A stretch of 64,000 nt of DNA from Plicaturopsis crispa FD-325 SS-3. Lineage: Eukaryota > Basidiomycota > Agaricomycetes > Amylocorticiales > Amylocorticiaceae. The position numbers and the translations under genes were made by a program. The notes under the pieces are model-generated. The model ran no database searches. It was not told the origin of the DNA and worked only from the letters and a program-made list of their open reading frames with translations. Below are positions 1 through 64,000 of the stretch, in pieces. Location: assembly GCA_000827205.1 (NCBI GenBank), contig KN832560.1, forward strand, positions 260,259 through 324,258. Direction: 5' to 3'. Within the stretch, counting starts at the first letter, position 1; each line of letters begins with the position of its first letter.

Positions 1-48
1 TCACTCATCCGTGCCACGTTTACCCCCCGCTCACTCTATTGTACGCAG

Positions 49-316
49 GCCATCCAAACAGCACGCATGGACCTCAAAATGGCACAGAAAGATCTGGCGG
101 CCAAGATCAACGAGAAGCCTTCAGTGATCCAGGACTATGAATCCAGCAAAGCGACACCAAACCCCCAAATTCTCGGGAAGCTCGAGAGGGTTCTCAAAGT
201 CAAACTGCGCGGTACGTATTTCTTGCGTTGCTAGTGCCTCTAGTACATATACTCATGCGTCTGCCTGCGCAGGTTCTGACATTGGGAAGAAGCTGGAGGG
301 GCCGAAAAAGTCGTAA
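49..316 (+). CDS. MBF1: Multiprotein bridging factor 1, C-terminal part
   Basis: This is the 3' end of a gene that begins left of the window. A 3' splice site ends at 48; the last two coding exons are 49-211 and 273-316, separated by a 61-base intron (212-272). The product ends in a Cro/C1-type helix-turn-helix, readable as [17 protein letters not shown], followed by [20 protein letters not shown] and the basic tail [13 protein letters not shown]1 is a transcriptional coactivator that bridges bZIP-type activators (Gcn4 in yeast) and TBP. The match in sequence and length to the family C-terminus is clear; the N-terminal MBF1 domain lies outside the window. Confidence 0.93.
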
Positions 317-748
317 TTTAGCCCCTCCGTAGTCACCACTTTGCATCGACGCTTTGCCATTTATGCCTTGTAACACGTACAGAAATCCTCATATCGTCGC
401 AATGTCCGCTTTGAATGGTGCCGAGTAAAACGAAATTGCAAGGGAAGTAGCCGTGCTGCAGCGCTTTACAACTTTTGAACGGCTGCTCGAACAGACGCTC
501 TTCATGCTGTGGCCATACGCATTGCTTACATCTCTCCTTGCTTGTGTCCAGAGTTATTGCTTGGATGAATTAGATAAATCTTGAAAGCGAGGACAACGAG
601 TGAGGAGAGTACATACACCAAGCGGGCTACATCGTAAGTAGACAAGGTAAGAAAGGTAAGAAAATGACACGAGAAAACAGTTGGAACTATGACTGGTTCT
701 CGTCGGGTGCGCCCTGTTAAACAATGAGTTGGTATCCAAACGAGGGTA
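317..748. other. Convergent 3' region, no gene seen
   Basis: This 432-base stretch lies between the stop codons of MBF1 (+) and gamma-tubulin (-). It should hold the two 3' untranslated regions. Short reading frames here lack conserved features and I see no RNA gene. Confidence 0.6.
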
Positions 749-2518
749 TCAAGCACGTACGTATGTGATATAGTCAGGACTCTCGCAGGCTTTGTACTCG
801 TTGAGGAGCTCTTGGGCTGTCGCCCTAATTGTTCGCAATGCATTAGCGCAGGACAAGTATCAACCGGCGGATTGCTTACCGCGCATCGTCGAACTCCTCG
901 AGCCCATTCTCGAACATCTTCTCCTTTTTGTACTGCTCTATAAACGCGTTGCGTTTTCTGAGCTTGTCGAATTGATCAAGCATGCGCATGAATAACTACG
1001 ACATGTTCAGTGAGCAAGGAGTTCGCAACATGGAAAGGAAGCACTTACAGAGGCAATACTCGTATGGTTGGCAAGCATGAGCCCGCTCACGCGATGATTC
1101 GTAGCAATGTACGGTGATTTACGAGTGAGCGCTACTTGGATCGAAGCGGGACCCCATGGTATGAAGTTCGCTAGCTGTCGCTCTCGTATCCGGAGAAGAG
1201 ATTGGTGGACCTGAAACGCAATTCAAGGAAAGGCTGCGGCGCTCAGAGGGAAAGGCTCACATCTGTCGGGTCGACATCGCCCTGGATGATGTTCAGGATC
1301 GATATGTAACAAGCAGTCTTACTGGGCGTAGTCGAGACCATGCGATTCTTGGGTTGGAGGAGACGGCGCATGACATCGAGAACTGTTGTTCTTCGTATTG
1401 GTTTCGCCTGGAGTCGCATGTCAGCTTCAGCGTAGGGAATATGAATGTAGAGTCCCAACCTTATCAATCTGATCGCTGGTGAAGGGAGTATAGGAAGTCA
1501 TAAGGAAATGGCACCGCGGTGTTGGTATAAGGGAGGCGATAATCCCAACCAAGTCGTTGTTCATATATCCCGGGTATCGTAGTGTCTGCGTACTAGCCGC
1601 GATTACTGTCGATACCTACAACGATGGCGATGAGGTCTCAGTGGCATACACCGGCAAGCTTAAGCTCACAAGTTGGTTTGTCTGGTCAAAGGTGGGCGTT
1701 TGGACGTGTAGCCTGTCTGCAGATATGCGAGCTAGCGCGCCATTGTCCAGCACGACCACAGAGTCAGCGTGGTTGGTGAGCCGCTTGAGGGTGAGTAAGG
1801 AGTTATACGGCTGCACTACGACATCTCCTTCCGATGCGTTAGGGAAGACGGAGTACGTCTGTATAAGCTTTTTTGGAAACCGGTCATTCAACCGTTCGAG
1901 TAGGAAGGAACCAAGGCCTGAGCCAGTTCCGCCTGCTATTGAATGCATGAGCATGAAGCCCTGAGTGAATAAGATGAGTGGATATACGGGCGATGGAGAA
2001 CGCTGCTATACCTCTAGTGAATCGCTGCCTTCCGCCTCGCGGTCTACCATCTCCATGACCTCCTCATATATGCGCTCCCCGGCGGCATAGCCTTGGGCCC
2101 AATTGTTTCCCGCACCTCCACCATCTTTGGACACGAATATGTTCTCCGGGTTGTACAGATTCGCGTACGGCGATGTCAAAATGTTGTTTATCACCTAAAA
2201 TGCGCGCGGTCGTCAGCTCAGCATCCTACTACCCCCAAGCACAAAACACGCGCCCTAGGTTCGAGATCGACAAGGATTGCTCTTGGGATATAGTGCTCGT
2301 CGTCGGCCTGGTAGAAAAACACGTCCTTTCTGTCTCCACCCTCCGTGGCCCAGTCTTCAAGGATGCCCTCCTTGTTGATACCGTGTTCGGCACAAAGGCG
2401 TTGCCAATACACGGACCCCACTACAGCTCAGATCAGACGCAGACCTATGAAAAGCAAGTCATTGCGCACTTTGATTGCCACATTGGCCCAGCTGCACCGT
2501 TACAATCTCGCGAGGCAT
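749..2518 (-). CDS. Gamma-tubulin
   Basis: Gamma-tubulin nucleates microtubules at the spindle pole body within the gamma-tubulin complex. The start is at 2518, where the first exon reads [16 protein letters not shown] and a short intron leads to [20 protein letters not shown]. The tubulin GTP-binding signature GGTGSGLGS is seen near 1920. The exon after the intron near 1620-1670 continues with [20 protein letters not shown]. The C-terminus reads [19 protein letters not shown] followed by six extra residues before the stop at 749-751. The ESPDYI ending is typical of gamma- rather than alpha- or beta-tubulin. The gene has many short introns and lies in tandem with the nucleoporin upstream of it on the same strand. 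Confidence 0.95.
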
Positions 2519-2949
2519 GCTCGGTATAAGTCGTGTTCAAGGCGCGGGACGCGTCGAGCAGCACTAAATTTGGAATCACGTTTCGCATCGTCGACTCGAC
2601 TCATTGACCGACAGATCAGATATTGAGACAGACAGAAAACATGGAATTTATCGAAAACAATGTGCAGTAAATATATGCGAACCGGACAGTGATTGTAAAG
2701 TATCTGATGCAATGGCCTTAAGCCAATAGAAAAAGTTGCAGGGACCTATGTGTTATGAATGATGATGGTACTGTTGCTGGTACTGGCCTTGAGCCACTGG
2801 TGCAATCCCCTAATGTGATACAGAACTGGTGAGATGTAGAGTGTAATCAAGAGTGAAAACAAATCCAAAGATTGTAAGCTGTAGCTGAGTGAGAGTCGAG
2901 AACGGAGGTGGAGATTTGAGATTTCGCGAGAAAAGATGGATGTGTGGTT
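2519..2949. other. Intergenic: gamma-tubulin promoter and nucleoporin 3' region
   Basis: Both flanking genes are on the minus strand, so this 431-base stretch carries the end of the nucleoporin transcript and the gamma-tubulin promoter. No coding sequence or RNA gene is recognisable. Confidence 0.55.
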
Positions 2950-5900
2950 TTATGCCTTGCGGGCGCCCCTTCTGTTGGGCAGTTTCTTGATGTTTCTGTT
3001 GGCAGCAGGTGGGGCCGCTCCGATCGTGAACAGGGATCCACTGGTCGAGGGCGCGGAGAGACCTTGAGGAGCATTGAACGGACTTGTTGTTGGCGCGCCG
3101 CCACCAAAGGTGAAACTACCGCCCCCGCCACTTGGCGTAGTCGGGGTCTGCACAGGAAGCGTCGAGTTCCCATTAGCGGGGGAGGCAGGTTGGCTAGATC
3201 CGAAGGAGAATGGGTTGCTCGGTGCAGCAGTCGGTGTCGGGGCTGCAAAAGAGAAAGATGGCTGCTGAGCAAAGGTAGACGGACTATTGGGCGCAGATCC
3301 TGCATTCGAGGTAGCCTGGCCAAATGGATTGGCGTTACCCGTATTCGATGAAGGGGCACTTCCGAAGCCAAAGGATGTGCCGGTCGTTGTCAATGTTGGC
3401 GCAGGCTGGCCGAAGGAGAACGGACCTGACGACGAAGGTCGTCTTTCGATAGGTTCGGGGGCCGTTGGCTGGCCGAACGAGAAAGGCCCGCCAGTCGATG
3501 GTCGGGGCTGTTCAGTCTCTGGTTTGGGAGGACCAAATGAAAACCCACTTCCAGCAGCTGAGGGTGGGTTAGACTGCTGTCCAAACCCGCCAAATGCTGG
3601 CGGCTTAGCCTCCAATTTGGTGTCCAGCTTAGGACCGAAAATGTTCGATGTTGATCCGCTTGTAGACGGTGCACCGAATGAAAATGGCGAGCTCGCATTT
3701 GTGTTCCCACCAAACAACGAGCCTGACGTCGACGGTGCAGAAGCGCCAAACGAGAAACCAGTAGACGCAGGCGCCGACACTTCCTTGCTCCCGTTCAGGT
3801 TTATGTCCCTTGTGGGACTCTCCTCCATACTGTATTCATTAGTCTCCTTCCTAGGTGGCGTCACCGGTCTCGCGGGTCCGCCACCAAAGGAGAACGATGA
3901 GGAGCTACCCGCGGTAGTCGATTGGGCATTGCTGCTCGCCCCGCCGAAAGAGAAGCCCGTCGCCGGTGCGGCAGCGGGAGCGCCAAAGCTAAACGGTGAT
4001 TTGTTCTCAGCCGCAGCTGGGGGTGTCGCTGGAGAAGCACCGAACGAAAAAGGCGTCTTCGACGTGTCTTTATTGGTGGTAGTCGCAGTTGGCACTGAGC
4101 TCGTAGAAGGCTGACCAAACGAGAACCCACCACCAGCGCCAAACAACGGTTTCGGCGCACTATTGTCAGGAGTGGCGGCAGTTTGACCAAAGGAAAATGT
4201 CGATGCTAGGGTTGGCTTAGATGCGTCCGTGCTTGGGGCGACGTTCGTGACGGAGGGAGCAGTACCGAACCCAGTAAAGGAAGGTGCAGAAATACCTGGA
4301 GTGGGTCCAAAGAGCGGAGGCGGCTTTGTGGCACCGTCTGCGGGTTTGGGCTCCTCAGTCTTGGGTAAGTCTACGGGTTTTGGGGCACCGAAAGAAAACG
4401 GAGTCGTTGCTTGTTCAGCTGGTTTCGAGCTGGAAGGCTGAGCACCACCAAACAGCGGCGAGGCCACCTGCACCTTGGGAGGTTCCTGTGAAGCAGGAGG
4501 TGCCCCAAACAATGATGTCGGGGCGGGTGTAGATCCGAACACAGAAGTAGGGGCTCCGCCAAACAGCGAAGGCGTCGGAGGGGTTGGCTTCTCGGCAGCT
4601 TTGCTGTCCCCCTCCCACAACGGGTTCTCTGCATCCTTGGTAGGCGGTGGCGGTGTGGAAGCGGCGGAGCTCGATAGAGCAGGTGAGTTGGCAAAGAAGT
4701 TCGGGATACCGGAAGGAGTGGCAGGCGGTGCCGCTGCTATTGGTGCGATCGGTGCGATCGAACTGGATGAGGACCAAGGCTGGGACTCGGGCAAAATCTG
4801 TGGGGGAGGCTGCAAAGTGGGCAATGTAGATGACTGAGGTTGCGGATCCTGCTGTGATGCCTGCGAGGTGGATGCCGACTCCGTTTGTTGCCGCGTTGGC
4901 TCTTCTTTCTGGGAAGGTGCTGCACCAAAGATGACAGGCGGCTGCGTCTGCACTGGTTTAGAGGGAGGCGCACCAAAAGAGAAGGGCAGAGACGGGATAG
5001 GCGGCTCCTTGGCGTTACCATCCTGCTCGATTTTCGGGGGCTGAAAAATGTTCAAGATTTTGTTAGGACTGCTACGCGATGGGAGTGTCGGAGCAAATAG
5101 ACGCACCTCCTTTGCAAAGCTAAATCCAGCAGGAATTTCAAACGCAGGCGCTCGCTTTTGAGCTTCGTCAAGCTCTTTCAACTCTTTCTCTCTGCGACGC
5201 TCTGCCTCATCCTCCTCGTCAACATCCTCAATGACTGCGCCTCGGTCACCGTTGGTAGGTCCTGCGCCCATGAGGTCGTCCTCGTCATCAGAGCCAGCAG
5301 CTGAAAAGCGGTTCTTTGAGGCAGATGGGCGGGAAATAGGGCGCGCTATAGGGTTGTGATTTCTACGAGTGCGGCCAACGCGAAGAGAAGAGCCGGAGGC
5401 TGCAGATGGGGCCGGTGGTAGGTCGGGCTTCGTTACAGGTATAGGCGGTGGCAGAGGCGCTTGTACAGGTACGGCTGGGCGATCCTCCTCCTTCTCAGGT
5501 GAAGGACCTTGTTCCTCTTGTTCCTCTAACCGTCTTCGTGCTAGCAGTTTCTTCATGCCTCCCTCACCTGCGTAGGGCTTTGTCCGGTTAATATCCTTCG
5601 CCGCCTTTTCCTTCTTGTCTTTCTCGCCCTTCTCGCCCTTGACCTTTTTGCCCTTCCGCTTTCTCCGACTTTTCGAGTCCTCGGTACCGTCATCCTCCAT
5701 ACCCATGCCGACCCAAAACCGATCTCCTTTTGACGCGCGGAATATACTTGGAACACTGTTGCCTACTTCAGATGCCCCCGCTGAGAAGGAGGATCGAAGC
5801 CGTGTAGGAAGCAATGGAGTCTTGTATATATCTAATTCATGGAGAGCACGTTCCGCGGCATTGGCATTGGCAGGACCTTGCATGTCGGATAGAGGACGTG

Positions 5901-6932
5901 CCGGAGCAGTACCAAAGAGAGTGGAGTGCTGGCGAACGGGGGACCGTGTCTGTATCACCGTTAGTGTGCATTTAGACTTAGACACGAACAAGAACATACG
6001 CTTCGGTAGTTATCAACTAGACCACCCAAGGTTTGCTGACTGTGATTGGTGCCGGATTCTGCTCCTCTTGCCTGTCCATGGCCCGAAAGCCCTTCCGAAG
6101 GTGGCCGTATGAAGGTCGGTTGAGCCCGAAGGGCGTTCAATGGAGGTGGGTCCGTTCCTTCTCTACTCAATGCCCTCTGTCCCTGATTAGACTGCGAGAA
6201 TGACGGCTGAGAAGGTGCACTAGCTGCGGGAGCCGGAGTCATAGTGCGCATACGGAATGGCGATGGCGACGGTGCGTGAGTAGTTTCTAGAGGGAGTGTC
6301 TGCGCGTCACGCGTAAACGGCTTGCCGGTGAATGACAGGTTCGACCGTGGCTGCGACGAAAATGAACCAGAGGTGGTGAACGACATACTCGAAGACTGCG
6401 AGTTCGGGAACGCAGGTGGGTCCATCGACATTGTACGCCCTAACGCGCGACGCGGGGACACTGTTTGACGGCCAGTGCCAGTATCCATGCGTGTGTCCAT
6501 GTCGCTGAAGCTACCATGCCCAAAAGACATTTGCTGGAAGGCGGTGCGGGGTGGGTCGAGATAGCCCTGTTGCTGTTGAGGCGGCGAGTATACCTGGCTC
6601 TGGAAATTGAACGGCGCATCGACGGACGCGGTTGTTCGATCCGGGCTATCCAACCTCATCCTCTTTGTTCTCCCGTCCCCTGAGGCCGCTGCGCTCTCCC
6701 CTGCATCGACCTGAGCTGGTGCAGGTTCATCGCCCACCCTCCTCCTCTTCCCATTGGTACTATCATCTGCGAACTCGGACTTTGAGTCGGTAGCGAACCA
6801 TGAGAGCGGGCGCGTGACGATGTTCTTGAGTGTGCCGAAAAGCGAAGACGATTCTGATCTTCGAAGGGGTTTGCCTCTTCGAGCAACACGAGCGGGATCG
6901 CGTTGAAAACGGGAACGGGAAGACGAGGACAT
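2950..6932 (-). CDS. FG-repeat nucleoporin, Nup1/Nup60/Nup153 type
   Basis: This is a nuclear-basket-type nucleoporin of roughly 1,290 residues. The N-terminus is basic and carries a likely amphipathic helix, SLFGTLKNIVTRPLSWFA at about residues 30-47, like the membrane-binding helices of yeast Nup1 and Nup60. A Lys/Arg-rich stretch and an acidic, charged region follow. The C-terminal 650 residues contain more than 25 FSFG and FG motifs in Ser/Thr/Pro/Ala-rich spacers, the binding sites for karyopherins. The chain ends with the basic KKLPNRRGARKA. Exon 1 starts at ATG 6932 and ends at 6003; an intron (about 5955-6002) joins NYRS to TRSPVRQHS. A second, 66-base candidate intron (5041-5106, GTGCGT to CAG with a CTAAC branch) is in frame and could be retained or removed. 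Naming by individual yeast Nup is uncertain because FG regions evolve fast. Confidence 0.85.
5041..5106 (-). other. In-frame candidate intron in the nucleoporin
   Basis: On the minus strand this 66-base stretch starts GTGCGT, carries CCTAAC 22-27 bases before the end and finishes TTTTTCAG. It holds no stop codon and its length is a multiple of three, so the reading frame is open with or without splicing. Removal joins FSFAKE to PPKIEQDG. Confidence 0.7.
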
Positions 6933-7544
6933 AGCACCGACTGTAATCTTTGGTTAGTTAGGGTGTTTTGCTATGGTGGATGCTGACAAGAAATGAAGCA
7001 CAGCAGGAGTGCAATTTTATGATGAAGACCAACGTCAAAGCAGAGGTGGACGCGTGGGCCGTGATCCTCGTGGAGTTAGGCGCTCAATGGCTCAGCCAAA
7101 GCAAGGTGTTGGTTTTGGGGCCATTGAGACCACCGTATTTTCCCCTTCGTTGTGAAACGAGCAGGAAACGACCGTGAACAAAAACAACGCGCTGCGACAC
7201 CGCGATCAAAAAGACCATTAAAAATGCCACTCACCTCGCTAGAAACTGCGCCTCGTTGCAATCGGTCCGTTGCGAAACAGCGCGTGCCGTTCTACGCTGT
7301 GTTTTGTCCAAAGACGAGCTCTAGAAAACGAATCAGTTGGGTATCGCTCAGGTATCGCTGATGTTCCAGCAAAGCAGCGGAAGCACCGAGGCCCAGACGG
7401 AGGGCGGCACACTCGGAATTCGGATGTCTTTTGGTGAGCTCATCGACCGTGTTGCCGCCGATCGACGCAAGGCCCACGACCATTTCCTAGAAATTCGCTA
7501 TGTTTCAAACATAACTCGGAACCACGAACACGACGGTGAAACCA
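6933..7544. promoter_or_regulatory. Divergent promoter, nucleoporin / YME2
   Basis: The two start codons face away from each other across 612 bases, so both 5' regions must lie here. Several short reading frames cover the YME2-proximal half, but none joins in frame to the YME2 exons and none has a recognisable motif. I see no other gene. Confidence 0.5.
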
Positions 7545-10500
7545 ATGCTCTCCAGAATATCTTCCAGAGCGCTAGTCAGGCGGACGTTGGTGTCGACAAT
7601 CCGGCCACTAGGCGCGACGAGGACGGCCGTAACGGACAATGTGAGCGCTTCTACGAGACTTTCCGTACGAGCAGTACTCGAACTATATTTGAAAGCTAAC
7701 AGAACCATAGAATGCGCCCACAGGCTCCCGGGAAGCCTGGCTTTGGATTGATTCCGTATTTCCTGTCCGTTTAGGTCGTTGGGAGTGAGTCTCCTCTGTG
7801 CTTCCACAGAATAATTGCTAAATATTGATACATACAGTCTACGCTACTACGTGGGCTTGTCACTTGAGGAAGAACTTCTTGGCCAGCTATCAACCATACT
7901 TTCCGCGGTGCGGGCTCACGACTTCCGTTTGCTTTCCATCGAGCCGCAGCACAAAGAGGGCGGGGTATTCGTGCGATTCGCATATTCGCCCTCAGGGTCG
8001 CGGGACGGCGAAGAGGTAGATTTAGCAGTAAAGGAAATTGAACAAGCTGTTCGCGAAGAGGCGGGTAAAAGAGGAGGACCTCCCAACTGGATCGGGATAA
8101 GGAAAGGTGGGGTATGGAGAGTGCGCGGGACACCTTGGCGAGAGGTAAGTTACGTTCTATCGGAATTCATTGGATGCTGCTATGAAGTTAACGCGGGAAA
8201 ACAGGACATGTATCACTTCGCTTCTCCCAATCTGAAGTTTGCGTTTGAAGGTCCGGATATCCAGGAGGAGGATCTCTACTCAATTCTACGCGTGCGCCCC
8301 GATCACCCCTTACCAACTTTCGCCATTGACCACCCGCGATACTTAGCCTTACGGTCTTATCGAGCATCTCACTCCGCCATCCCCTGCACCTGCAGGGACG
8401 AGGCGTGCTGCTATCGTGACATATAGGCAACTGCGCTCTGCGGTGACTGCACGTAATGTCGTTCATGGCTTACGGTGGAACAGTGGTACGTAGCCACGCT
8501 TTTCTCCGGTTTATAAGACAATGTTGCTTGAACTTGAGCAGACTCGAGCACGCAGACACGGCTACATGCCCAATACGAGCGACCCCTTGAGCCTCACATG
8601 CTTCGCACTTGGCTTGCTGCACACCCGAGAATCGTTCTCCCCATGCTTGTGTTCCTTCTCGGGACGTTGACATACACTGTCTGTCATTTTTCATATGTTC
8701 TCGGATTCATTACTGATATGGAACTATGTCACAGATTTTCGATCCCATACGCGCCATAATGATTCAGGCCCGCATGGAGGAATGGTTTGACTACCGCAGT
8801 ACGTTCATATTTGCCCAGTTTCGTTCGTCATCGCTCAATCCACTATGTAGAGTTCGGTGCATGGAAATGGCTGCGTGTGAACGCTCTTGATAAGTTGGAT
8901 GAGCCACGTCATTGGCATGAAGACGCGCGACAAAACGATTTGGCCGTTACGCACACGACAAGTGGATCCAGCTCCAAGGCTCGAAATGTGAAGGAGGGCG
9001 CCGAGAAGGTAGAAGAGCGAACTATCGACGCGAAGAAAAAGCTAGGTAGTCCTCAAGACGACTCCGCCGAGGAGGTATGGAAAGAACGCGCAGAGGCGTT
9101 CAGCGCCTTGAAGAACTATCTATCGGACATGCCTAGTACGTGTTCAGTGGCATACACCTTGGATGTGCTAATATCCGGTCAGTGACCGTTGCGTTCATAC
9201 ACGGGCCGCAGGGGAGTGGAAAGTCCAAGATGATATCTACCATATTGCGCGATACGGATCGGTGAGTAGTCTTTGCTTGTCGATATACGTTGCCTGTCCT
9301 TACTTTTTCTCGTAGTAAGGCACTGGTTGTAGACTGTGCTGAGCTGCACAAGGCAACGTCTGACACACAACTGGTGGGCGCTCTCGCCCGCCAGACTGGC
9401 TACCGACCAATGTTCACCTTCCTCAACTCCATGAATAACATCGTCGACCTTGCTAGCGTTGGTCTCATTGGGCAAAAGGGTTTGTGTCCGTCTTCCTGAG
9501 CATCGGCGACGTCTGACATATCCTTCCGCAGCGGGAATGAGTACATCTCTCAAGGACCAATTACAGCAGATCTTGGGTGTGACGGAGACGGCCTTGAAGC
9601 GAGTCTCCTCATCTCATCGCACAACCATTGACCGTCAAGTCCAAGCCAAAAAGACCGCGGAGGCAGAAGCTCGGCGCCGCCAACGCATGTCGCGTGGGAC
9701 CTTCCATGACGCGCGACAGGATTATGTGGCGGGAAATGGTGTCATGTCCGAACTCGGCGTTGGTGATGAGTGGTTTGGGGAGAACGATTGGGATGTAAAT
9801 GGTGGAAGTGGTGTGCATGATGTGAAGGAGACGGAGGCTCGGCAAGAACGGGAGCGAAATCAAGAAGAGCGCCATGCGGAAGATATGGAGGCTGTAAGCA
9901 GCTTGCCCATCGTGGTCATCAAGAACTTCGGGGAGAGAGGTGGGCTCGTGGGCAGAGAGGAAGTCCTCGGTGCGCTAGCGGAGTGGGCAGCCAAGTTAGC
10001 CCAAGATCAAATAGCGCATGTCGTCGTCGTGAGTGACAACCGGGAAAACGTGAAACGGCTTTCGAAAGGTGAGCGTCCACCCATTGTCAAATTCGTGTCA
10101 TACTGACGGTTATCCGTGAATGATAGCACTGCCTTCAAAACCGCTCAACAACATAGCTCTTTACGACGCAGATGCCACAAGTGCTCTTAGCTTCGTGACG
10201 AAGAAGCTACGAGACACGGGTGTCGATTTGGAGCTTAGCTCCCAGCAGGTAACTTACGTCCAGCGGCTGGGTGGGCGTGCTAGCGACCTCGAAAGTGTAA
10301 GACAATTCATACTTGTGTTAATGGAGAGGTGCAGCTCTGATGATCCTATGCAATAGCTCATTCATAAAGTGCGAGGTGGCCAGCAAATCGAAGAGGCGGT
10401 CGAGGACATCATCAACCGGGGTGTGAGCGAACTGCGTAAAAATGCGTTCGGTGACGACCCGGAGGATGCAAAGAGCTTACCGTGGGCTCGTGAGCAAGCA

Positions 10501-11197
10501 TGGGCCATTCTGCGGCAGCTAGCTTCACAAGCAGAGGTGTGTCTTTGTGGCTCACTTTTCACCCACATGGCGACTGACCCCCTGCGAAGCTTCCGTACCA
10601 CGATGTGCTGTTCGATTTCCCTTTCAAGGGCGACGAGGTGCCCTTGAAGGCCATGGAGCAAGCCGAACTCATATCAATCGGGACTCAAAATGGTATGTCC
10701 GTGTGGTTTTGCCTAGTACAGTACAACATATAACAGTCGCAAAACAGGGCGCCCCTCAACCATCCGACCAGGGAAACCAGTATTCAAATATGTCTTCGAG
10801 CGGCTCGTCCGTGGTATGTTTTATCACCCTTCGCCTTTCGAGCGTGATTGCTGACTGTGGGCGTCGTCCTACAGACCCTATCTTCCAGGCATCACAGGAT
10901 CTCGTATACAACGAGAAGCAGATAGCCAGTGCGGAAAGTACGATAGCAACCTGCGAGAAAGAGTTGTCCCTTCTTGCAGAGATTGGTGGTGAAGAGCGGC
11001 GGCTGGGGTGGTTCGGGGGACGTGGCATCACGGGTGGGCGTGCGGCACACTTGTTAGAGAAGATGCGCGTCGCGGAAGGGAAGGTGAGCTGTTTTTATCG
11101 CTTTTGCTCCATACTATCTTTAAGACTCGATCACCAGGTTCAACTGCTGGAGAAGAAGAACCTGGAGCTGAAAAGGGTGCTCAAAAAAGGCGGGTGA
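7545..11197 (+). CDS. YME2: Mitochondrial escape protein 2 (RNA12-type)
   Basis: YME2 is an integral mitochondrial inner-membrane protein whose loss in yeast raises escape of mitochondrial DNA; it has an RNA-recognition region facing the matrix and an AAA-like domain. ATG 7545 opens MLSRISSRALVRRTLVSTIR, an Arg/Ser-rich presequence without acidic residues. Verified introns are 7641-7710, 7785-7837 and 8292-8346; splicing gives SREAWLWIDSVFPVRLGRWD joined to LRYYVGL, and LYSILR joined to PYGLIEHLTPPSP, both typical of the family. A membrane segment, IVLPMLVFLLGTLTYT, precedes IFDPIRA. A Walker A motif GPQGSGKSKMI lies near 9205. The C-terminus is coiled coil (EKELSLLAEI, LLEKKNLELKRVLKKGG). 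Length, about 850 residues, fits the family. The exons are short and at least ten introns are present. Confidence 0.93.
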
Positions 11198-11663
11198 AGG
11201 AGAGTGGTTTCGCTTCCATATACGCGGCGTCCTCCTTGTATCTATATCAACTAATTTACCCTATGACCTTGTCAATCTCACCGACGCGCAGAGTATGCAA
11301 GTCTTGAGATTTCAATACACACATGCACAGACATCCCGTAGACCTTGTCCCCAATTTATTCCAAAGAATGGCCGACTAGTGGTACAAGACAGAAGAGAAG
11401 GAAACCGAGCTGCTCGAGAGGATTGGGGAGGCCTCTAGACAATCTAACAGAAAAACAGGAAACGGCAAAGCTGATGAGAGTAAGTAGGGAGTATGTGTAC
11501 AGTCCAATGATGCCTGATGTGTGTATTAAGCAATGTCGGGAACAAGAAAAGACTGCCTGCAGGGCAGGAGCGTTTCCCAGAAACGACTTGACTTGGCGCG
11601 GTGTGAAGGTAGAGGGGCAGAGAGACATGGAAATGACAGAAACTGGCTGATGGATCAAGCGTC
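11198..11663. other. Convergent 3' region, no gene seen
   Basis: This 466-base stretch lies between the stops of YME2 (+) and the tetraspanin (-). It has reading frames on both strands of about 100 codons, but they overlap each other, lack conserved features and are read as chance. Confidence 0.5.
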
Positions 11664-12600
11664 TTAGACGAATCCCTTGCCACCGCGCTTTGCGTCTATC
11701 TTCTTGAAGCGCTCCGTCTCTTGCCGCTAAAGGGCGAAGGTCGTATGTTAGCGCACATGAAACATGTCGGAGAGCAGCCGTCTAACCTTTTTGATAACAC
11801 ACAGAGATGCTAGGAAGAAGCAGATGATGACGGCCATGAAGCCATAGACCTGTATATACGGTCAGTAATCGAAGAGAACCTTTGAACGACGGTATCTTAC
11901 GGTCCTATAATATGGTGCAAGTCAGTACATAGCTGGATGTGTAGCAATCGAAGGTACGCACGTGAACACATCATTGAGCGTAGTGTCGGCAAACGCAGTG
12001 ATGGGCAGAACGCATGTGCTGTTGTGCTGGACTGCGAAGTCCGCGGAGGAGCACAGGCCGCCGACAGCGACCGCATCTGAGGTATTGAAATACCCGCAGC
12101 AGTTCAACTAGCAGATGGGTCAATATCAATCGCTAGACATGCATGTCCATGTTATTTACCTTGTCCTGAATAGCAATCTGCTGGGCGGTCGACGCTTCCA
12201 AGAACTTGGCATGGTAGTTATTCCGCTCTTGAAGCGTGAAGAACCAGACGAATGTTCCGATGATGACAATGCCGAGCGCGTCGACGATAAGGATCCAGTT
12301 CAAAATCACTAGGCCGAGGGTAACGTGGTTGCGCTGCACAATAGCACCAATCGAGAACGCGAACGATATGAGCATCGCTATACCAAGCACTGTGCCAGCT
12401 ATTGGAAGAAACAGCCTTGAGCAAGGCTGTGTGCGTGCAAGAGACGTTTGCGTACCGGTCAAGTCTGCATTACTGAACACCAAGTTCAGGAGCACATTGG
12501 GCGCCCTCCAAGCGATGGAGAATGCCAAAGCAATTGCGCCTGAGGCAAGCAGACAGAAGTCCAAGAACATCCATGCTCCCATCAACTTTTTCGAAACCAT
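11664..12600 (-). CDS. Tetraspanin
   Basis: The product is a four-pass membrane protein of the tetraspanin type, which organises membrane microdomains; fungal members include Pls1 and Tsp2. ATG 12600 starts MVSKKLMGAWMFLDFCLLAS, the first membrane segment. Two further segments follow (LPIAGTVLGIAMLISFAF and HVTLGLVILNWILIVDALGI). The large extracellular loop carries the diagnostic CCG motif in LNCCGYFNTSDA near 12095, plus further cysteines (GGLCSS, STCVLP). The last segment reads FMAVIICFFLASLCVIKK and the short basic tail ends RFKKIDAKRGGKGFV with the stop at 11664-11666. Introns interrupt the loop and the last segment. The upstream region on this strand is markedly pyrimidine-rich. Confidence 0.85.
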
Positions 12601-13663
12601 ATTGTACTGCTAGACGGTGAAAGCTGGAGGGAGCACGCGAATTCGGTCAGACCTCGGAACGGGACGACAGGACTGTCCGGGACTCACAGAGGAGTGTCGA
12701 GAGTGGCGATAGAACCAAGTCGGCGGGTGAGGGTGTCGAGTCGAGGTTGAAACTCTGCCAGAGAGACGGATACAGAGGCTGCTGTAGCACCAGGAAATCG
12801 CAGTGCAGCTCGGAGAAGAGATATGAATATGAAGAGAGAGAGGGGAAAGGAGACGGTCAACGCCCTGGCTCGCGCTGCTGCCGAAAGTGAAGGTGAAGAA
12901 AAGGGTTAGAAAAGAGAAAGAGAAAGCGAAGAGGAATGAAGGGAAACTCACCGAGCAAGTGAAACTAAAGTCGGCTGGGACTTGTGATGGCGGTAAGGAG
13001 ACCTTGATGGACGCGCTATCCTTGGCTACATTTTATGTTGCTATGCCACAATGGAATCCCTCGGCGGCCTCTTTCTCATTGTTGCCAGCGACCACGGCTC
13101 GACCGCAGCTGCTGCGTTCTGGACCTCAAAGGCGAACGTCGGCGCACTCAAAAACAGCACATTCGCAAAGGTTTAAACATAATTTTCATAACGTCTCAAC
13201 CGCCAGCAACGACATATTCATGTTACAGGATACCATACGCATCGAACGACCACACTCTCCAATCCCTGCAAAGTCGATCACGGTTCCATGGGCGCTGTAA
13301 ATGTTAGTAATACCAGCCAAAGCATACGACGGGAAGGGGGAGGAAAAAAATAAGATACTGTGAATGACTTAGCCTATGCACGATGGTTGCGTCGAATGCT
13401 GCCACAAAATGTTGTTGAAGTGTAAATGCCGAATGGAGATGGATGCGAGCGAATGCGGATGCTAGTGTTGGATGGCGATGGGACGGATGAGATGGGTCCC
13501 ACCTCTGCGCCGAGTAGGCATGAGGGGGTGGAAAGAGAGGCACCGCCAGTGGCGGTGCTCGCGCTCTCGTGTCGAGCCCTGGATAGGGTACGCGCGGCCG
13601 GTAGTGAGCAAGCGTGCTGCGTGCGCGATGCAAAGCGGCGGTTGAGGCGGCGCTGTTCCCACA
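12601..13663. other. Tetraspanin promoter region; one possible small reading frame
   Basis: This 1,063-base stretch separates two minus-strand genes. Positions 12880-12960 are almost pure purine on the plus strand, that is a CT-rich tract upstream of the tetraspanin, a common feature of fungal promoters and 5' leaders. On the plus strand, ATG 13051 to a stop at 13174-13176 encodes 41 residues beginning MESLGGLFLIVASDHGS with a hydrophobic start; I cannot tell whether it is expressed. Nothing else is recognisable. Confidence 0.45.
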
Positions 13664-16567
13664 TCAATGGATCCTTACGCGCTTGGAATCTACGAGGGAG
13701 CACATCGTTAGATCCTGCAACGCATTCAGATAACAAGGGGGACAGCGCACCAGGTGAACTCGGCGGAGACACTTGACCCGCCTCATTCCCGTCCTCTCCC
13801 TCAATCTCGTCAAACCCACGTTTCGCCGTCTTGCCAACACCGCCCGTGCTCGACATGGTAGTCGAGCTCTGGTTCGATGCGGCGTCTGCATCCGCGTATC
13901 CGGCCCAAGTCGAGGGATCGACTTCCTCCCCTTCGCCATCCTCATCCCAGTCTTGGTCGTCGTCGTCCTCTGGGTTATCTACGATCTTCTCAAAAAGTTC
14001 GGGTTCGGAATTACCGATCGTAGTGGTATCTGCTATAGGGTCTACACCGCACCTTAGTGAGTACATACTAGCAAAGTCGAGTGAAGAGTATATACCTGTT
14101 GAGTCGGCTGCGTTCTCGAGCATAGTAACGAAATTTGAATCCGACTCATCTATATCGTCAGTGCCTTCAAGGTGAGAGTATCCTGAGTAGTAAATTAATT
14201 CAGTTTGTATCGCACATACGGATCAGCGTGAGCTGCTTACCTGTATATGGAGTACCGTCGCCGAAGTCGGTTTGTTGCGCTGCGTCAACCTCTTGATCCT
14301 GATCGTCATTGTACTCTGAGAAAGAAGGAAAAGTGTGAGTGACGCTATTGAGAGGACATTAGTGTGCGAACGACGTACGATTGTCTGTAAGCGTCGAGTC
14401 TGCTTCATTATAAGAATCATCTGCAAGCGCAACGGATGCATCGGCTGCTGCAGGCTCGGGTTCACCACCAGTTAGAGATTGTGAATCATGAGCAGCACCA
14501 GGTGCTTCAGTCGAAAGGCCGTTTTCCACAGACGGCAAAGTTGAGACTTCGCCACCGAACTCGTCAGGTAGTGCCTCGCCAGATTGTTGATCGTCCTCTT
14601 CCGGGTCTACATACTCGGCATATTCGGTTTGCTGTTCGCTGGTATCAAGAGGCTCTGCGTCGTCCGTAGTGTGAACAGCATCGGCATCAAGTACTGCGTC
14701 GCTTTCGAGTGGCTCCGCGGGATTCTCCTCGCTTGCATCTGGAGCTGTATACTCATTGTCGTTTTCGAGTACATGTGCTTCGCTCTCGAGCACTTCGTCG
14801 TGTGCGTCATTTCTAGCATCCGAGTGGTGTATTTCGTTTGCTTCGATTGTCGATTCTTGAGGGTGGGATTCCTGGGTTTTGGCGCTTCCTGCCTCTTCTT
14901 CTTGTCGTCCTGAGTGTTCAGTGGTTTCTTCTTGAGCTGTAGTCGGATGTCCGTGTTCGTCTTCTGTAGCTTGCTGTACGGCCTCGTCGCCCTGAAGAAT
15001 CTCTTGCGCGGACGGTTCCGCTTCTGTCATGTAAAATGAGTACTGCGTGCGTGCGGATAAAACGAGCTGTGACGTACCATGGCCTTCATGCGCGTGTTCC
15101 TCGTGGTAGGCTTCCTCAACGGTCTCGATGTGGGCATGCTCTGTGTGAGACTCGCCATCGTGCTCATGTTCATACTCATGTTCTACCTCCGCAGCTTCGT
15201 GCCCTCCATCCGTTTCCTCAAGGTCGGCCCCGCTATCTGCAACATTCAGCCTTGCGATCTGGTCCCTCAATGCATGGAACCGCGCTATGAATCTGGGCGA
15301 CGAAATATGGAGCGTGAGACGCAAGGGCCCGGCGATATCTGAGCCATCATGCAAAATATCAAAGTCGTGCAGCGTCACTTCGCGCGCATATATGTTGTCC
15401 TGTTTGCAAAATGTCAGAAAAAGTTGAAATATAAAAAAAGACGCGGAGACGAACCTCAGAAACGGCGAGTTGCAAGTCATGCACTTCCAGCATGAGCTCG
15501 CCTTCATGAAATCCGGGCAAACTAGCAACATATTCCTCGAGCCGCAGAGCTTCAAAGACATGGCTAAGCGGCTCGTAGTAAAGCGTGGGACGGTGCTGGA
15601 GTAATAAAGTCAAGACCTGGCGAGCAGGCGAAGGGCTGCCGGGATCGGGTTGATTGAAGAGAGATACTTCCGGATGTTCTGACGATGGCAGTGTGAGCAG
15701 AACCGCGGGAGGCGGATCTATGTATACGCCCTCGGAAATTTCGTGAGGGTCGCCCGAAGACGCATGCTCCTCGGCGTCATGAATGTCCTCAGCAGAATGC
15801 TGAGGCGCGCCTTCTTCTACTGGGGAGTTTGCCTCCGCCGCATGAACCACTGCTGCGTTTTCAGGGTGAGAGGTAGTGGCTACCTCGTCTTGCGGGTCGG
15901 CAGGTTCATGCATGCTAGATGACTCTAGATGGTACTCGGGCTCAACGGCTGGTGCACCATCAGAGACAAGTCCATCGTGATGCGAGGCATCACCCTGTGG
16001 AACAGCGACTGCACTATTGTCGGGCAAAGACGCCGACTCGGCGAGTGGCTGAATCTGCGGCGATGACACCACAGGCTCTTCTGTCAAAGAGACAGGCGCG
16101 GCACCACTGGGTGCAGGGATTTCTTCGGGGACGGAAACAGGGTCATCGGGCGTAGGAAGTGCAGAGGCATTATGAAACCCAGAGAGTGGTGTATGAGATC
16201 CTTCATGCGGCGGAATCAGAGAGCTGTCGAGAGGAATGGGCGGTACTGCGGGTGTAGGCATATGTGAGGCGTCGTACACATCGACATCGACATCTACTAG
16301 CTCGCCACCGTCAGGAGGATAGTTGCCCGCTTCATCTGCCATCTCGTACTCCTGGGCCTCGACATCGTACGAATCCATATCAACCTCGACGCTCTCGTGC
16401 TCTGAGACGTGGGTGTGCACAGCGGCGTCGTCGTCTTCCATCTCGCTTTCGCCCTCTCGCATCCATGCATCTGTCGAGCCGTCTGTGTGCATGTGCACGT
16501 CCAAGTCGGCGGAGTAGTCCAGCATTTGGGTATCGTATGGTTCGAGCATCGTGGCCGTCGTTGCCAT
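13664..16567 (-). CDS. Large acidic, His-rich protein of unknown function
   Basis: I do not recognise this protein. ATG 16567 (MATTATMLEPYDTQMLDYS) opens a very acidic low-complexity N-terminus of about 280 residues. A compact, probably folded core follows: RQVLTLLLQHRPTLYYEPLS, then YVASLPGFHEGELMLEVHDL, then, after an intron near 15400-15455, EVTLHDFDILHDGSDIAGPL and an amphipathic stretch RFHALRDQIARLN. Next comes a His/Glu-rich block with repeated EHEH and HAHE patterns near 15100-15190, then 300 more acidic residues. The final exons read SPPSSPDSKRVRIH, where a basic, nuclear-localisation-like end follows a phase-1 intron; stop at 13664-13666. Composition and the basic tail suggest a nuclear protein, such as a chaperone or transcription-associated factor, but this is inference. 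Five or more introns are present. Confidence 0.7.
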
Positions 16568-16770
16568 TGTCGAGCTCAGTATCGTTGGTGGTGTAAAGAG
16601 AAAAATATTGTCCAAGGGCTCTCGGGGGCTGCGAGAAGGGTCTATGATTTAGGGCAGGCGCCGCAGACCACACGTGAACATGTCGCGCACGGGCCTCCGA
16701 CCGTGGCACTGGCACAGACCGCGCCGCGGTGACGTGAAGCTCGGCGAACAGGCTTTTGCTCTCAACCACC
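16568..16770. promoter_or_regulatory. Divergent promoter with CACGTG box
   Basis: Only 203 bases separate the starts of the acidic protein (-) and the small membrane protein (+). A CACGTG E-box lies at 16671-16676 near the middle, the core bound by bHLH factors such as Cbf1. Its function here is inferred from position only. Confidence 0.4.
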
Positions 16771-17511
16771 ATGTCGACAAAATCAGTCGCCCATGCAGCA
16801 GACACAGAGTTTCTTATTCGACGCTCAATGTCGAAAGGATACCAGCTGTGCTCTCTCTTGACACCGCCCATCTATGCTGCTTTCACTTTCTCGCGATATG
16901 GAAGGGCTCACCTGTCGGTCAACCGTCTTCTTCGCGCGACTTGGATAGGTGGTGGTGTCGGTACGGTGCATGTGGAGTCCGTCGTACTGCTAATCTGACT
17001 CGCCCAAGGTTGCGTGGGTGGCGGAGCCTTCGAATACGTTCGCTCCGCGTCCTCACCCGAAGACAAAATACGCGCTCGGAGAACATATGCAGCATACAAT
17101 GTATTATACTATTTTCCTGTACTTTTTCTTACGCACTGCTGAATATACTCCCATTGCTAGACAGCTTCTATCCGCGCCGATGATCACTCAACAATAGGTA
17201 ACTGAGCAATCCAACGATTCCTGGACCCTTCTTGTATTCACGCACATGAGTGTGTAGGTGGCCTATTATTTGCTGTCCTTACACCGGCACTATTCTGGAA
17301 TAAAGCTCGCATGGTTCACCGTATGTACTCCAATATCTTCACCGTGCATTCATCTCATATTTTTATAGTGGTGCTGGGAGGTGCGGGTTTGGGATCTTCC
17401 GTCGGCCTCTTAACGCACTACGTGCGGACACTATCAGGAGATGCCCCGCCAAAAGTCGAGATACCTACTCATCCGGTCGTGTCGCAAACAGAGCCATCGA
17501 CAGAAGAGTGA
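16771..17511 (+). CDS. Small conserved-looking membrane protein, unknown function
   Basis: Five exons (16771-16960, 17009-17100, 17161-17197, 17258-17320, 17369-17511) join in frame to about 174 residues. The start MSTKSVAHAADTEFLIRR follows a favourable CAACCACC context. Hydrophobic, Gly-rich segments (LLTPPIYAAFTFS, ATWIGGGVGCVGGGAFEYV, IGGLLFAVLTPALFWNKA, LVLGGAGLGSSVGLLTHYV) suggest two to four membrane passes; the Gly zippers and the conserved-looking charged loop IRADDHSTI are notable. The tail is Pro/Thr/Glu-rich. The Gly-rich hairpins recall small mitochondrial inner-membrane proteins, but I cannot place it in a named family. The intron phases (1, 0, 1, 1) all keep one continuous frame, which supports the model. 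Confidence 0.75.
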
Positions 17512-17647
17512 CTTGTTCTCATGGCGCCTGCGATGACTGGCACTCCCTGGGAGGCTTACATGCTGCTGTTCTCGATTGTCCATTTCGCTTAATGCACGCT
17601 CTCCGCTCACAAATAATACAGTGCACACCAACTGCCCATTGCTCTCA

Positions 17648-20445
17648 TCAATCTCTGCCCTCATCCTTCAACCTCCCATCCACAGAGGGATGCACGGTAA
17701 TCAGATCCTCCTCACTAAGCTCCGTGTCCTCCTTAGCCTCACCCGCCTGCCCGCTCCGCGCCTGTGCCCCATCGAAGCAATCCACGTCTGACATGTGTTC
17801 CTGCGCAGATACGTTGATATGCTCCTGATAGTGAAGCCTCGACCTAGACCAGTGGATAGCTAGCGACGCGGCGTGTTTCCAGCGTTGGGAGGTTTGCGAG
17901 TCCGAGCGTTTGGGATGCCGTGCGCGCAGGGCCTTCTCGCGATCGATGGCGAGGTTAGTGCTGGAACGCAGCGGCTCGGGGATCGGTCGGTCGTGGTGGG
18001 AGAGACGGACCATCTTGTTGACGTAGTGTGAGCCTAAATACTCGTCTGTCAGTCTCAATTGCATACTCATTCTCGAGGAGAGCTAACCCATGAGGTACTT
18101 GCGAACGATAGCGGAGAACAACATCCCCGTCTCGTCGTCAACGAGATATTTCTGCCCTTTGAGAGCAGTGAATCCATCGTGGCCTTGCGCCATATACTCC
18201 CTGGTAAGGATGTTATATTTCCGACCGCCTTTTTGCCGTTTTATCTCTGCCCCATCCTTCAGAGGAGGGTCGCCCTGGTCGAGATCGTCGTGACCACGCA
18301 CGCTCTCGGTGACCTCTTTTAATAACCAGACGCCGAGGACGCGCTGGCCAGGTGGTCGACGAGAGTCCCAGGATACTCGGAACCCGGATATTACAGGGAA
18401 GCGCCTTCGGAAACGGTTGCTTAGCCGCAGTTCCACGTAGTGGAAATCAAGACGCACCCTTCCTGAGCAGGCCATGTTTCTAGCGAAGACTCGAGAGCGT
18501 CCCAAATCGCCTCTCCGTCTAGTTCGAGGACGACAAGGGGATCTTCGAACGGTAATATCTCCATGATGTCGCCTAGAGTTATGAGACCTGTAGATCATCA
18601 TGCGTTCCATCAGCTATAACGTTTAATTCGGGAAAATGAGGGACTACCTGGCCCATAGACACTGTCCCCACGCAGAGTTCCAGCGCATATAAAGACCCCA
18701 TCTGCACCACCACATCCCTTCATGCAAAGAGCATCGTCGTACGAGTGACGCGATATATCGGCGAACCAATTGCCCGCAGCAGACTAAAGAACACTCAAAG
18801 TTAGACCTGCGGAAAGGAGGCAGGAGGTTACAAAATGCGAAGACAACTGACCTCGGCAGTACGAATAAACTGAGACCGCACGTCGATCTCAACGCTCGCG
18901 ATGCAAACCGGCGCCTTCAAGCTAGAAGACACGGACGACAACAGTTTTTCCAATAGCTTTCCGAGCTTTTCTGATTTCTTCGACCCCGGCTGTGTCGTAT
19001 GCTTCTTCCCTAAAACCCAAGGGGCTCAGCTGTCGAGTACTATATGGCGGTCCTCCGTAGAACTCACCTCGAATGGTTTTGATCACTTTCCTACGTACAC
19101 TACCCGGCGGCGAGTCTGCCAACTCGAGTTCAAGTTCGCTGAGATCTCGGAAATCCGTCCCGCTTTTGACGAGAAGCACGTCGCCTTTGTCCTCCTCTGC
19201 ACCGAGGACTTCCTGTGATGTGTCGTATCCCTCCCATCCAGTGACGCCTCTGGATACATAGTAGAGATGGTCGTGTCCTGCAGCCGACCGTGGTTCAGCG
19301 TGGTAAGAACGGCATGAATACTAAGATAATGGGATACCTCCGAGGAGTAGGTCAACCCCATGCTCGGATGCGAAGGGCCTATTTTTTTGTTCTGCGGGGG
19401 AGAGCGCAAGGAGTTGTTTGGCAAGCGTTATGTCCTGATATTCTGTAAGAACATTTCGACGCGAGACACTCTTATAGCAGACTCACATTAGGAACTCTGG
19501 ACAGTGCGGGATCAGTCGTTGAGGTTACACAATGGCTCATACGGAACACACACCTAGCATGTGTGAGGGCTATGATGAGATCACATCGATGTGGACCCTC
19601 AGGGTCTCGGAGTCTTCGGGAGAGTCTGTTGCCCACCTCGGCCATGTCTCGGTACTCAAAGTTGGGGGGCCATGACGACACCGTGCCAATCCATTCCCTG
19701 ATTTCGAAACCGTCAATAAAGCAAATCCGCGGAAGAGAATAATTCAAAATCACTTTTCGACAAGACCTATTATGCCAATGCGTGCCCCAGCACGCTCTAA
19801 GATCTGAAATCCGTGCAGATATTCGGGTACTTTGCCTGTCGTGTTATCAATGATGTTGCTCAACACCCACGGCTACGTGTCGAGTCCTTCCTCATGAATA
19901 TTCTGCCTCGAGACAATGTGCAGCCGGGACGCACGAATGTTGTGTCCTGTATCAACTTGGACAAATGAGGATATCCTAGACTATATTCAGGGTGTGAAGC
20001 AGAATTTAACACGACGGGGCCTACCAAAGTCAAAGTCGTGGTTGCCTTTCATCGAGTTAATGAGATGGTATAAATCAACGGGTATACATGGTCGGCTCTA
20101 ACCGGTAAGGGATATGTCAGGAGCCAATTCATTCATAACCGGCACCTGGTCCAAGATAAATTGTACGGTAGTTAGTGCTGCGCTCAGTCATCGGAGCCAG
20201 GACAACCAACGTACCATATGGCTACCCCTGGTCACAGAGCTCTCCACCGACGGCGAGAAGACGTCTCCCGAGAAGAGCGTCAAACCATCCTTCAACCCAT
20301 CCTCGCGCGTGTCCCAATTCTCGCGTATGCCATCTAGCATAGCTCCGAATTGCGTTACATCGATGGTCTCGTTTGAAGTGGGCGAGATTTTCTGCGGTGC
20401 GACTCGATAGACGTCGTTGAAGTGAAGGATCTTCAGCAGCGACAT
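17648..20445 (-). CDS. 5'-nucleotidase-family metallophosphatase
   Basis: This is a two-domain enzyme of the calcineurin-like phosphoesterase plus 5'-nucleotidase C-terminal type, expected to hydrolyse nucleotides or related phosphoesters with two metal ions. ATG 20445 opens MSLLKILHFNDVYRVAP without a signal peptide, so it is probably cytosolic, unlike surface 5'-nucleotidases. Metal-site motifs are in order: HFNDVY, LFSGDVFSPS, TGNHDFDFG (made by splicing at about 20045-20105), a histidine in IIALTHAR, and GGHDHLYY. The C-terminal domain has AAGNWFADISRHSYDDA and CGGADGVFICAGTLRGD, typical of the substrate-binding half. The C-terminal 130 residues after SHYVNKMVRLSHHD are charged and not conserved. 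Seven or more introns are present. It shares a divergent promoter with RPC82. Confidence 0.85.
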
Positions 20446-20818
20446 GTTCGGAAACCTGGTTGGTCGGGTAGATATGCTTACACGTTACAAGCAGAAGTAT
20501 CGAATCCAAGATGAGAGACCTTGGAACGATGAAGTATCGGATGCGGCCACTGCACGCGACATCATCGAGACGCGTTTCGCTTACCGGTAACTCACCTACC
20601 TGCCGGTGCCCGGCGTTCAAACGTTCAAAATTGAACTCGCTCGAATGAAGAAATCTGGAAGAAATCATCATTTCCTACCGAGTCTGAGAGCTCTACTGGC
20701 AACGTTCAACGGCGACGACTTTCGCTTAAAATCAACGACGTACAACACGCAGCACCGACTTGGCGTTAACTTGGCTGTTCCGATCGAACGTTGTCGTTGA
20801 AAAACTGACCCTGCGTCA
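20446..20818. promoter_or_regulatory. Divergent promoter, metallophosphatase / RPC82
   Basis: These 373 bases separate two outward-facing start codons and must hold both 5' regions. I see no TATA box or recognisable binding site that I would defend. Confidence 0.4.
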
Positions 20819-23004
20819 ATGGCAGACGCAGAAACCGCTCGCCTGTGCGTCCAAATCATACACTCGCATTTCGGCCCTCTCACAGCAGTGAGCGTCTCAT
20901 TTAGTCACAGTCAACATCCCGGAGAACTCAACTAGATCCCCAGAGCGTCGCGTCGAATTTACTCACCCGCGGACGGCTGCCGCTCAGCCATATTGTCCGA
21001 TTTACATCGTTGAAACCGCGTACCGTGCGCGCATGCATCCTCGTTCTCATCCAGCACAACCTTCTGTGGCATGCCCAGACTGAGGACGAGGGAGAGGTTT
21101 TTGAGGTCAACACCGAAGAATGTCTTATGAGACTTCGTTTTGGGAGGTTCGTGTGGCAAGCGGAACAGATCTTTGGGCAGCCAGTGAGCCAGAAAAATAT
21201 TCGGCGTGGTGATAACATGCTGATGAGGATATCTTGTAGGGAGGAGAGATCGTCCAAATAATTCTTGATCATGGCAAGCTCCGTCCTCCGGAAATCTTAT
21301 CCCGCCTATCCGTTTCCGATCCTAAAAGTGCGTACAGCGTTTTCTGAATGCAGGAACTCCATATGAACGAGATGCTTAAAACAGAGACGTCGGCTCACTC
21401 TCAGGCCCTCTACAAAATGGTCAACTCGTTCTACTTGAAACCATCCACCATATTATCGCATTTCTCCCCGCGAGATAAACGCATCAAATACGAGGCAGAA
21501 GAAAAGGCAAAAATTGCAGGATTCCCCACAGCCAAGGAACTGCGGCATGCTAAAGAGACCGCCGAGGCACGACTAAAGAGGGAAGAAGAGGAAGCAGAAA
21601 AAGTCGGTCTTGTGAGTGTGAACAGGGTATAAGTTATAAATTTACTACCATATACTGACGGCACAGTTTGATGCTTAGAAACGAAAACCTGACGCCCCGG
21701 GTCCACGGGGCACAAAGGTAGGTATACCACTATTTGTCCGGCGTCCTGCTAATTCTCATAATCACCAGCGGAAAGCAGTCGATGAAGAAGTCGTAGACGT
21801 GAGTAGTGTCACAATATTTGCGTCCAGTCTAATCTGACCATGCACTCGCCCTCAGGACAGTGTCTACTTCCGCTTGAATTTTGACAAGTTCAATATACAC
21901 ATACGGAACAAGGCGCGCTTCATCTTTCCTTCTGCTTACAAAATGCACGAACGCTTATAGGAGTAAACAGCTTATTGAAGCGGCTGTCCGAGAGCGCTAC
22001 AACGACAGCGCTGCGCTCGTTATGCGGGCTGCGCTTAAGGCAACGGAGGCGAAGCAGACCAGCGTCTCTGAGATCCGGACAGGTGTGTGTACCTTTTATC
22101 CTCCGGCACTGCCACTCTAACGCTGCCCAGACGTTACGTCCGTGGCCAACATCGCCATGCAAATTGACGAAAACGATGACGACCTCGCCTCCGGTTTGAT
22201 ACTCTCGTCGTCCAAAAAGCCGTCCAATGCCGCTCTTGTTAAAGATTACCTTGGCATGCTTGCTTGCGCAGACAATCCTACACCCGCAGGACGTGCCGCG
22301 TCGTTTGTGTCGCTGACGGGATCAAAGGTCCAGGTCGAGTTCGAGATTGTGTGCAGACGATTGCGAAGGCGGGTCCTCGAAGCTGTTGCACGAGAAAAAC
22401 ACGGGAACGAGGGCGTCCGGATATTGCGACTGCTCTTAGATACGGGAAAAATGGACGAGAAGCAGGTAAATTCATGTTATTTTATATCGCCTGCAGACAT
22501 GCTGAACATGCGATCTCAAGGTGTCCAAAGTAGCTATGATTGCCCCGAAAGACGCCCGCCCGCTACTCTCGGCTCTGTCCGCGGATGCTCTCATCAGTAT
22601 TCAGGAAGTGCCCAAGAGCGCAGATCGCAATCCCACCCGGACTTTCTACCTATGGTGAGTCGCATCCCCTCACAATCGGCTTTGGCGCCATTCTCATAGT
22701 GTCACAAAGGTACGTCGATCTGCACAAGGCCTATTCCGTCGTGCTGGGGAACATGTACAAAACACTGTATAACATCAGCATGCGGCGACGAGCGGAGGCA
22801 GAGGAACCCGGTCTACGTGCGGTGCTGGAGAAACGGGAGCGAAGCGATGTTAGCCAGGACGAGAGCCTGCTTACGCGCATGGAGCGCGATGTACTGCAAG
22901 GATGGGAGAGCAAGCGGGAGAAACTTACGGTACTGGAGATGCGTGTGGAGGAGTCGGTCTTTCTCCTGAGGGATCTGGGTGTATTGGGAATAAGCGATGA
23001 TTAA
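20819..23004 (+). CDS. RPC82: RNA polymerase III subunit RPC3/RPC82
   Basis: RPC82 belongs to the RPC82/RPC34/RPC31 subcomplex that helps Pol III open promoters through winged-helix domains. ATG 20819 gives MADAETARLCVQIIHSHFGP; a short intron then leads to a winged helix with LLTRGRLPLSHIVRFTSLKP and RTVRACILVLIQHNLLWHA, close to the family. Further winged-helix material includes ELHMNEMLKTETSAHSQALY and VQVEFEIVCRRLRRRVLEAV. A charged linker, AKELRHAKETAEARLKREEE, precedes it. The C-terminus is the coiled coil around ESLLTRMERDVLQGWESKRE, ending LLRDLGVLGISDD at the stop 23002-23004. About eight introns are present and the length, about 560 residues, fits. Confidence 0.9.
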
Positions 23005-23270
23005 CGTTTTGTCATCGCGTCAAGTGGACCTGAATATTCTTATTCGTTTCGAAGGGTATCACTTTGTACTAGATTGTAGTGCTGCCTTCAAAGATCATAC
23101 AGCATGAGTCTTTGGTGGTTCTACCAGTGTTAGTGGCAGTTACTGACCTGGTCCGTGCGCAACTGCGACGGTACCCGCGCCCCTATCTCATGAATTGCTC
23201 GCATACACTTTCTCCTTCATAACCCCCAACCTACCCACTGCCCACCACCACCAACGTATATTTATTGCAA

Positions 23271-23901
23271 ATGGGTTGGTACGAAGACAATCACGATTCC
23301 GGCGGAGAGGATGAGCGAGTTGTGATGGAACGCTTGGGCCTCGGAAACACCTGGCACAAGGACCCGCAACCCGGCGCCTCTGGTTCTTCTCGACAGACGG
23401 CTCGTGTCGAGAGACCTGAGGCCGAGTGGGACTCTACCAAATGGCGTAGGTCCAACTACAAAGAGGGTGACACCCTTCCAAAGACGAAAGCCAAGTCCCA
23501 ATTTCTGGTAAGCCTCTTGTTATCATACTGTAGCATGCATGTATGTATTGACCTTGTGTGTCTAGCTCACGGAGAAAGACCTTTTGCCGCTCGAGTACCA
23601 CAAAGGACTGAACAGCAGAGGGTTCGCGGGCATGAAGTCCTATCTCAAGCGCGATTGTGAGCTCGCCAGCTGGGTAAAACACGGTGGACCGAATGGCCTG
23701 AAGGCTGCGTGAGGAGCATTCTATCTCTTGCTATAGGGTTAGCTCACTGACGCCTTCATGCATAGTAAATTGGAAAAGAAAAACAAGCCTCCATCGCCCA
23801 GGAAGCCCAAGGGCATGTCTTTGAATACAGCAGCGGGCGATGCGATGCCCCCCAACATCCAGGCTTCCACCTCCGTTGCAGCTTTCGGACGTCCCTTCTA
23901 G
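23271..23901 (+). CDS. Small protein with XPA/Rad14-like C-terminal fold
   Basis: Three exons (23271-23507, 23566 to about 23710, about 23766-23901) encode about 175 residues. The N-terminus is acidic and disordered (MGWYEDNHDSGGEDERVVME). The middle reads AKSQFLLTEKDLLPLEYH followed by MKSYLKRDCELASWVKHGGP. This order of a LTEKDL strand-helix and a MKxYLxxxxELAxWxKxGG helix resembles the DNA-binding part of XPA/Rad14 (family pattern LTDxDL then MxLYLRxQVEExAxxKWG). The four-cysteine zinc site of XPA is absent, so a role in DNA repair is only inferred; similar zinc-free XPA-like domains occur as stand-alone fungal proteins. The first intron is phase 0 and the second phase 2; both keep the frame. 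Confidence 0.6.
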
Positions 23902-24233
23902 TATGCGACATCCTTGCTATTTACAGATTTATTGACTTGCGGTTAAACTGAGACATAAAATAAAGGCCCTATATCTTACAAGCTACTGTATATTCAGCTT
24001 AGATATATGTAATGAAATCTGTCGTTGTAGCACTTCGGCGGTACAACCGTCGGCGTTGTGAGTTTCCGAGGAGTTTGAACCTGTACTCAGATCAGCAAGT
24101 TAGCAGTTCTATTTGCGACTCTTAAGCACCTTGTTCGACTTTTTCGGCTGTTTCGCCAACTGAAAAGCTACGACTAGACCACAAGCCTCACAAGATGTCC
24201 GGTAAATGGCAAACTCAGAAAAGAATAAATCGA
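23902..24233. other. Intergenic before the Plavaka gene
   Basis: The left end of the Plavaka element should lie in or near this 332-base stretch. It is AT-rich at the start and contains CACTTCGGCGGTACAACCG near 24030, but I found no partner inverted repeat on the other side, so I do not assign an end. Confidence 0.4.
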
Positions 24234-27200
24234 TTACTTCAAAAACTCGTGCATATGATGGTCAGCGTAAGGATTAACATAGTGCGCGCGGAAGAGATCT
24301 AATGAGCGTGAAAAATGAAGGTCATCGGGAATGAAAGCGGAACCGTAACGTCCTATAAGGTGAGATGCCCGTGGAATTGAGTCCAAATGCACAACGGCTA
24401 CGCTGGGCCGGCCATTGCCTTCGTACTCGGGTCGCACTACCCACATCCCGGTGTCGTCGTCAAGACCAATAGGCTCCATCCAGTGCACAAGGGCACACGG
24501 ATAATGCTCATCGCCAAACGTGAACGAGAAGAAGAGGAAAACACGGCCGATGACCATGCCCTCCATGCCTGGCAGCTCGGAATCAACGTCAATGAAGACA
24601 GTATCATGCCGCGCATATTCGCCCCGCCAATTCGGATTACATCGAATACGCTCCCGATACATCCCCCCGGCGCCACACAGGTCGCTCGGGGCGTAAAACC
24701 GAGCAACAGCCGAGTGGAATACGGAGATACGGCCGGAGAACTGAGGGCAAAGGTCGAGGGGGACGTCGGCAGATGGGAGAGCGGAATTTGGATGGGTTTG
24801 GTCGTATAGGAAGCGCCGCACGAGCTCTGGTAAGCGAGGTTGGTGGATATTTGCGGCAACCTCAGCGATCGTTTTGCCATATCCGGTTTCTATGGGTGTG
24901 TTTGCCAGTGGTGAGCTCGCGGAAGAGATACGACAGCAGAGGGAGATGCTTACGTGGCGTGCGAGCAAGCTCTACAGAGGACAAGACCTTTGGACCTGAT
25001 TCCGGTCCGTGATCGTCGTCTTCATTGCCCTCGAGCTCCGCCGGTGGTTGTGGCTCTTCACCCGCAAGCATCCGTTCTGTATAGGACAGGGTAGTCCCAG
25101 ACATCATACCGTGTTTTGTGAACTCCCTACATGCGGCCTCTACTTTATCGACACGAGTGTTGATCCGAAGCATTTGGTGCATCGCCTTGAACTGGCTTGA
25201 GCGTCGCCATGGCTTCTTCACGGCCTTGATGTGTTTGGATTCGGTAATTGACGAGCATAAACCATTCGGAGACCTGAACAGTTGGATGGACCGTATATAG
25301 TGCTTGAGTGAGTGCTGGCGGGGTAACGAAATACCCTGCGGACGGACACCGACACGAATGAAGACTTCGCGATAGCGATGGAATCGAGAGAGCGCATCTT
25401 CCATCTCAGCGAGAGCAGTTGTATCGATCGCATTGCGACGCGCGATGTAACAGAAATCCAGGAACGCGGACAGGCATTTGACCATATCCGAAGGGACATG
25501 TCCGGCGATAGCAGCCAAATATACCTTATGTGGATGAATTTGCGGTCAGTCCGGCATATGTTACACTTATAAGCAAAGGGGTTACCTTCATCAAAGCTTT
25601 AGAGTCGTCACCTGTCCATTGCGAAAAATCCCGACCTTCAGGAAAGCGCCTCAATCCCGGGAACGGCGGTACAGCAGAGATCCTACAAAGCCATGTCAGT
25701 GCCCGCTGCATACTATAAAAGATTTATGCAAGACAAACCTGCGGTCAATGTCGTCAATGATCTCGTTTGCGCGCGCCTCGGAGTGGACTTGATGTAGGTA
25801 TTCGTTCACCCATGTCACGATATGATCCTTGAATGTGCCCTTGATCACTTGATGAAGGAGGTCCGGTGACAGCAATTCATGGATGTCTGCGCGAGGGAAA
25901 TTGTGCGTGAACGGCTAAACGGTATTTGTAAGCATTACAAGGCTAATACGAGTGCGACAAAACTTACCACAACATCAGTCCGAACACCATATTCGAACCA
26001 TAGAATGCCAGGATCGAAACAAGTGATAAGAAAGTCCGTTTTTTCATGAGAGCGACGTCGGGCATTATCTGTGTCGAGATTTTCGGGACGCGCATTGCAC
26101 CTGTATCATTAGTGTGAGTGGTATTCGGCATATGAAACTGGCATACTTACTTCGGGCACCATCCTTGTACAATTGCTGCTAGCCATACTTGTTCAGGGTA
26201 GTCGGCGATGTATGGTCCGAGTCCGTAGATAGCGTGACGGAAATATCCATCTGGACATCGGACCAGCTCGGGTGCCGTCATGCCAGGTTTGAGTGGGGTG
26301 AAGATGCGAGCGAGGCATGAGTGGTACATTTGACGGCAGAACTTTTGATAGGCAGGCTTTTTGCGGTGCCGTTTGGCAGCTATAACCGACATCTAGGTTG
26401 AATACCCTTTGGAAGTGGACAGTACAAAGTCATAAGACTTACTTTTTGGTATAGGGAGAAATGCGACAGGTAAAACTGAATTCCCGTGTGCGCGGCGAGC
26501 TGTATTTGTAACAGGACCAGGCGACATGTAGACAGGATGGAACTCTTGATGTCCAGTAGCGACCGAGACTGTCGTTTTGTCACTTCCAGTTATAATGGGC
26601 ATGAACATAGCCCCTGATGTTGTCGGGTCTGTGGCATGAATGGTATCCTGGGAAGACATTAGAGTTACGGAGGACACACAGAGCTCTTAGACGTACCGCC
26701 TGCTTCCAAGCCCAATCACCCGACATGAAGTTGGAATACACGCGCTCCTGCTTGGTATTGAACTGCCGATATGGCACAGGCTCGAACTTTTGCTTGAAAT
26801 CGGGTGTATCGAGCTGCAGATGGAGGACCTGCCGAGCATCGCGAGTGCAAAGCTCGTAAGACTCTGTCATCCACTTCGGTGGTGTGGGAGGAAGAGGCCC
26901 TTCATAGCGAATCGTGTAGGATTTCCACGGTGCATTGCCGAGCTTGATTTCGTCTATTGTATCATATAGTTCTTGAGCATTTGCCCAAGGAGTCCCACCG
27001 CCGTACTGGTGCACCGTAGCCGCCCACATATCGAGTGCTTTGTTGATCTGACTAATGGAACTCTCGCGCTCGACAAAATGGTAATAGGCAAAGTCGAAAT
27101 CTATCCGGGATCCAAATGGGAACCACGAAGGAGTTGTGCCTCCGTTATGGTTCCCATGCGTAGGCGGCGGCGGAGGGGGAGGCGGTGCGTAATCGGGAAG

Positions 27201-27437
27201 TGGTTCTCCGTGCTCGTTGCAGGGGATTGCTAGATAGAATCACAATAAGTACGAGGTCTAGGTGGAAGGCCCAAACGACAGACCATTCAAATGTGGATGA
27301 TACTGTCGAGGAATGGGAGGGTCCTGGTTGGAGTTATCGGAGCCGGGAGACAGTTCACGATGGACGGTGTTTCGATGTCGTGTGAGGCCTCCGCTGCTCT
27401 TGAAAGTTCTACCAGGACAGTCGATGCAAGTATACAT
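24234..27437 (-). CDS. Plavaka-type transposase
   Basis: The gene encodes a complete-looking transposase of the Plavaka family, DNA transposons abundant in Agaricomycetes. ATG 27437 opens a C2H2 zinc finger (CIDCPGRTFKSSGGLTRH, with a second histidine in TVH), expected to bind the element's ends. Then come a Pro-rich stretch and the conserved core: NTKQERVYSNFMSGDWAWKQ, IITGSDKTTVSVATGHQEFH, LSPDLLHQVIKGTFKDHIV and SITESKHIKAVKKPWRRSSQ. The C-terminal family region has ARFYAPSDLCGAGGMYRERI, GMWVVRPEYEGNGRP and ends YVNPYADHHMHEFLK at the stop 24234-24236. Exons join in frame where checked (for example the intron at about 27238-27288), and I saw no frameshift, so the copy may be functional or recently active. 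The zinc finger start could also be extended upstream in the same frame to non-ATG codons. Confidence 0.8.
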
Positions 27438-27617
27438 GGTGTAGTGCGTGGTGGAGGCGGGATGTAACAGAACTACAGGCCAGACATTGCCTTGGAAGAA
27501 TCTGTCGGAATACGGGACGAAAGTACAAATAAATACCGGCTCTGTGGTCGGACACACAGGAAGTCAGGCGACTCACTTGCGAACCCACGTCACGGCTCTG
27601 CGCGCACACACTGCAGT
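27438..27617. promoter_or_regulatory. Short divergent spacer between Plavaka transposase and AT-hook gene
   Basis: Only 180 bases separate the two divergent starts. A shared promoter is likely, and the spacing is much tighter than that of most other divergent pairs in this window. No transposon terminus is visible in it. Confidence 0.45.
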
Positions 27618-28799
27618 ATGTCTACTAGTCGCCGCACGTCTACTCGACTCAACAAGCCGCCTCCCCTACCCGCAGAGGAGCCAGCTGCGAATGCCCCTGT
27701 GCCAGCGCCTCTTCCTCCTGCATCCACAAATGAGACCACGAAAGCCAAACCGCGAAAGCCCGGCCGACCGAAAAAAGCTCCCGCGGAAGAAACACCTGAC
27801 AGCGGCACAGCCAATCTTCAGCCAGCTGCAGGTGGAGACACATCTACTGGATTGCACCCACCTTCTACGCCACTCCCTGCACCGGCAGCAACGACTGGCG
27901 GGGCAAGACGGAGGCCCGGTCGGCCGAGAAAAGCGGTGGCAACAACCCAGCCTCCTAGTGTTGCCGCCAATGCCCAGCCAGACTCCACCGAGCCACCAGC
28001 ACCATCTACACCACTTCCTGTGCCCGCAACTTCCACCGGAAAGGCGGCACCTGGCTCTGCTGGGACAAGACAGAAGCGTACCCGTGCCAATAGCGGCACA
28101 GACACAAACGTCCCACCACGGAATAGCAGCAAGCGCCAAAAGGCTGCGAGCACGGTAGCGCCCATTCAAGGGGCCGATCATGACTCTCGTGACCGACCTG
28201 AGGGAGCGTCAGTATCAGAGGCTGATAGAAGCAGAGAGGAGACGAGGAAACCTGCGCGATCACCACTTCCTGACCGCCTCCACCGTAACACCCATCCCGC
28301 GAATCCCGTCTTCGAGTACACGCAAACAAGACGGACATTGGAGCAAGTGGCAGCAGACGCTCGCAAGAAGGAGGAGCTTCAACGGGAGATTGAGGAGCTT
28401 GAGGCGAGGAAGATAGCGATGGTAGCACAGATGGAGGCTGAAGATGCTATGGCTGAGGAGGAGGAGCAGCAGGCAGCAATCACCAACTTTGCAGACGTTG
28501 ACTTTGGCCCACCCGGTCATCAAGACCAAGTCGATATGCCTGGAAACGAGTCTATGAGCGACATTTCTGACGATGATGGGAAAAGAAGGGCTCCGAGGAA
28601 AAAAGGAAAGGTGCGTACCAAGCTATGTTGCTCGGACATTACTGACCCATATTCTTCAGAAGGAAAAGGGTCAAACACGAGCTGAAGTAGAGGCCGCTGT
28701 GCAGAAAAGGATGGCAGACATGGGACGTGAAAACTCTCCTAGAGGTATAGACTCGCCCACTGGTCGGAAACGCTCGATATCGGATGCAGGCACTGCCAA
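27618..28799 (+). CDS. AT-hook / coiled-coil protein, 5' half of an interrupted gene
   Basis: ATG 27618 opens MSTSRRTSTRLNKPPPLPAE. Two AT-hook-like cores, KPGRPKK and RRPGRPRK, lie near residues 43 and 98, implying minor-groove DNA binding. A predicted coiled coil (LEQVAADARKKEELQREIEE) and a basic, nuclear-localisation-like stretch follow. Intron 28611-28659 joins KKGK to KEKGQTRAEVEAAVQK. The exon ends SISDAGTA plus two bases of the next codon at a strong donor, GTAAGT, at 28800. Forty-nine bases into that intron the P-like transposon begins. The partner acceptor and the rest of the gene are at 37050 onward; the phase-2 donor and the acceptor give AAC across the junction and one open frame, so I read these as one gene. 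Confidence 0.75.
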
Positions 28800-28840
28800 G
28801 TAAGTAACATCTTCTCACGCTTTGATTGTCGACGTTCATG

Positions 28841-28848
28841 ACCTTGCT
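28841..28848. repeat. Target-site duplication, left copy (ACCTTGCT)
   Basis: The 8-base sequence ACCTTGCT directly precedes the left inverted repeat. The same 8 bases directly follow the right end of the second copy at 37026-37033. They do not follow the right end at 35182. Confidence 0.8.
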
Positions 28849-28887
28849 CAAGAGGAGGGCGGAAAAAAATAATCAGACGTCGTCCTC
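28849..28887 (+). repeat. Left terminal inverted repeat
   Basis: These 39 bases begin CAAGAGGAGGGCG and contain ACGTCGTCCTC at element positions 29-39. They pair with the complement of the right end at the positions given for the element. The next 270 bases to the transposase stop hold no gene. Confidence 0.75.
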
Positions 28888-29158
28888 GAGAATGCGAAGG
28901 ACCCCGAAAACTGGTTGACGGTGGTCCTTCCTTATTGAGAGCGCAAATTAATCAGCATTTACGCCCGAAAATTACCGTGAAAGGTATCGTTCCCCTGGCG
29001 GTAGATTGTTGGCCCGTCTAAGAGCCAGGACTTTTTGCCGTACGACGCGTACACAACGCGTCCACAGAACGTAGATACTACAAAACCTACCATACTACCG
29101 TTCATCAAAAAGCACAGAAAACCTACTGCGAGAATTTGAGGGCGTCACCGTATACCAC

Positions 29159-32100
29159 TCATTTCCGTCGTCGTCTCTTGGCTACCGGGTTCTCCGAGTC
29201 AGTTGCAGCTGTTGCGTGTTTCTTGCTGCGAGACCGCGTTGAATGTGAAGCTGCGGGTGCCCTGAAAGCTTCGGATGGACTAGGGAGTATCTTACGAGGT
29301 ATGTTGGAAGCGGGAATCTTCATCCACTCTTCTTCTTCGCGTGTGATCAGCATGGCGCGAGCGAGATCGTTAGGAATGGGAGCGCCGCTTTCGATTCCGT
29401 CGAACGAATGGCCGGGATGAGAACTACGGATGTGTTCGGGCATGTTGTATTTCCACACGGCAGTGAGGTATTTTGAGCCGACCGGGGCCTGACAGCCAGG
29501 GAAAGTGCATGCGATAGGGACATTGGTGCAGGGTGATGAATGGTTGGATACAAGACTGGGGCCATAATTGAATTTGCGAAAATGAATGCAGTTGCTGTGC
29601 GCCTGCGGGTGCTTTCCTTTGGTAAGGTAAACCTCCGAGCAGCTGATGATGCCCGCGCGACCACAAAATCCGCATGGCATCGGATGGCCAACCTAGTAGT
29701 TTGCGTTATATCATAGTCAGAACTTGTGATACTAGAAAAATCAGAAAATTGAAGTACCGGTCCACCTGGGAGACGTTCCTCGACACCTCGCATTCTGTTG
29801 AGAATGTGTTTTCCAACATGCAGTCGAGCCTTGCTTGAATCAACCTCCGTGAGGCACTGGTAGCAGCGGAACTTCTCGTTGGGAGCCGCCAAATGACGAG
29901 CTTCGAGGATTAAGGACCCTTCCTCCGCAATTAGAGCAGGTTTATCTGGCGGTAGCATCTGATTTAGGACACACTTTTTCCGGATGATTTAATGGCTCAC
30001 CATCAGTGCCCATACGGTACGGAAACATCTTGTTAGCCCGAAATGCAGGTAGCAGTGACAGCGCGTTCTGCGAATGGACGATATCCCACAGACGTGATAT
30101 AAGGACAGCACATTCCATGTCAGATACTTCCCATGTCAAGCCAGCGGTATTGAGATCGGCTGGGCGTTTGACTTCGGGAAGATAATCCTTGACATCCAGG
30201 ACACGGGGGTTAATCGGCTCGCAGAGATAGCTATTCATCGTGACGGCAAGGGTTTTGCGTAGATTTGCCTTGCCAACCGGCGAAGGGCCCTTCGATGCTT
30301 CTAAATCAAGTTTTACGAAGGCGCCCGTCCATATCCAGGTGTACGCCGGCGCCTGTCCTTCCGAGGCAGCAGCCTGAGGGTCATCGTGAGACTGCCCGCT
30401 AGGATTCATGTGTATCGAAGTAGCGGCAGCATGCTCCGTAGCATCCGCATAGTAAAGCGCTGTCGGCATGGTCTGCATGTCAAGGATTTGACCTGTCAGT
30501 TTGACTCCACCGGCTGGATGAGCTAGACTCCCGCTTTTCACCCGCGTAACTCTGATATCCTTCTCCCGGATTGCAATGCATTTCATAAAAGCGAGCGAGA
30601 CACAGTCGTCGCAGCAGATGAGGGTGGCATAGAGGTCTCCGACAACAAAACAATCGGGATCGATGATGTTGTCGGTATTCAAGAAATCGCGAGACTTGAG
30701 ATCCATTGTAAAGCCCTGTACACGGAGTGCCCGCTCATGAGACTTTCGAATATAATCCGGAGTGATGACTAGGCGGCAGATAGACGCTTTGTGGTATTTC
30801 TTCCCTTGGTATTCGATCCACGCGGACCGATCCTTTACTTCAGGGGGAGACGGAAGCGTAAGTGTAGGAGGATCTTCGAGAGCGTCTTCAAATTCTACAT
30901 GCTCCAATAAGTCTTCTTCAGTCATCGTCACGGTAGGAGAGTCGGGCGGCAAGTTCGGTGCGGGATGTTCAACTGGTAGCAAGGAATCGTGACTACCGAG
31001 CTCAGCACTGTACACATCGAGCTCTTCATCATCAAGGGTGCTGACAACAGCCTGAATATCCTCAAGGACATTAAGCTGCTCGGTTGTGCTAGATGGCTGC
31101 GTGGAGACGTCCGGTGCAGCCTGAGATGATGATGGTGATGATGGGGGTATAGGCTGGCCCGAACTAGGAGGCTCCCGCGACCTGTCGAAATCCGTCGAGA
31201 CTCCAGGATATACGTTGTTGCCAAAGGGTCTCATCAAATCAAGTTCACGGCTTTCATCGAAAAGGGTGTTGAAATCAGCAGTCAAGTTAATATGATGGAG
31301 AGCCTCAAGGGCAGCGGACTGGCCCTCGAGCCAGGCTGATTCTAAGTCAACATTATGAGCGACCACATCGCCAATCCATGACTCGGGGTTCAGATGATCC
31401 GCGCCCTCTGTCCTAGTTGTAGAAAGCCGTCGGTGACCTTCATCAAGCTCTGGGAATTGCGAAAGGATGGCGTCAATGTCAACCGCTGCGCCCAATCGGT
31501 CAGCTAGTTCCTTGAAACTGAAATTCGGATTGTGGCGCCCTTGCATGCGAAGCCGTCCAAAAAGCATCTCAAGGCGATCATCACCATCCCAGAATAAATA
31601 GAGAGGCTGCGTCCCATCCAGGTCTTGCTGTTTAGCAATGCAGAACATGATGTTCTTCACGGTAGTCTGCATGTCGCCGTATAGCTGATGGGGCATGAAG
31701 GCTCCGCGATATTCACGGAACAGAACAAACGACATATGCGCAAATTTGCTTAGCGACGTCACTTGCTCCGTGAGGGACCAGGTGGGAGAAATGAATGGAC
31801 GCATGAAGGCGGCGAACATCTCGCCTATAATATTTATGGCACGGATCTCCTGTAGCTCGGAAGGCGAGCAGGATGCGGTGGGAAGTGTCGAGATGGAGCT
31901 GACTGCCTCCAGAAGGTCGATGGCACGCGGAACGTCTTGTGCGTCAGCAGGATTCAACAGCATATCGATACCATGTGCTGTAAGATCATCACTCCGGCAA
32001 AGGTGCTGCCGCAGGGTTTCACGGTTGATGATGGTATTCCCAACTACCATCCCATCGAATGTACGTAGCAGGCGCCCTATCCCTATGATTCAACCGGTGT

Positions 32101-34659
32101 AAGTAACGGAGGCTTGAATATAAACCACAAAGAAACCTACGTTTGATCAAATGTTTCCAATCAAAACTCGCTGTAATGTCCCGGTCCCCCACTAGAAGGT
32201 TGAGCCCCGGTAAACGTCCGAGAAACTTATAAAGAGTATGCCTCGAGTCGATAGCACGCTTCATGAACATCCGGTGAACCATGGCGCGCCGCTCGGCGTC
32301 CCCGTCGGAGGCAAAACACCATATTGGACCAAAGTAGAGTGCACAGATATTGTACCATGCTTCGAGCACAGTACTCAGGATATCGGCTGATCCCTCCTTC
32401 ATCTCCTGTTTGCACGTCGACGAAACTAGGACCGGGTGCGCCCCGCGCAGAACTTTCCCAAATGAAGCTATAGCAATGACCGAAGCCTCTTTCCCGTAGT
32501 GGACAGTGTCGTTTGCGAGAGCTCGCGCAATCTTGACCGCAGACTCAAAAGTAGACAGCCGAACGTCGACCAGATGGCAGTGCTCCCGACAGAGTCCCCC
32601 CACGGAATCAAGATGGGGCAAGTAGCAAGCGACCTCTTCCTGGCTCACTTCGTCCCATAGCACAGATACACCGGTACGAAAGGAATGTGCCGCGGTTGCC
32701 TTTGGCATGATGACTTCACGCATGTTGAATGCGACATCGCTATATTTGGGCATACCGATGCTGGGCATTATGCGCACGAAGTGCTCCGCACGCTGCAGCG
32801 CGCGCACAGAAGGGAGGGCAATATAGTGACTCAACGCGTAAAGTAATTTCCGGCCACCGAGTCGGAGGACAAGGGTAGAAACAGCCCTGTCAACCTCCTC
32901 GTACCCTCGTGCGACATATGTCCCAACGAGGCCGTCCTCGATCTTCGAGACGATCTTCGAGACACTCGCATTCTCCTTAAGCGCTTGCCGAACGAGCTGC
33001 TGAAGCCGAGGAACATCTCCGGTTGCGACGGCCATGAGAAACCGCCGGTGATCGTCGAGCTGCTTGAGGAGCGACGCACATTTTTTCCCAACATTAAGGC
33101 TCTGTGAATGTATTAAGTGCATGCTTAGGGATACCAGGTAATGCGCGTGTACGTACATCAAGTCTTAAAAGGTGGATATCCTTGTTGCGGTCCCGAAGCA
33201 TGTCTCGGAGTTGCTCATAGGTGAGAAATCGATGGTTGGTATGAGGCGCAGCATCGCGGGCCATTGCAGCTAGGCGCTCGACGGTCTTGGTGAGATCTGC
33301 GCAATTCCGACATATCGCACCATGCGCGGATTGTCCCTCGCACACGTCTGACCGTACACGGAACTCTGTCCCATTCTTCTCCACAGCACAAAATTTGTAG
33401 CCGAGAGCGTTGAGAGAGAGGTCGTGGCGATGGAAGGGATATGTCTCGAAAAAATGATCGTTGGGCCAGTCGAGATGGATTCCTGGGCATTCGTACGTAG
33501 CAGGGAGAGCTTCGGGTGCATGGGAAGGTGGTGCGTCCGGGGAGGGACGGTGGGATGACGGAGAAGGCATCGAGTCAGATGAGGAATCACTAGCGATATA
33601 ATCAGAACGACACGGAGAAGAAGACGTGGCGAAAACTTACATTTCCATGTCGTATTCACCGCCGGCCATGAATTTTGACGGCGTTTCGATTTGAAATTCG
33701 ATGCGAGTACCTCGCGACGGTGATGCAGGTGGGGCAGTCCGAGCCCTCGACATTGAGCCAGAGGCTGTCGATGTGGAGGGGAAAATGCGATTACGGGCTT
33801 GTTGGGCTCGTGCTAACTCGAACCGTTGCTGACCCAGACGGCACAGCTTTCCCAGGGCATGGGAGGTCAAGGGCATCGTGTTTTTGTGGTACGACCCCGT
33901 CTGTATCCAAGTGCCGCAATACGGACATAGGACGCGTCTCTTGCCGTCCGTGCCATTGTTGTCCCACTCAAGATCATCTGCATTGAGTGAACGAGGTGAC
34001 GGTAAGGCTGCAGAGCCCAGATACGATGCAACGGAAGGTGGCCGTTGCAAAGTTGACGCATCGTCGTAGTACGACAGATGCGATGTGTCGGGATCTTGTG
34101 CAATGTCGACATCCATCGCATGCTGCGTGTCGTATAGATCAGAGGGGGCAAAATCGAGATTGACAGGGCTGTGATCCGAGGGGTACGGCAGCGCGTCGAT
34201 ATCCATGCTGTCAGTGATGAGGTTTTGGGGATCGGCGAAGTTGAACGCATCGCGCAAAGCTGGAATTGGAGGGGGCACGATGGGAAAAGGCTCCGGCTGA
34301 AGTGGACCAGCCATATCATGGGCATATACGAGCCCAGGATCGACAGTGGCCGGGGAAAATGGAGCTGAAGATGGCGAACCACGACGACTGGGTGTATGAG
34401 CCTCGGGCTCGAAAGGGGGGCGGATTCCGGGAGAGACCACATCCGTGTTCAAGCTTGAAACAAACGGCATGGTCTCGTCTAGCTCTGAAAAAAACAACGA
34501 GTTGATAAGCGGGGAAGGAGGAGGCGTCGCGGGCTGATCTGATGGATTGTCCAACTCCATGGCCACCGGTGAACCTTCGTTCTCGATGCTTGCAGGGACG
34601 TATATTTGCCACAGCAAAAGCGGCACGATCAAGAGCGTGCGGACCAGTGGTATCCGCAT
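29159..34659 (-). CDS. P-element-like transposase, about 1,750 residues
   Basis: The start at 34659 is the first ATG of the frame; MELDNPSDQP at 34560 is an alternative. The disordered N-terminus carries a zinc-binding motif CPYCGTWIQTG...HALGKLC near residues 250-280. Introns at about 33590-33640 and 33102-33156 join in frame. A second Cys cluster (CEGQSAHGAICRNCADL) precedes a coiled coil, then the transposase part: HYIALPSVRALQRAEHFVRI, SVLWDEVSQEE, IWCFASDGDAERRAM and, across an intron at about 32090-32150, ASFDWKHLIKR joined to IGRLLRTFDGMVVGN. The order D (LWDE), D (SDGD), D (FDWKHLIK) resembles the RNase H-like core of P/THAP9 transposases, whose last motif is FDPPHLxKxxRN; LLNPADAQDVPRAIDLLEAV recalls their following helical domain. 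The C-terminus has more Cys/His (CGFCGR, TFPGCQ) and ends VAKRRRRK. No frameshift was seen where checked. Family assignment is by motif order only. Confidence 0.65.
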
Positions 34660-35143
34660 CTCCCTGAGTTGAACGATTTGCGGCTCGAGCAGAGTCGAAG
34701 CCGCCGCTGCACGTCGTTTGCCCTAAGGTTCCCATGTAGGCAATCAGTACTGGCATTTAGGACGGACACTTGAAACACTCAACACACAGGCTTTGCAGAG
34801 TGAAGGCTAACGTGGGTTGCGACTGTTATCGATGGACGCAACTTGCGATTCAGTCGAAGTCGAGGGCGTGGAGGAAGGAAGCCTCGAGCTCATCCATGTG
34901 CGTGTCGCGTGCGTCCGAGTCATCCTTGACCCGCGCCACATAATCTCTCCCTCTGTTTATCGGGTTTCAATCCATTTTCTTCACTGAAAATTTGGGGCGT
35001 GCAAAGGTGACACACGCCTCGATATACAGTGCAATTGTGGTGAGACAATACAGTAGAGAAAAAAAGATGAGCGGTCGTTGAGCAAAATCGCCAAAGTGGC
35101 TGGAAAACGGACCCCGGGGACCACTATTGACCCACCTCATGCT

Positions 35144-35182
35144 GAGGTCGACGTTCCCGATTCTGATCTCGCACTCCTCTTG
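35144..35182 (-). repeat. Right terminal inverted repeat
   Basis: Read on the minus strand from 35182 this starts CAAGAGGAGTGCGAGATCAG and carries ACGTCGACCTC at positions 29-39, matching the left end. The next plus-strand bases, CCTATTTT, do not match the left target duplication. Confidence 0.75.
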
Positions 35183-35202
35183 CCTATTTTCTTGTATAAT
35201 TC

Positions 35203-35651
35203 ATGGCGTCTCGTCAAGGTGGAAAACTCAAGCCTCTGAAGGTCGGCTTCATGCTCGAGATCCAACTCTGTTAGGATCTGACTGTGATCTGCTACATCGC
35301 GATGGATCGCATACCCTTAGGCACCCAAGAAGGAGAAGAAAGAGGAGGACGAGGACGAGAAGGCCTTCAAAGAAAAGAAAAAGGCTGAGGCTGAAGCGCT
35401 CAAGGCTGCACGCGAGAAAGGTGAGCTTGTCAGTCCTGAGTTGCTGTTTTCCACCTGTGGACTCACGTCGCCCTTGTAGCGGCAAAGGGTGAGCTTTTTG
35501 TTAACGCTATCATGCATACGCGCAACCTAATACGTCTATTGCTAAAGGCGGAGCCCCTGGTGGCGGAATCAAGAAGTGAGTGAAGCCTCACATCCTCGTA
35601 CTTTTTCTGCGGGATCTGCTGACACTATCCTCCAGGTCTGGCAAGAAGTAG
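35203..35651 (+). CDS. TMA7: Translation machinery-associated protein 7
   Basis: Five small exons, separated by four introns of about 55-80 bases, encode 64 residues: start MASRQGGKLKPLK, a Lys/Glu-rich helix EKAFKEKKKAEAEALKAARE, and the family end GGGIKKSGKK with the stop at 35649-35651. TMA7 is a tiny conserved protein that co-purifies with ribosomes; its length matches the family exactly. Its ATG is only 20 bases from the right end of the P-like transposon, which would leave almost no native 5' leader. This locus probably does not belong here: the flanking evidence places it in a mis-joined piece (see findings). Confidence 0.9.
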
Positions 35652-36134
35652 AGATCGATGGCTGTGGTCTACGAAACCATGTCTGGAGCCTCTGTTTTCA
35701 CTTTTGGTTGTACCGCATCACACGACCTTCCATGGCTGCGTCGCGTGAACATGCAACGTTTCGACGAGTAGCGTCCGATGAATGTCCTATCACAGTAGAT
35801 TGGGCGCGCTTCAAGTACTTCAAGTAACCCAGTACCTTTTGGTGTATTTTATACAGTGTCTTCTACCCTTGGACAGTCTGACAGTGAAAGCGGAGGATGT
35901 CCGACGGTCGTCCTGCCGAAGTCCCGGGTTGAAACACAGAGCAAAAACGAGGCTAAGATGAAATAATTACGTGGAGTTGTGTTGGACATTTGAAATTTCG
36001 GGGGTAGACTGTAGGACTGGTAAGCTGAGCTCGCTGTTCGGAACGACGAGGACGACGACCACGACGGCGACGACTCGGACGAGCAAAAAGTAAACGACAG
36101 GTTGTTTGGGTGCCACAAACAGAAATGTACTCAT
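35652..36134. other. Sequence between TMA7 and the gap, no confident gene
   Basis: The stretch should include the TMA7 3' end. From about 36020 to the gap the plus strand is open and Arg-rich in one frame and Asp-rich in another (GACGACGACCACGAC), so it could be the edge of a coding exon, but the gap cuts it off. Confidence 0.4.
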
Positions 36135-36154
36135 NNNNNNNNNNNNNNNNNNNN
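36135..36154. other. Assembly gap, 20 N
   Basis: Twenty undetermined bases separate two contigs. The sequence to the right starts abruptly inside a copy of the P-like transposon. Confidence 0.99.
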
Positions 36155-37025
36155 CATATCATGGGCATATACGAGCCCAGGATCGACAGTGGCCGGGGAA
36201 AATGGAGCTGAAGATGGCGAACCACGACGACTGGGTGTATGAGCCTCGGGCTCGAAAGGGGGGCGGATTCCGGGAGAGACCACATCCGTGTTCAAGCTTG
36301 AAACAAACGGCATGGTCTCGTCTAGCTCTGAAAAAAACAACGAGTTGATAAGCGGGGAAGGAGGAGGCGTCGCGGGCTGATCTGATGGATTGTCCAACTC
36401 CATGGCCACCGGTGAACCTTCGTTCTCGATGCTTGCAGGGACGTATATTTGCCACAGCAAAAGCGGCACGATCAAGAGCGTGCGGACCAGTGGTATCCGC
36501 ATCTCCCTGAGTTGAACGATTTGCGGCTCGAGCAGAGTCGAAGCCGCCGCTGCACGTCGTTTGCCCTAAGGTTCCCATGTAGGCAATCAGTACTGGCATT
36601 TAGGACGGACACTTGAAACACTCAACACACAGGCTTTGCAGAGTGAAGGCTAACGTGGGTTGCGACTGTTATCGATGGACGCAACTTGCGATTCAGTCGA
36701 AGTCGAGGGCGTGGAGGAAGGAAGCCTCGAGCTCATCCATGTGCGTGTCGCGTGCGTCCGAGTCATCCTTGACCCGCGCCACATAATCTCTCCCTCTGTT
36801 TATCGGGTTTCAATCCATTTTCTTCACTGAAAATTTGGGGCGTGCAAAGGTGACACACGCCTCGATATACAGTGCAATTGTGGTGAGACAATACAGTAGA
36901 GAAAAAAAGATGAGCGGTCGTTGAGCAAAATCGCCAAAGTGGCTGGAAAACGGACCCCGGGGACCACTATTGACCCACCTCATGCTGAGGTCGACGTTCC
37001 CGATTCTGATCTCGCACTCCTCTTG
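36155..37025 (-). repeat. Exact 871-base copy of the transposon right end
   Basis: This is identical, as far as I could compare by eye, to 34312-35182 at a constant offset of 1,843. It holds the first 116 codons of the transposase gene (from 36502), its promoter and the terminal inverted repeat. Identity stops exactly at 37025, where ACCTTGCT follows. Confidence 0.92.
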
Positions 37026-37033
37026 ACCTTGCT
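37026..37033. repeat. Target-site duplication, right copy (ACCTTGCT)
   Basis: These 8 bases follow the right inverted repeat of the second copy and equal the left duplication at 28841-28848. Confidence 0.8.
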
Positions 37034-37049
37034 CGTCTTCCCACCGTAG

Positions 37050-38686
37050 CCTCAAGAGGCAGAAACCGTCTTTCCCTTCGGGTCTTGTCTCTGGCTGGCA
37101 AAACAAACTCAATCCACGCTCGAACTCCTCAAAGCACACGAAGTCGAATTCAACAACGAGCGTGCAAAAGGAATCCGAAAAGCTGCCAGTAGGTGGCTTA
37201 AACGACGACGACGCATATGCGACCCCTCCGCGAGCCTCGAAAGACGCGCAGCGAAGCGGCCAGAAGCAGACAAATGCCACGGTTAGCCGCTCTGCCATAT
37301 ACTTCAAGTTCTTACTGATCAAGACTCATGTGCATATAGCCGGTGCTCGCTGATGTTACCTCGACTCGCCGCGATGCATCTCGTCGAAACGAGGTTTGCG
37401 TCTGCTATCTTTACCTAGAGGATTGTCGATGCTGACTCTGTTTCATCCAGATGATTGAGATTTCTACCTTCGATTCAGATGGAGATGATACGTCCGCAAT
37501 ACCTGCAAACCTTCAACATCGGAAGGAACCCAACTCCGATAAGAAGGGCAAAGCCACAGCCCGGGGAAAGCCAGCCAAAGCCACCAGCTCAAAGCATGCT
37601 GTATCGCGTAACCAGCCAGAGCAGGCGACTTCCACGAGTTCTGGCACCCACGGTGCACCTCAACCTGAGTCCTCTTCGCATCACGGCAGTGGTCATAGCA
37701 GTGATACAGCTCGGTTGCCTGAGTTCGCTGTCACGGCTTGGCCAACAGTGTTCCTCCCTACCCTCTACCATCGTCTCGGAGCGTCCGAGAAGCCTTGGGA
37801 CGATTTCTCGAGAGGCCCGAATGTTGTTCCCATCATCCAGCAGATTGTCAACATCTGTTGGCCCGGAACAACATACCGCGTAAAGTGGGATGTGGGGATT
37901 TGTGCGCAGGTACGTATCTCAATGCTTTCCTAGCCTTTCCGACGCTCACACTACGGTTAGGCTGTCGCCCGTACCAGCGAAAAGCGCAGCCTTATCGGCA
38001 GCAGGGCGATTGAAGTCGTTTCAGCCCATTTCGAACGGCCAGAGTATGCAAACAATCCGAAGGCCATCGCAGAATATGCCCAGTACGCGACGAGAGAAGA
38101 CGGGCCCGCAATATATAGGACACCAACCCCGATAGATTGTGTTGCTGAACCCGGATCCGATGACTACGTGGTACGTGCCCTTTTTCATCGTCAACTCTTC
38201 GTAGAAATGTTCACACAAGTATACAGGAGCCTGACGGACTGTTTGAGTCCCATTTCATCATCGAGACATTGAAACCCTTCTTCAAGCTCACCAAAGCATC
38301 ACGCGGAGATTACGGGTACATGAACGGTGCACTTGCCATGGCCGCTGCCGCAGTAAGCATGCTTTTTCATGCACTCTTCATGTTTGGCTGAGAAGAGATA
38401 GGTTGAACGAGCATTCTTCATGTTTCATACGGGTGTCCGCATCAAGGCAGGCACATTCTCCCGTGATAACGGTGCAGCGGATATGGTCGACGACTACATG
38501 TTCACTGCCCGCAAAGTCACGGACAGCCGATGGAAGCAAATCCTCGATCGGTGCGGACTTCAAGTCGAGGAGCAGAAAAAAGCTGTCTTCATTGCGCCCT
38601 CCCTGCGCAACAAGCGCCGTGAACTCTACATTCCCCGCAGCAGCCCTCAACCTGAGTGTGGCTCCGATTCCGAGGACCGCGATTAA
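37050..38686 (+). CDS. DUF6532-like protein, 3' half of the interrupted gene
   Basis: There is no suitable ATG at the start: the first exon begins at an acceptor (CCACCGTAG, ending 37049) with the base that completes the codon left open at 28799. It reads LKRQKPSFPSGLVSGWQNKL and continues, via introns at about 37281-37330 and 37393-37450, through VLADVTSTRRDASRRNE to MIEISTFDSDGDDTSAIPAN. After a disordered stretch comes a folded domain: WPGTTYRVKWDVGICAQ, LFESHFIIETLKPFFKLT, YMNGALAMAAAAVERAFFMF and WKQILDRCG. This resembles DUF6532, a domain common in Agaricomycete genomes and often near mobile elements. The stop is at 38684-38686. Joined to 27618-28799, the protein would have two AT-hooks, a coiled coil and this domain, about 800 residues. 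Family name is tentative. Confidence 0.65.
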
Positions 38687-39314
38687 ACAAGCGGTTCGCT
38701 CACAGTGCGTAGATTTACACTTTTCTTTATCATCTCCAACTCACCAATTTGGCCGATCTCAGTGCTCTCGCATCGCTCGGCGTAGCTCTGATGCCCGCTG
38801 CGTATCGTCGTCTATGTCTACGTCTCCTACAGCACAACTAATACTTCGAGTCAACTGCTTTTGGTTCCCTCTCGTCTATCCAATTATTTCGCTTCATTTT
38901 ACACCGATCGTTTAATCGCACGCTCCATCTTGTGACTGGCGCATACTTAAATTTGCTTCCCGTACAGTATTATTGCTTACTACACGGACAATGCTATTCA
39001 TGCTTTTTGGACTGGTCGTCTTGCGAGCTTGCCACCATTCTCGTGCCACGACGTGTTTGCCATAGCTTGTTACCTTGCGACGAGCACTTGCGAGTTTTTG
39101 AATACTCGACTTGCAAGAAAATGGACATGGCTTTTAAGATTGTCAATTTGCCGTCTGGTACGACTTGCACAAGGTTGCACAAGGTTGTACAAGGCGGAAC
39201 AACGGACCTGTAAGAATACTGATGCTTACAGGCAGGCGGTCGACGTTCCGCTTTCCTCTTCACTCTTGCCTTGCTCTTGCCTCGTTTTGAAGCCTTCACG
39301 CTGATTGCTGCTCC
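38687..39314. other. Non-coding stretch with clustered CTTGC motifs
   Basis: This 628-base region has no convincing gene. From 39015 to 39290 the pentamer CTTGC occurs about nine times in direct orientation, and near 39170-39205 a unit close to TTGCACAAGG is repeated three times in tandem. Such sub-terminal repeats are typical of large DNA transposons, so the right end of the Plavaka-plus-AT-hook element could lie here. Confidence 0.45.
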
Positions 39315-40388
39315 ATGTCCAGACCAGAACAACCCCCGAAGGCCAGTGCCGTAGCATCGACTTCAGCAAAAGCATATGCCTGCGAGGACCCACCCCCGCA
39401 TCCCGGAGACACTTGGACCCGCTTCGTTTGCATTTCGGACACGCATTCTCGCAAATTCCCCATTCCTCCCGGAGACGTGCTTCTGCATGCGGGGGATCTC
39501 AGCAGCCGGGGCACCCTGGCCAAGCTCAAGGTCACTATCGAATGGCTCATGACATTGCCTCATCCTACGAAAATGTGAAGCCAATTTGTCTCCCGAGAAG
39601 CACCGTTCTGACTTCGGTTCGTCCTTCGCAGAATCATTGCTGGAAATCACGATGTATGTGTGCCATTTCTTTCTGCATATGTATTCGGGCCCGTGCTGAC
39701 GGCGATTGGCTCAGTTATGCCTCGACGAGAATTGGAGCCATGGAGATGAACGAGTGCCTTCACATGTAAGTCTATGTGAGCCATTTACTTATTTGCATGG
39801 TATACGTGCTTAGGGGTATACAGGAAATAATTGCGGCGAGAACGCTCTTGCACAGCCAGGCTGTACAAGATAGCGGGATTATATACCTGCAATATGAGGC
39901 CTGTACGTTCAAAACAACCTCTGGGAAGGAATGGAACGTGTTTGGATTTCCCGTGAGTATGCATGTGGAACTGTAGATGCTTGGAATGCTCACCTGCGCA
40001 CGGTTCCAGGGATCTCCCCTTTACGCCGGAGGCGCGTTTCAATACCCTGATAGTGAGGCAGATAGTGAGTCCTTTGACATCTATACGCTGCCATGCTATC
40101 TTAGACAATTTGTCTGCAGAAATATGCGCCTGTATACCCCATGACACAGCTATCTTGCTCACACACACACCACCATACGGGATCTTGGACACAACACGAA
40201 AAGGTAAACACGCAGGATGCAAAGCACTGAAGGCTCAGATGAATACACTCGAGGCATGCAGGCTGCACGTTTTTGGGCATATACACGAGCAGCACGGCGT
40301 GCAGATCGCACCGGAGGATGGAACGGTTTCAGTAAACGCCGCCTTGTATCTGGGCGGAGGGGCGGTCATTGTTGATCTGAAAAATTAA
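39315..40388 (+). CDS. Calcineurin-like phosphoesterase, MPPED (UPF0046) type
   Basis: ATG 39315 opens a short disordered start, MSRPEQPPKASAVASTSAKA. The metallophosphoesterase motifs follow in order: FVCISDTHS, VLLHAGDLSSRG, IIIAGNHD (completed by splicing at about 39576-39631), AILLTHTPPYGILD and FGHIHEQHG. These supply the Asp, His and Asn ligands of a two-metal centre. The set and their spacing match the MPPED1/2 group of cyclic-nucleotide-type phosphodiesterases, which includes fungal members of unknown substrate. The stop is at 40386-40388 after VIVDLKN. About five introns of typical size are present, two of which I verified by frame. Confidence 0.85.
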
Positions 40389-40619
40389 TAACGGAGTCCT
40401 CCATAGCATATTTCATGTCAATCCCAATATACCATCATTTCCGAGCTATTTTTTTTGTTTGTTCATCGTGAGGAACGACGAGCTCCAGGCGCGCCACAAC
40501 AGCGACGCGAAATTTAGGCGCCGCTTCACGGCGCGTCTACTTTGTGGCAGCCACCAACGCGCTCTCGCACCTCTTGCTTCCCGCCCTCACCTTCCTCTGT
40601 CTCTCTGCCCCCGGTTCAA

Positions 40620-43600
40620 ATGGCTGTGCAATTGAACAAGGCCCAATTCAACTCGCGGCTGCGAACGATATACGACAGCTGGAATGTGCGTTCTTTCGCG
40701 CACCGCTGCGCTCTCAAGCTGGAATTTCTAACGATTTCAAATGCACAGAACGCGAGCAAGAACGACGATTACGGTGCCATCGCAGATGCCGATTCCCTCT
40801 TTCTTGCAGCTGGTGACCCCGCAGGCGAAGATGAGCCTATACGCAAGGGCACGGCATTCCAGGTAAGGCCGATCTTTCACGAGGGTCTCACTGCATTGAA
40901 ACTAATGTGTGATGGCATGCACAGACTTGGTTACTGGGTTATGAATTTCCTTCGACTTTGATTCTTTTCGAAAAAGACAAGGTGTCCATTTTGTGCTCCG
41001 GGTCGAAAGGTGCGTTCCTCGTGAAGTGACCGCGTAGCGCCAGTCTGACGCGAGATAATCCTAGCGAAAATCCTCGCCCAAGTCAAAGATGGTGGCTCCG
41101 TAGTGCCCATTGAGGTCCTCGCCCAAGCCAAAGCTAAGGAGCCCCCTACCGACGCTATGCCCAAGTTTCTCGAGCGATACACGTCGAAAAAGCGCGTCGG
41201 GACACTCCTCAAAGAGTCACACGGTGGAAAACTCATGACGGAATGGAAGAAGGTCTTGGGAGAGAGCAAGTCCGAGGTGGAAACAGTAGACATGGCACCG
41301 GCTGTATCGTCTTTCATGGCCGTAAAGGACGAGGATGAATTGGTGAGTCGCGATACATTGTTGACACCGTACGCGCACTGACCGGTCGAGCCTAATCGCA
41401 GAAAATAATGCGGACAGCTGCCAACCTCACATCCACTATACTGCAACACTACATAGCGGCCAAGCTGGAGGTGATACTAGACCAGGAGGCGAAAATATCG
41501 CATGAGCAGTTCGCCGCGCAGATTGAGGCAAGGCTTGGATCTGGAGAAGGCGCGTCGGCGAAGGGTCCGGACATGAAAGTGTGGAACAAGGGAAAAGGCC
41601 TGAAAGATGTGAGTCTGGTCAGTACCAAGCAGGCGCCTTTAAGCTGACACCGTTATAGGTAGATTGGCAATCCATGGAGTTTTGCTACTCCCCCATCATT
41701 CAGTCACGCTCAACAAGCACTGGCTACGACCTTCGGTCGACCGCCGAATCGTCCTCAGACAATATGTCACACAAAGGTGTTCTCCTAGTCGCCGTCGGCA
41801 TTCGTTACAAGGCGTACTGTGCGAACGTTGGCCGGAGTTTTATCGTAGACCCTTCCAAAGTGAGTATATCTAACGTTACATGTTTTGCGACCGATGTAAT
41901 TGGTGTTGGCTATCTAGGAACAAGAATCAATCTACAACCTGCTGTTATCTCTTCAAACAGACCTCCTTTCCGCTATGAAAGATGGGGTTTCCGCACGGGA
42001 CGTTTACCAGCATGCCCTGTCCTATGTCAAGGAGAAAAGACCCGCCCTCGAACGAAATTTCGTTAAGACGGTTGGCTTTGGTGTAAGATATAGCTTTCGC
42101 AACCTTCCGTCCAAGTCCTGATAGTCCATTTTCTTTAGATGGGTCTAGAATTCCGTGATTCTGCGTATCTATTATCTGCCAAGAACGCACGGAAACTCAA
42201 GACGGACATGGTATTCAACTTGGCTCTGGGCTTTGCAGACCTCGAAGATGAGGACGGGAAGAAGTAAGCTGCTCTTTATGTTCTTGCTGTCCAAAAATGC
42301 TCACCGCTTGCCCAGATATTCACTTCAGCTAACTGACACCGTCAAAATCGGAGATGAGAAAGCTATCCTCCTCACTGAGGGTTCTAGATCGCCTAAAGAC
42401 ACGCTCTTCTTCCTGAACCAAGAAAGTGACGGAGACAAAAAGCCTGCGAAACCCGCGAAGAAACCACCTGTTAAACCCCTCGGGAATGGCCACGCCTCAC
42501 CTGTGAAGTCCAAGACTGTCGGGGGCAAGGTGCTTCGAAATAAAACTCGCAGCGCCGCTCAAGATGAAGTGTTGCAATCGACCGCAGCGAAGATTGCCGA
42601 GCATCAGACGGAGTTACACGCGAACTTGCAGACGGAAGGGCTAGCAAAGTATTCTGAGGAGGGTGGTGGCTCCGGTGGCAAGGAAGGCAAAGGCTGGAAG
42701 AGATTCCAGAGCTACAAGGGCGAGGCTGCACTTCCGAAGGAGGTCGAAAGTCTCCGGGTGAGTTTTGTATACCGGATTCTTTTTCATTCTCACTAACACC
42801 TTCTCAGATATTTGTCGATAGGAAGGCGCAGACTATTATCCTACCCGTGCATGGGTTTGCCGTTCCTTTCCATATCAATACCATCAAGAACGTGAGCAAG
42901 AATGACGAGGGAGATTTCACGTTCTTGCGGATTAACTTCCAGACTCCTGGTCAACTAGCGGGTAAAAAGGAAGACACGGTACGCGTCAAATACTGCTCTC
43001 GTTCGAATGCATTTCTCAATCTCTTTACCGTCAGCCTTTTGAAGATCCCGACGCCACGTTCATTCGCTCCGTCACATATCGTTCACCTGACGGTCATCGC
43101 TTCGACACAATATCGAAACAGATCACCGAGCTCAAGAAGGAAGTGAACAAGCGCGAGCAACAGAAAAAGGAGCTGGCCGATGTCATTGAGCAGGATGTCC
43201 TTACCGAGATCAAGGGACGAAGACCAGTAAAGTTGCCCGAAGTATTCGTCAGGCCTGCACTGGACGGGAAGCGTTTACCAGGCGAAGTCGAAATTCATCA
43301 AAACGGAATACGTTACCAGTCCCCGCTTGGCTCTCAAAAAATCGGTATGGCTAAAACTCTTCTCCACAACGTTTTAGATTCTCACCTGTGGCCAATTCTT
43401 CATAGATGTGCTTTTCAGCAATGTCAAACATCTCTTTTTCCAGCCGTGCGAGAGGGAACTCCTCGTCATTGTCCACCTGCACTTGAAAGCCCCAATCATG
43501 GTCGGCAAGAAAAAGGCGCACGTATGTACTCTTCACTTTCTACAATCACTCGCTCTTATCGAGAAACATCAGGATATTCAATTCTTCAGAGAAGCATCAG

Positions 43601-44785
43601 AGGTACAGTTTGACGAGACCGGTAACCGGAAACGCAAGCATCGCTACGGAGACGAGGACGAGATTGAGATGGAGCAGCAAGAGCGGAAGCACCGTCAAGT
43701 TCTAAACAGGGAGTTCAAGAATTTCGCTGAGAAGATCTCGGAAGCTGCGACATCCTCGGTGAGTTTCAATCATCGCACCAGACTACAGCTTGCTCATCGT
43801 CGAGACAGACGGGTGATACTCTCGAGGTCGACATTCCCTTCCGCGAACTTTCGTTCGAGGGTGTGCCCTTCCGGACCAATGTCCGACTTCAACCGACAAC
43901 AGAATGCCTCGTCTACCTAACCGACCCTCCATTCCTTGTCGTCACTCTCGGAGAAATTGAAATTGCGTCGCTAGAACGTGTTCAGTTCACGCTAAAGCAG
44001 TTCGATCTGGTTCTCATCTTCAAGGATTTCACGAAGACGCCACTGCATATCAATTCGATACCCACTGCACAACTAGACGATGTCAAGAACTGGCTGGAGT
44101 GGGTTGAACTTAACATTCTCAAATGCTTACAGCTAACTCGTCCTGTTCAGTTCGGTCGATATTCCCTTGAGCGAGGGACCTGTCAATCTTAACTGGGGTC
44201 CAATCATGAAGACGATTAACGAAAGTCCTCATGACTTCTTCCAGCAAGGTGGCTGGAGCTTCCTCGGAGGTCCTGGCGGAGCTGACGAGGTAAGTGCTCC
44301 AATATTCAACGCCAGTATGGTGTCTCATCTCTCCGGCACAACAGAGCGATGGCTCGGACGGATCCGACGAGGAATCCGAGTTTGAGGCAGACCCGGAAGA
44401 TCTCATCAGCGAAGACAGCAGTGTCGACGAAAGCGAGTACGATGGCTCCGACGCAAGCGACGACGACGGAAGTGCTTCTGATTTCGGCGACGATAGTGAC
44501 GAAGGTGAGTTTTTGCACCGTCGCTTTTCTCGTGCTCGTAGTGACTGTTATCACTTGCTTAGGTGCTGACTGGGATGAGCTTGAGAGGAAGGCCGCGAAA
44601 TGTAAGTCCTGTTCTGTATCTGGTACAACTTCCTTTGCTGATTCCGACCTCTCGCAGCCGACCTCAAAAAATCTGACGGGGCAAGAAAAGGCAAGGATTC
44701 GGACGATTCGGACGACGACGACCGACCAAAGAAGAAAAAGGCTGCGCCAGCCAAGTCGAATGGCAAGAAGCCTGGTAGACGGTGA
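40620..44785 (+). CDS. SPT16: FACT complex subunit Spt16
   Basis: Spt16 is the large subunit of the FACT histone chaperone, which loosens and rebuilds nucleosomes during transcription and replication. ATG 40620 opens [20 protein letters not shown]. The inactive aminopeptidase-like N-terminal domain includes [32 protein letters not shown] and VGFGMGLEFRD. The dimerisation and middle domains follow ([50 protein letters not shown]). The [19 protein letters not shown] and WSFLG segment precede the acidic tail ([12 protein letters not shown]) that ends NGKKPGRR. The stop is at 44783-44785. About fifteen short introns are present, and the protein of about 1,050 residues is complete. Confidence 0.95.
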
Positions 44786-45161
44786 CCGACCGATATGGAT
44801 CTTGGGGCTATATGACACTCGTATTGTTTCTGTGGCCTTCCTTATGTTTTACTGCAATCTCATAATATATCTGTACCTCTATATGAACCACAGGCATAGC
44901 CTCTTCCCTGCTGACAACTTGGAGAAGGCATCAATTGTCTCGATGGTGTAAGTATACTAATGGTGACAGACGACTGAGCCACGAAGTCATGATCATGTAT
45001 ACAACCTTCAGCCGTCTCATGGCAGCGCATATCATTGGTATGTATACTCAGGCTGTATGGACGGACGCATTTATATCATCTTGCGCACCCCCGCTGTATT
45101 TGAAGACCATTTTTAAATAGTTGGGAATGCACATTGCAACAGAACGTGAATTCTACTCCGT
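44786..45161. other. Convergent 3' region, no gene seen
   Basis: This 376-base stretch between the stops of Spt16 (+) and the membrane protein (-) is AT-rich near 44820-44890. No coding feature or RNA gene is recognisable. Confidence 0.55.
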
Positions 45162-46366
45162 TTAGTCCACTTTTACCTTCTCCTCCGCCTCTGCACCACC
45201 ATTCAAAACGTTTTCCCTCCACATGAATACACCTGCGATAGCGGCTCCAGGCCCGAAGGCTAGTGGTGCTACAACCCACCACACTGCTAATGCGAGCAGC
45301 TGGGTGAAGCTGGCAGCAAGCCAGAATGACGCGACAAGGGTAGAAATGGCCGCGAACCCAGCGTCCCAGAGGATGAAGTTGAGGACGCTGTCCTCAAAAG
45401 AGAACAACTTCGCTTCGGCCGCGCTCCTTATCAACGTCGGGGTGAATAGGTGTTGCAGCGTCTCGTGGTCATTGAGCATCAGGGGCCAGATGTAGAAGGA
45501 GTGCGCGGTGAACGACGCGAGGAAGAGCAGGAAGTATGTGTTCCGAACGATATCATGGCCCGACTCCGTCCCGCGTGAGAATTGGCGGTGAACGAATTGG
45601 GCGAGCGACATCCAGACGGGGAAAGGTTGCCATATCGCAGTGACATAGGGATCATTGAGGACGAACATTCCGACGGTGGGGATGATGTATCCAACGAACA
45701 CGCTGAACAGGATAGCTTGCGCATGGGAGTAGTTTATCGTAGTATCCACCCAGCCCGCAGGTTTGCGGCCGGCTTTGGTTTTCGAGGATGTTTGCGACTT
45801 GAAAGCCGCCCCGCTGATGAGGAAGATGAACCAGTACACTGGATATATGACCCCTACTGTGCCCAGCTGGAATAGGATCCCCACAACGGCGGGTAAGGCC
45901 AGGGGGAGAGAGCGACCGTTTCGTGCCGCTTCGATAAATGGAATGACGGATATGACGGCCAACGTCGAAAATAATTCCAAGTTGAAGGGCAGGTTGTCGG
46001 GGATCAGGAGGGCATGGAAGAAGGTGACCAGTCCACAAAGTTTTCCGTCTATCCCCGGCACGCCTGTGAAGGATAGTGCATTCAGCCCTGCAGAGTACGA
46101 TGGATGCAATGGGTCACATTGCTGCGCCATATGCAACGCCGCCCCCGAGGAGAACAGTTGACTAGAAAAAAGGCGTCAATACCAGGAGATGTAGGCTTTT
46201 CATCGAGGAGACACACCCGAATATGACATTCGCCGCAACGACTGCTATGGTAGGAAATACCAGGACGGGGAGGACAGTGTCTAGAAATCGGGTTCAGTCA
46301 TTCGACGCGTCTCCACAAGTCTACCCAAAACTCACTAACTAACACTCTAACAGCTGCTGGAGCCAT
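45162..46366 (-). CDS. Polytopic membrane protein, unknown function
   Basis: ATG 46366 opens MAPAAVRVLVNTVLPVLVFP, the first exon of three; introns at about 46279-46330 and 46159-46216 join in frame to NVIFGQLFSSGAALHMAQQC. The remaining exon is continuous. Hydrophobic segments suggest seven or eight passes, among them LELFSTLAVISVIPFIEAA, LALPAVVGILFQLGTVGV, YPVYWFIFLISGAAF, AILFSVFVGYIIPTVGMFVL, YFLLFLASFTAHSFYIWPL and FTQLLALAVWWVVAPLAFG. The layout and length, about 360 residues, recall fungal membrane proteins of terpene-cyclase-like type, but catalytic acidic residues of those enzymes are not evident to me, so I leave it unnamed. Stop at 45162-45164 after EEKVKVD. It shares a 234-base divergent promoter with the TFIIB-like gene. 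Confidence 0.75.
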
Positions 46367-46411
46367 AATGGAGGGCGTTGCTGTTCGACCTTGAGCACCG
46401 AGCTCGTCCAG

Positions 46412-46419
46412 TATTTAAA
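46412..46419. promoter_or_regulatory. TATA-like element in a divergent promoter
   Basis: TATTTAAA lies between the starts of the membrane protein (46366, -) and the TFIIB-like gene (46601, +). Which gene it serves cannot be told from sequence. Confidence 0.3.
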
Positions 46420-46600
46420 CGCTGGCAAGGATCCTCTGCGGCCATCATCGGATTCAGATGTCTGGCAGCCAGGTCGGGCAAACTGCACTGGCAAAAACAG
46501 CAAAAACACGCGCCACATCCGCGACTTTCGCTCACATTCGTGCGAAAATCGCCCACAAAATCCTCCCCAAAGTCGGGCTTGCTCCTTTGCTCTCGCCGCC

Positions 46601-48418
46601 ATGCGCTGCCTCGACTGCGACGGGCCAACAGCTTGGGACGACGAGGTCGGTTCCGCCATCTGCACATCTTGCGGCACGCTCGTCGATGCTACCCAGTCCA
46701 TTCTTGAGTCTCATCTCGAAGTCGCCGATACCTCTGGCCGAGAGTACCACAACCCATGGCTTTCTGGCGCAACCACGCTCAAGAGCGTTGTCCGCGGGCG
46801 CACGAACTGGGATCTTGCCGGTCAAGGGAAGGAGGTTCGTGATAAGAAGAACATGGTACGTGCTCATAATGACAGTGTCTTCTCTTTCAACTGACGCGTA
46901 GGTACACAGAATGCCATGGTCCAGTTCATACGCTCTCTTGCAACGACGCTTCACGCGCCCGGTCTTGCTCCCCGTGCATGTACTCTGTTCAGTCAGGCTA
47001 TGTCACGGGGGAAGTACCGCTGGGGCCGCAAGGCGAAACGCGTCGCCGGCGCTTCGCTCGGTATTGCCTTCCGCGAGGCACACAGACCAGACTCCCTCCG
47101 CGACATCTCCTTCCTCCTCTCGGATACCCCTACCGCTCTGAGCCGCACGTTTTCCCAGGTCGTCCGGGTCTTGGGCCTGCAGGTAGCCTCTGCTGATCCC
47201 GCGCAGCATTTCCCTGTCATACAATCACACTTAAACCTCATGACCACCTCCGAGACACCTTTTACTCTACCACAACCCTTGATTAATCTCCTCACCTCGG
47301 TCGATATGATCTCTGTTATGCGCACCGCTGAAGATATCATCCCTCTTCTAGCTCGGCACCCCCACCTACCGCTCACGACTCGCCAGACGCCGCCGACAGC
47401 TTGTGCTCTTGTTATCCTATCCCTGGAGGCTGCTACACGAACCCCGCTTCAGCACATCAATCCACTCTCCAAGGCCCTGGGCGGACGATTCAGCGTGTCG
47501 GGCCAACTGGTCATGCAGCGCTACAAAGAACTTCAGGATTTTATCGAAGAGTGCACGCGCGAGGTTCCGTGGCTTCAGAGCTATAGTCGCGGGAACGGGA
47601 GAGCCAAGATTTCGAAGCGCGGTATCGTCGCGCGGGCCCTCAAGGATGTTGTTGCGTTCCAGAACGAAATATGGCACAAACGACTCGAGAATGCTGGATG
47701 CCCTCTTATACAGCTGGAGACAGAAGACGACGATAAAGATGATGACGACAAGGACGACGAGAAGAAAGATGACTATCCCAGCCTTCAGGAAGCTTTCAAC
47801 CCCGTATCTGCGTGCAAACCCGTTCCCGACGCTGCCGGTTCCCAATCTCGCAAACGACGCAGAATCCGGCCCATCGAAGACGCTTCGCGTTTCCTCCTAA
47901 ACCCCATCTCAGGCCCCGTTCCATCATGTATAGCCAACACACCGCCCTCGTCCCCCTCGCGCGGCGCAGCCGTGCACCCCATGACGTCGTATCTCCTCAC
48001 CGCCTCCCCTGGCACCATGACCCTGCATCCCCCAACGCGCCTACAGCTCCTCACTGCTGCCCGCGGGGGCGAAGATGCTGTCAACGACGAGGAGCTGTTC
48101 ATGGAGGGCGAGCTGGAAGAGTTCATACGCGCCGAGGGGGAGCGCACTGCACTGCAGGATCTTTGGGCCGCCGACGAGAACGAGGAGGCTAATGAAGGAC
48201 CGCGACCCAAGAAGCGCATCAAGACCGTATCGTCGTCCGTCAAGTCGAAAGACTCGGAGAATGGGAAAGAGAACCGCGGTTCCAAGCGCATCGACATGGA
48301 CGCGCTCAACCGCTTCCTCGCAGACCCTGATAGCGACGAGGAAGCGGTGGAGGCCTGGCGTCCTCTCTCTCCGGGCGGTTTCGGCGACGACATTGGACGA
48401 TATGACGAGGAGTGGTAA
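46601..48418 (+). CDS. TFIIB/BRF-like transcription factor
   Basis: The N-terminus is a TFIIB-type zinc ribbon with Cys at residues 3, 6, 21 and 24 (MRCLDCDG ... ICTSCG). Two cyclin-like folds follow: MSRGKYRWGRKAKRVAGASL with DISFLLSDTPTALSRTFSQV, then TPPTACALVILSLEAATRTP with KALGGRFSVSGQLVMQRYKE. The intron 46856-46909 joins KKNM to NAMVQFIRSLATTL. The C-terminal 250 residues are acidic and disordered (DDDKDDDDKDDEKKDD) and include SPGGFGDDIGRYDEEW at the end. TFIIB-family proteins recruit RNA polymerases; a Pol III BRF1 or BRF2-like role is most likely because of the long acidic C-terminus, but the conserved BRF1 homology block II is not evident, so a divergent or Pol I (Rrn7-like) member is possible. 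Confidence 0.7.
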
Positions 48419-49049
48419 TGCATGATGGTCGACCTGGTGTGGCACGTCTATTTTTTTTTTCTTTTCGTGGATATTTTGACTACCCTATAATTCTCCCCCC
48501 GTACAGCTTGGATATATATCCCGACCCCCGCATCGACATTTTAGTATCTCCACGCCTTTTGGATTTGTACCATTTGGTTTAACGCTCCCTTTTTGTATAT
48601 CGCCCGTTAATTGCAATCATCGTAAGTCTTTTCAACGACGTGTGTTTCGAGATGTGCAGACGTTGAACTATCTATCTTCTATCTGCAAGCTCCAGGTTAT
48701 GGGTTATGTTGCACTAGGTGCGTCCCATGTGAGCATGCGCGGCTTCTTCTTGTCCGTGTCCGTCGCCCCCAGTCCTGTCGGTGAGCGTCCGTCCACGTCC
48801 TCATCAGCACTGTCTCCTATGCGAGATGCCTTCCTCCACGTCTCTCTTGACCTGATCTTCACTGCTGTATTGCTGCTGTATACTACATACTTGTGTATAC
48901 TCTGTCGAAAATCGATTTTTTTACCCAGCGAACTAGTACTACCCGCGAATCGCACCCGACATCCCATTCACGTGCGACACGCGACTTCGCGTCGGAGAAG
49001 GCTCAAGGCCAAGCAAGCCCTTATCAGGATCTTGCACTCAAACCACTAC
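48419..49049. other. Intergenic before the hydrolase
   Basis: This 631-base stretch holds the TFIIB-like gene's 3' end (with a T-run at 48451-48461) and the promoter of the hydrolase. A long overlapping frame that continues into the hydrolase intron is judged chance, because it lacks the hydrolase's exon-intron logic. Confidence 0.5.
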
Positions 49050-50614
49050 ATGGCCTCCGCCGGTACTCCCCCCAGCTCTACAGGCGACGAACGCCAGCCA
49101 GAGACCACAGGCGACGACCGCCAAACCATCTTCAGCCCAGAAACATGCACGCGCAAGGGCCTGTGCCCGGTGACCCAGCTCCGGCACCAGAGCGAGCCCT
49201 TCGAGAGCCACTCGCTCTACTTTGAGCAGCACGGCGCGGGCCCGACTAAGGTTGTTTTCATCATGGGGTGCGTTTACTCCTTCATTCCCTCCCTTCCTCG
49301 TTCCCTTCCTTCCTTCCTCCATACTTCCTCCCTCCCTCCTTCCTTCCTCCCCTCCTCCCTCCTCCCTTCCATAATCCACAACTGCGCCGTAATACTCACT
49401 GGTGCGCACTTCAGGCTGAACGGCAGCTCCTTCGGCTGGGAGTACCAAGTCGCTTATTTCGGGCGCCTACCCGAGTATTCGGTGCTGGTGTTCGATAACA
49501 GAGGGGTGGGGCACAGCGGCGCGCCTAGGGGGCCTTACTCGTACGTCTACCACCTATGCTTACTGTGGTTTCGTGTGCGATGTGTTCTCGGTCTCGGCGC
49601 AGCTGATGTGTGCTATGCTACATGATGTGTGCTCGTGGCTGATGTGTGCTCGTGAAAATCCAAGGACGAGCGAGATGGCGAAGGACGTAGTCACGCTCCT
49701 GGACTACGTCGGGTGGACGGAGAAGCGCGACTTGCACGTTGTGGGGATATCGCTGGGCGGGATGATTTCGCAGGGTACGTCTATGCGTCTATGTGTGTGT
49801 GTCCGTGGAGTGGTTGACTTGGGGTGGGTGTTGACTTGAGTGGTGGGTGTTGACTTGCGTGGTGTGACAGAGCTGGCGACGCTTATACCCGAGCGGATCG
49901 TCTCGCTCACGTTGGCTGTGACGACGCCGGGTGGGAGGCCGTGGACGAACCTTCCATCGGTGAGCGCCCCTTTTTACGCCGTCCAGCGGTGCGCTGATTT
50001 CGATGTAGGTGAAAGGGATAAAGACTCTAGCACGGTCAGCTTTCTCTCTTATCCATATCGACTCTTGAGTTTACTGAAGAAGAGCAACCCTTGCAGACTA
50101 CTGACGATAAAAGAACCCGAGGTCAAGATACCCCTCTTGCTAGACATGGTCTACCCCCGTGCATGGCTAGATGCCAAAGCGGCTGACGACCCGCAGGGCA
50201 GGACTAACGAGCAAGTCCAGACCGACGTGCGTCCCCCCATTCCATCCTATACGCTCGCCCCATACTCACGTACACACACAGTCCCTGCACGCGCGCATCG
50301 CCATCACAACCCCGCAAACCGCCCTCGGCGCCTTCTCCCAAATGGCCGCCGGCCTCACACACCACGTCGCCCCCCCGCGCCTCGCCGCCATCTCCTCTCG
50401 CATCCCCAAGGTCACCATCGTCACCGGCGACGACGACAACCTCGTGGACCCCAATAATAGCAGGCGCATGAAGGCGGCGATGCGGGAGGCGGAGCTGGTG
50501 GAGTGGGAGGGGACGGGGCATGCGATACATGGGCAGGATGTGCGGAGGTTTAATGGGCTGGTGGAGAGGACGGTTGGGGAGGGGAAGGCGAGGTTGATGG
50601 AGATGTCTGCTTAG
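49050..50614 (+). CDS. Alpha/beta hydrolase
   Basis: ATG 49050 opens MASAGTPPSSTGDERQ, a disordered start of about 30 residues. The core begins KVVFIMG, joined by an intron to LNGSSFGWEYQVAYFGRLPE, the oxyanion-loop region, then YSVLVFDNRGVGHSGAP. The nucleophile elbow is VVGISLGGMISQ (Ser in GxSxGG). The acid is probably in TGDDDNLVDPNNS and the histidine in EGTGHAIHGQD, so the Ser-Asp-His triad is complete. The stop is at 50612-50614. Introns interrupt between these motifs; the first one contains a long CCTT/CCTC tract. Substrate cannot be inferred; esterase or lipase-like and epoxide or ketone-ester hydrolases share this layout. Confidence 0.85.
49278..49375 (+). repeat. Pyrimidine tract in a hydrolase intron
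   Basis: About 100 bases consist almost only of C and T in CCTT, CCTC and TTCC units. They lie inside the first intron of the hydrolase gene, upstream of its acceptor at about 49412. Confidence 0.8.
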
Positions 50615-50896
50615 AGCAACGATAAAGAGGGTGCAAATGTTTGAACCATGGATTCCATTATGTAGGAGGATGTATGTATATATGAAGGGGTTTCATCATG
50701 GGCTCTGTCCCCGTCTGCATAAGATGAATGGCGGGACTGTGTGATTATGAGGTTGTTCCCATTTCTAAGACTCTTCCAGCATACCAGCGAGGGTGTCTCC
50801 ACTACTTTGCGCTTCGTCAAGGTGACCCATTACATTCAAAATGCAAGCACACTCACCAAAAGGCCGCACACAGCCTCCAACTCCCACCTCCCTCCC

Positions 50897-51172
50897 TCAC
50901 CGCTCCCTTTTCGCAATACTCTTCAAATCGCTCCTCAGCTCCGGCCTCACCCTCGCAAACGTCTTTTTCGTCAATATCGGCTCGATGCGCACATTCGCGG
51001 GCCAAGCCTCGCCCATCTCCGCCCGCTGCCTCATCAGCACCTCGTGCACCGTGGGCGGGAGCTCGGAGCCAGAGCGGTTCTTGATGGCGGGGTGCGGGGT
51101 GATGTGTGCGTTGGCGGCTTTTGCGACGCTCCGGGGTACGATGCGGACGAGGCGCGGGATGGTGGCGTGCAT
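50897..51172 (-). CDS. Small protein with a mitochondrial-type N-terminus
   Basis: A single open frame of 91 residues starts MHATIPRLVRIVPRSVAKAA, which has basic, Ser and hydrophobic residues but no acidic ones, as in mitochondrial presequences. The rest is basic (VHEVLMRQRAEMGEAWPANV, TKKTFARVRPELRSDLKSIA) and fits a small mitochondrial ribosomal or assembly protein; I do not recognise the family. It faces Hrq1 across a 273-base divergent promoter. Codon use is GC-rich at third positions, as in neighbouring genes. Confidence 0.55.
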   Translation of the reverse strand: MHATIPRLVRIVPRSVAKAANAHITPHPAIKNRSGSELPPTVHEVLMRQRAEMGEAWPANVRIEPILTKKTFARVRPELRSDLKSIAKRER

Positions 51173-51336
51173 GGTTGCGGGAGGGGTGCTGTTACACCGA
51201 GATATTGGTGAGTTAAGATGTCTCGTAGGTCTACAGCTTGTGGACGAGGGTCAAACTCACTGAGATGTTGGATGGACCTTCCCTGCGCAAAGACAAGTCA
51301 AATGTCGCGGTCGAGAAAGAGAGAGAAATGAAAGAT

Positions 51337-51342
51337 CACGTG
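51337..51342. promoter_or_regulatory. CACGTG box in the Hrq1 divergent promoter
   Basis: GATCACGTGGG lies 104 bases before the Hrq1 start and 165 bases before the small protein's start. The core matches bHLH (Cbf1-like) sites. Function is inferred from position. Confidence 0.3.
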
Positions 51343-51445
51343 GGAAAATATTACCGGCAGCACGACTCCAGTCCGAGGAGCGCGTCCGATCGCGCCTTGC
51401 CGGTCTCGTCTAGGGCTCGTCCGTCATTACAGCTGTCCACTAACA

Positions 51446-54400
51446 ATGAAACGGACGCAGGACAGCCCTCATAAGCCTCTCAAACGAAAAATCAAACCGG
51501 AACCAGATGAGCTCTCTGACGCGACCGGACCCAAAAGGCGTCGGGCTGCGGCGCCCAAGGGTAAAGGGAAGGGCAAAGAGGAAGAAGAGAAACCCCTTTT
51601 GTGGCCGGAATATTTTGATTCAGTGAGCTATGTATGCTCATGCATGGAATAATACTTACAATACCCTATGCAGCTCTTCAAAGTAAGTGCTACCATTACG
51701 ACGTGCTATAGCGACATGCCTAAACGCGTCGTTTCTTTGCGCGTCACATAGGTCTTCAAGGTACTAGCCGAAACTATGTTAGATAGTGAAACGACTACTG
51801 ATCTACGATCCACATAGGCCTTGAACACGGTTCTCGCCTTCGTGTCCTCCCGAAAGCATATTGCCACAACCTTCCCAGTCGTTAGATCTTCAGTAGAAGG
51901 TCTTCTCAAGAGGTGAGTACATCGGCAACGCATGAGCGCATACCTCTTACTGTATATAGACCCCTTGACATGTCGCAGGTCTCAGAGTTAAAGTCAGTAA
52001 CCCGCCCAACGTTATTCCAGCCACACGACTGACAAGGGTAACATTCATATTCACAGGGCATTACTTCCCGACCTCATAAAATTCGCATACATACCCGCGA
52101 ACGACCTCCGAGTTAACGACACCTCCGAGACCACATCCTCACGGAGCAAAGAGCCGGACTTCTCCCTCGCAGGTCCTTCCCACAACAGCGGAAATACAGA
52201 GAAAGAGGAGCACGTCCTGGTGCTTGACTTTGCGGAGAATTCGAAAGGGAAAGCCGGCCAGAATGCTCAAGGGTATTTTTTTCCCTTCACGCGTGTGCTG
52301 GTACGAAATGTGTATCTCATTTCAAGCGTGCTTGGCCCACAGGAATCTGTTTTCGATGCCCCCATCCCTGACACCCACGGCGCTCAAGAAACTCGTCGAG
52401 AAGCGGAACGAGCGGTTCAAGCACGCTATAGATGAGTGCGTCAACCTAATACCGTCAACGACCATCGTCTGATGCGCGTGCGGTGAACGCACTCCCCAGA
52501 CTCCTACTCGCAACTCCCCCAGACGAAGACCCCGTCCTACTGTTACAATCCGCCGGACGTGCTCACATCCCCATCAACCCCTCTTCCTCGAGTGCATTCG
52601 CAGACCCCATAATGGCAATCGTCCCGGAACCGCAGAACCGGCCGACTATCGACGCTGTCATCGGCGAAATCATGGAGCAGAGCTGGTATAAACAGCAGAT
52701 CGTCGACAGGCGGACCGTTGACGCTAAACCTGGACAAATTGGTATTTACGCACTTACGCTCTCTGTCTCAAACATATATAGTAGGGCTTATTGTGGTTCC
52801 ATTCACTTGTATAGCGGAATTGGATACACCGCTGTCCGAGAGCATCAAGAAGGCGCTGTGCGACTCCAGGAAGATCACCTCGCTGTACACTCACCAGGTA
52901 GCGGCTATCAACGCGCTCGCTCAAGGAAACCACGTTATCGTCTCTACGAGCACCGCGTCTGGGAAAAGCGTCATATACCAGGTACTTGAGTTTCGTGCTG
53001 TATTCGTATGGATAACCTCCTGATGGTAGTATGTAGGTGCCCGTGCTGACCTTCCTCGAAGCCGACCCTGACGCCACCGCTATGTTCGTGTATCCTACAA
53101 AGGTAGGCAATGAACGTCTAATGCTTCTGCTGGGAGTCGTTGACGAGTATATATGCATGTAGGCTTTGGCGCAAGACCAAAAAGCCGCCCTCGAACAGCT
53201 GTTGTGCGCATGTCCGGGCCTTGAGCATATCAAGGTACCCACACACCCCCCTAATTCTAGATACCTACCCGCGCCTGACGATTATCATTGACATGAGCAG
53301 GTAGCCACCTACGACGGGGACACGCCACAGGATCAAAGACGCGAAATCAGGGAATCGGCCTCTGTCATCTTCACGAATTTCGTGCGTTCTGTGTATCGCC
53401 GTGACGTCCTCGAACAAATGCTCAAGGGTATACTCTATAGGATACCATCCATGCAGCCATCTTGCCGCACGAAGATTTATGGAGACGGTTCGTTGCAAGT
53501 GTTCTCATTATGTCGGATGTTCGCTTACCGTAAAGCAGGTTTCTGAAGAACCTGAAACTGGTGGCTGTTGACGAACTGCATTACTACCGTGACCTTTTCG
53601 GAAGGTAGGCATACACTCCATGCAGCATACTTGGGCTCATCAATCACCTAAAGCCATGTCGCGCTCGTCATAAGACGGTTCCGCCGCGTCTGTGCAGCCC
53701 TTGGAAGTACGTCTTTATCTCCATAATGTAAGGCAACATGGCAGACTGAACGAAACGACAGACAGACGCACCTTGTTCGTGTCATGCAGCGCTACGATCT
53801 CGAAACCGAGGCAGCACATGATGAACATGTTCGGCATCGACGTCAGTCTGCAGTGCCTTACTATTCAATGCGAGTCTTTAACGCAATGCGAGACATGCAG
53901 GACATCGTTGAGGTCATCGAAGACGGTGCGCCGTCAGGCCGCAAGGACGTCCTCGTCTGGGATCCTCCCGCCGTAGACCCTGCGGTCCCCACTCTCGGCA
54001 AAGAAAGGTATGCGCGCTGCTTTGCTCCATCGTATATCCGGGTTTAATTTATGAGCGTTTGGAAAAGCACGATTTCGGAGGCCACGGGGCTCATGAGCTT
54101 CCTTATGAAGCGGGGTATAAGGGTTATACTTTTCTGCAAAGTCAGTCAGTTTTCAGACCGTGCACCGTGGCAAATAATGCTGACAGCGCCATGGATGTAG
54201 TACCGGAAGACTTGTGAACTCGTGAGTTTCCTCCTCCTTTCATGAACTTCCTGAATTATCGATTGCCATTTTATAGGCCATGAAAGCTATGCGCACAAAA
54301 CTGAGCTCGGAAGGTCGTACGGACATTCTTGATAGAGTCATGCCTTATCGTGGAGGTAAGTACCCATGGCTGCCTCTCAATCATCCTTGCCACCTACTTA

Positions 54401-56676
54401 CTCATCCCTACCAATGCAGGTTATTCTCAGCAGGTATGCATGATATGCTCTCTGCACAAACCCAGACACCCTAACCTATCCTTCCTAGGATCGTCGGCGG
54501 ATCGAGAACGAAGCCTTCTCAGGGAACCTACTAGGATTAATCGCTACGAACGCGCTCGAGCTGGGAGTCGACATCGGTGTGCTCGACGCCGTTATCATGG
54601 CAGGCTTTCCGTTCGGCATCGCCAACTTCGTGCGTCGCATCTTCCATACCCTTAATAGATCGACATATATACCTTATTCATACTATACTCATTTGGTACT
54701 CAGCGCCAACAAGCAGGAAGGGCAGGCCGCAGAGCCCGCGACGCCCTCGCGGTCTTCGTCCCCGACCAACTCCCCATCGACCAACACTACGTCCAATTCC
54801 CTCACGACCTCTTCGACAAGGCTACAGACGATCTAGCGGTAGACCTAGACAGCGAGATAGTCGTAGAGGCGCATCTGCAGTGCGCTGGTCAGGAGATGCC
54901 GTTGTCCGCCGAGGATGAGGTGTATTTCGGGCCGCTGACGAGAAAGCTGCTGGAGACGAAGCTGAGCAAGGACAAGGACGGCTGGTCAGTGGTCATACGG
55001 TTTCCCGACTCATTTTCGCGTCGACGCGTTCTGATTCAGACAACGTGCAGGTACCATCCGAATGCGAAATACATGCCGTTCCCAGCGGGGTACGTGCACC
55101 TGCGCGGGGCGGAACAGGATAAGTATACCGTCGTCGATATCAGTCATATCAATAAATCCGATGGCGGTGCCAAGATACTCGAGGAAATTGAAGTCTCCAG
55201 AGCGTTGTTCGAGATATACGAGGGCGGCGTGGTACAGTCTTGTCTTCCGAACTCTCACCTCGGCGTCGACTGATCATCTTCCTCTGTGTAGTTCATTCAT
55301 CAAGGATTGACCTTTATTGTATGTTGTACCCTGGCTGCTTGGTCCCGCAGGAAATGACTCGTTTTCGTTACCGTACAGATGAAAGAAGTCAGTCACGACA
55401 CGAAGATAGCCAAGCTCATACGTGCGGATGTGAACTACATAACCACACCACGGTATGTATGCATGTCATCTAGCTCTCGGTCTGGTAGCACACTGACCGA
55501 AGGCACGCATTCGTAGAGACTTCACGCAAGCATTCAATGTACTCTATGCGTTTTGTTGCTTCACGCTGACTTGCTTTGATACCTCAGCGACGTTGACGCC
55601 AAACAGACCTATCGAATCAGGGAGATCAAAGACTCGTCTGAACATGCATTTTATGGACGTGAGCTCATGCTCCTCCTCATCTTCCCGTCAGTATTGAATA
55701 AGGGTTCATCCATGTTTTCTAGGGGTGGACGTGACGACAAAAGTCTACGGTACGCTCCGCTGCATTCAGATTGATTCCTTACTGACTGATGACGATGATA
55801 CGTAGGCTTTTACAAAGTCAGGTAAGTGCACCGCCAATCTTCCTAGAGATGAAAAATTGATTGTGTGGGATAGGAACAACGCCATCCTAGATGGTACGCA
55901 TGATCTCTCTTTACCCAAGCGCACTCGTTGACAGGGTCCATTTCTTCATCGTCGGCAGTCGTAGACGTGGAAACTCCTCCCTGGGAGCACGACACCACCG
56001 GCTTCTGGATCGACGTCCCGAAAGCTATCTTACAACTGATGATGGACAAAAACATCAGCCCGGCGGAGGCCATCCACTCTGCCCAGCACGCGTTCTTGAA
56101 TGTGTTCTCCATGGGCACCGATCTCCGCACGGAATGCAAAGCCGCAGAGAAGGAGTACAAGGCCTCCGAGTCGCAGCGCAAAAGACCTGGGCGGTGCGCA
56201 TGATCCTGTTTGTAGGGCTACGATTATTACTGACTTCAGCCGCAGCCTCATTTTCTATGATCCAATTGGAAAGGATGGCGGTGTCGCTGCAAAGGCCTTC
56301 GACCATGGTAATCTTTATGCACGCCTACTAGCCATCGTGCTAAAACTGGGCTTGCAGTCACAGAGTTTTTGAATAAAGCTCAGAACACTATTGAGGAGTG
56401 CCCTTGCGACGCTGGCTGCCCAGATTGTACGCCGGTGCTCGCATTTCTAAGGCTCAACTAACTGACGGATTCATAACAGGCATACACAGCGTATCATGCA
56501 AAGAGGGAAACCAGGTGCACTCCAAAATAGGCGCCCAGCTGATTCTGCGAGGCATTCTCGGGCTCCCCATCGAAGCGGGATGTATACTGCCCGTCGAAGC
56601 GCACCATGGCTTCAATACGGTCATCGAGGCCCCAAGTGTCCGCGCTGTGCAAGGCGTTCAGGTAGAGACAGTGTAG
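51446..56676 (+). CDS. HRQ1: RecQ-family helicase Hrq1
   Basis: Hrq1, the fungal counterpart of RecQ4-type helicases, is a 3'-5' DNA helicase acting in crosslink repair and telomere maintenance. ATG 51446 opens a basic, disordered start, MKRTQDSPHKPLKRKIKPEP. Helicase motifs follow in order: LYTHQVAAINALAQGNHVIV, Walker A STSTASGKSVIYQ, MFVYPTKALAQDQ, the DEAH-type box VAVDELHYYRDLFGS, TLFVSCSATISKP, and in the second lobe RVILFCKYRKTCEL, NLLGLIATNALELGVDIG and FRQQAGRAGRRARDAL. The C-terminal DUF1998-type region ends with a four-Cys set, ECPCDAGCPDCIHSVSCKEG, and GCILPVEAHHGFNTV. The stop 56674-56676 is 55 bases from the stop of SCYL2 (convergent). About 25 short introns; length about 1,180 residues fits. 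Confidence 0.92.
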
Positions 56677-56731
56677 CGTATAGGTATATTTCCTCTATAT
56701 AAGTAAGAATATGAAACATGCGCAATGTAAA

Positions 56732-59700
56732 CTAAGTTAACGGATCGAAATCTCCCCAGATATCCTTCGATGCGTTTTTGGCGCCGTTTCCCCAGGAAGG
56801 TTGGGCGGGCTTCGATGGTGCTAATAAGTCTCCCATTCCTGGAGGGGCCGCCATGAAGGGAGGTGGGGACATCGCCGGAGCCGGAGACATCGCTGAGAAT
56901 GATGGGTTGTAGTTTGACTGCGGTGGAGGTGTCGGCGCCATGGGGAGCATGGGAGACACGAAGGACGTGGATGGCAGAGATATATTATAATTAGGTTTCG
57001 GTGCGGTGTTTTGGAATGTCGACAGCGTTGGCACGTTCGAGGAAGAGCCTCCCGTTTGATTTGGCTGTAGAGGTTGCATCATAGGACTGGCAGGGAACGA
57101 CGGACGTCGTTGGTGAGGTGGTGGGAACGCCGTCGTGCTGAGAGACGATGAAGATACAGGCTTTGCACCAAGCCTTGAAGGCCGCGCATTCGCAGGTTGG
57201 AAAGGATCCGGGTTGAACGAGCTTGGCGACGACGGAATGGAGCGAGCTTGAAGGGGCGACGACTCAATCTTGGGAACGACTCCGGGGCTTTGAATTTTTG
57301 GTGACTGCAAACAACGTATGATCAGTTGAATTTACGGGTAGAGGACGGATGATCGACTTGCCTCGGCACCGTTGGTGAATATACTTCCCCAAACATCATC
57401 ATCCCACGACTTATTGCTATCTATCACCGTGTCTGCCTTGACGCTGGTACCATTGGCACCGCCGACCAGACTCTCGAAGTCGACGCTGCCGCCCATAGGA
57501 ATCGGATTCGAGACTCCGTTCGAAGCTGTCGCAGATCGATCTTCAACTCTTTGCGAGTCGCTACCGTATTTGTGTCAAACAGCCCGTTCCCCAAAAAATA
57601 ATGACTGCAGCAGACGTACCGCAAGAACTGGTTATGTTCTTTTTCGACCCGGTCTCCTAGTTTCCGGATGACTTGCATGAAACGTTGGAACTGCTCAACA
57701 TTCAACACTGTCGAGGAATGAGATATGGAAGTGTACTGTCGGGGATGGGATGCTCACAGGGACCCATGGACATTGCCCACAATTGTGGGAGAACAAGAGT
57801 AGCAACGGCCTCTCGATCCACTTTGAACCCCATGGCTTCCTGCACTGCAAGAGTGGCCGTCTTCACGCAGCCCAGTGTCAGTTCATCATATCGATAGCTG
57901 AGAGGTATACACTTACCATGACCCCGGGCTCCTTGGTGCGGATTTTTGACAGCAAAGGTACGAGTTTTTGCGTTAGACTGGTCTGCAAATATCAGATCAG
58001 GAGCTGCCGGGTATCGTTTGTAGATTTGGCAATTACCTGGTCCAGGGTTTTCACCATCACCAGAAACGTGTTGAGCGTTGCCACTTTTACAGAAAGTATG
58101 CGCGTTTTGGTGAACACCAGCTTCAAACCGATGTTAGGAGGAAGCATGTGAAGTGCAGAAGAGGGAAAGCGTACAGCGACTCGAGGGAATAGGACACCTT
58201 GCACTTCGGCATAGTCGATGGACTCGCAAAGGTCCGGTACAGATCTTAATGCACGCTCTTGGACCTTCGGATAGTTAGTATACAAGAGTGCAAGAATGAC
58301 GCAGCACACGCACTATTGCATGCTCAGACTCCAATGCATTATAGACAAGCGGTAATACCTCTACGAATGCATGGGATAAGAAAATTATCTATGGGAGAGT
58401 AGAAGCGTAAGACAAGACGTACGTTCGCGGAAAATATTCTTCTCCGTTTTTTCCTGCAGCAAGTGTAGGTTATCCAGTAACGTCAACATATTCTGCGGTG
58501 GGTCTTTGATTGCAAACAGCGGCTTGAGACTCGGTAACACCTGAGCCGCAAACTGACTCGGGGAGAGTACGGTGGATATCGCGAATACATTCGGAAGGAT
58601 ATAAGGTAGTAGATGGGTATCTTTCATCTACACCATACGTTAGCCAAGAGCATTTGTAAAGCTGATTTGCACACCTCTTCTACGAGTGAAGGGAGGATTT
58701 TGCGGCTTCTAAGGCCCTCCGAGAACTTGTCGAGGACACTCGTTAAGCCTTTCATGAACGAAATCTTCTCTTCGCGAGATTTCGCGGTAAAGTTTGACCG
58801 ATCAAGGAAATTCAAAGTAGATATTGGGAGTGAAGAAAAGAATGGATGCGTCGGTAATGTTGCAGGCGTTGGCCGACTGTTAGAATGTCGCGTGATAAGT
58901 GACCGAAGCAGGACTGGGTAGAGGCTTGTTAATGGGCGTTGTTCGAGATGATACTCAGTCGAAGGTCTTACTTTGAAGGTCGTTATCTAGGCGTTCCATG
59001 TCCGGCGGAGATTTTCCGGCATGTTCGCGTAGTCCGCCTAGGCTTCCGTGGGTTTCGAAGGGTGGATTGCCCTTGCAATGAACGGCATAGAGGACGCATC
59101 CGAGCGAGTACATATCTGAAGCCGTGACCAGCACTTCATCCAATGCATATTCCGGAGCTGATTCGAGAGTCAGCAACACGCACTGCCATACCTAACAATG
59201 CCTTACCCATATAATCAAAGGATCGCTGGATATACGCTGGTACACGACCGTCGAACGTCGGAAACTCCCATCTGGTCGGTTTACCATCGGGGCCTACCAG
59301 AGGAATTGTAAGGCCAAGACCAGAGATCTTCCAGTCTCCCTAATCGACGACACGGTTAACTACGGGTATATGACTGTTTCCGTGATGACTGACTGCGCTA
59401 TTGATTACGATACTCTCTGGGCACATATTTGAGTGCACCAAGCGGGCTGAAGTGTGGAGGAACGAAAGACCCTTGCATATCTGGAGAACGCCTTTCTGAA
59501 TCTACGGACACCACGGATCAGTCTATCGTCGCAGACATAATGTGAGTCCACGAACTTCTATTTCGTCCAGCTCAACTAGCGGAGAGTATCGTGAGGCGCC
59601 AGGTATCGATAATTGCAACGACGATAGAATGGGCTCCGTCGCGAATATCAATTCGGAACGCGTTTCCTCCAAAGGTTCCACCATTTCTGCATTATGTTTG

Positions 59701-60133
59701 GCTGTTAGTGAGCCGGGAAGCGTAGACCACTAGCTTACCGAGGATAGAAGGGTGTCGCAGCCTGCCCAGGGCAGAAGCCTGCGCGTATCACATCAAGGTC
59801 GGTCGAGTCGTAACGCAAGTCAAATGTAAGTACCTCTGCCTTGAGAACTTCTAGCACTCTGTCCCGTGCAACAGGGCTTATCCGTTCGACCTCGGCCCCC
59901 CTCTTGTCGAAAGACCACACAGAGACGCGCTTGTTCGTGACCTTGTGCACTGCGGATTGCACTTTCCATAGTCCAATTTGGACCGGAGGCGCATGCGCTA
60001 CAGGTGCTGAGGGAGGTGAAGATCCCCCCGGTCCAGGCGTCGAGCTCCTGCTGCCGGATGTCGAGGAGGTTCCAATGTTATACGACTGCGAAATCGCCGT
60101 GCGGGCGAAGAATGAAGTTGCCGCCGCGAGCAT
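56732..60133 (-). CDS. SCY1-like pseudokinase, SCYL2 type
   Basis: SCYL2-type proteins bind clathrin and act in membrane traffic between the trans-Golgi and endosomes. ATG 60133 opens MLAAATSFFARTAISQSYNI. The kinase-like domain includes VSVWSFDKRG, then LQICKGLSFLHTSARLVHSN followed by MCPESIVIN, where the catalytic HRD is replaced; and GDWKISGLGL, where DFG is replaced, so catalysis is unlikely. The rest of the fold is normal (FDYMAPEYALDEVLVTASDM, YSLGCVLYAVHCKGNPPF). A long HEAT-repeat-like region follows. The last 200 residues are disordered and Pro/Ser-rich, ending SKDIWGDFDPLT; the DIWGDFDPL motif resembles clathrin or AP-binding peptides. At least twelve introns are present. Confidence 0.9.
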
Positions 60134-60502
60134 ACTTTTCAATTTGACCGTCGAGAGCCCAGAATACCGTGTTAATTAGACAAAGCCCTTTACAGTTGTC
60201 GGATACAGCCAGAATCTGAATACAGCGACACAGAGCTAGAGGAAAGCAGAAGCAAACGATGATCTGTATGTCGGCGTCACGGCTGTGGCAGGGACACAGT
60301 CCCAAAAGAGGCGTGCGCTTCACTTGTCCCAAACGTCCATGATCGCACCATCGATCAGTCACTAAAGCAGCTTTGCATAGCCAGTTCATCCTCCTGACAT
60401 CTCTTGCTTGTAAGTGTACTAGCACTCTGTAGCTAGTGACATCGGTCTGTTTACTTCATGGTCATTTCGGCTCACAGGTTAGTGATACGTGCTCAAGCGC
60501 TC
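60134..60502. promoter_or_regulatory. Divergent promoter, SCYL2 / NYN gene
   Basis: These 369 bases lie between two outward-facing starts. An in-frame upstream ATG at 60458 could extend the NYN protein by 15 residues. No other feature is clear. Confidence 0.4.
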
Positions 60503-62679
60503 ATGTCAGGAAATAGTAACAACGTTGGAATTTTCTGGGACTATGAGAACGTTGGTCAAGGAGCGTCTCAATCGTCCGGGTTCGCGATCGCAAACAGAAT
60601 ACGGAGCCTGGCATATGCGTATGGCAGGGTCACTCTATTCAAGGCGTACCTTGAACTTCAAGTGTCGACGACTTCATCCAAAGCCGCGACCTTTCGCTCT
60701 GAGCTCCAGTGCTCCGGGGTGTCGTTGACCGATTGCCCACATAACAACAGGAAGGAAGGTGCGTCTAGCAGCTTCGACACAGGGCGTTATGACATGGGCC
60801 CCGCTGACATTTTCTGTAGTCGCGGATAACATGATGATTGGTATGTTCTCAAGCATGTGTATACGATGAAGATGAGAGCTGAGTGACATCTGCCCCAGTG
60901 GACATGCTTGCATATGCTGTGGAAAACCCTGCGCCGGCCACACTGATCCTCATAACGGGTGATCGCGACTTTGCCTATGCGGTCTCCGTATTGCGAATGA
61001 TGCGATATACCGTCGTTCTTATACTCCCACAAAACCGCGTTCATGAAAGCCTCACAGCCCAGGCCTCTCGATCATATCTATGGAGCCGCGACATATTGGA
61101 AACCACTGCAGAGAAGGCGATAACCCAGACTCCAACGCCCGCCGATACCTCCTGCGGTAGTAATCAGTCCCATTATAATTTACGATCAAAGTCTAAGCAA
61201 AGTCTCGCGTCTGGATCTTCTCTCGTAGAGACCACACCAAGCGTTTCGCAGATCAGCTGCGTTCCTGCGGTGAAGTCCACACATGTCCAACCACACCATC
61301 CTATGCCTTCGGCTCCTGCAGCCACACTGAGGTACTCTACCGAGGATGCGACAGGTGTTCCGGTGGCACCCGCCGCCTGCACTCCGTGATCCCCTCACGA
61401 AGGCGATTACACGACTTTCACTAGTCCGCAGCCACCACCTGACCGTCCCTGCATTCGCATGGGACAGAGCGAGGACGTACCCAAGCTGCAAGATTCCCCG
61501 CTCATTGCTTCGCCTCTGCGAGGTGATACTATGTATATGACCAGTCGGTCACTCCCGTACGGCGCATCTTCACTGCGCAAAAGTCGAAGCGACCCGTCAC
61601 TGGCGCGCTCGGCTGCAACGATATCATACATGCCTACGTGGAAATCTTCACCCCAGGAAGATTTTCTACCCTCGCCATCGATATCTGACTTCGATGCGTC
61701 AGAGTATGCGAGCGCGAGGGAATCCTTTCCATCGACGCCGGAGCCATTTTTGACGGAGATGAAAGAATTCCTTTCCACAGATTCTACAAGTACACGCACG
61801 GAACAATCGACATTATTGAACGAGGCTCAGCGCCCTGGCTTCATTGCTGCTGCTGTGGTGAGCGCGCCCTCACACAATCCCCACGAAACCGAGTTGCGGA
61901 GGAACAGAATCCCCGATTCTGTTCCTCCGCAATTCAGGCTGTTAGTCGACCACCTCGACGAGATGCGGTCGAAGTCTCTACTGAAACCACCTCTATCTCT
62001 CGTATCCGAGGCCATCAGAGGTTTTGACACGCACACCTACGAGGGTGCGGGTGCCAAAATCTTTGATGGCTATATAGAGCAGGCCGTCCTCTCTGGCGTC
62101 TTACACGTCGGTGAAGAAGACGGACGGCGGTGGGTCGCTTTGCCCTCTGATCAGTCTTACGAGGTATCTTCTGTATCCATTTCCGACTTCGAACGCCTCT
62201 CTCCGAACTTCCAGGATCATAGCAATGATAATCGCCTTCTCTCTCACGAAGGCATAGCTCTCCGGGACTCCGCAGAGCCATATATCCCCACGGAATCACG
62301 CATCGACCAGTGCACGAACGACGACGTGTCAGACTTGACACAAACCCTCTCGCCCAACACAAGTCCTGCTCCCCATGGGACCCCATTGACCCCTTCGAAC
62401 TCTGCCATAGCACCGCTAGTCCCACCGATATTCTTCCCGCTAATCAAATTCATGGAGACACGTCGGCAGCGAGGTTGCCTAGCTATCAAGCGTACAAAGG
62501 CCATCAAAGCGCTAACTACGCAAGCCAAGGGACGAGATTTGACCACTGATCTCGAGGAGCTTGGGATGACGTGGAAGAGTTACATTGGAACGGCCGTGAA
62601 GATTCACGGTATTCTCCAGGTGACTGAGAAAAAATTGCTGACCTTGAACCCCGTGCTGTATGGCTGGCGACAGGCCTAG
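60503..62679 (+). CDS. NYN-domain (PIN-like) protein, MARF1/Limkain type
   Basis: The N-terminal NYN domain, a PIN-like RNase fold, reads VGIFWDYENVGQGASQ, YAYGRVTLFKAYLE, EVADNMMIVDMLAYAVENP and TLILITGDRDFAYAVSVLRM. Conserved acidic residues for metal binding are present (FWDYEN, VDML, TGDRDF). The exon around 60830 is only about 20 bases and is needed to keep the frame. A Ser/Pro-rich linker follows. The frame meets a TGA at 61387-61389 but is open again on both sides; a likely intron (about 61332 to 61428) removes it. The C-terminal half has two OST-HTH/LOTUS-like stretches: VDHLDEMRSKSLLKPPLSLV and, at the end, LTTDLEELGMTWKSYIGTAV. The stop is at 62677-62679. Such proteins cleave or silence RNA, in mouse MARF1 for meiosis; the role in fungi is unknown. 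Confidence 0.8.
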
Positions 62680-62931
62680 ACAGCTCAGTACGCAGGTATG
62701 TAAGTAGGCATCTGGATCGAGCATGAAGTGTGCGCCAATGTATTTGTGACGAATTATATCCAAACTTCTTACCGACAAGTTCATTGGGAGTCAATCGCCT
62801 GAGCACGAGACAGCTACATACCAGAGTGCGTCCGTTTTTCTCGGCGATGTCGACCATATCCTTTCTCTTCCAACTGATCAATCGCGGCACTGCTAAACCG
62901 ATAGAGCATGCTCAATCAGGATCGCACCGAG

Positions 62932-63266
62932 GTGGGACTACGAGGACGTGACAGTGTATTATAATGTCATGTCAAACAATATACGCAGTCTGGCGTATCG
63001 TTACGGCTGAGTGACGCATTCCAGAGGGTACCTCGCGGGATGGCAGTGGTATGTCCCACCATCATTCCCTAGACAGGTCACCCCTGAATTCCTGTGACTA
63101 CGCTCGCGCTGGCAGTGAGAAGTCACAGACGACATGATTATGGGTGAGTAGTGCTCCTCTTTCGCTACTCGAAGGGTGTGCAAACGCACTAATACACTCC
63201 GTGATTGATATTGCGCCTAGGCTGCGATATGTTGTTCGTTTATGCGAGTGAGCCCCCTGCACTACC
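62932..63266 (+). pseudogene. Decayed tandem copy of the NYN domain
   Basis: The stretch encodes, in broken frames, WDYEDV with NNIRSLAYRYG (compare WDYENV and NRIRSLAYAYG in the neighbour), then EVTDDMIM (EVADNMMI), then after a GTGAGT donor and CCTAG acceptor CDMLFVYASEPPALPPL (VDMLAYAVENPAPATLI). Order and spacing match exons 1-3 of the NYN gene, and the splice sites are kept, but the middle of exon 1 has stops in all useful frames and the TGDRD motif is missing. Confidence 0.65.
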
Positions 63267-63570
63267 CCCACTATGGAAAGCCGGAGTATCACGCTCAGTT
63301 CCGCTGATGGAATTCGCGTGCTAATGCTTGCACCTGTTTGTTTTTTTCCGTATATAGAACTAGACCTCTGCCACCGCGCGGTAATGTTGGTAAGCCTCCG
63401 CATCGTCGTCGGCTTCCGCGTCAACGTTCCGACGCGCCTTGCTCGTCGTCGTCGTCGATGAGCTCGAGTGGTCCACCAATTCCACATCTTTCTCTTAGGT
63501 TTCTTTCGTAGCCCATCAATTCACATGTATTTGACAGAATATAACGGTGCCCGCTTGCACCCTCTGTCCA
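63267..63570. other. No gene recognised
   Basis: A T-run and GTATATAG near 63335-63360 look like an intron end, and CGTCGTCGTCG repeats lie at 63437-63456, but I cannot link them to a gene. The NYN copy may once have extended through here. Confidence 0.4.
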
Positions 63571-63630
63571 ACGCGCCTCGGTGGCGCGCGCAAAGACCAT
63601 CTGCCATAGGCAGATCATGTGACCAACTTT

Positions 63631-63680
63631 CTGGTCTGGTTTTTGCCGCGCCACAGTGGCGCGGCAAATTTGAGACCAGA
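63631..63680. repeat. Large near-perfect palindrome
   Basis: TTTGCCGCGCCAC (63642-63654) and its exact complement GTGGCGCGGCAAA (63656-63668) are separated by one base. Outside these, CTGGTCT and AGACCAG also pair, giving a hairpin of about 50 bases. A second palindrome, ATCTGCC-ATA-GGCAGAT, lies at 63599-63615. Confidence 0.85.
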
Positions 63681-63762
63681 ACACACAGGGGCTATTTTCT
63701 ATACTGGGTTGATTGGTCAGCGTTCATGGACTTGTAATTTGCTGTCTGTTATTTTCCTTTTC

Positions 63763-63938
63763 CTCAGTCGTTCCACATCGTACTGTGCGGCTGAGGTATG
63801 TTACATTCATTCATACATTACTTTGGTTATTTACTTATGCTTGTACTAGACGCGACGTACTCGCTTTCATAGGTATAATTCACTCAGTCGTTCCACATCG
63901 TACTGTGCGGCTGAGACGCGACGTACTCGCTTTCATAG
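63763..63938. repeat. Short direct repeats of 33 and 25 bases
   Basis: A 33-base unit starting CTCAGTCGTTCCACATCG and ending GCGGCTGAG occurs at 63763-63795 and 63883-63915. A 25-base unit AGACGCGACGTACTCGC... occurs at 63848-63872 and 63914-63938. The 33-base unit is itself nearly self-complementary at its ends. Confidence 0.85.
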
Positions 63939-64000
63939 ATTCTGTCAGGTTATGAGCCCCGGTTGGCGCTAAAGGGACCAACCTCGTATCCAGAATCTAT
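63935..64000. repeat. Terminal inverted repeat pair at the window edge
   Basis: ATAGATTCTG (63935-63944) and its complement CAGAATCTAT (63991-64000) are exact. Inside, GGTTGG (63961-63966) pairs with CCAACC (63978-63983). The pair lies at the very end of the window, so the structure may continue. Confidence 0.75.

Follow-up and report, generated by a model that had tools for sequence, protein, structure and literature searches.

A P-like transposon, probably recent, in intron 2 of a single AT-hook/DUF6532-like gene of Plicaturopsis crispa, with an inverted second copy and a likely assembly cross-join

On contig C7 of Plicaturopsis crispa FD-325 SS-3, an AT-hook-like half-protein and a DUF6532-like half-protein lie 8.2 kb apart on the same strand. 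Do they belong to one gene whose intron has taken up a transposon, and is the interval between them a single element? A sequence-only reading of the locus had proposed both. We examined the window (the whole stretch of 64,000 nucleotides analysed, C7:260259-324258) against the genome of 33.2 Mb in 49 contigs. In our judgement, it is quite likely that a P-like element recently inserted in intron 2 of a single gene, that an inverted copy lies about 70 kb away and that the assembly cross-joined the two. The kind of event is ordinary, namely the insertion of a transposon in an intron.

The host gene and its interrupted intron

The features of the host gene and of the insertion site are the following (window coordinates).

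27618..28610, plus strand: host exon 1, an open frame whose N half aligns to a Russula compacta protein (P0001) and three paralogs
28660..28799, plus strand: host exon 2, ending in phase 2 (..AA followed by GTAAGT)
28800..28840, plus strand: left part of host intron 2, starting with the donor GTAAGT
28841-28848, no strand: left target duplication, ACCTTGCT, read at this position
37026-37033, no strand: right target duplication, ACCTTGCT, read at this position
37034..37049, plus strand: right part of host intron 2; CCACCGTAG ends at 37049, with the acceptor CCGTAG
37050-37281, 37340-37393 and 37451-37909, plus strand: host exons 3-5, in the DUF6532-like C half (37050..38686)
37961-38170, 38227-38352 and 38402-38686, plus strand: host exons 6-8, in the same C half

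The terminal inverted repeat CAAGAGGAG is found at 28849 and at 37025, just inside both copies of ACCTTGCT. Two random 8-mers from the window agree by chance with a frequency of about 2e-5. As ACCTTGCT is a common 8-mer in the genome (553 + 532 occurrences in 33.2 Mb), the weight rests on its position exactly outside both inverted repeats. When the interval is left out, the donor at 28800 and the acceptor at 37049 enclose a 65-bp intron of phase 2, the interrupted codon closes to AAC and the frame is open on both sides. The duplication, the inverted repeats, the restored intron and the restored frame described in the sequence-only reading were thus all confirmed, and they yield a host gene model of 832 aa in eight exons, the six other introns of which measure 49-58 bp.

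We then looked for single proteins carrying both halves. The Russula compacta protein P0001 (543 aa) aligns with 29% identity to host residues 237-726, crossing the junction at 377/378; it was the only match of the first protein search among 8000 candidates scored (lengths about 457-1456 aa). In P. crispa itself, both halves recur in order and on one strand at three paralogous loci, on C12 (66.5 kb), C6 (577 kb) and C23 (243 kb), although one of the two genome searches reported the N half at just two of them, C6 and C23. Each of the three loci has a phase 2 intron at the equivalent place (70 bp in C12, 73 bp in C6 and 84 bp in C23), the alignments running over the introns and the intron borders being read by eye. 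Judged from these homologues, the AT-hook and DUF6532-like halves are one gene, and the view that a transposon interrupts it in an intron is supported.

If the two halves were instead the products of two neighbouring genes, one for an AT-hook protein and one for a DUF6532-like protein, the intron would be a coincidence. That no P. crispa protein with both halves, nor any other P. crispa protein, was listed by the first search within its length range suggests that the deposited annotation keeps the halves apart, and a single two-half homologue was found in the protein database. The search with the C-terminal domain (host residues 585-832) found none among 1571 candidates; it missed P0001 itself and is hence insensitive. 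However, P0001 spans the junction and the three paralogs have an intron of the same phase at the matching position, so that the halves are not always separate genes. We therefore rejected the two-gene explanation, which is very improbable. A joined protein is probably absent from the deposited annotation; the sequence-only reading had expected the halves to be annotated as two unrelated genes, and it seems that the gene is either split in two there or missing.

The AT-hook label denotes two AT-hook-like PGRP motifs in exon 1 (residues 48-51 and 100-103), read as motifs and not from a profile. The C half does match PF20149 (DUF6532; profile positions 48-179 of 194), which fits the proposed DUF6532-like label, but below the cut-off (E 0.085, 13.2 bits against 24), and a Pfam scan of the whole 832-aa protein up to E 1 listed no DUF6532 match.

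The 8.2-kb interval and a second, inverted copy

The interval between the duplications contains the following features.

28849..35182, minus strand: P-like transposon, 6334 bp, from CAAGAGGAG to CTCCTCTTG, delimited by its ends and duplications
35183..35190, no strand: target duplication of the second copy (X), CCTATTTT, with its partner at C7:219256-219263
35203..35651, plus strand: host gene TMA7 (Pfam PF09072, E 2.9e-22, 79.6 bits against a cut-off of 27)
36135..36154, no strand: assembly gap, 20 N
36155..37025, minus strand: right end of the copy in the host intron (Y), 871 bp, an exact repeat of 34312-35182

The earlier claim of a single element filling the 8.2-kb interval does not hold: the interval 28849-37025 (8177 bp) contains the 20-N gap, an exact 871-bp repeat starting at the edge of this gap, and TMA7, and the element, which ends at 35182, makes up 6334 bp of it. 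The stretch with TMA7, the gap and the repeated right end account for the remaining 1843 bp (23%). The non-element DNA that holds TMA7 (35183-36134, 952 bp) was found once in a search of the genome, and the TMA7 family at one place, 35203-35651, in a search that works exon by exon, so that its counts are lower bounds and short exons elsewhere may escape it. Of the 16 open frames of at least 230 codons in the window, 10, none of them part of the host gene or the element, had no Pfam match at 0.001; no tRNA (bacterial-type scan) and no Rfam match were found in the window.

When the element was searched against its own genome, eight matches were obtained, five of them pieces of related elements at 73-76% identity and three at 100%. 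The latter are the whole of 28849-35182, the 871 bp (query 5464-6334) at 36155-37025 and 886 bp (query 1-886) at C7:218370-219255 on the minus strand. This 886-bp left end belongs to copy X, which is oriented opposite to the window copy and about 70 kb away. Both the 886-bp and the 871-bp fragments adjoin N gaps, that at X being of 12126 N. The left flank of X, read in the direction of the element, ends in CCTATTTT, and the first 8 bases past 35182 are also CCTATTTT. Correct pairing of the flanks gives two perfect 8-bp duplications, one joining the AT-hook and DUF6532 halves (ACCTTGCT) and one joining C7:219256 to TMA7 (CCTATTTT); these are two independent 8/8 matches, each expected by chance at about 2e-5. 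By these duplications, the left end of the assembled element (28849) is that of copy Y and the right end beside TMA7 (35182) is that of copy X, the body between them being assignable to either. TMA7 most likely belongs to the X locus, judged from its duplication, and when it is paired to this locus, copy X sits 13 bp upstream of the TMA7 start codon.

The copies are identical where comparable (886/886 bases at the left end and 871/871 at the right end), an identity that covers the ends only, where reads of both copies may be mixed, the bodies not being comparable. With both compared ends identical, an assembler would struggle to separate the copies, and the copies look young. From the flanks and the gaps, we infer that the two copies were most likely cross-joined during assembly. 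The events would have been as follows. A P-like cut-and-paste transposon of 6334 bp would have inserted into intron 2 of the AT-hook/DUF6532-like gene with its transposase antisense, the transposase cutting the target with an 8-bp stagger and repair then producing the duplications, here of ACCTTGCT. A second copy would have inserted, in inverted orientation, about 70 kb away beside TMA7, with duplication of CCTATTTT. The assembler would then have entered the shared body from the left flank of Y and left it by the right flank of X, placing TMA7, the gap and a second right end between the two copies of ACCTTGCT.

The gap sizes bear on this reading in both directions. Under a cross-join, the contig distance from the AT-hook to the DUF6532 half would be 6334 - 6334 - 952 - 871 = -1823 bp, an estimate that would fit a minimal gap of 20 N, if 20 N is assumed to be the assembler's minimum. 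On the other hand, 5448 bp of element and the 952 bp would need to fit into the gap at X, whose 12126 N exceed their sum by about 5.7 kb, which counts against the cross-join.

TMA7 lies between two right ends and inside the outer ACCTTGCT pair, as would be expected of a composite transposon in which two copies flanking TMA7 moved as a unit of about 14 kb, the second body being hidden in the gap. Yet the CCTATTTT next to TMA7 has its counterpart at a left end outside the interval, so that TMA7 has its own insertion locus; the exon-wise family search found no second TMA7 in the genome, and some 5.5 kb of hidden sequence is unlikely to have been written as a 20-N gap. A composite element carrying TMA7 was thus rejected as highly unlikely.

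A further explanation takes the contig as true and the scaffold orientation alone as wrong: ectopic recombination between the inverted, near-identical and recently active P-like copies would have inverted about 70 kb, exchanging the duplications and splitting the AT-hook/DUF6532 gene, perhaps in part of the culture's nuclei. The copies are indeed mutually inverted and identical at their comparable ends, the assembled full-length copy has exchanged duplications (ACCTTGCT on the left and CCTATTTT on the right), and a real inversion of about 70 kb would yield the same junction from AT-hook half through element to TMA7. Against this, the scaffold keeps the AT-hook half beside the DUF6532 half and the left flank of X beside the X gap, whereas the read pairs of a fixed inversion should contradict the scaffold order. 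The 20-N gap also suits a cross-join better, and mis-joins of this kind are common where exact repeats exceed the read length. Since the scaffold order favours the uninverted state, we regard an inversion as unlikely, though less so than a composite element. The exchange of duplications is the pattern left by Galileo, a member of the P superfamily, at Drosophila inversion breakpoints, where, according to the available part of PMC2775673, ectopic recombination leaves copies in inverted orientation whose target duplications have been exchanged. If the P. crispa contig is taken at face value, it resembles the Galileo inversions of Drosophila buzzatii in both respects; unlike there, the exchange in P. 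crispa is most likely an assembly join.

The transposase and its superfamily

The element carries one gene, antisense to the host gene.

29159..34560, minus strand: transposase gene, six exons, 1705 aa, no stops

The spliced product is identical to the deposited P. crispa FD-325 SS-3 protein PLICRDRAFT_29388 (1705 aa). The family search found 41 proteins, the query among them; most are labelled as basidiomycete, and none of the 41 has a precomputed Pfam domain. In the family alignment, D601 and E943 are aligned with the same residue in all 41 members, D717 in 38, and D765 and H768 in 39 each, and 178 residues separate E943 from the [C/D](2)H motif; this putative mapping of catalytic residues is our own, made from sequence. 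The conserved residues fit the P signature D, D, [C/D](2)H, E as given in the accessible text of PMC8230255.

TNP-like_RNaseH_N was matched below cut-off by 2 of the 30 members scanned, with E 0.21 in one and 0.24 in the other, in each case exactly across the D601 strand, and by P0002 not at all; a PDB search with the family profile gave chance-level matches (E 0.69 to 5.8). A search of the genome with the PF21787 family returned nothing, and the control was likewise without a match. No profile of a GTP-binding domain was present among the 22 families listed, and neither an [NT]KxD nor a P-loop motif was found. The Pfam scan listed no THAP profile for the transposase family; according to a review consulted in excerpt (PMC7776569), THAP domains are restricted to animals, so that their absence does not exclude a fungal P branch. 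Two other superfamilies were rejected: when 30 of the 41 proteins were scanned up to E 10, the 22 families on the list included neither a KDZ transposase profile nor a hAT dimerisation profile, with the limit that the HMMER filters drop most matches above E 0.1.

The flanks of eight insertion sites with this type of end were read, and 8-bp duplications were perfect at seven of them, one of the seven (C2:990284) having been chosen with a duplication filter. The related insertions include the following.

C4:1990822-1991313: AGATTAGT, duplication perfect
C17:589182-589967: TCTGTCCT, duplication perfect
C2:990284-998920: ACTTATAC, duplication perfect
C7:792662-794043: CTACCTGG, duplication perfect
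C2:2420301-2421564: CCCTCAAG, duplication perfect
C7:726087-726832: TGATCACG / TGATCAAT, 6 of 8 positions agree

For a relative on C18, no pair of ends with duplications was found. The pattern CAAGAGGNGNSCG is not enriched in the genome (37 + 31 sites, against 39 + 23 for a backward control), so that the pattern alone shows no copies; among its 68 sites, two convergent pairs were inspected besides the known elements.

With the P superfamily (the Drosophila P element, THAP9, Galileo, and P-1_MLP of rust fungi and its relatives), the element shares 8-bp duplications, short inverted repeats starting with CA and the order D, D, [C/D](2)H, E, with spacings of 116, 48 and 178 against 73, 36 and 192 in the fly protein. 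It differs in that its transposase is larger (1705 aa), has CxxC pairs at 212, 400, 1262, 1493 and 1535, and was found to have no THAP domain, no recognised GTP-binding domain and no Pfam profile above cut-off. The Zisupton/KDZ elements, which occur in fungi, also make 8-bp target duplications (PMC12730594, as excerpted), but no KDZ profile was listed in the 30 family members up to E 10. The earlier label of P-like therefore stands on the duplications and the signature, with no curated profile above cut-off to back it, and the element at 28849-35182 is a low-copy P-like DNA transposon that was probably active recently. Within Dikarya, P elements have been published for rust fungi (PMC3164196, in the portion available), and none was found for Agaricomycetes in the partly accessible literature searched, which had Repbase outside its scope.

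Splicing across the element and significance

The donor, the acceptor and a branch-like core are kept, so that the host gene may be spliceable across the element. The branch-like core TGAC is retained 23 nt from the acceptor, its TG coming from the end of the element and its AC from the start of the duplication; at 40 nt from the acceptor, inside the element, there is a CTGAT. Both were read against the general branch-site consensus. As such a motif is absent from three of the six other introns of the gene, the branch-like core is a weak hint. The interrupted intron would be of more than 6 kb, compared with 49-58 bp for the others.

For the reference genome, these results mean three corrections: one gene seems to have been annotated as two or not at all, the conserved host gene TMA7 would be placed in the wrong spot, and the 8.2-kb insert would really be of 6.3 kb. 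They also add, for an Agaricomycete, a P-like element whose transposase gene is open and which has a second copy, identical where comparable. Splicing out a transposon of more than 6 kb, in a fungus with introns of about 50 bp here, could be checked against the full-length PacBio transcripts of P. crispa described in PMC4503453, as far as its available text goes. Should the less probable inversion be true, about 70 kb of a mushroom chromosome would have been inverted as by Galileo in Drosophila, with the AT-hook/DUF6532 gene cut in two.

Relatives of the P-like element

Short relatives that carry the ends of the 6334-bp P-like element are present elsewhere in the genome (C numbers denote its contigs), and a transposase gene would not fit in any of the three listed next.

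Short relatives with the ends of the 6334-bp element
C4:1990822-1991313, 492 bp, perfect 8-bp duplication
C17:589182-589967, 786 bp, perfect 8-bp duplication
C7:726087-726832, 746 bp, duplication matching at 6 of 8 positions

A related element on C2 is bigger than the 6334-bp one and contains transposase-like matches (31-45%), and its ends are resembled by those of further short elements.

Larger related element and short elements with similar ends
C2:990284-998920, 8637 bp, larger element, ends CAAGAGGCGTGCGG, duplication ACTTATAC
C7:792662-794043, short element, perfect duplication CTACCTGG
C2:2420301-2421564, short element, perfect duplication CCCTCAAG

A diverged transposase relative (40% identity) was also seen at C18:336094-338202, where a search for an end pair found none. 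The match is interrupted by three stops, which may be introns.

Other features of the window

The minus strand holds a long open frame, for which a Pfam scan at 0.001 returned zero matches, and a pyrimidine-rich tandem array was observed separately.

Open frame and tandem array
2953-6009, minus strand, open frame of 1019 codons
49278-49370, tandem array of TCCT / CCTCCCTTCCTCC

TMA7 and the host gene family

The start codon of the conserved gene TMA7 lies 13 bp downstream of the point where the element's second copy inserted (window 35183-35203 and C7:219256), a site that is presumably in the 5′ leader of TMA7. An exon-by-exon family search, whose counts are lower bounds, detected TMA7 at one genomic place. 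The AT-hook/DUF6532-like host gene has three paralogs in the same genome (C12:66.5 kb, C6:577.6 kb and C23:243.5 kb), with which it forms a small family whose N-terminal half is AT-hook-like and coiled-coil-like and whose C-terminal half is DUF6532-like.
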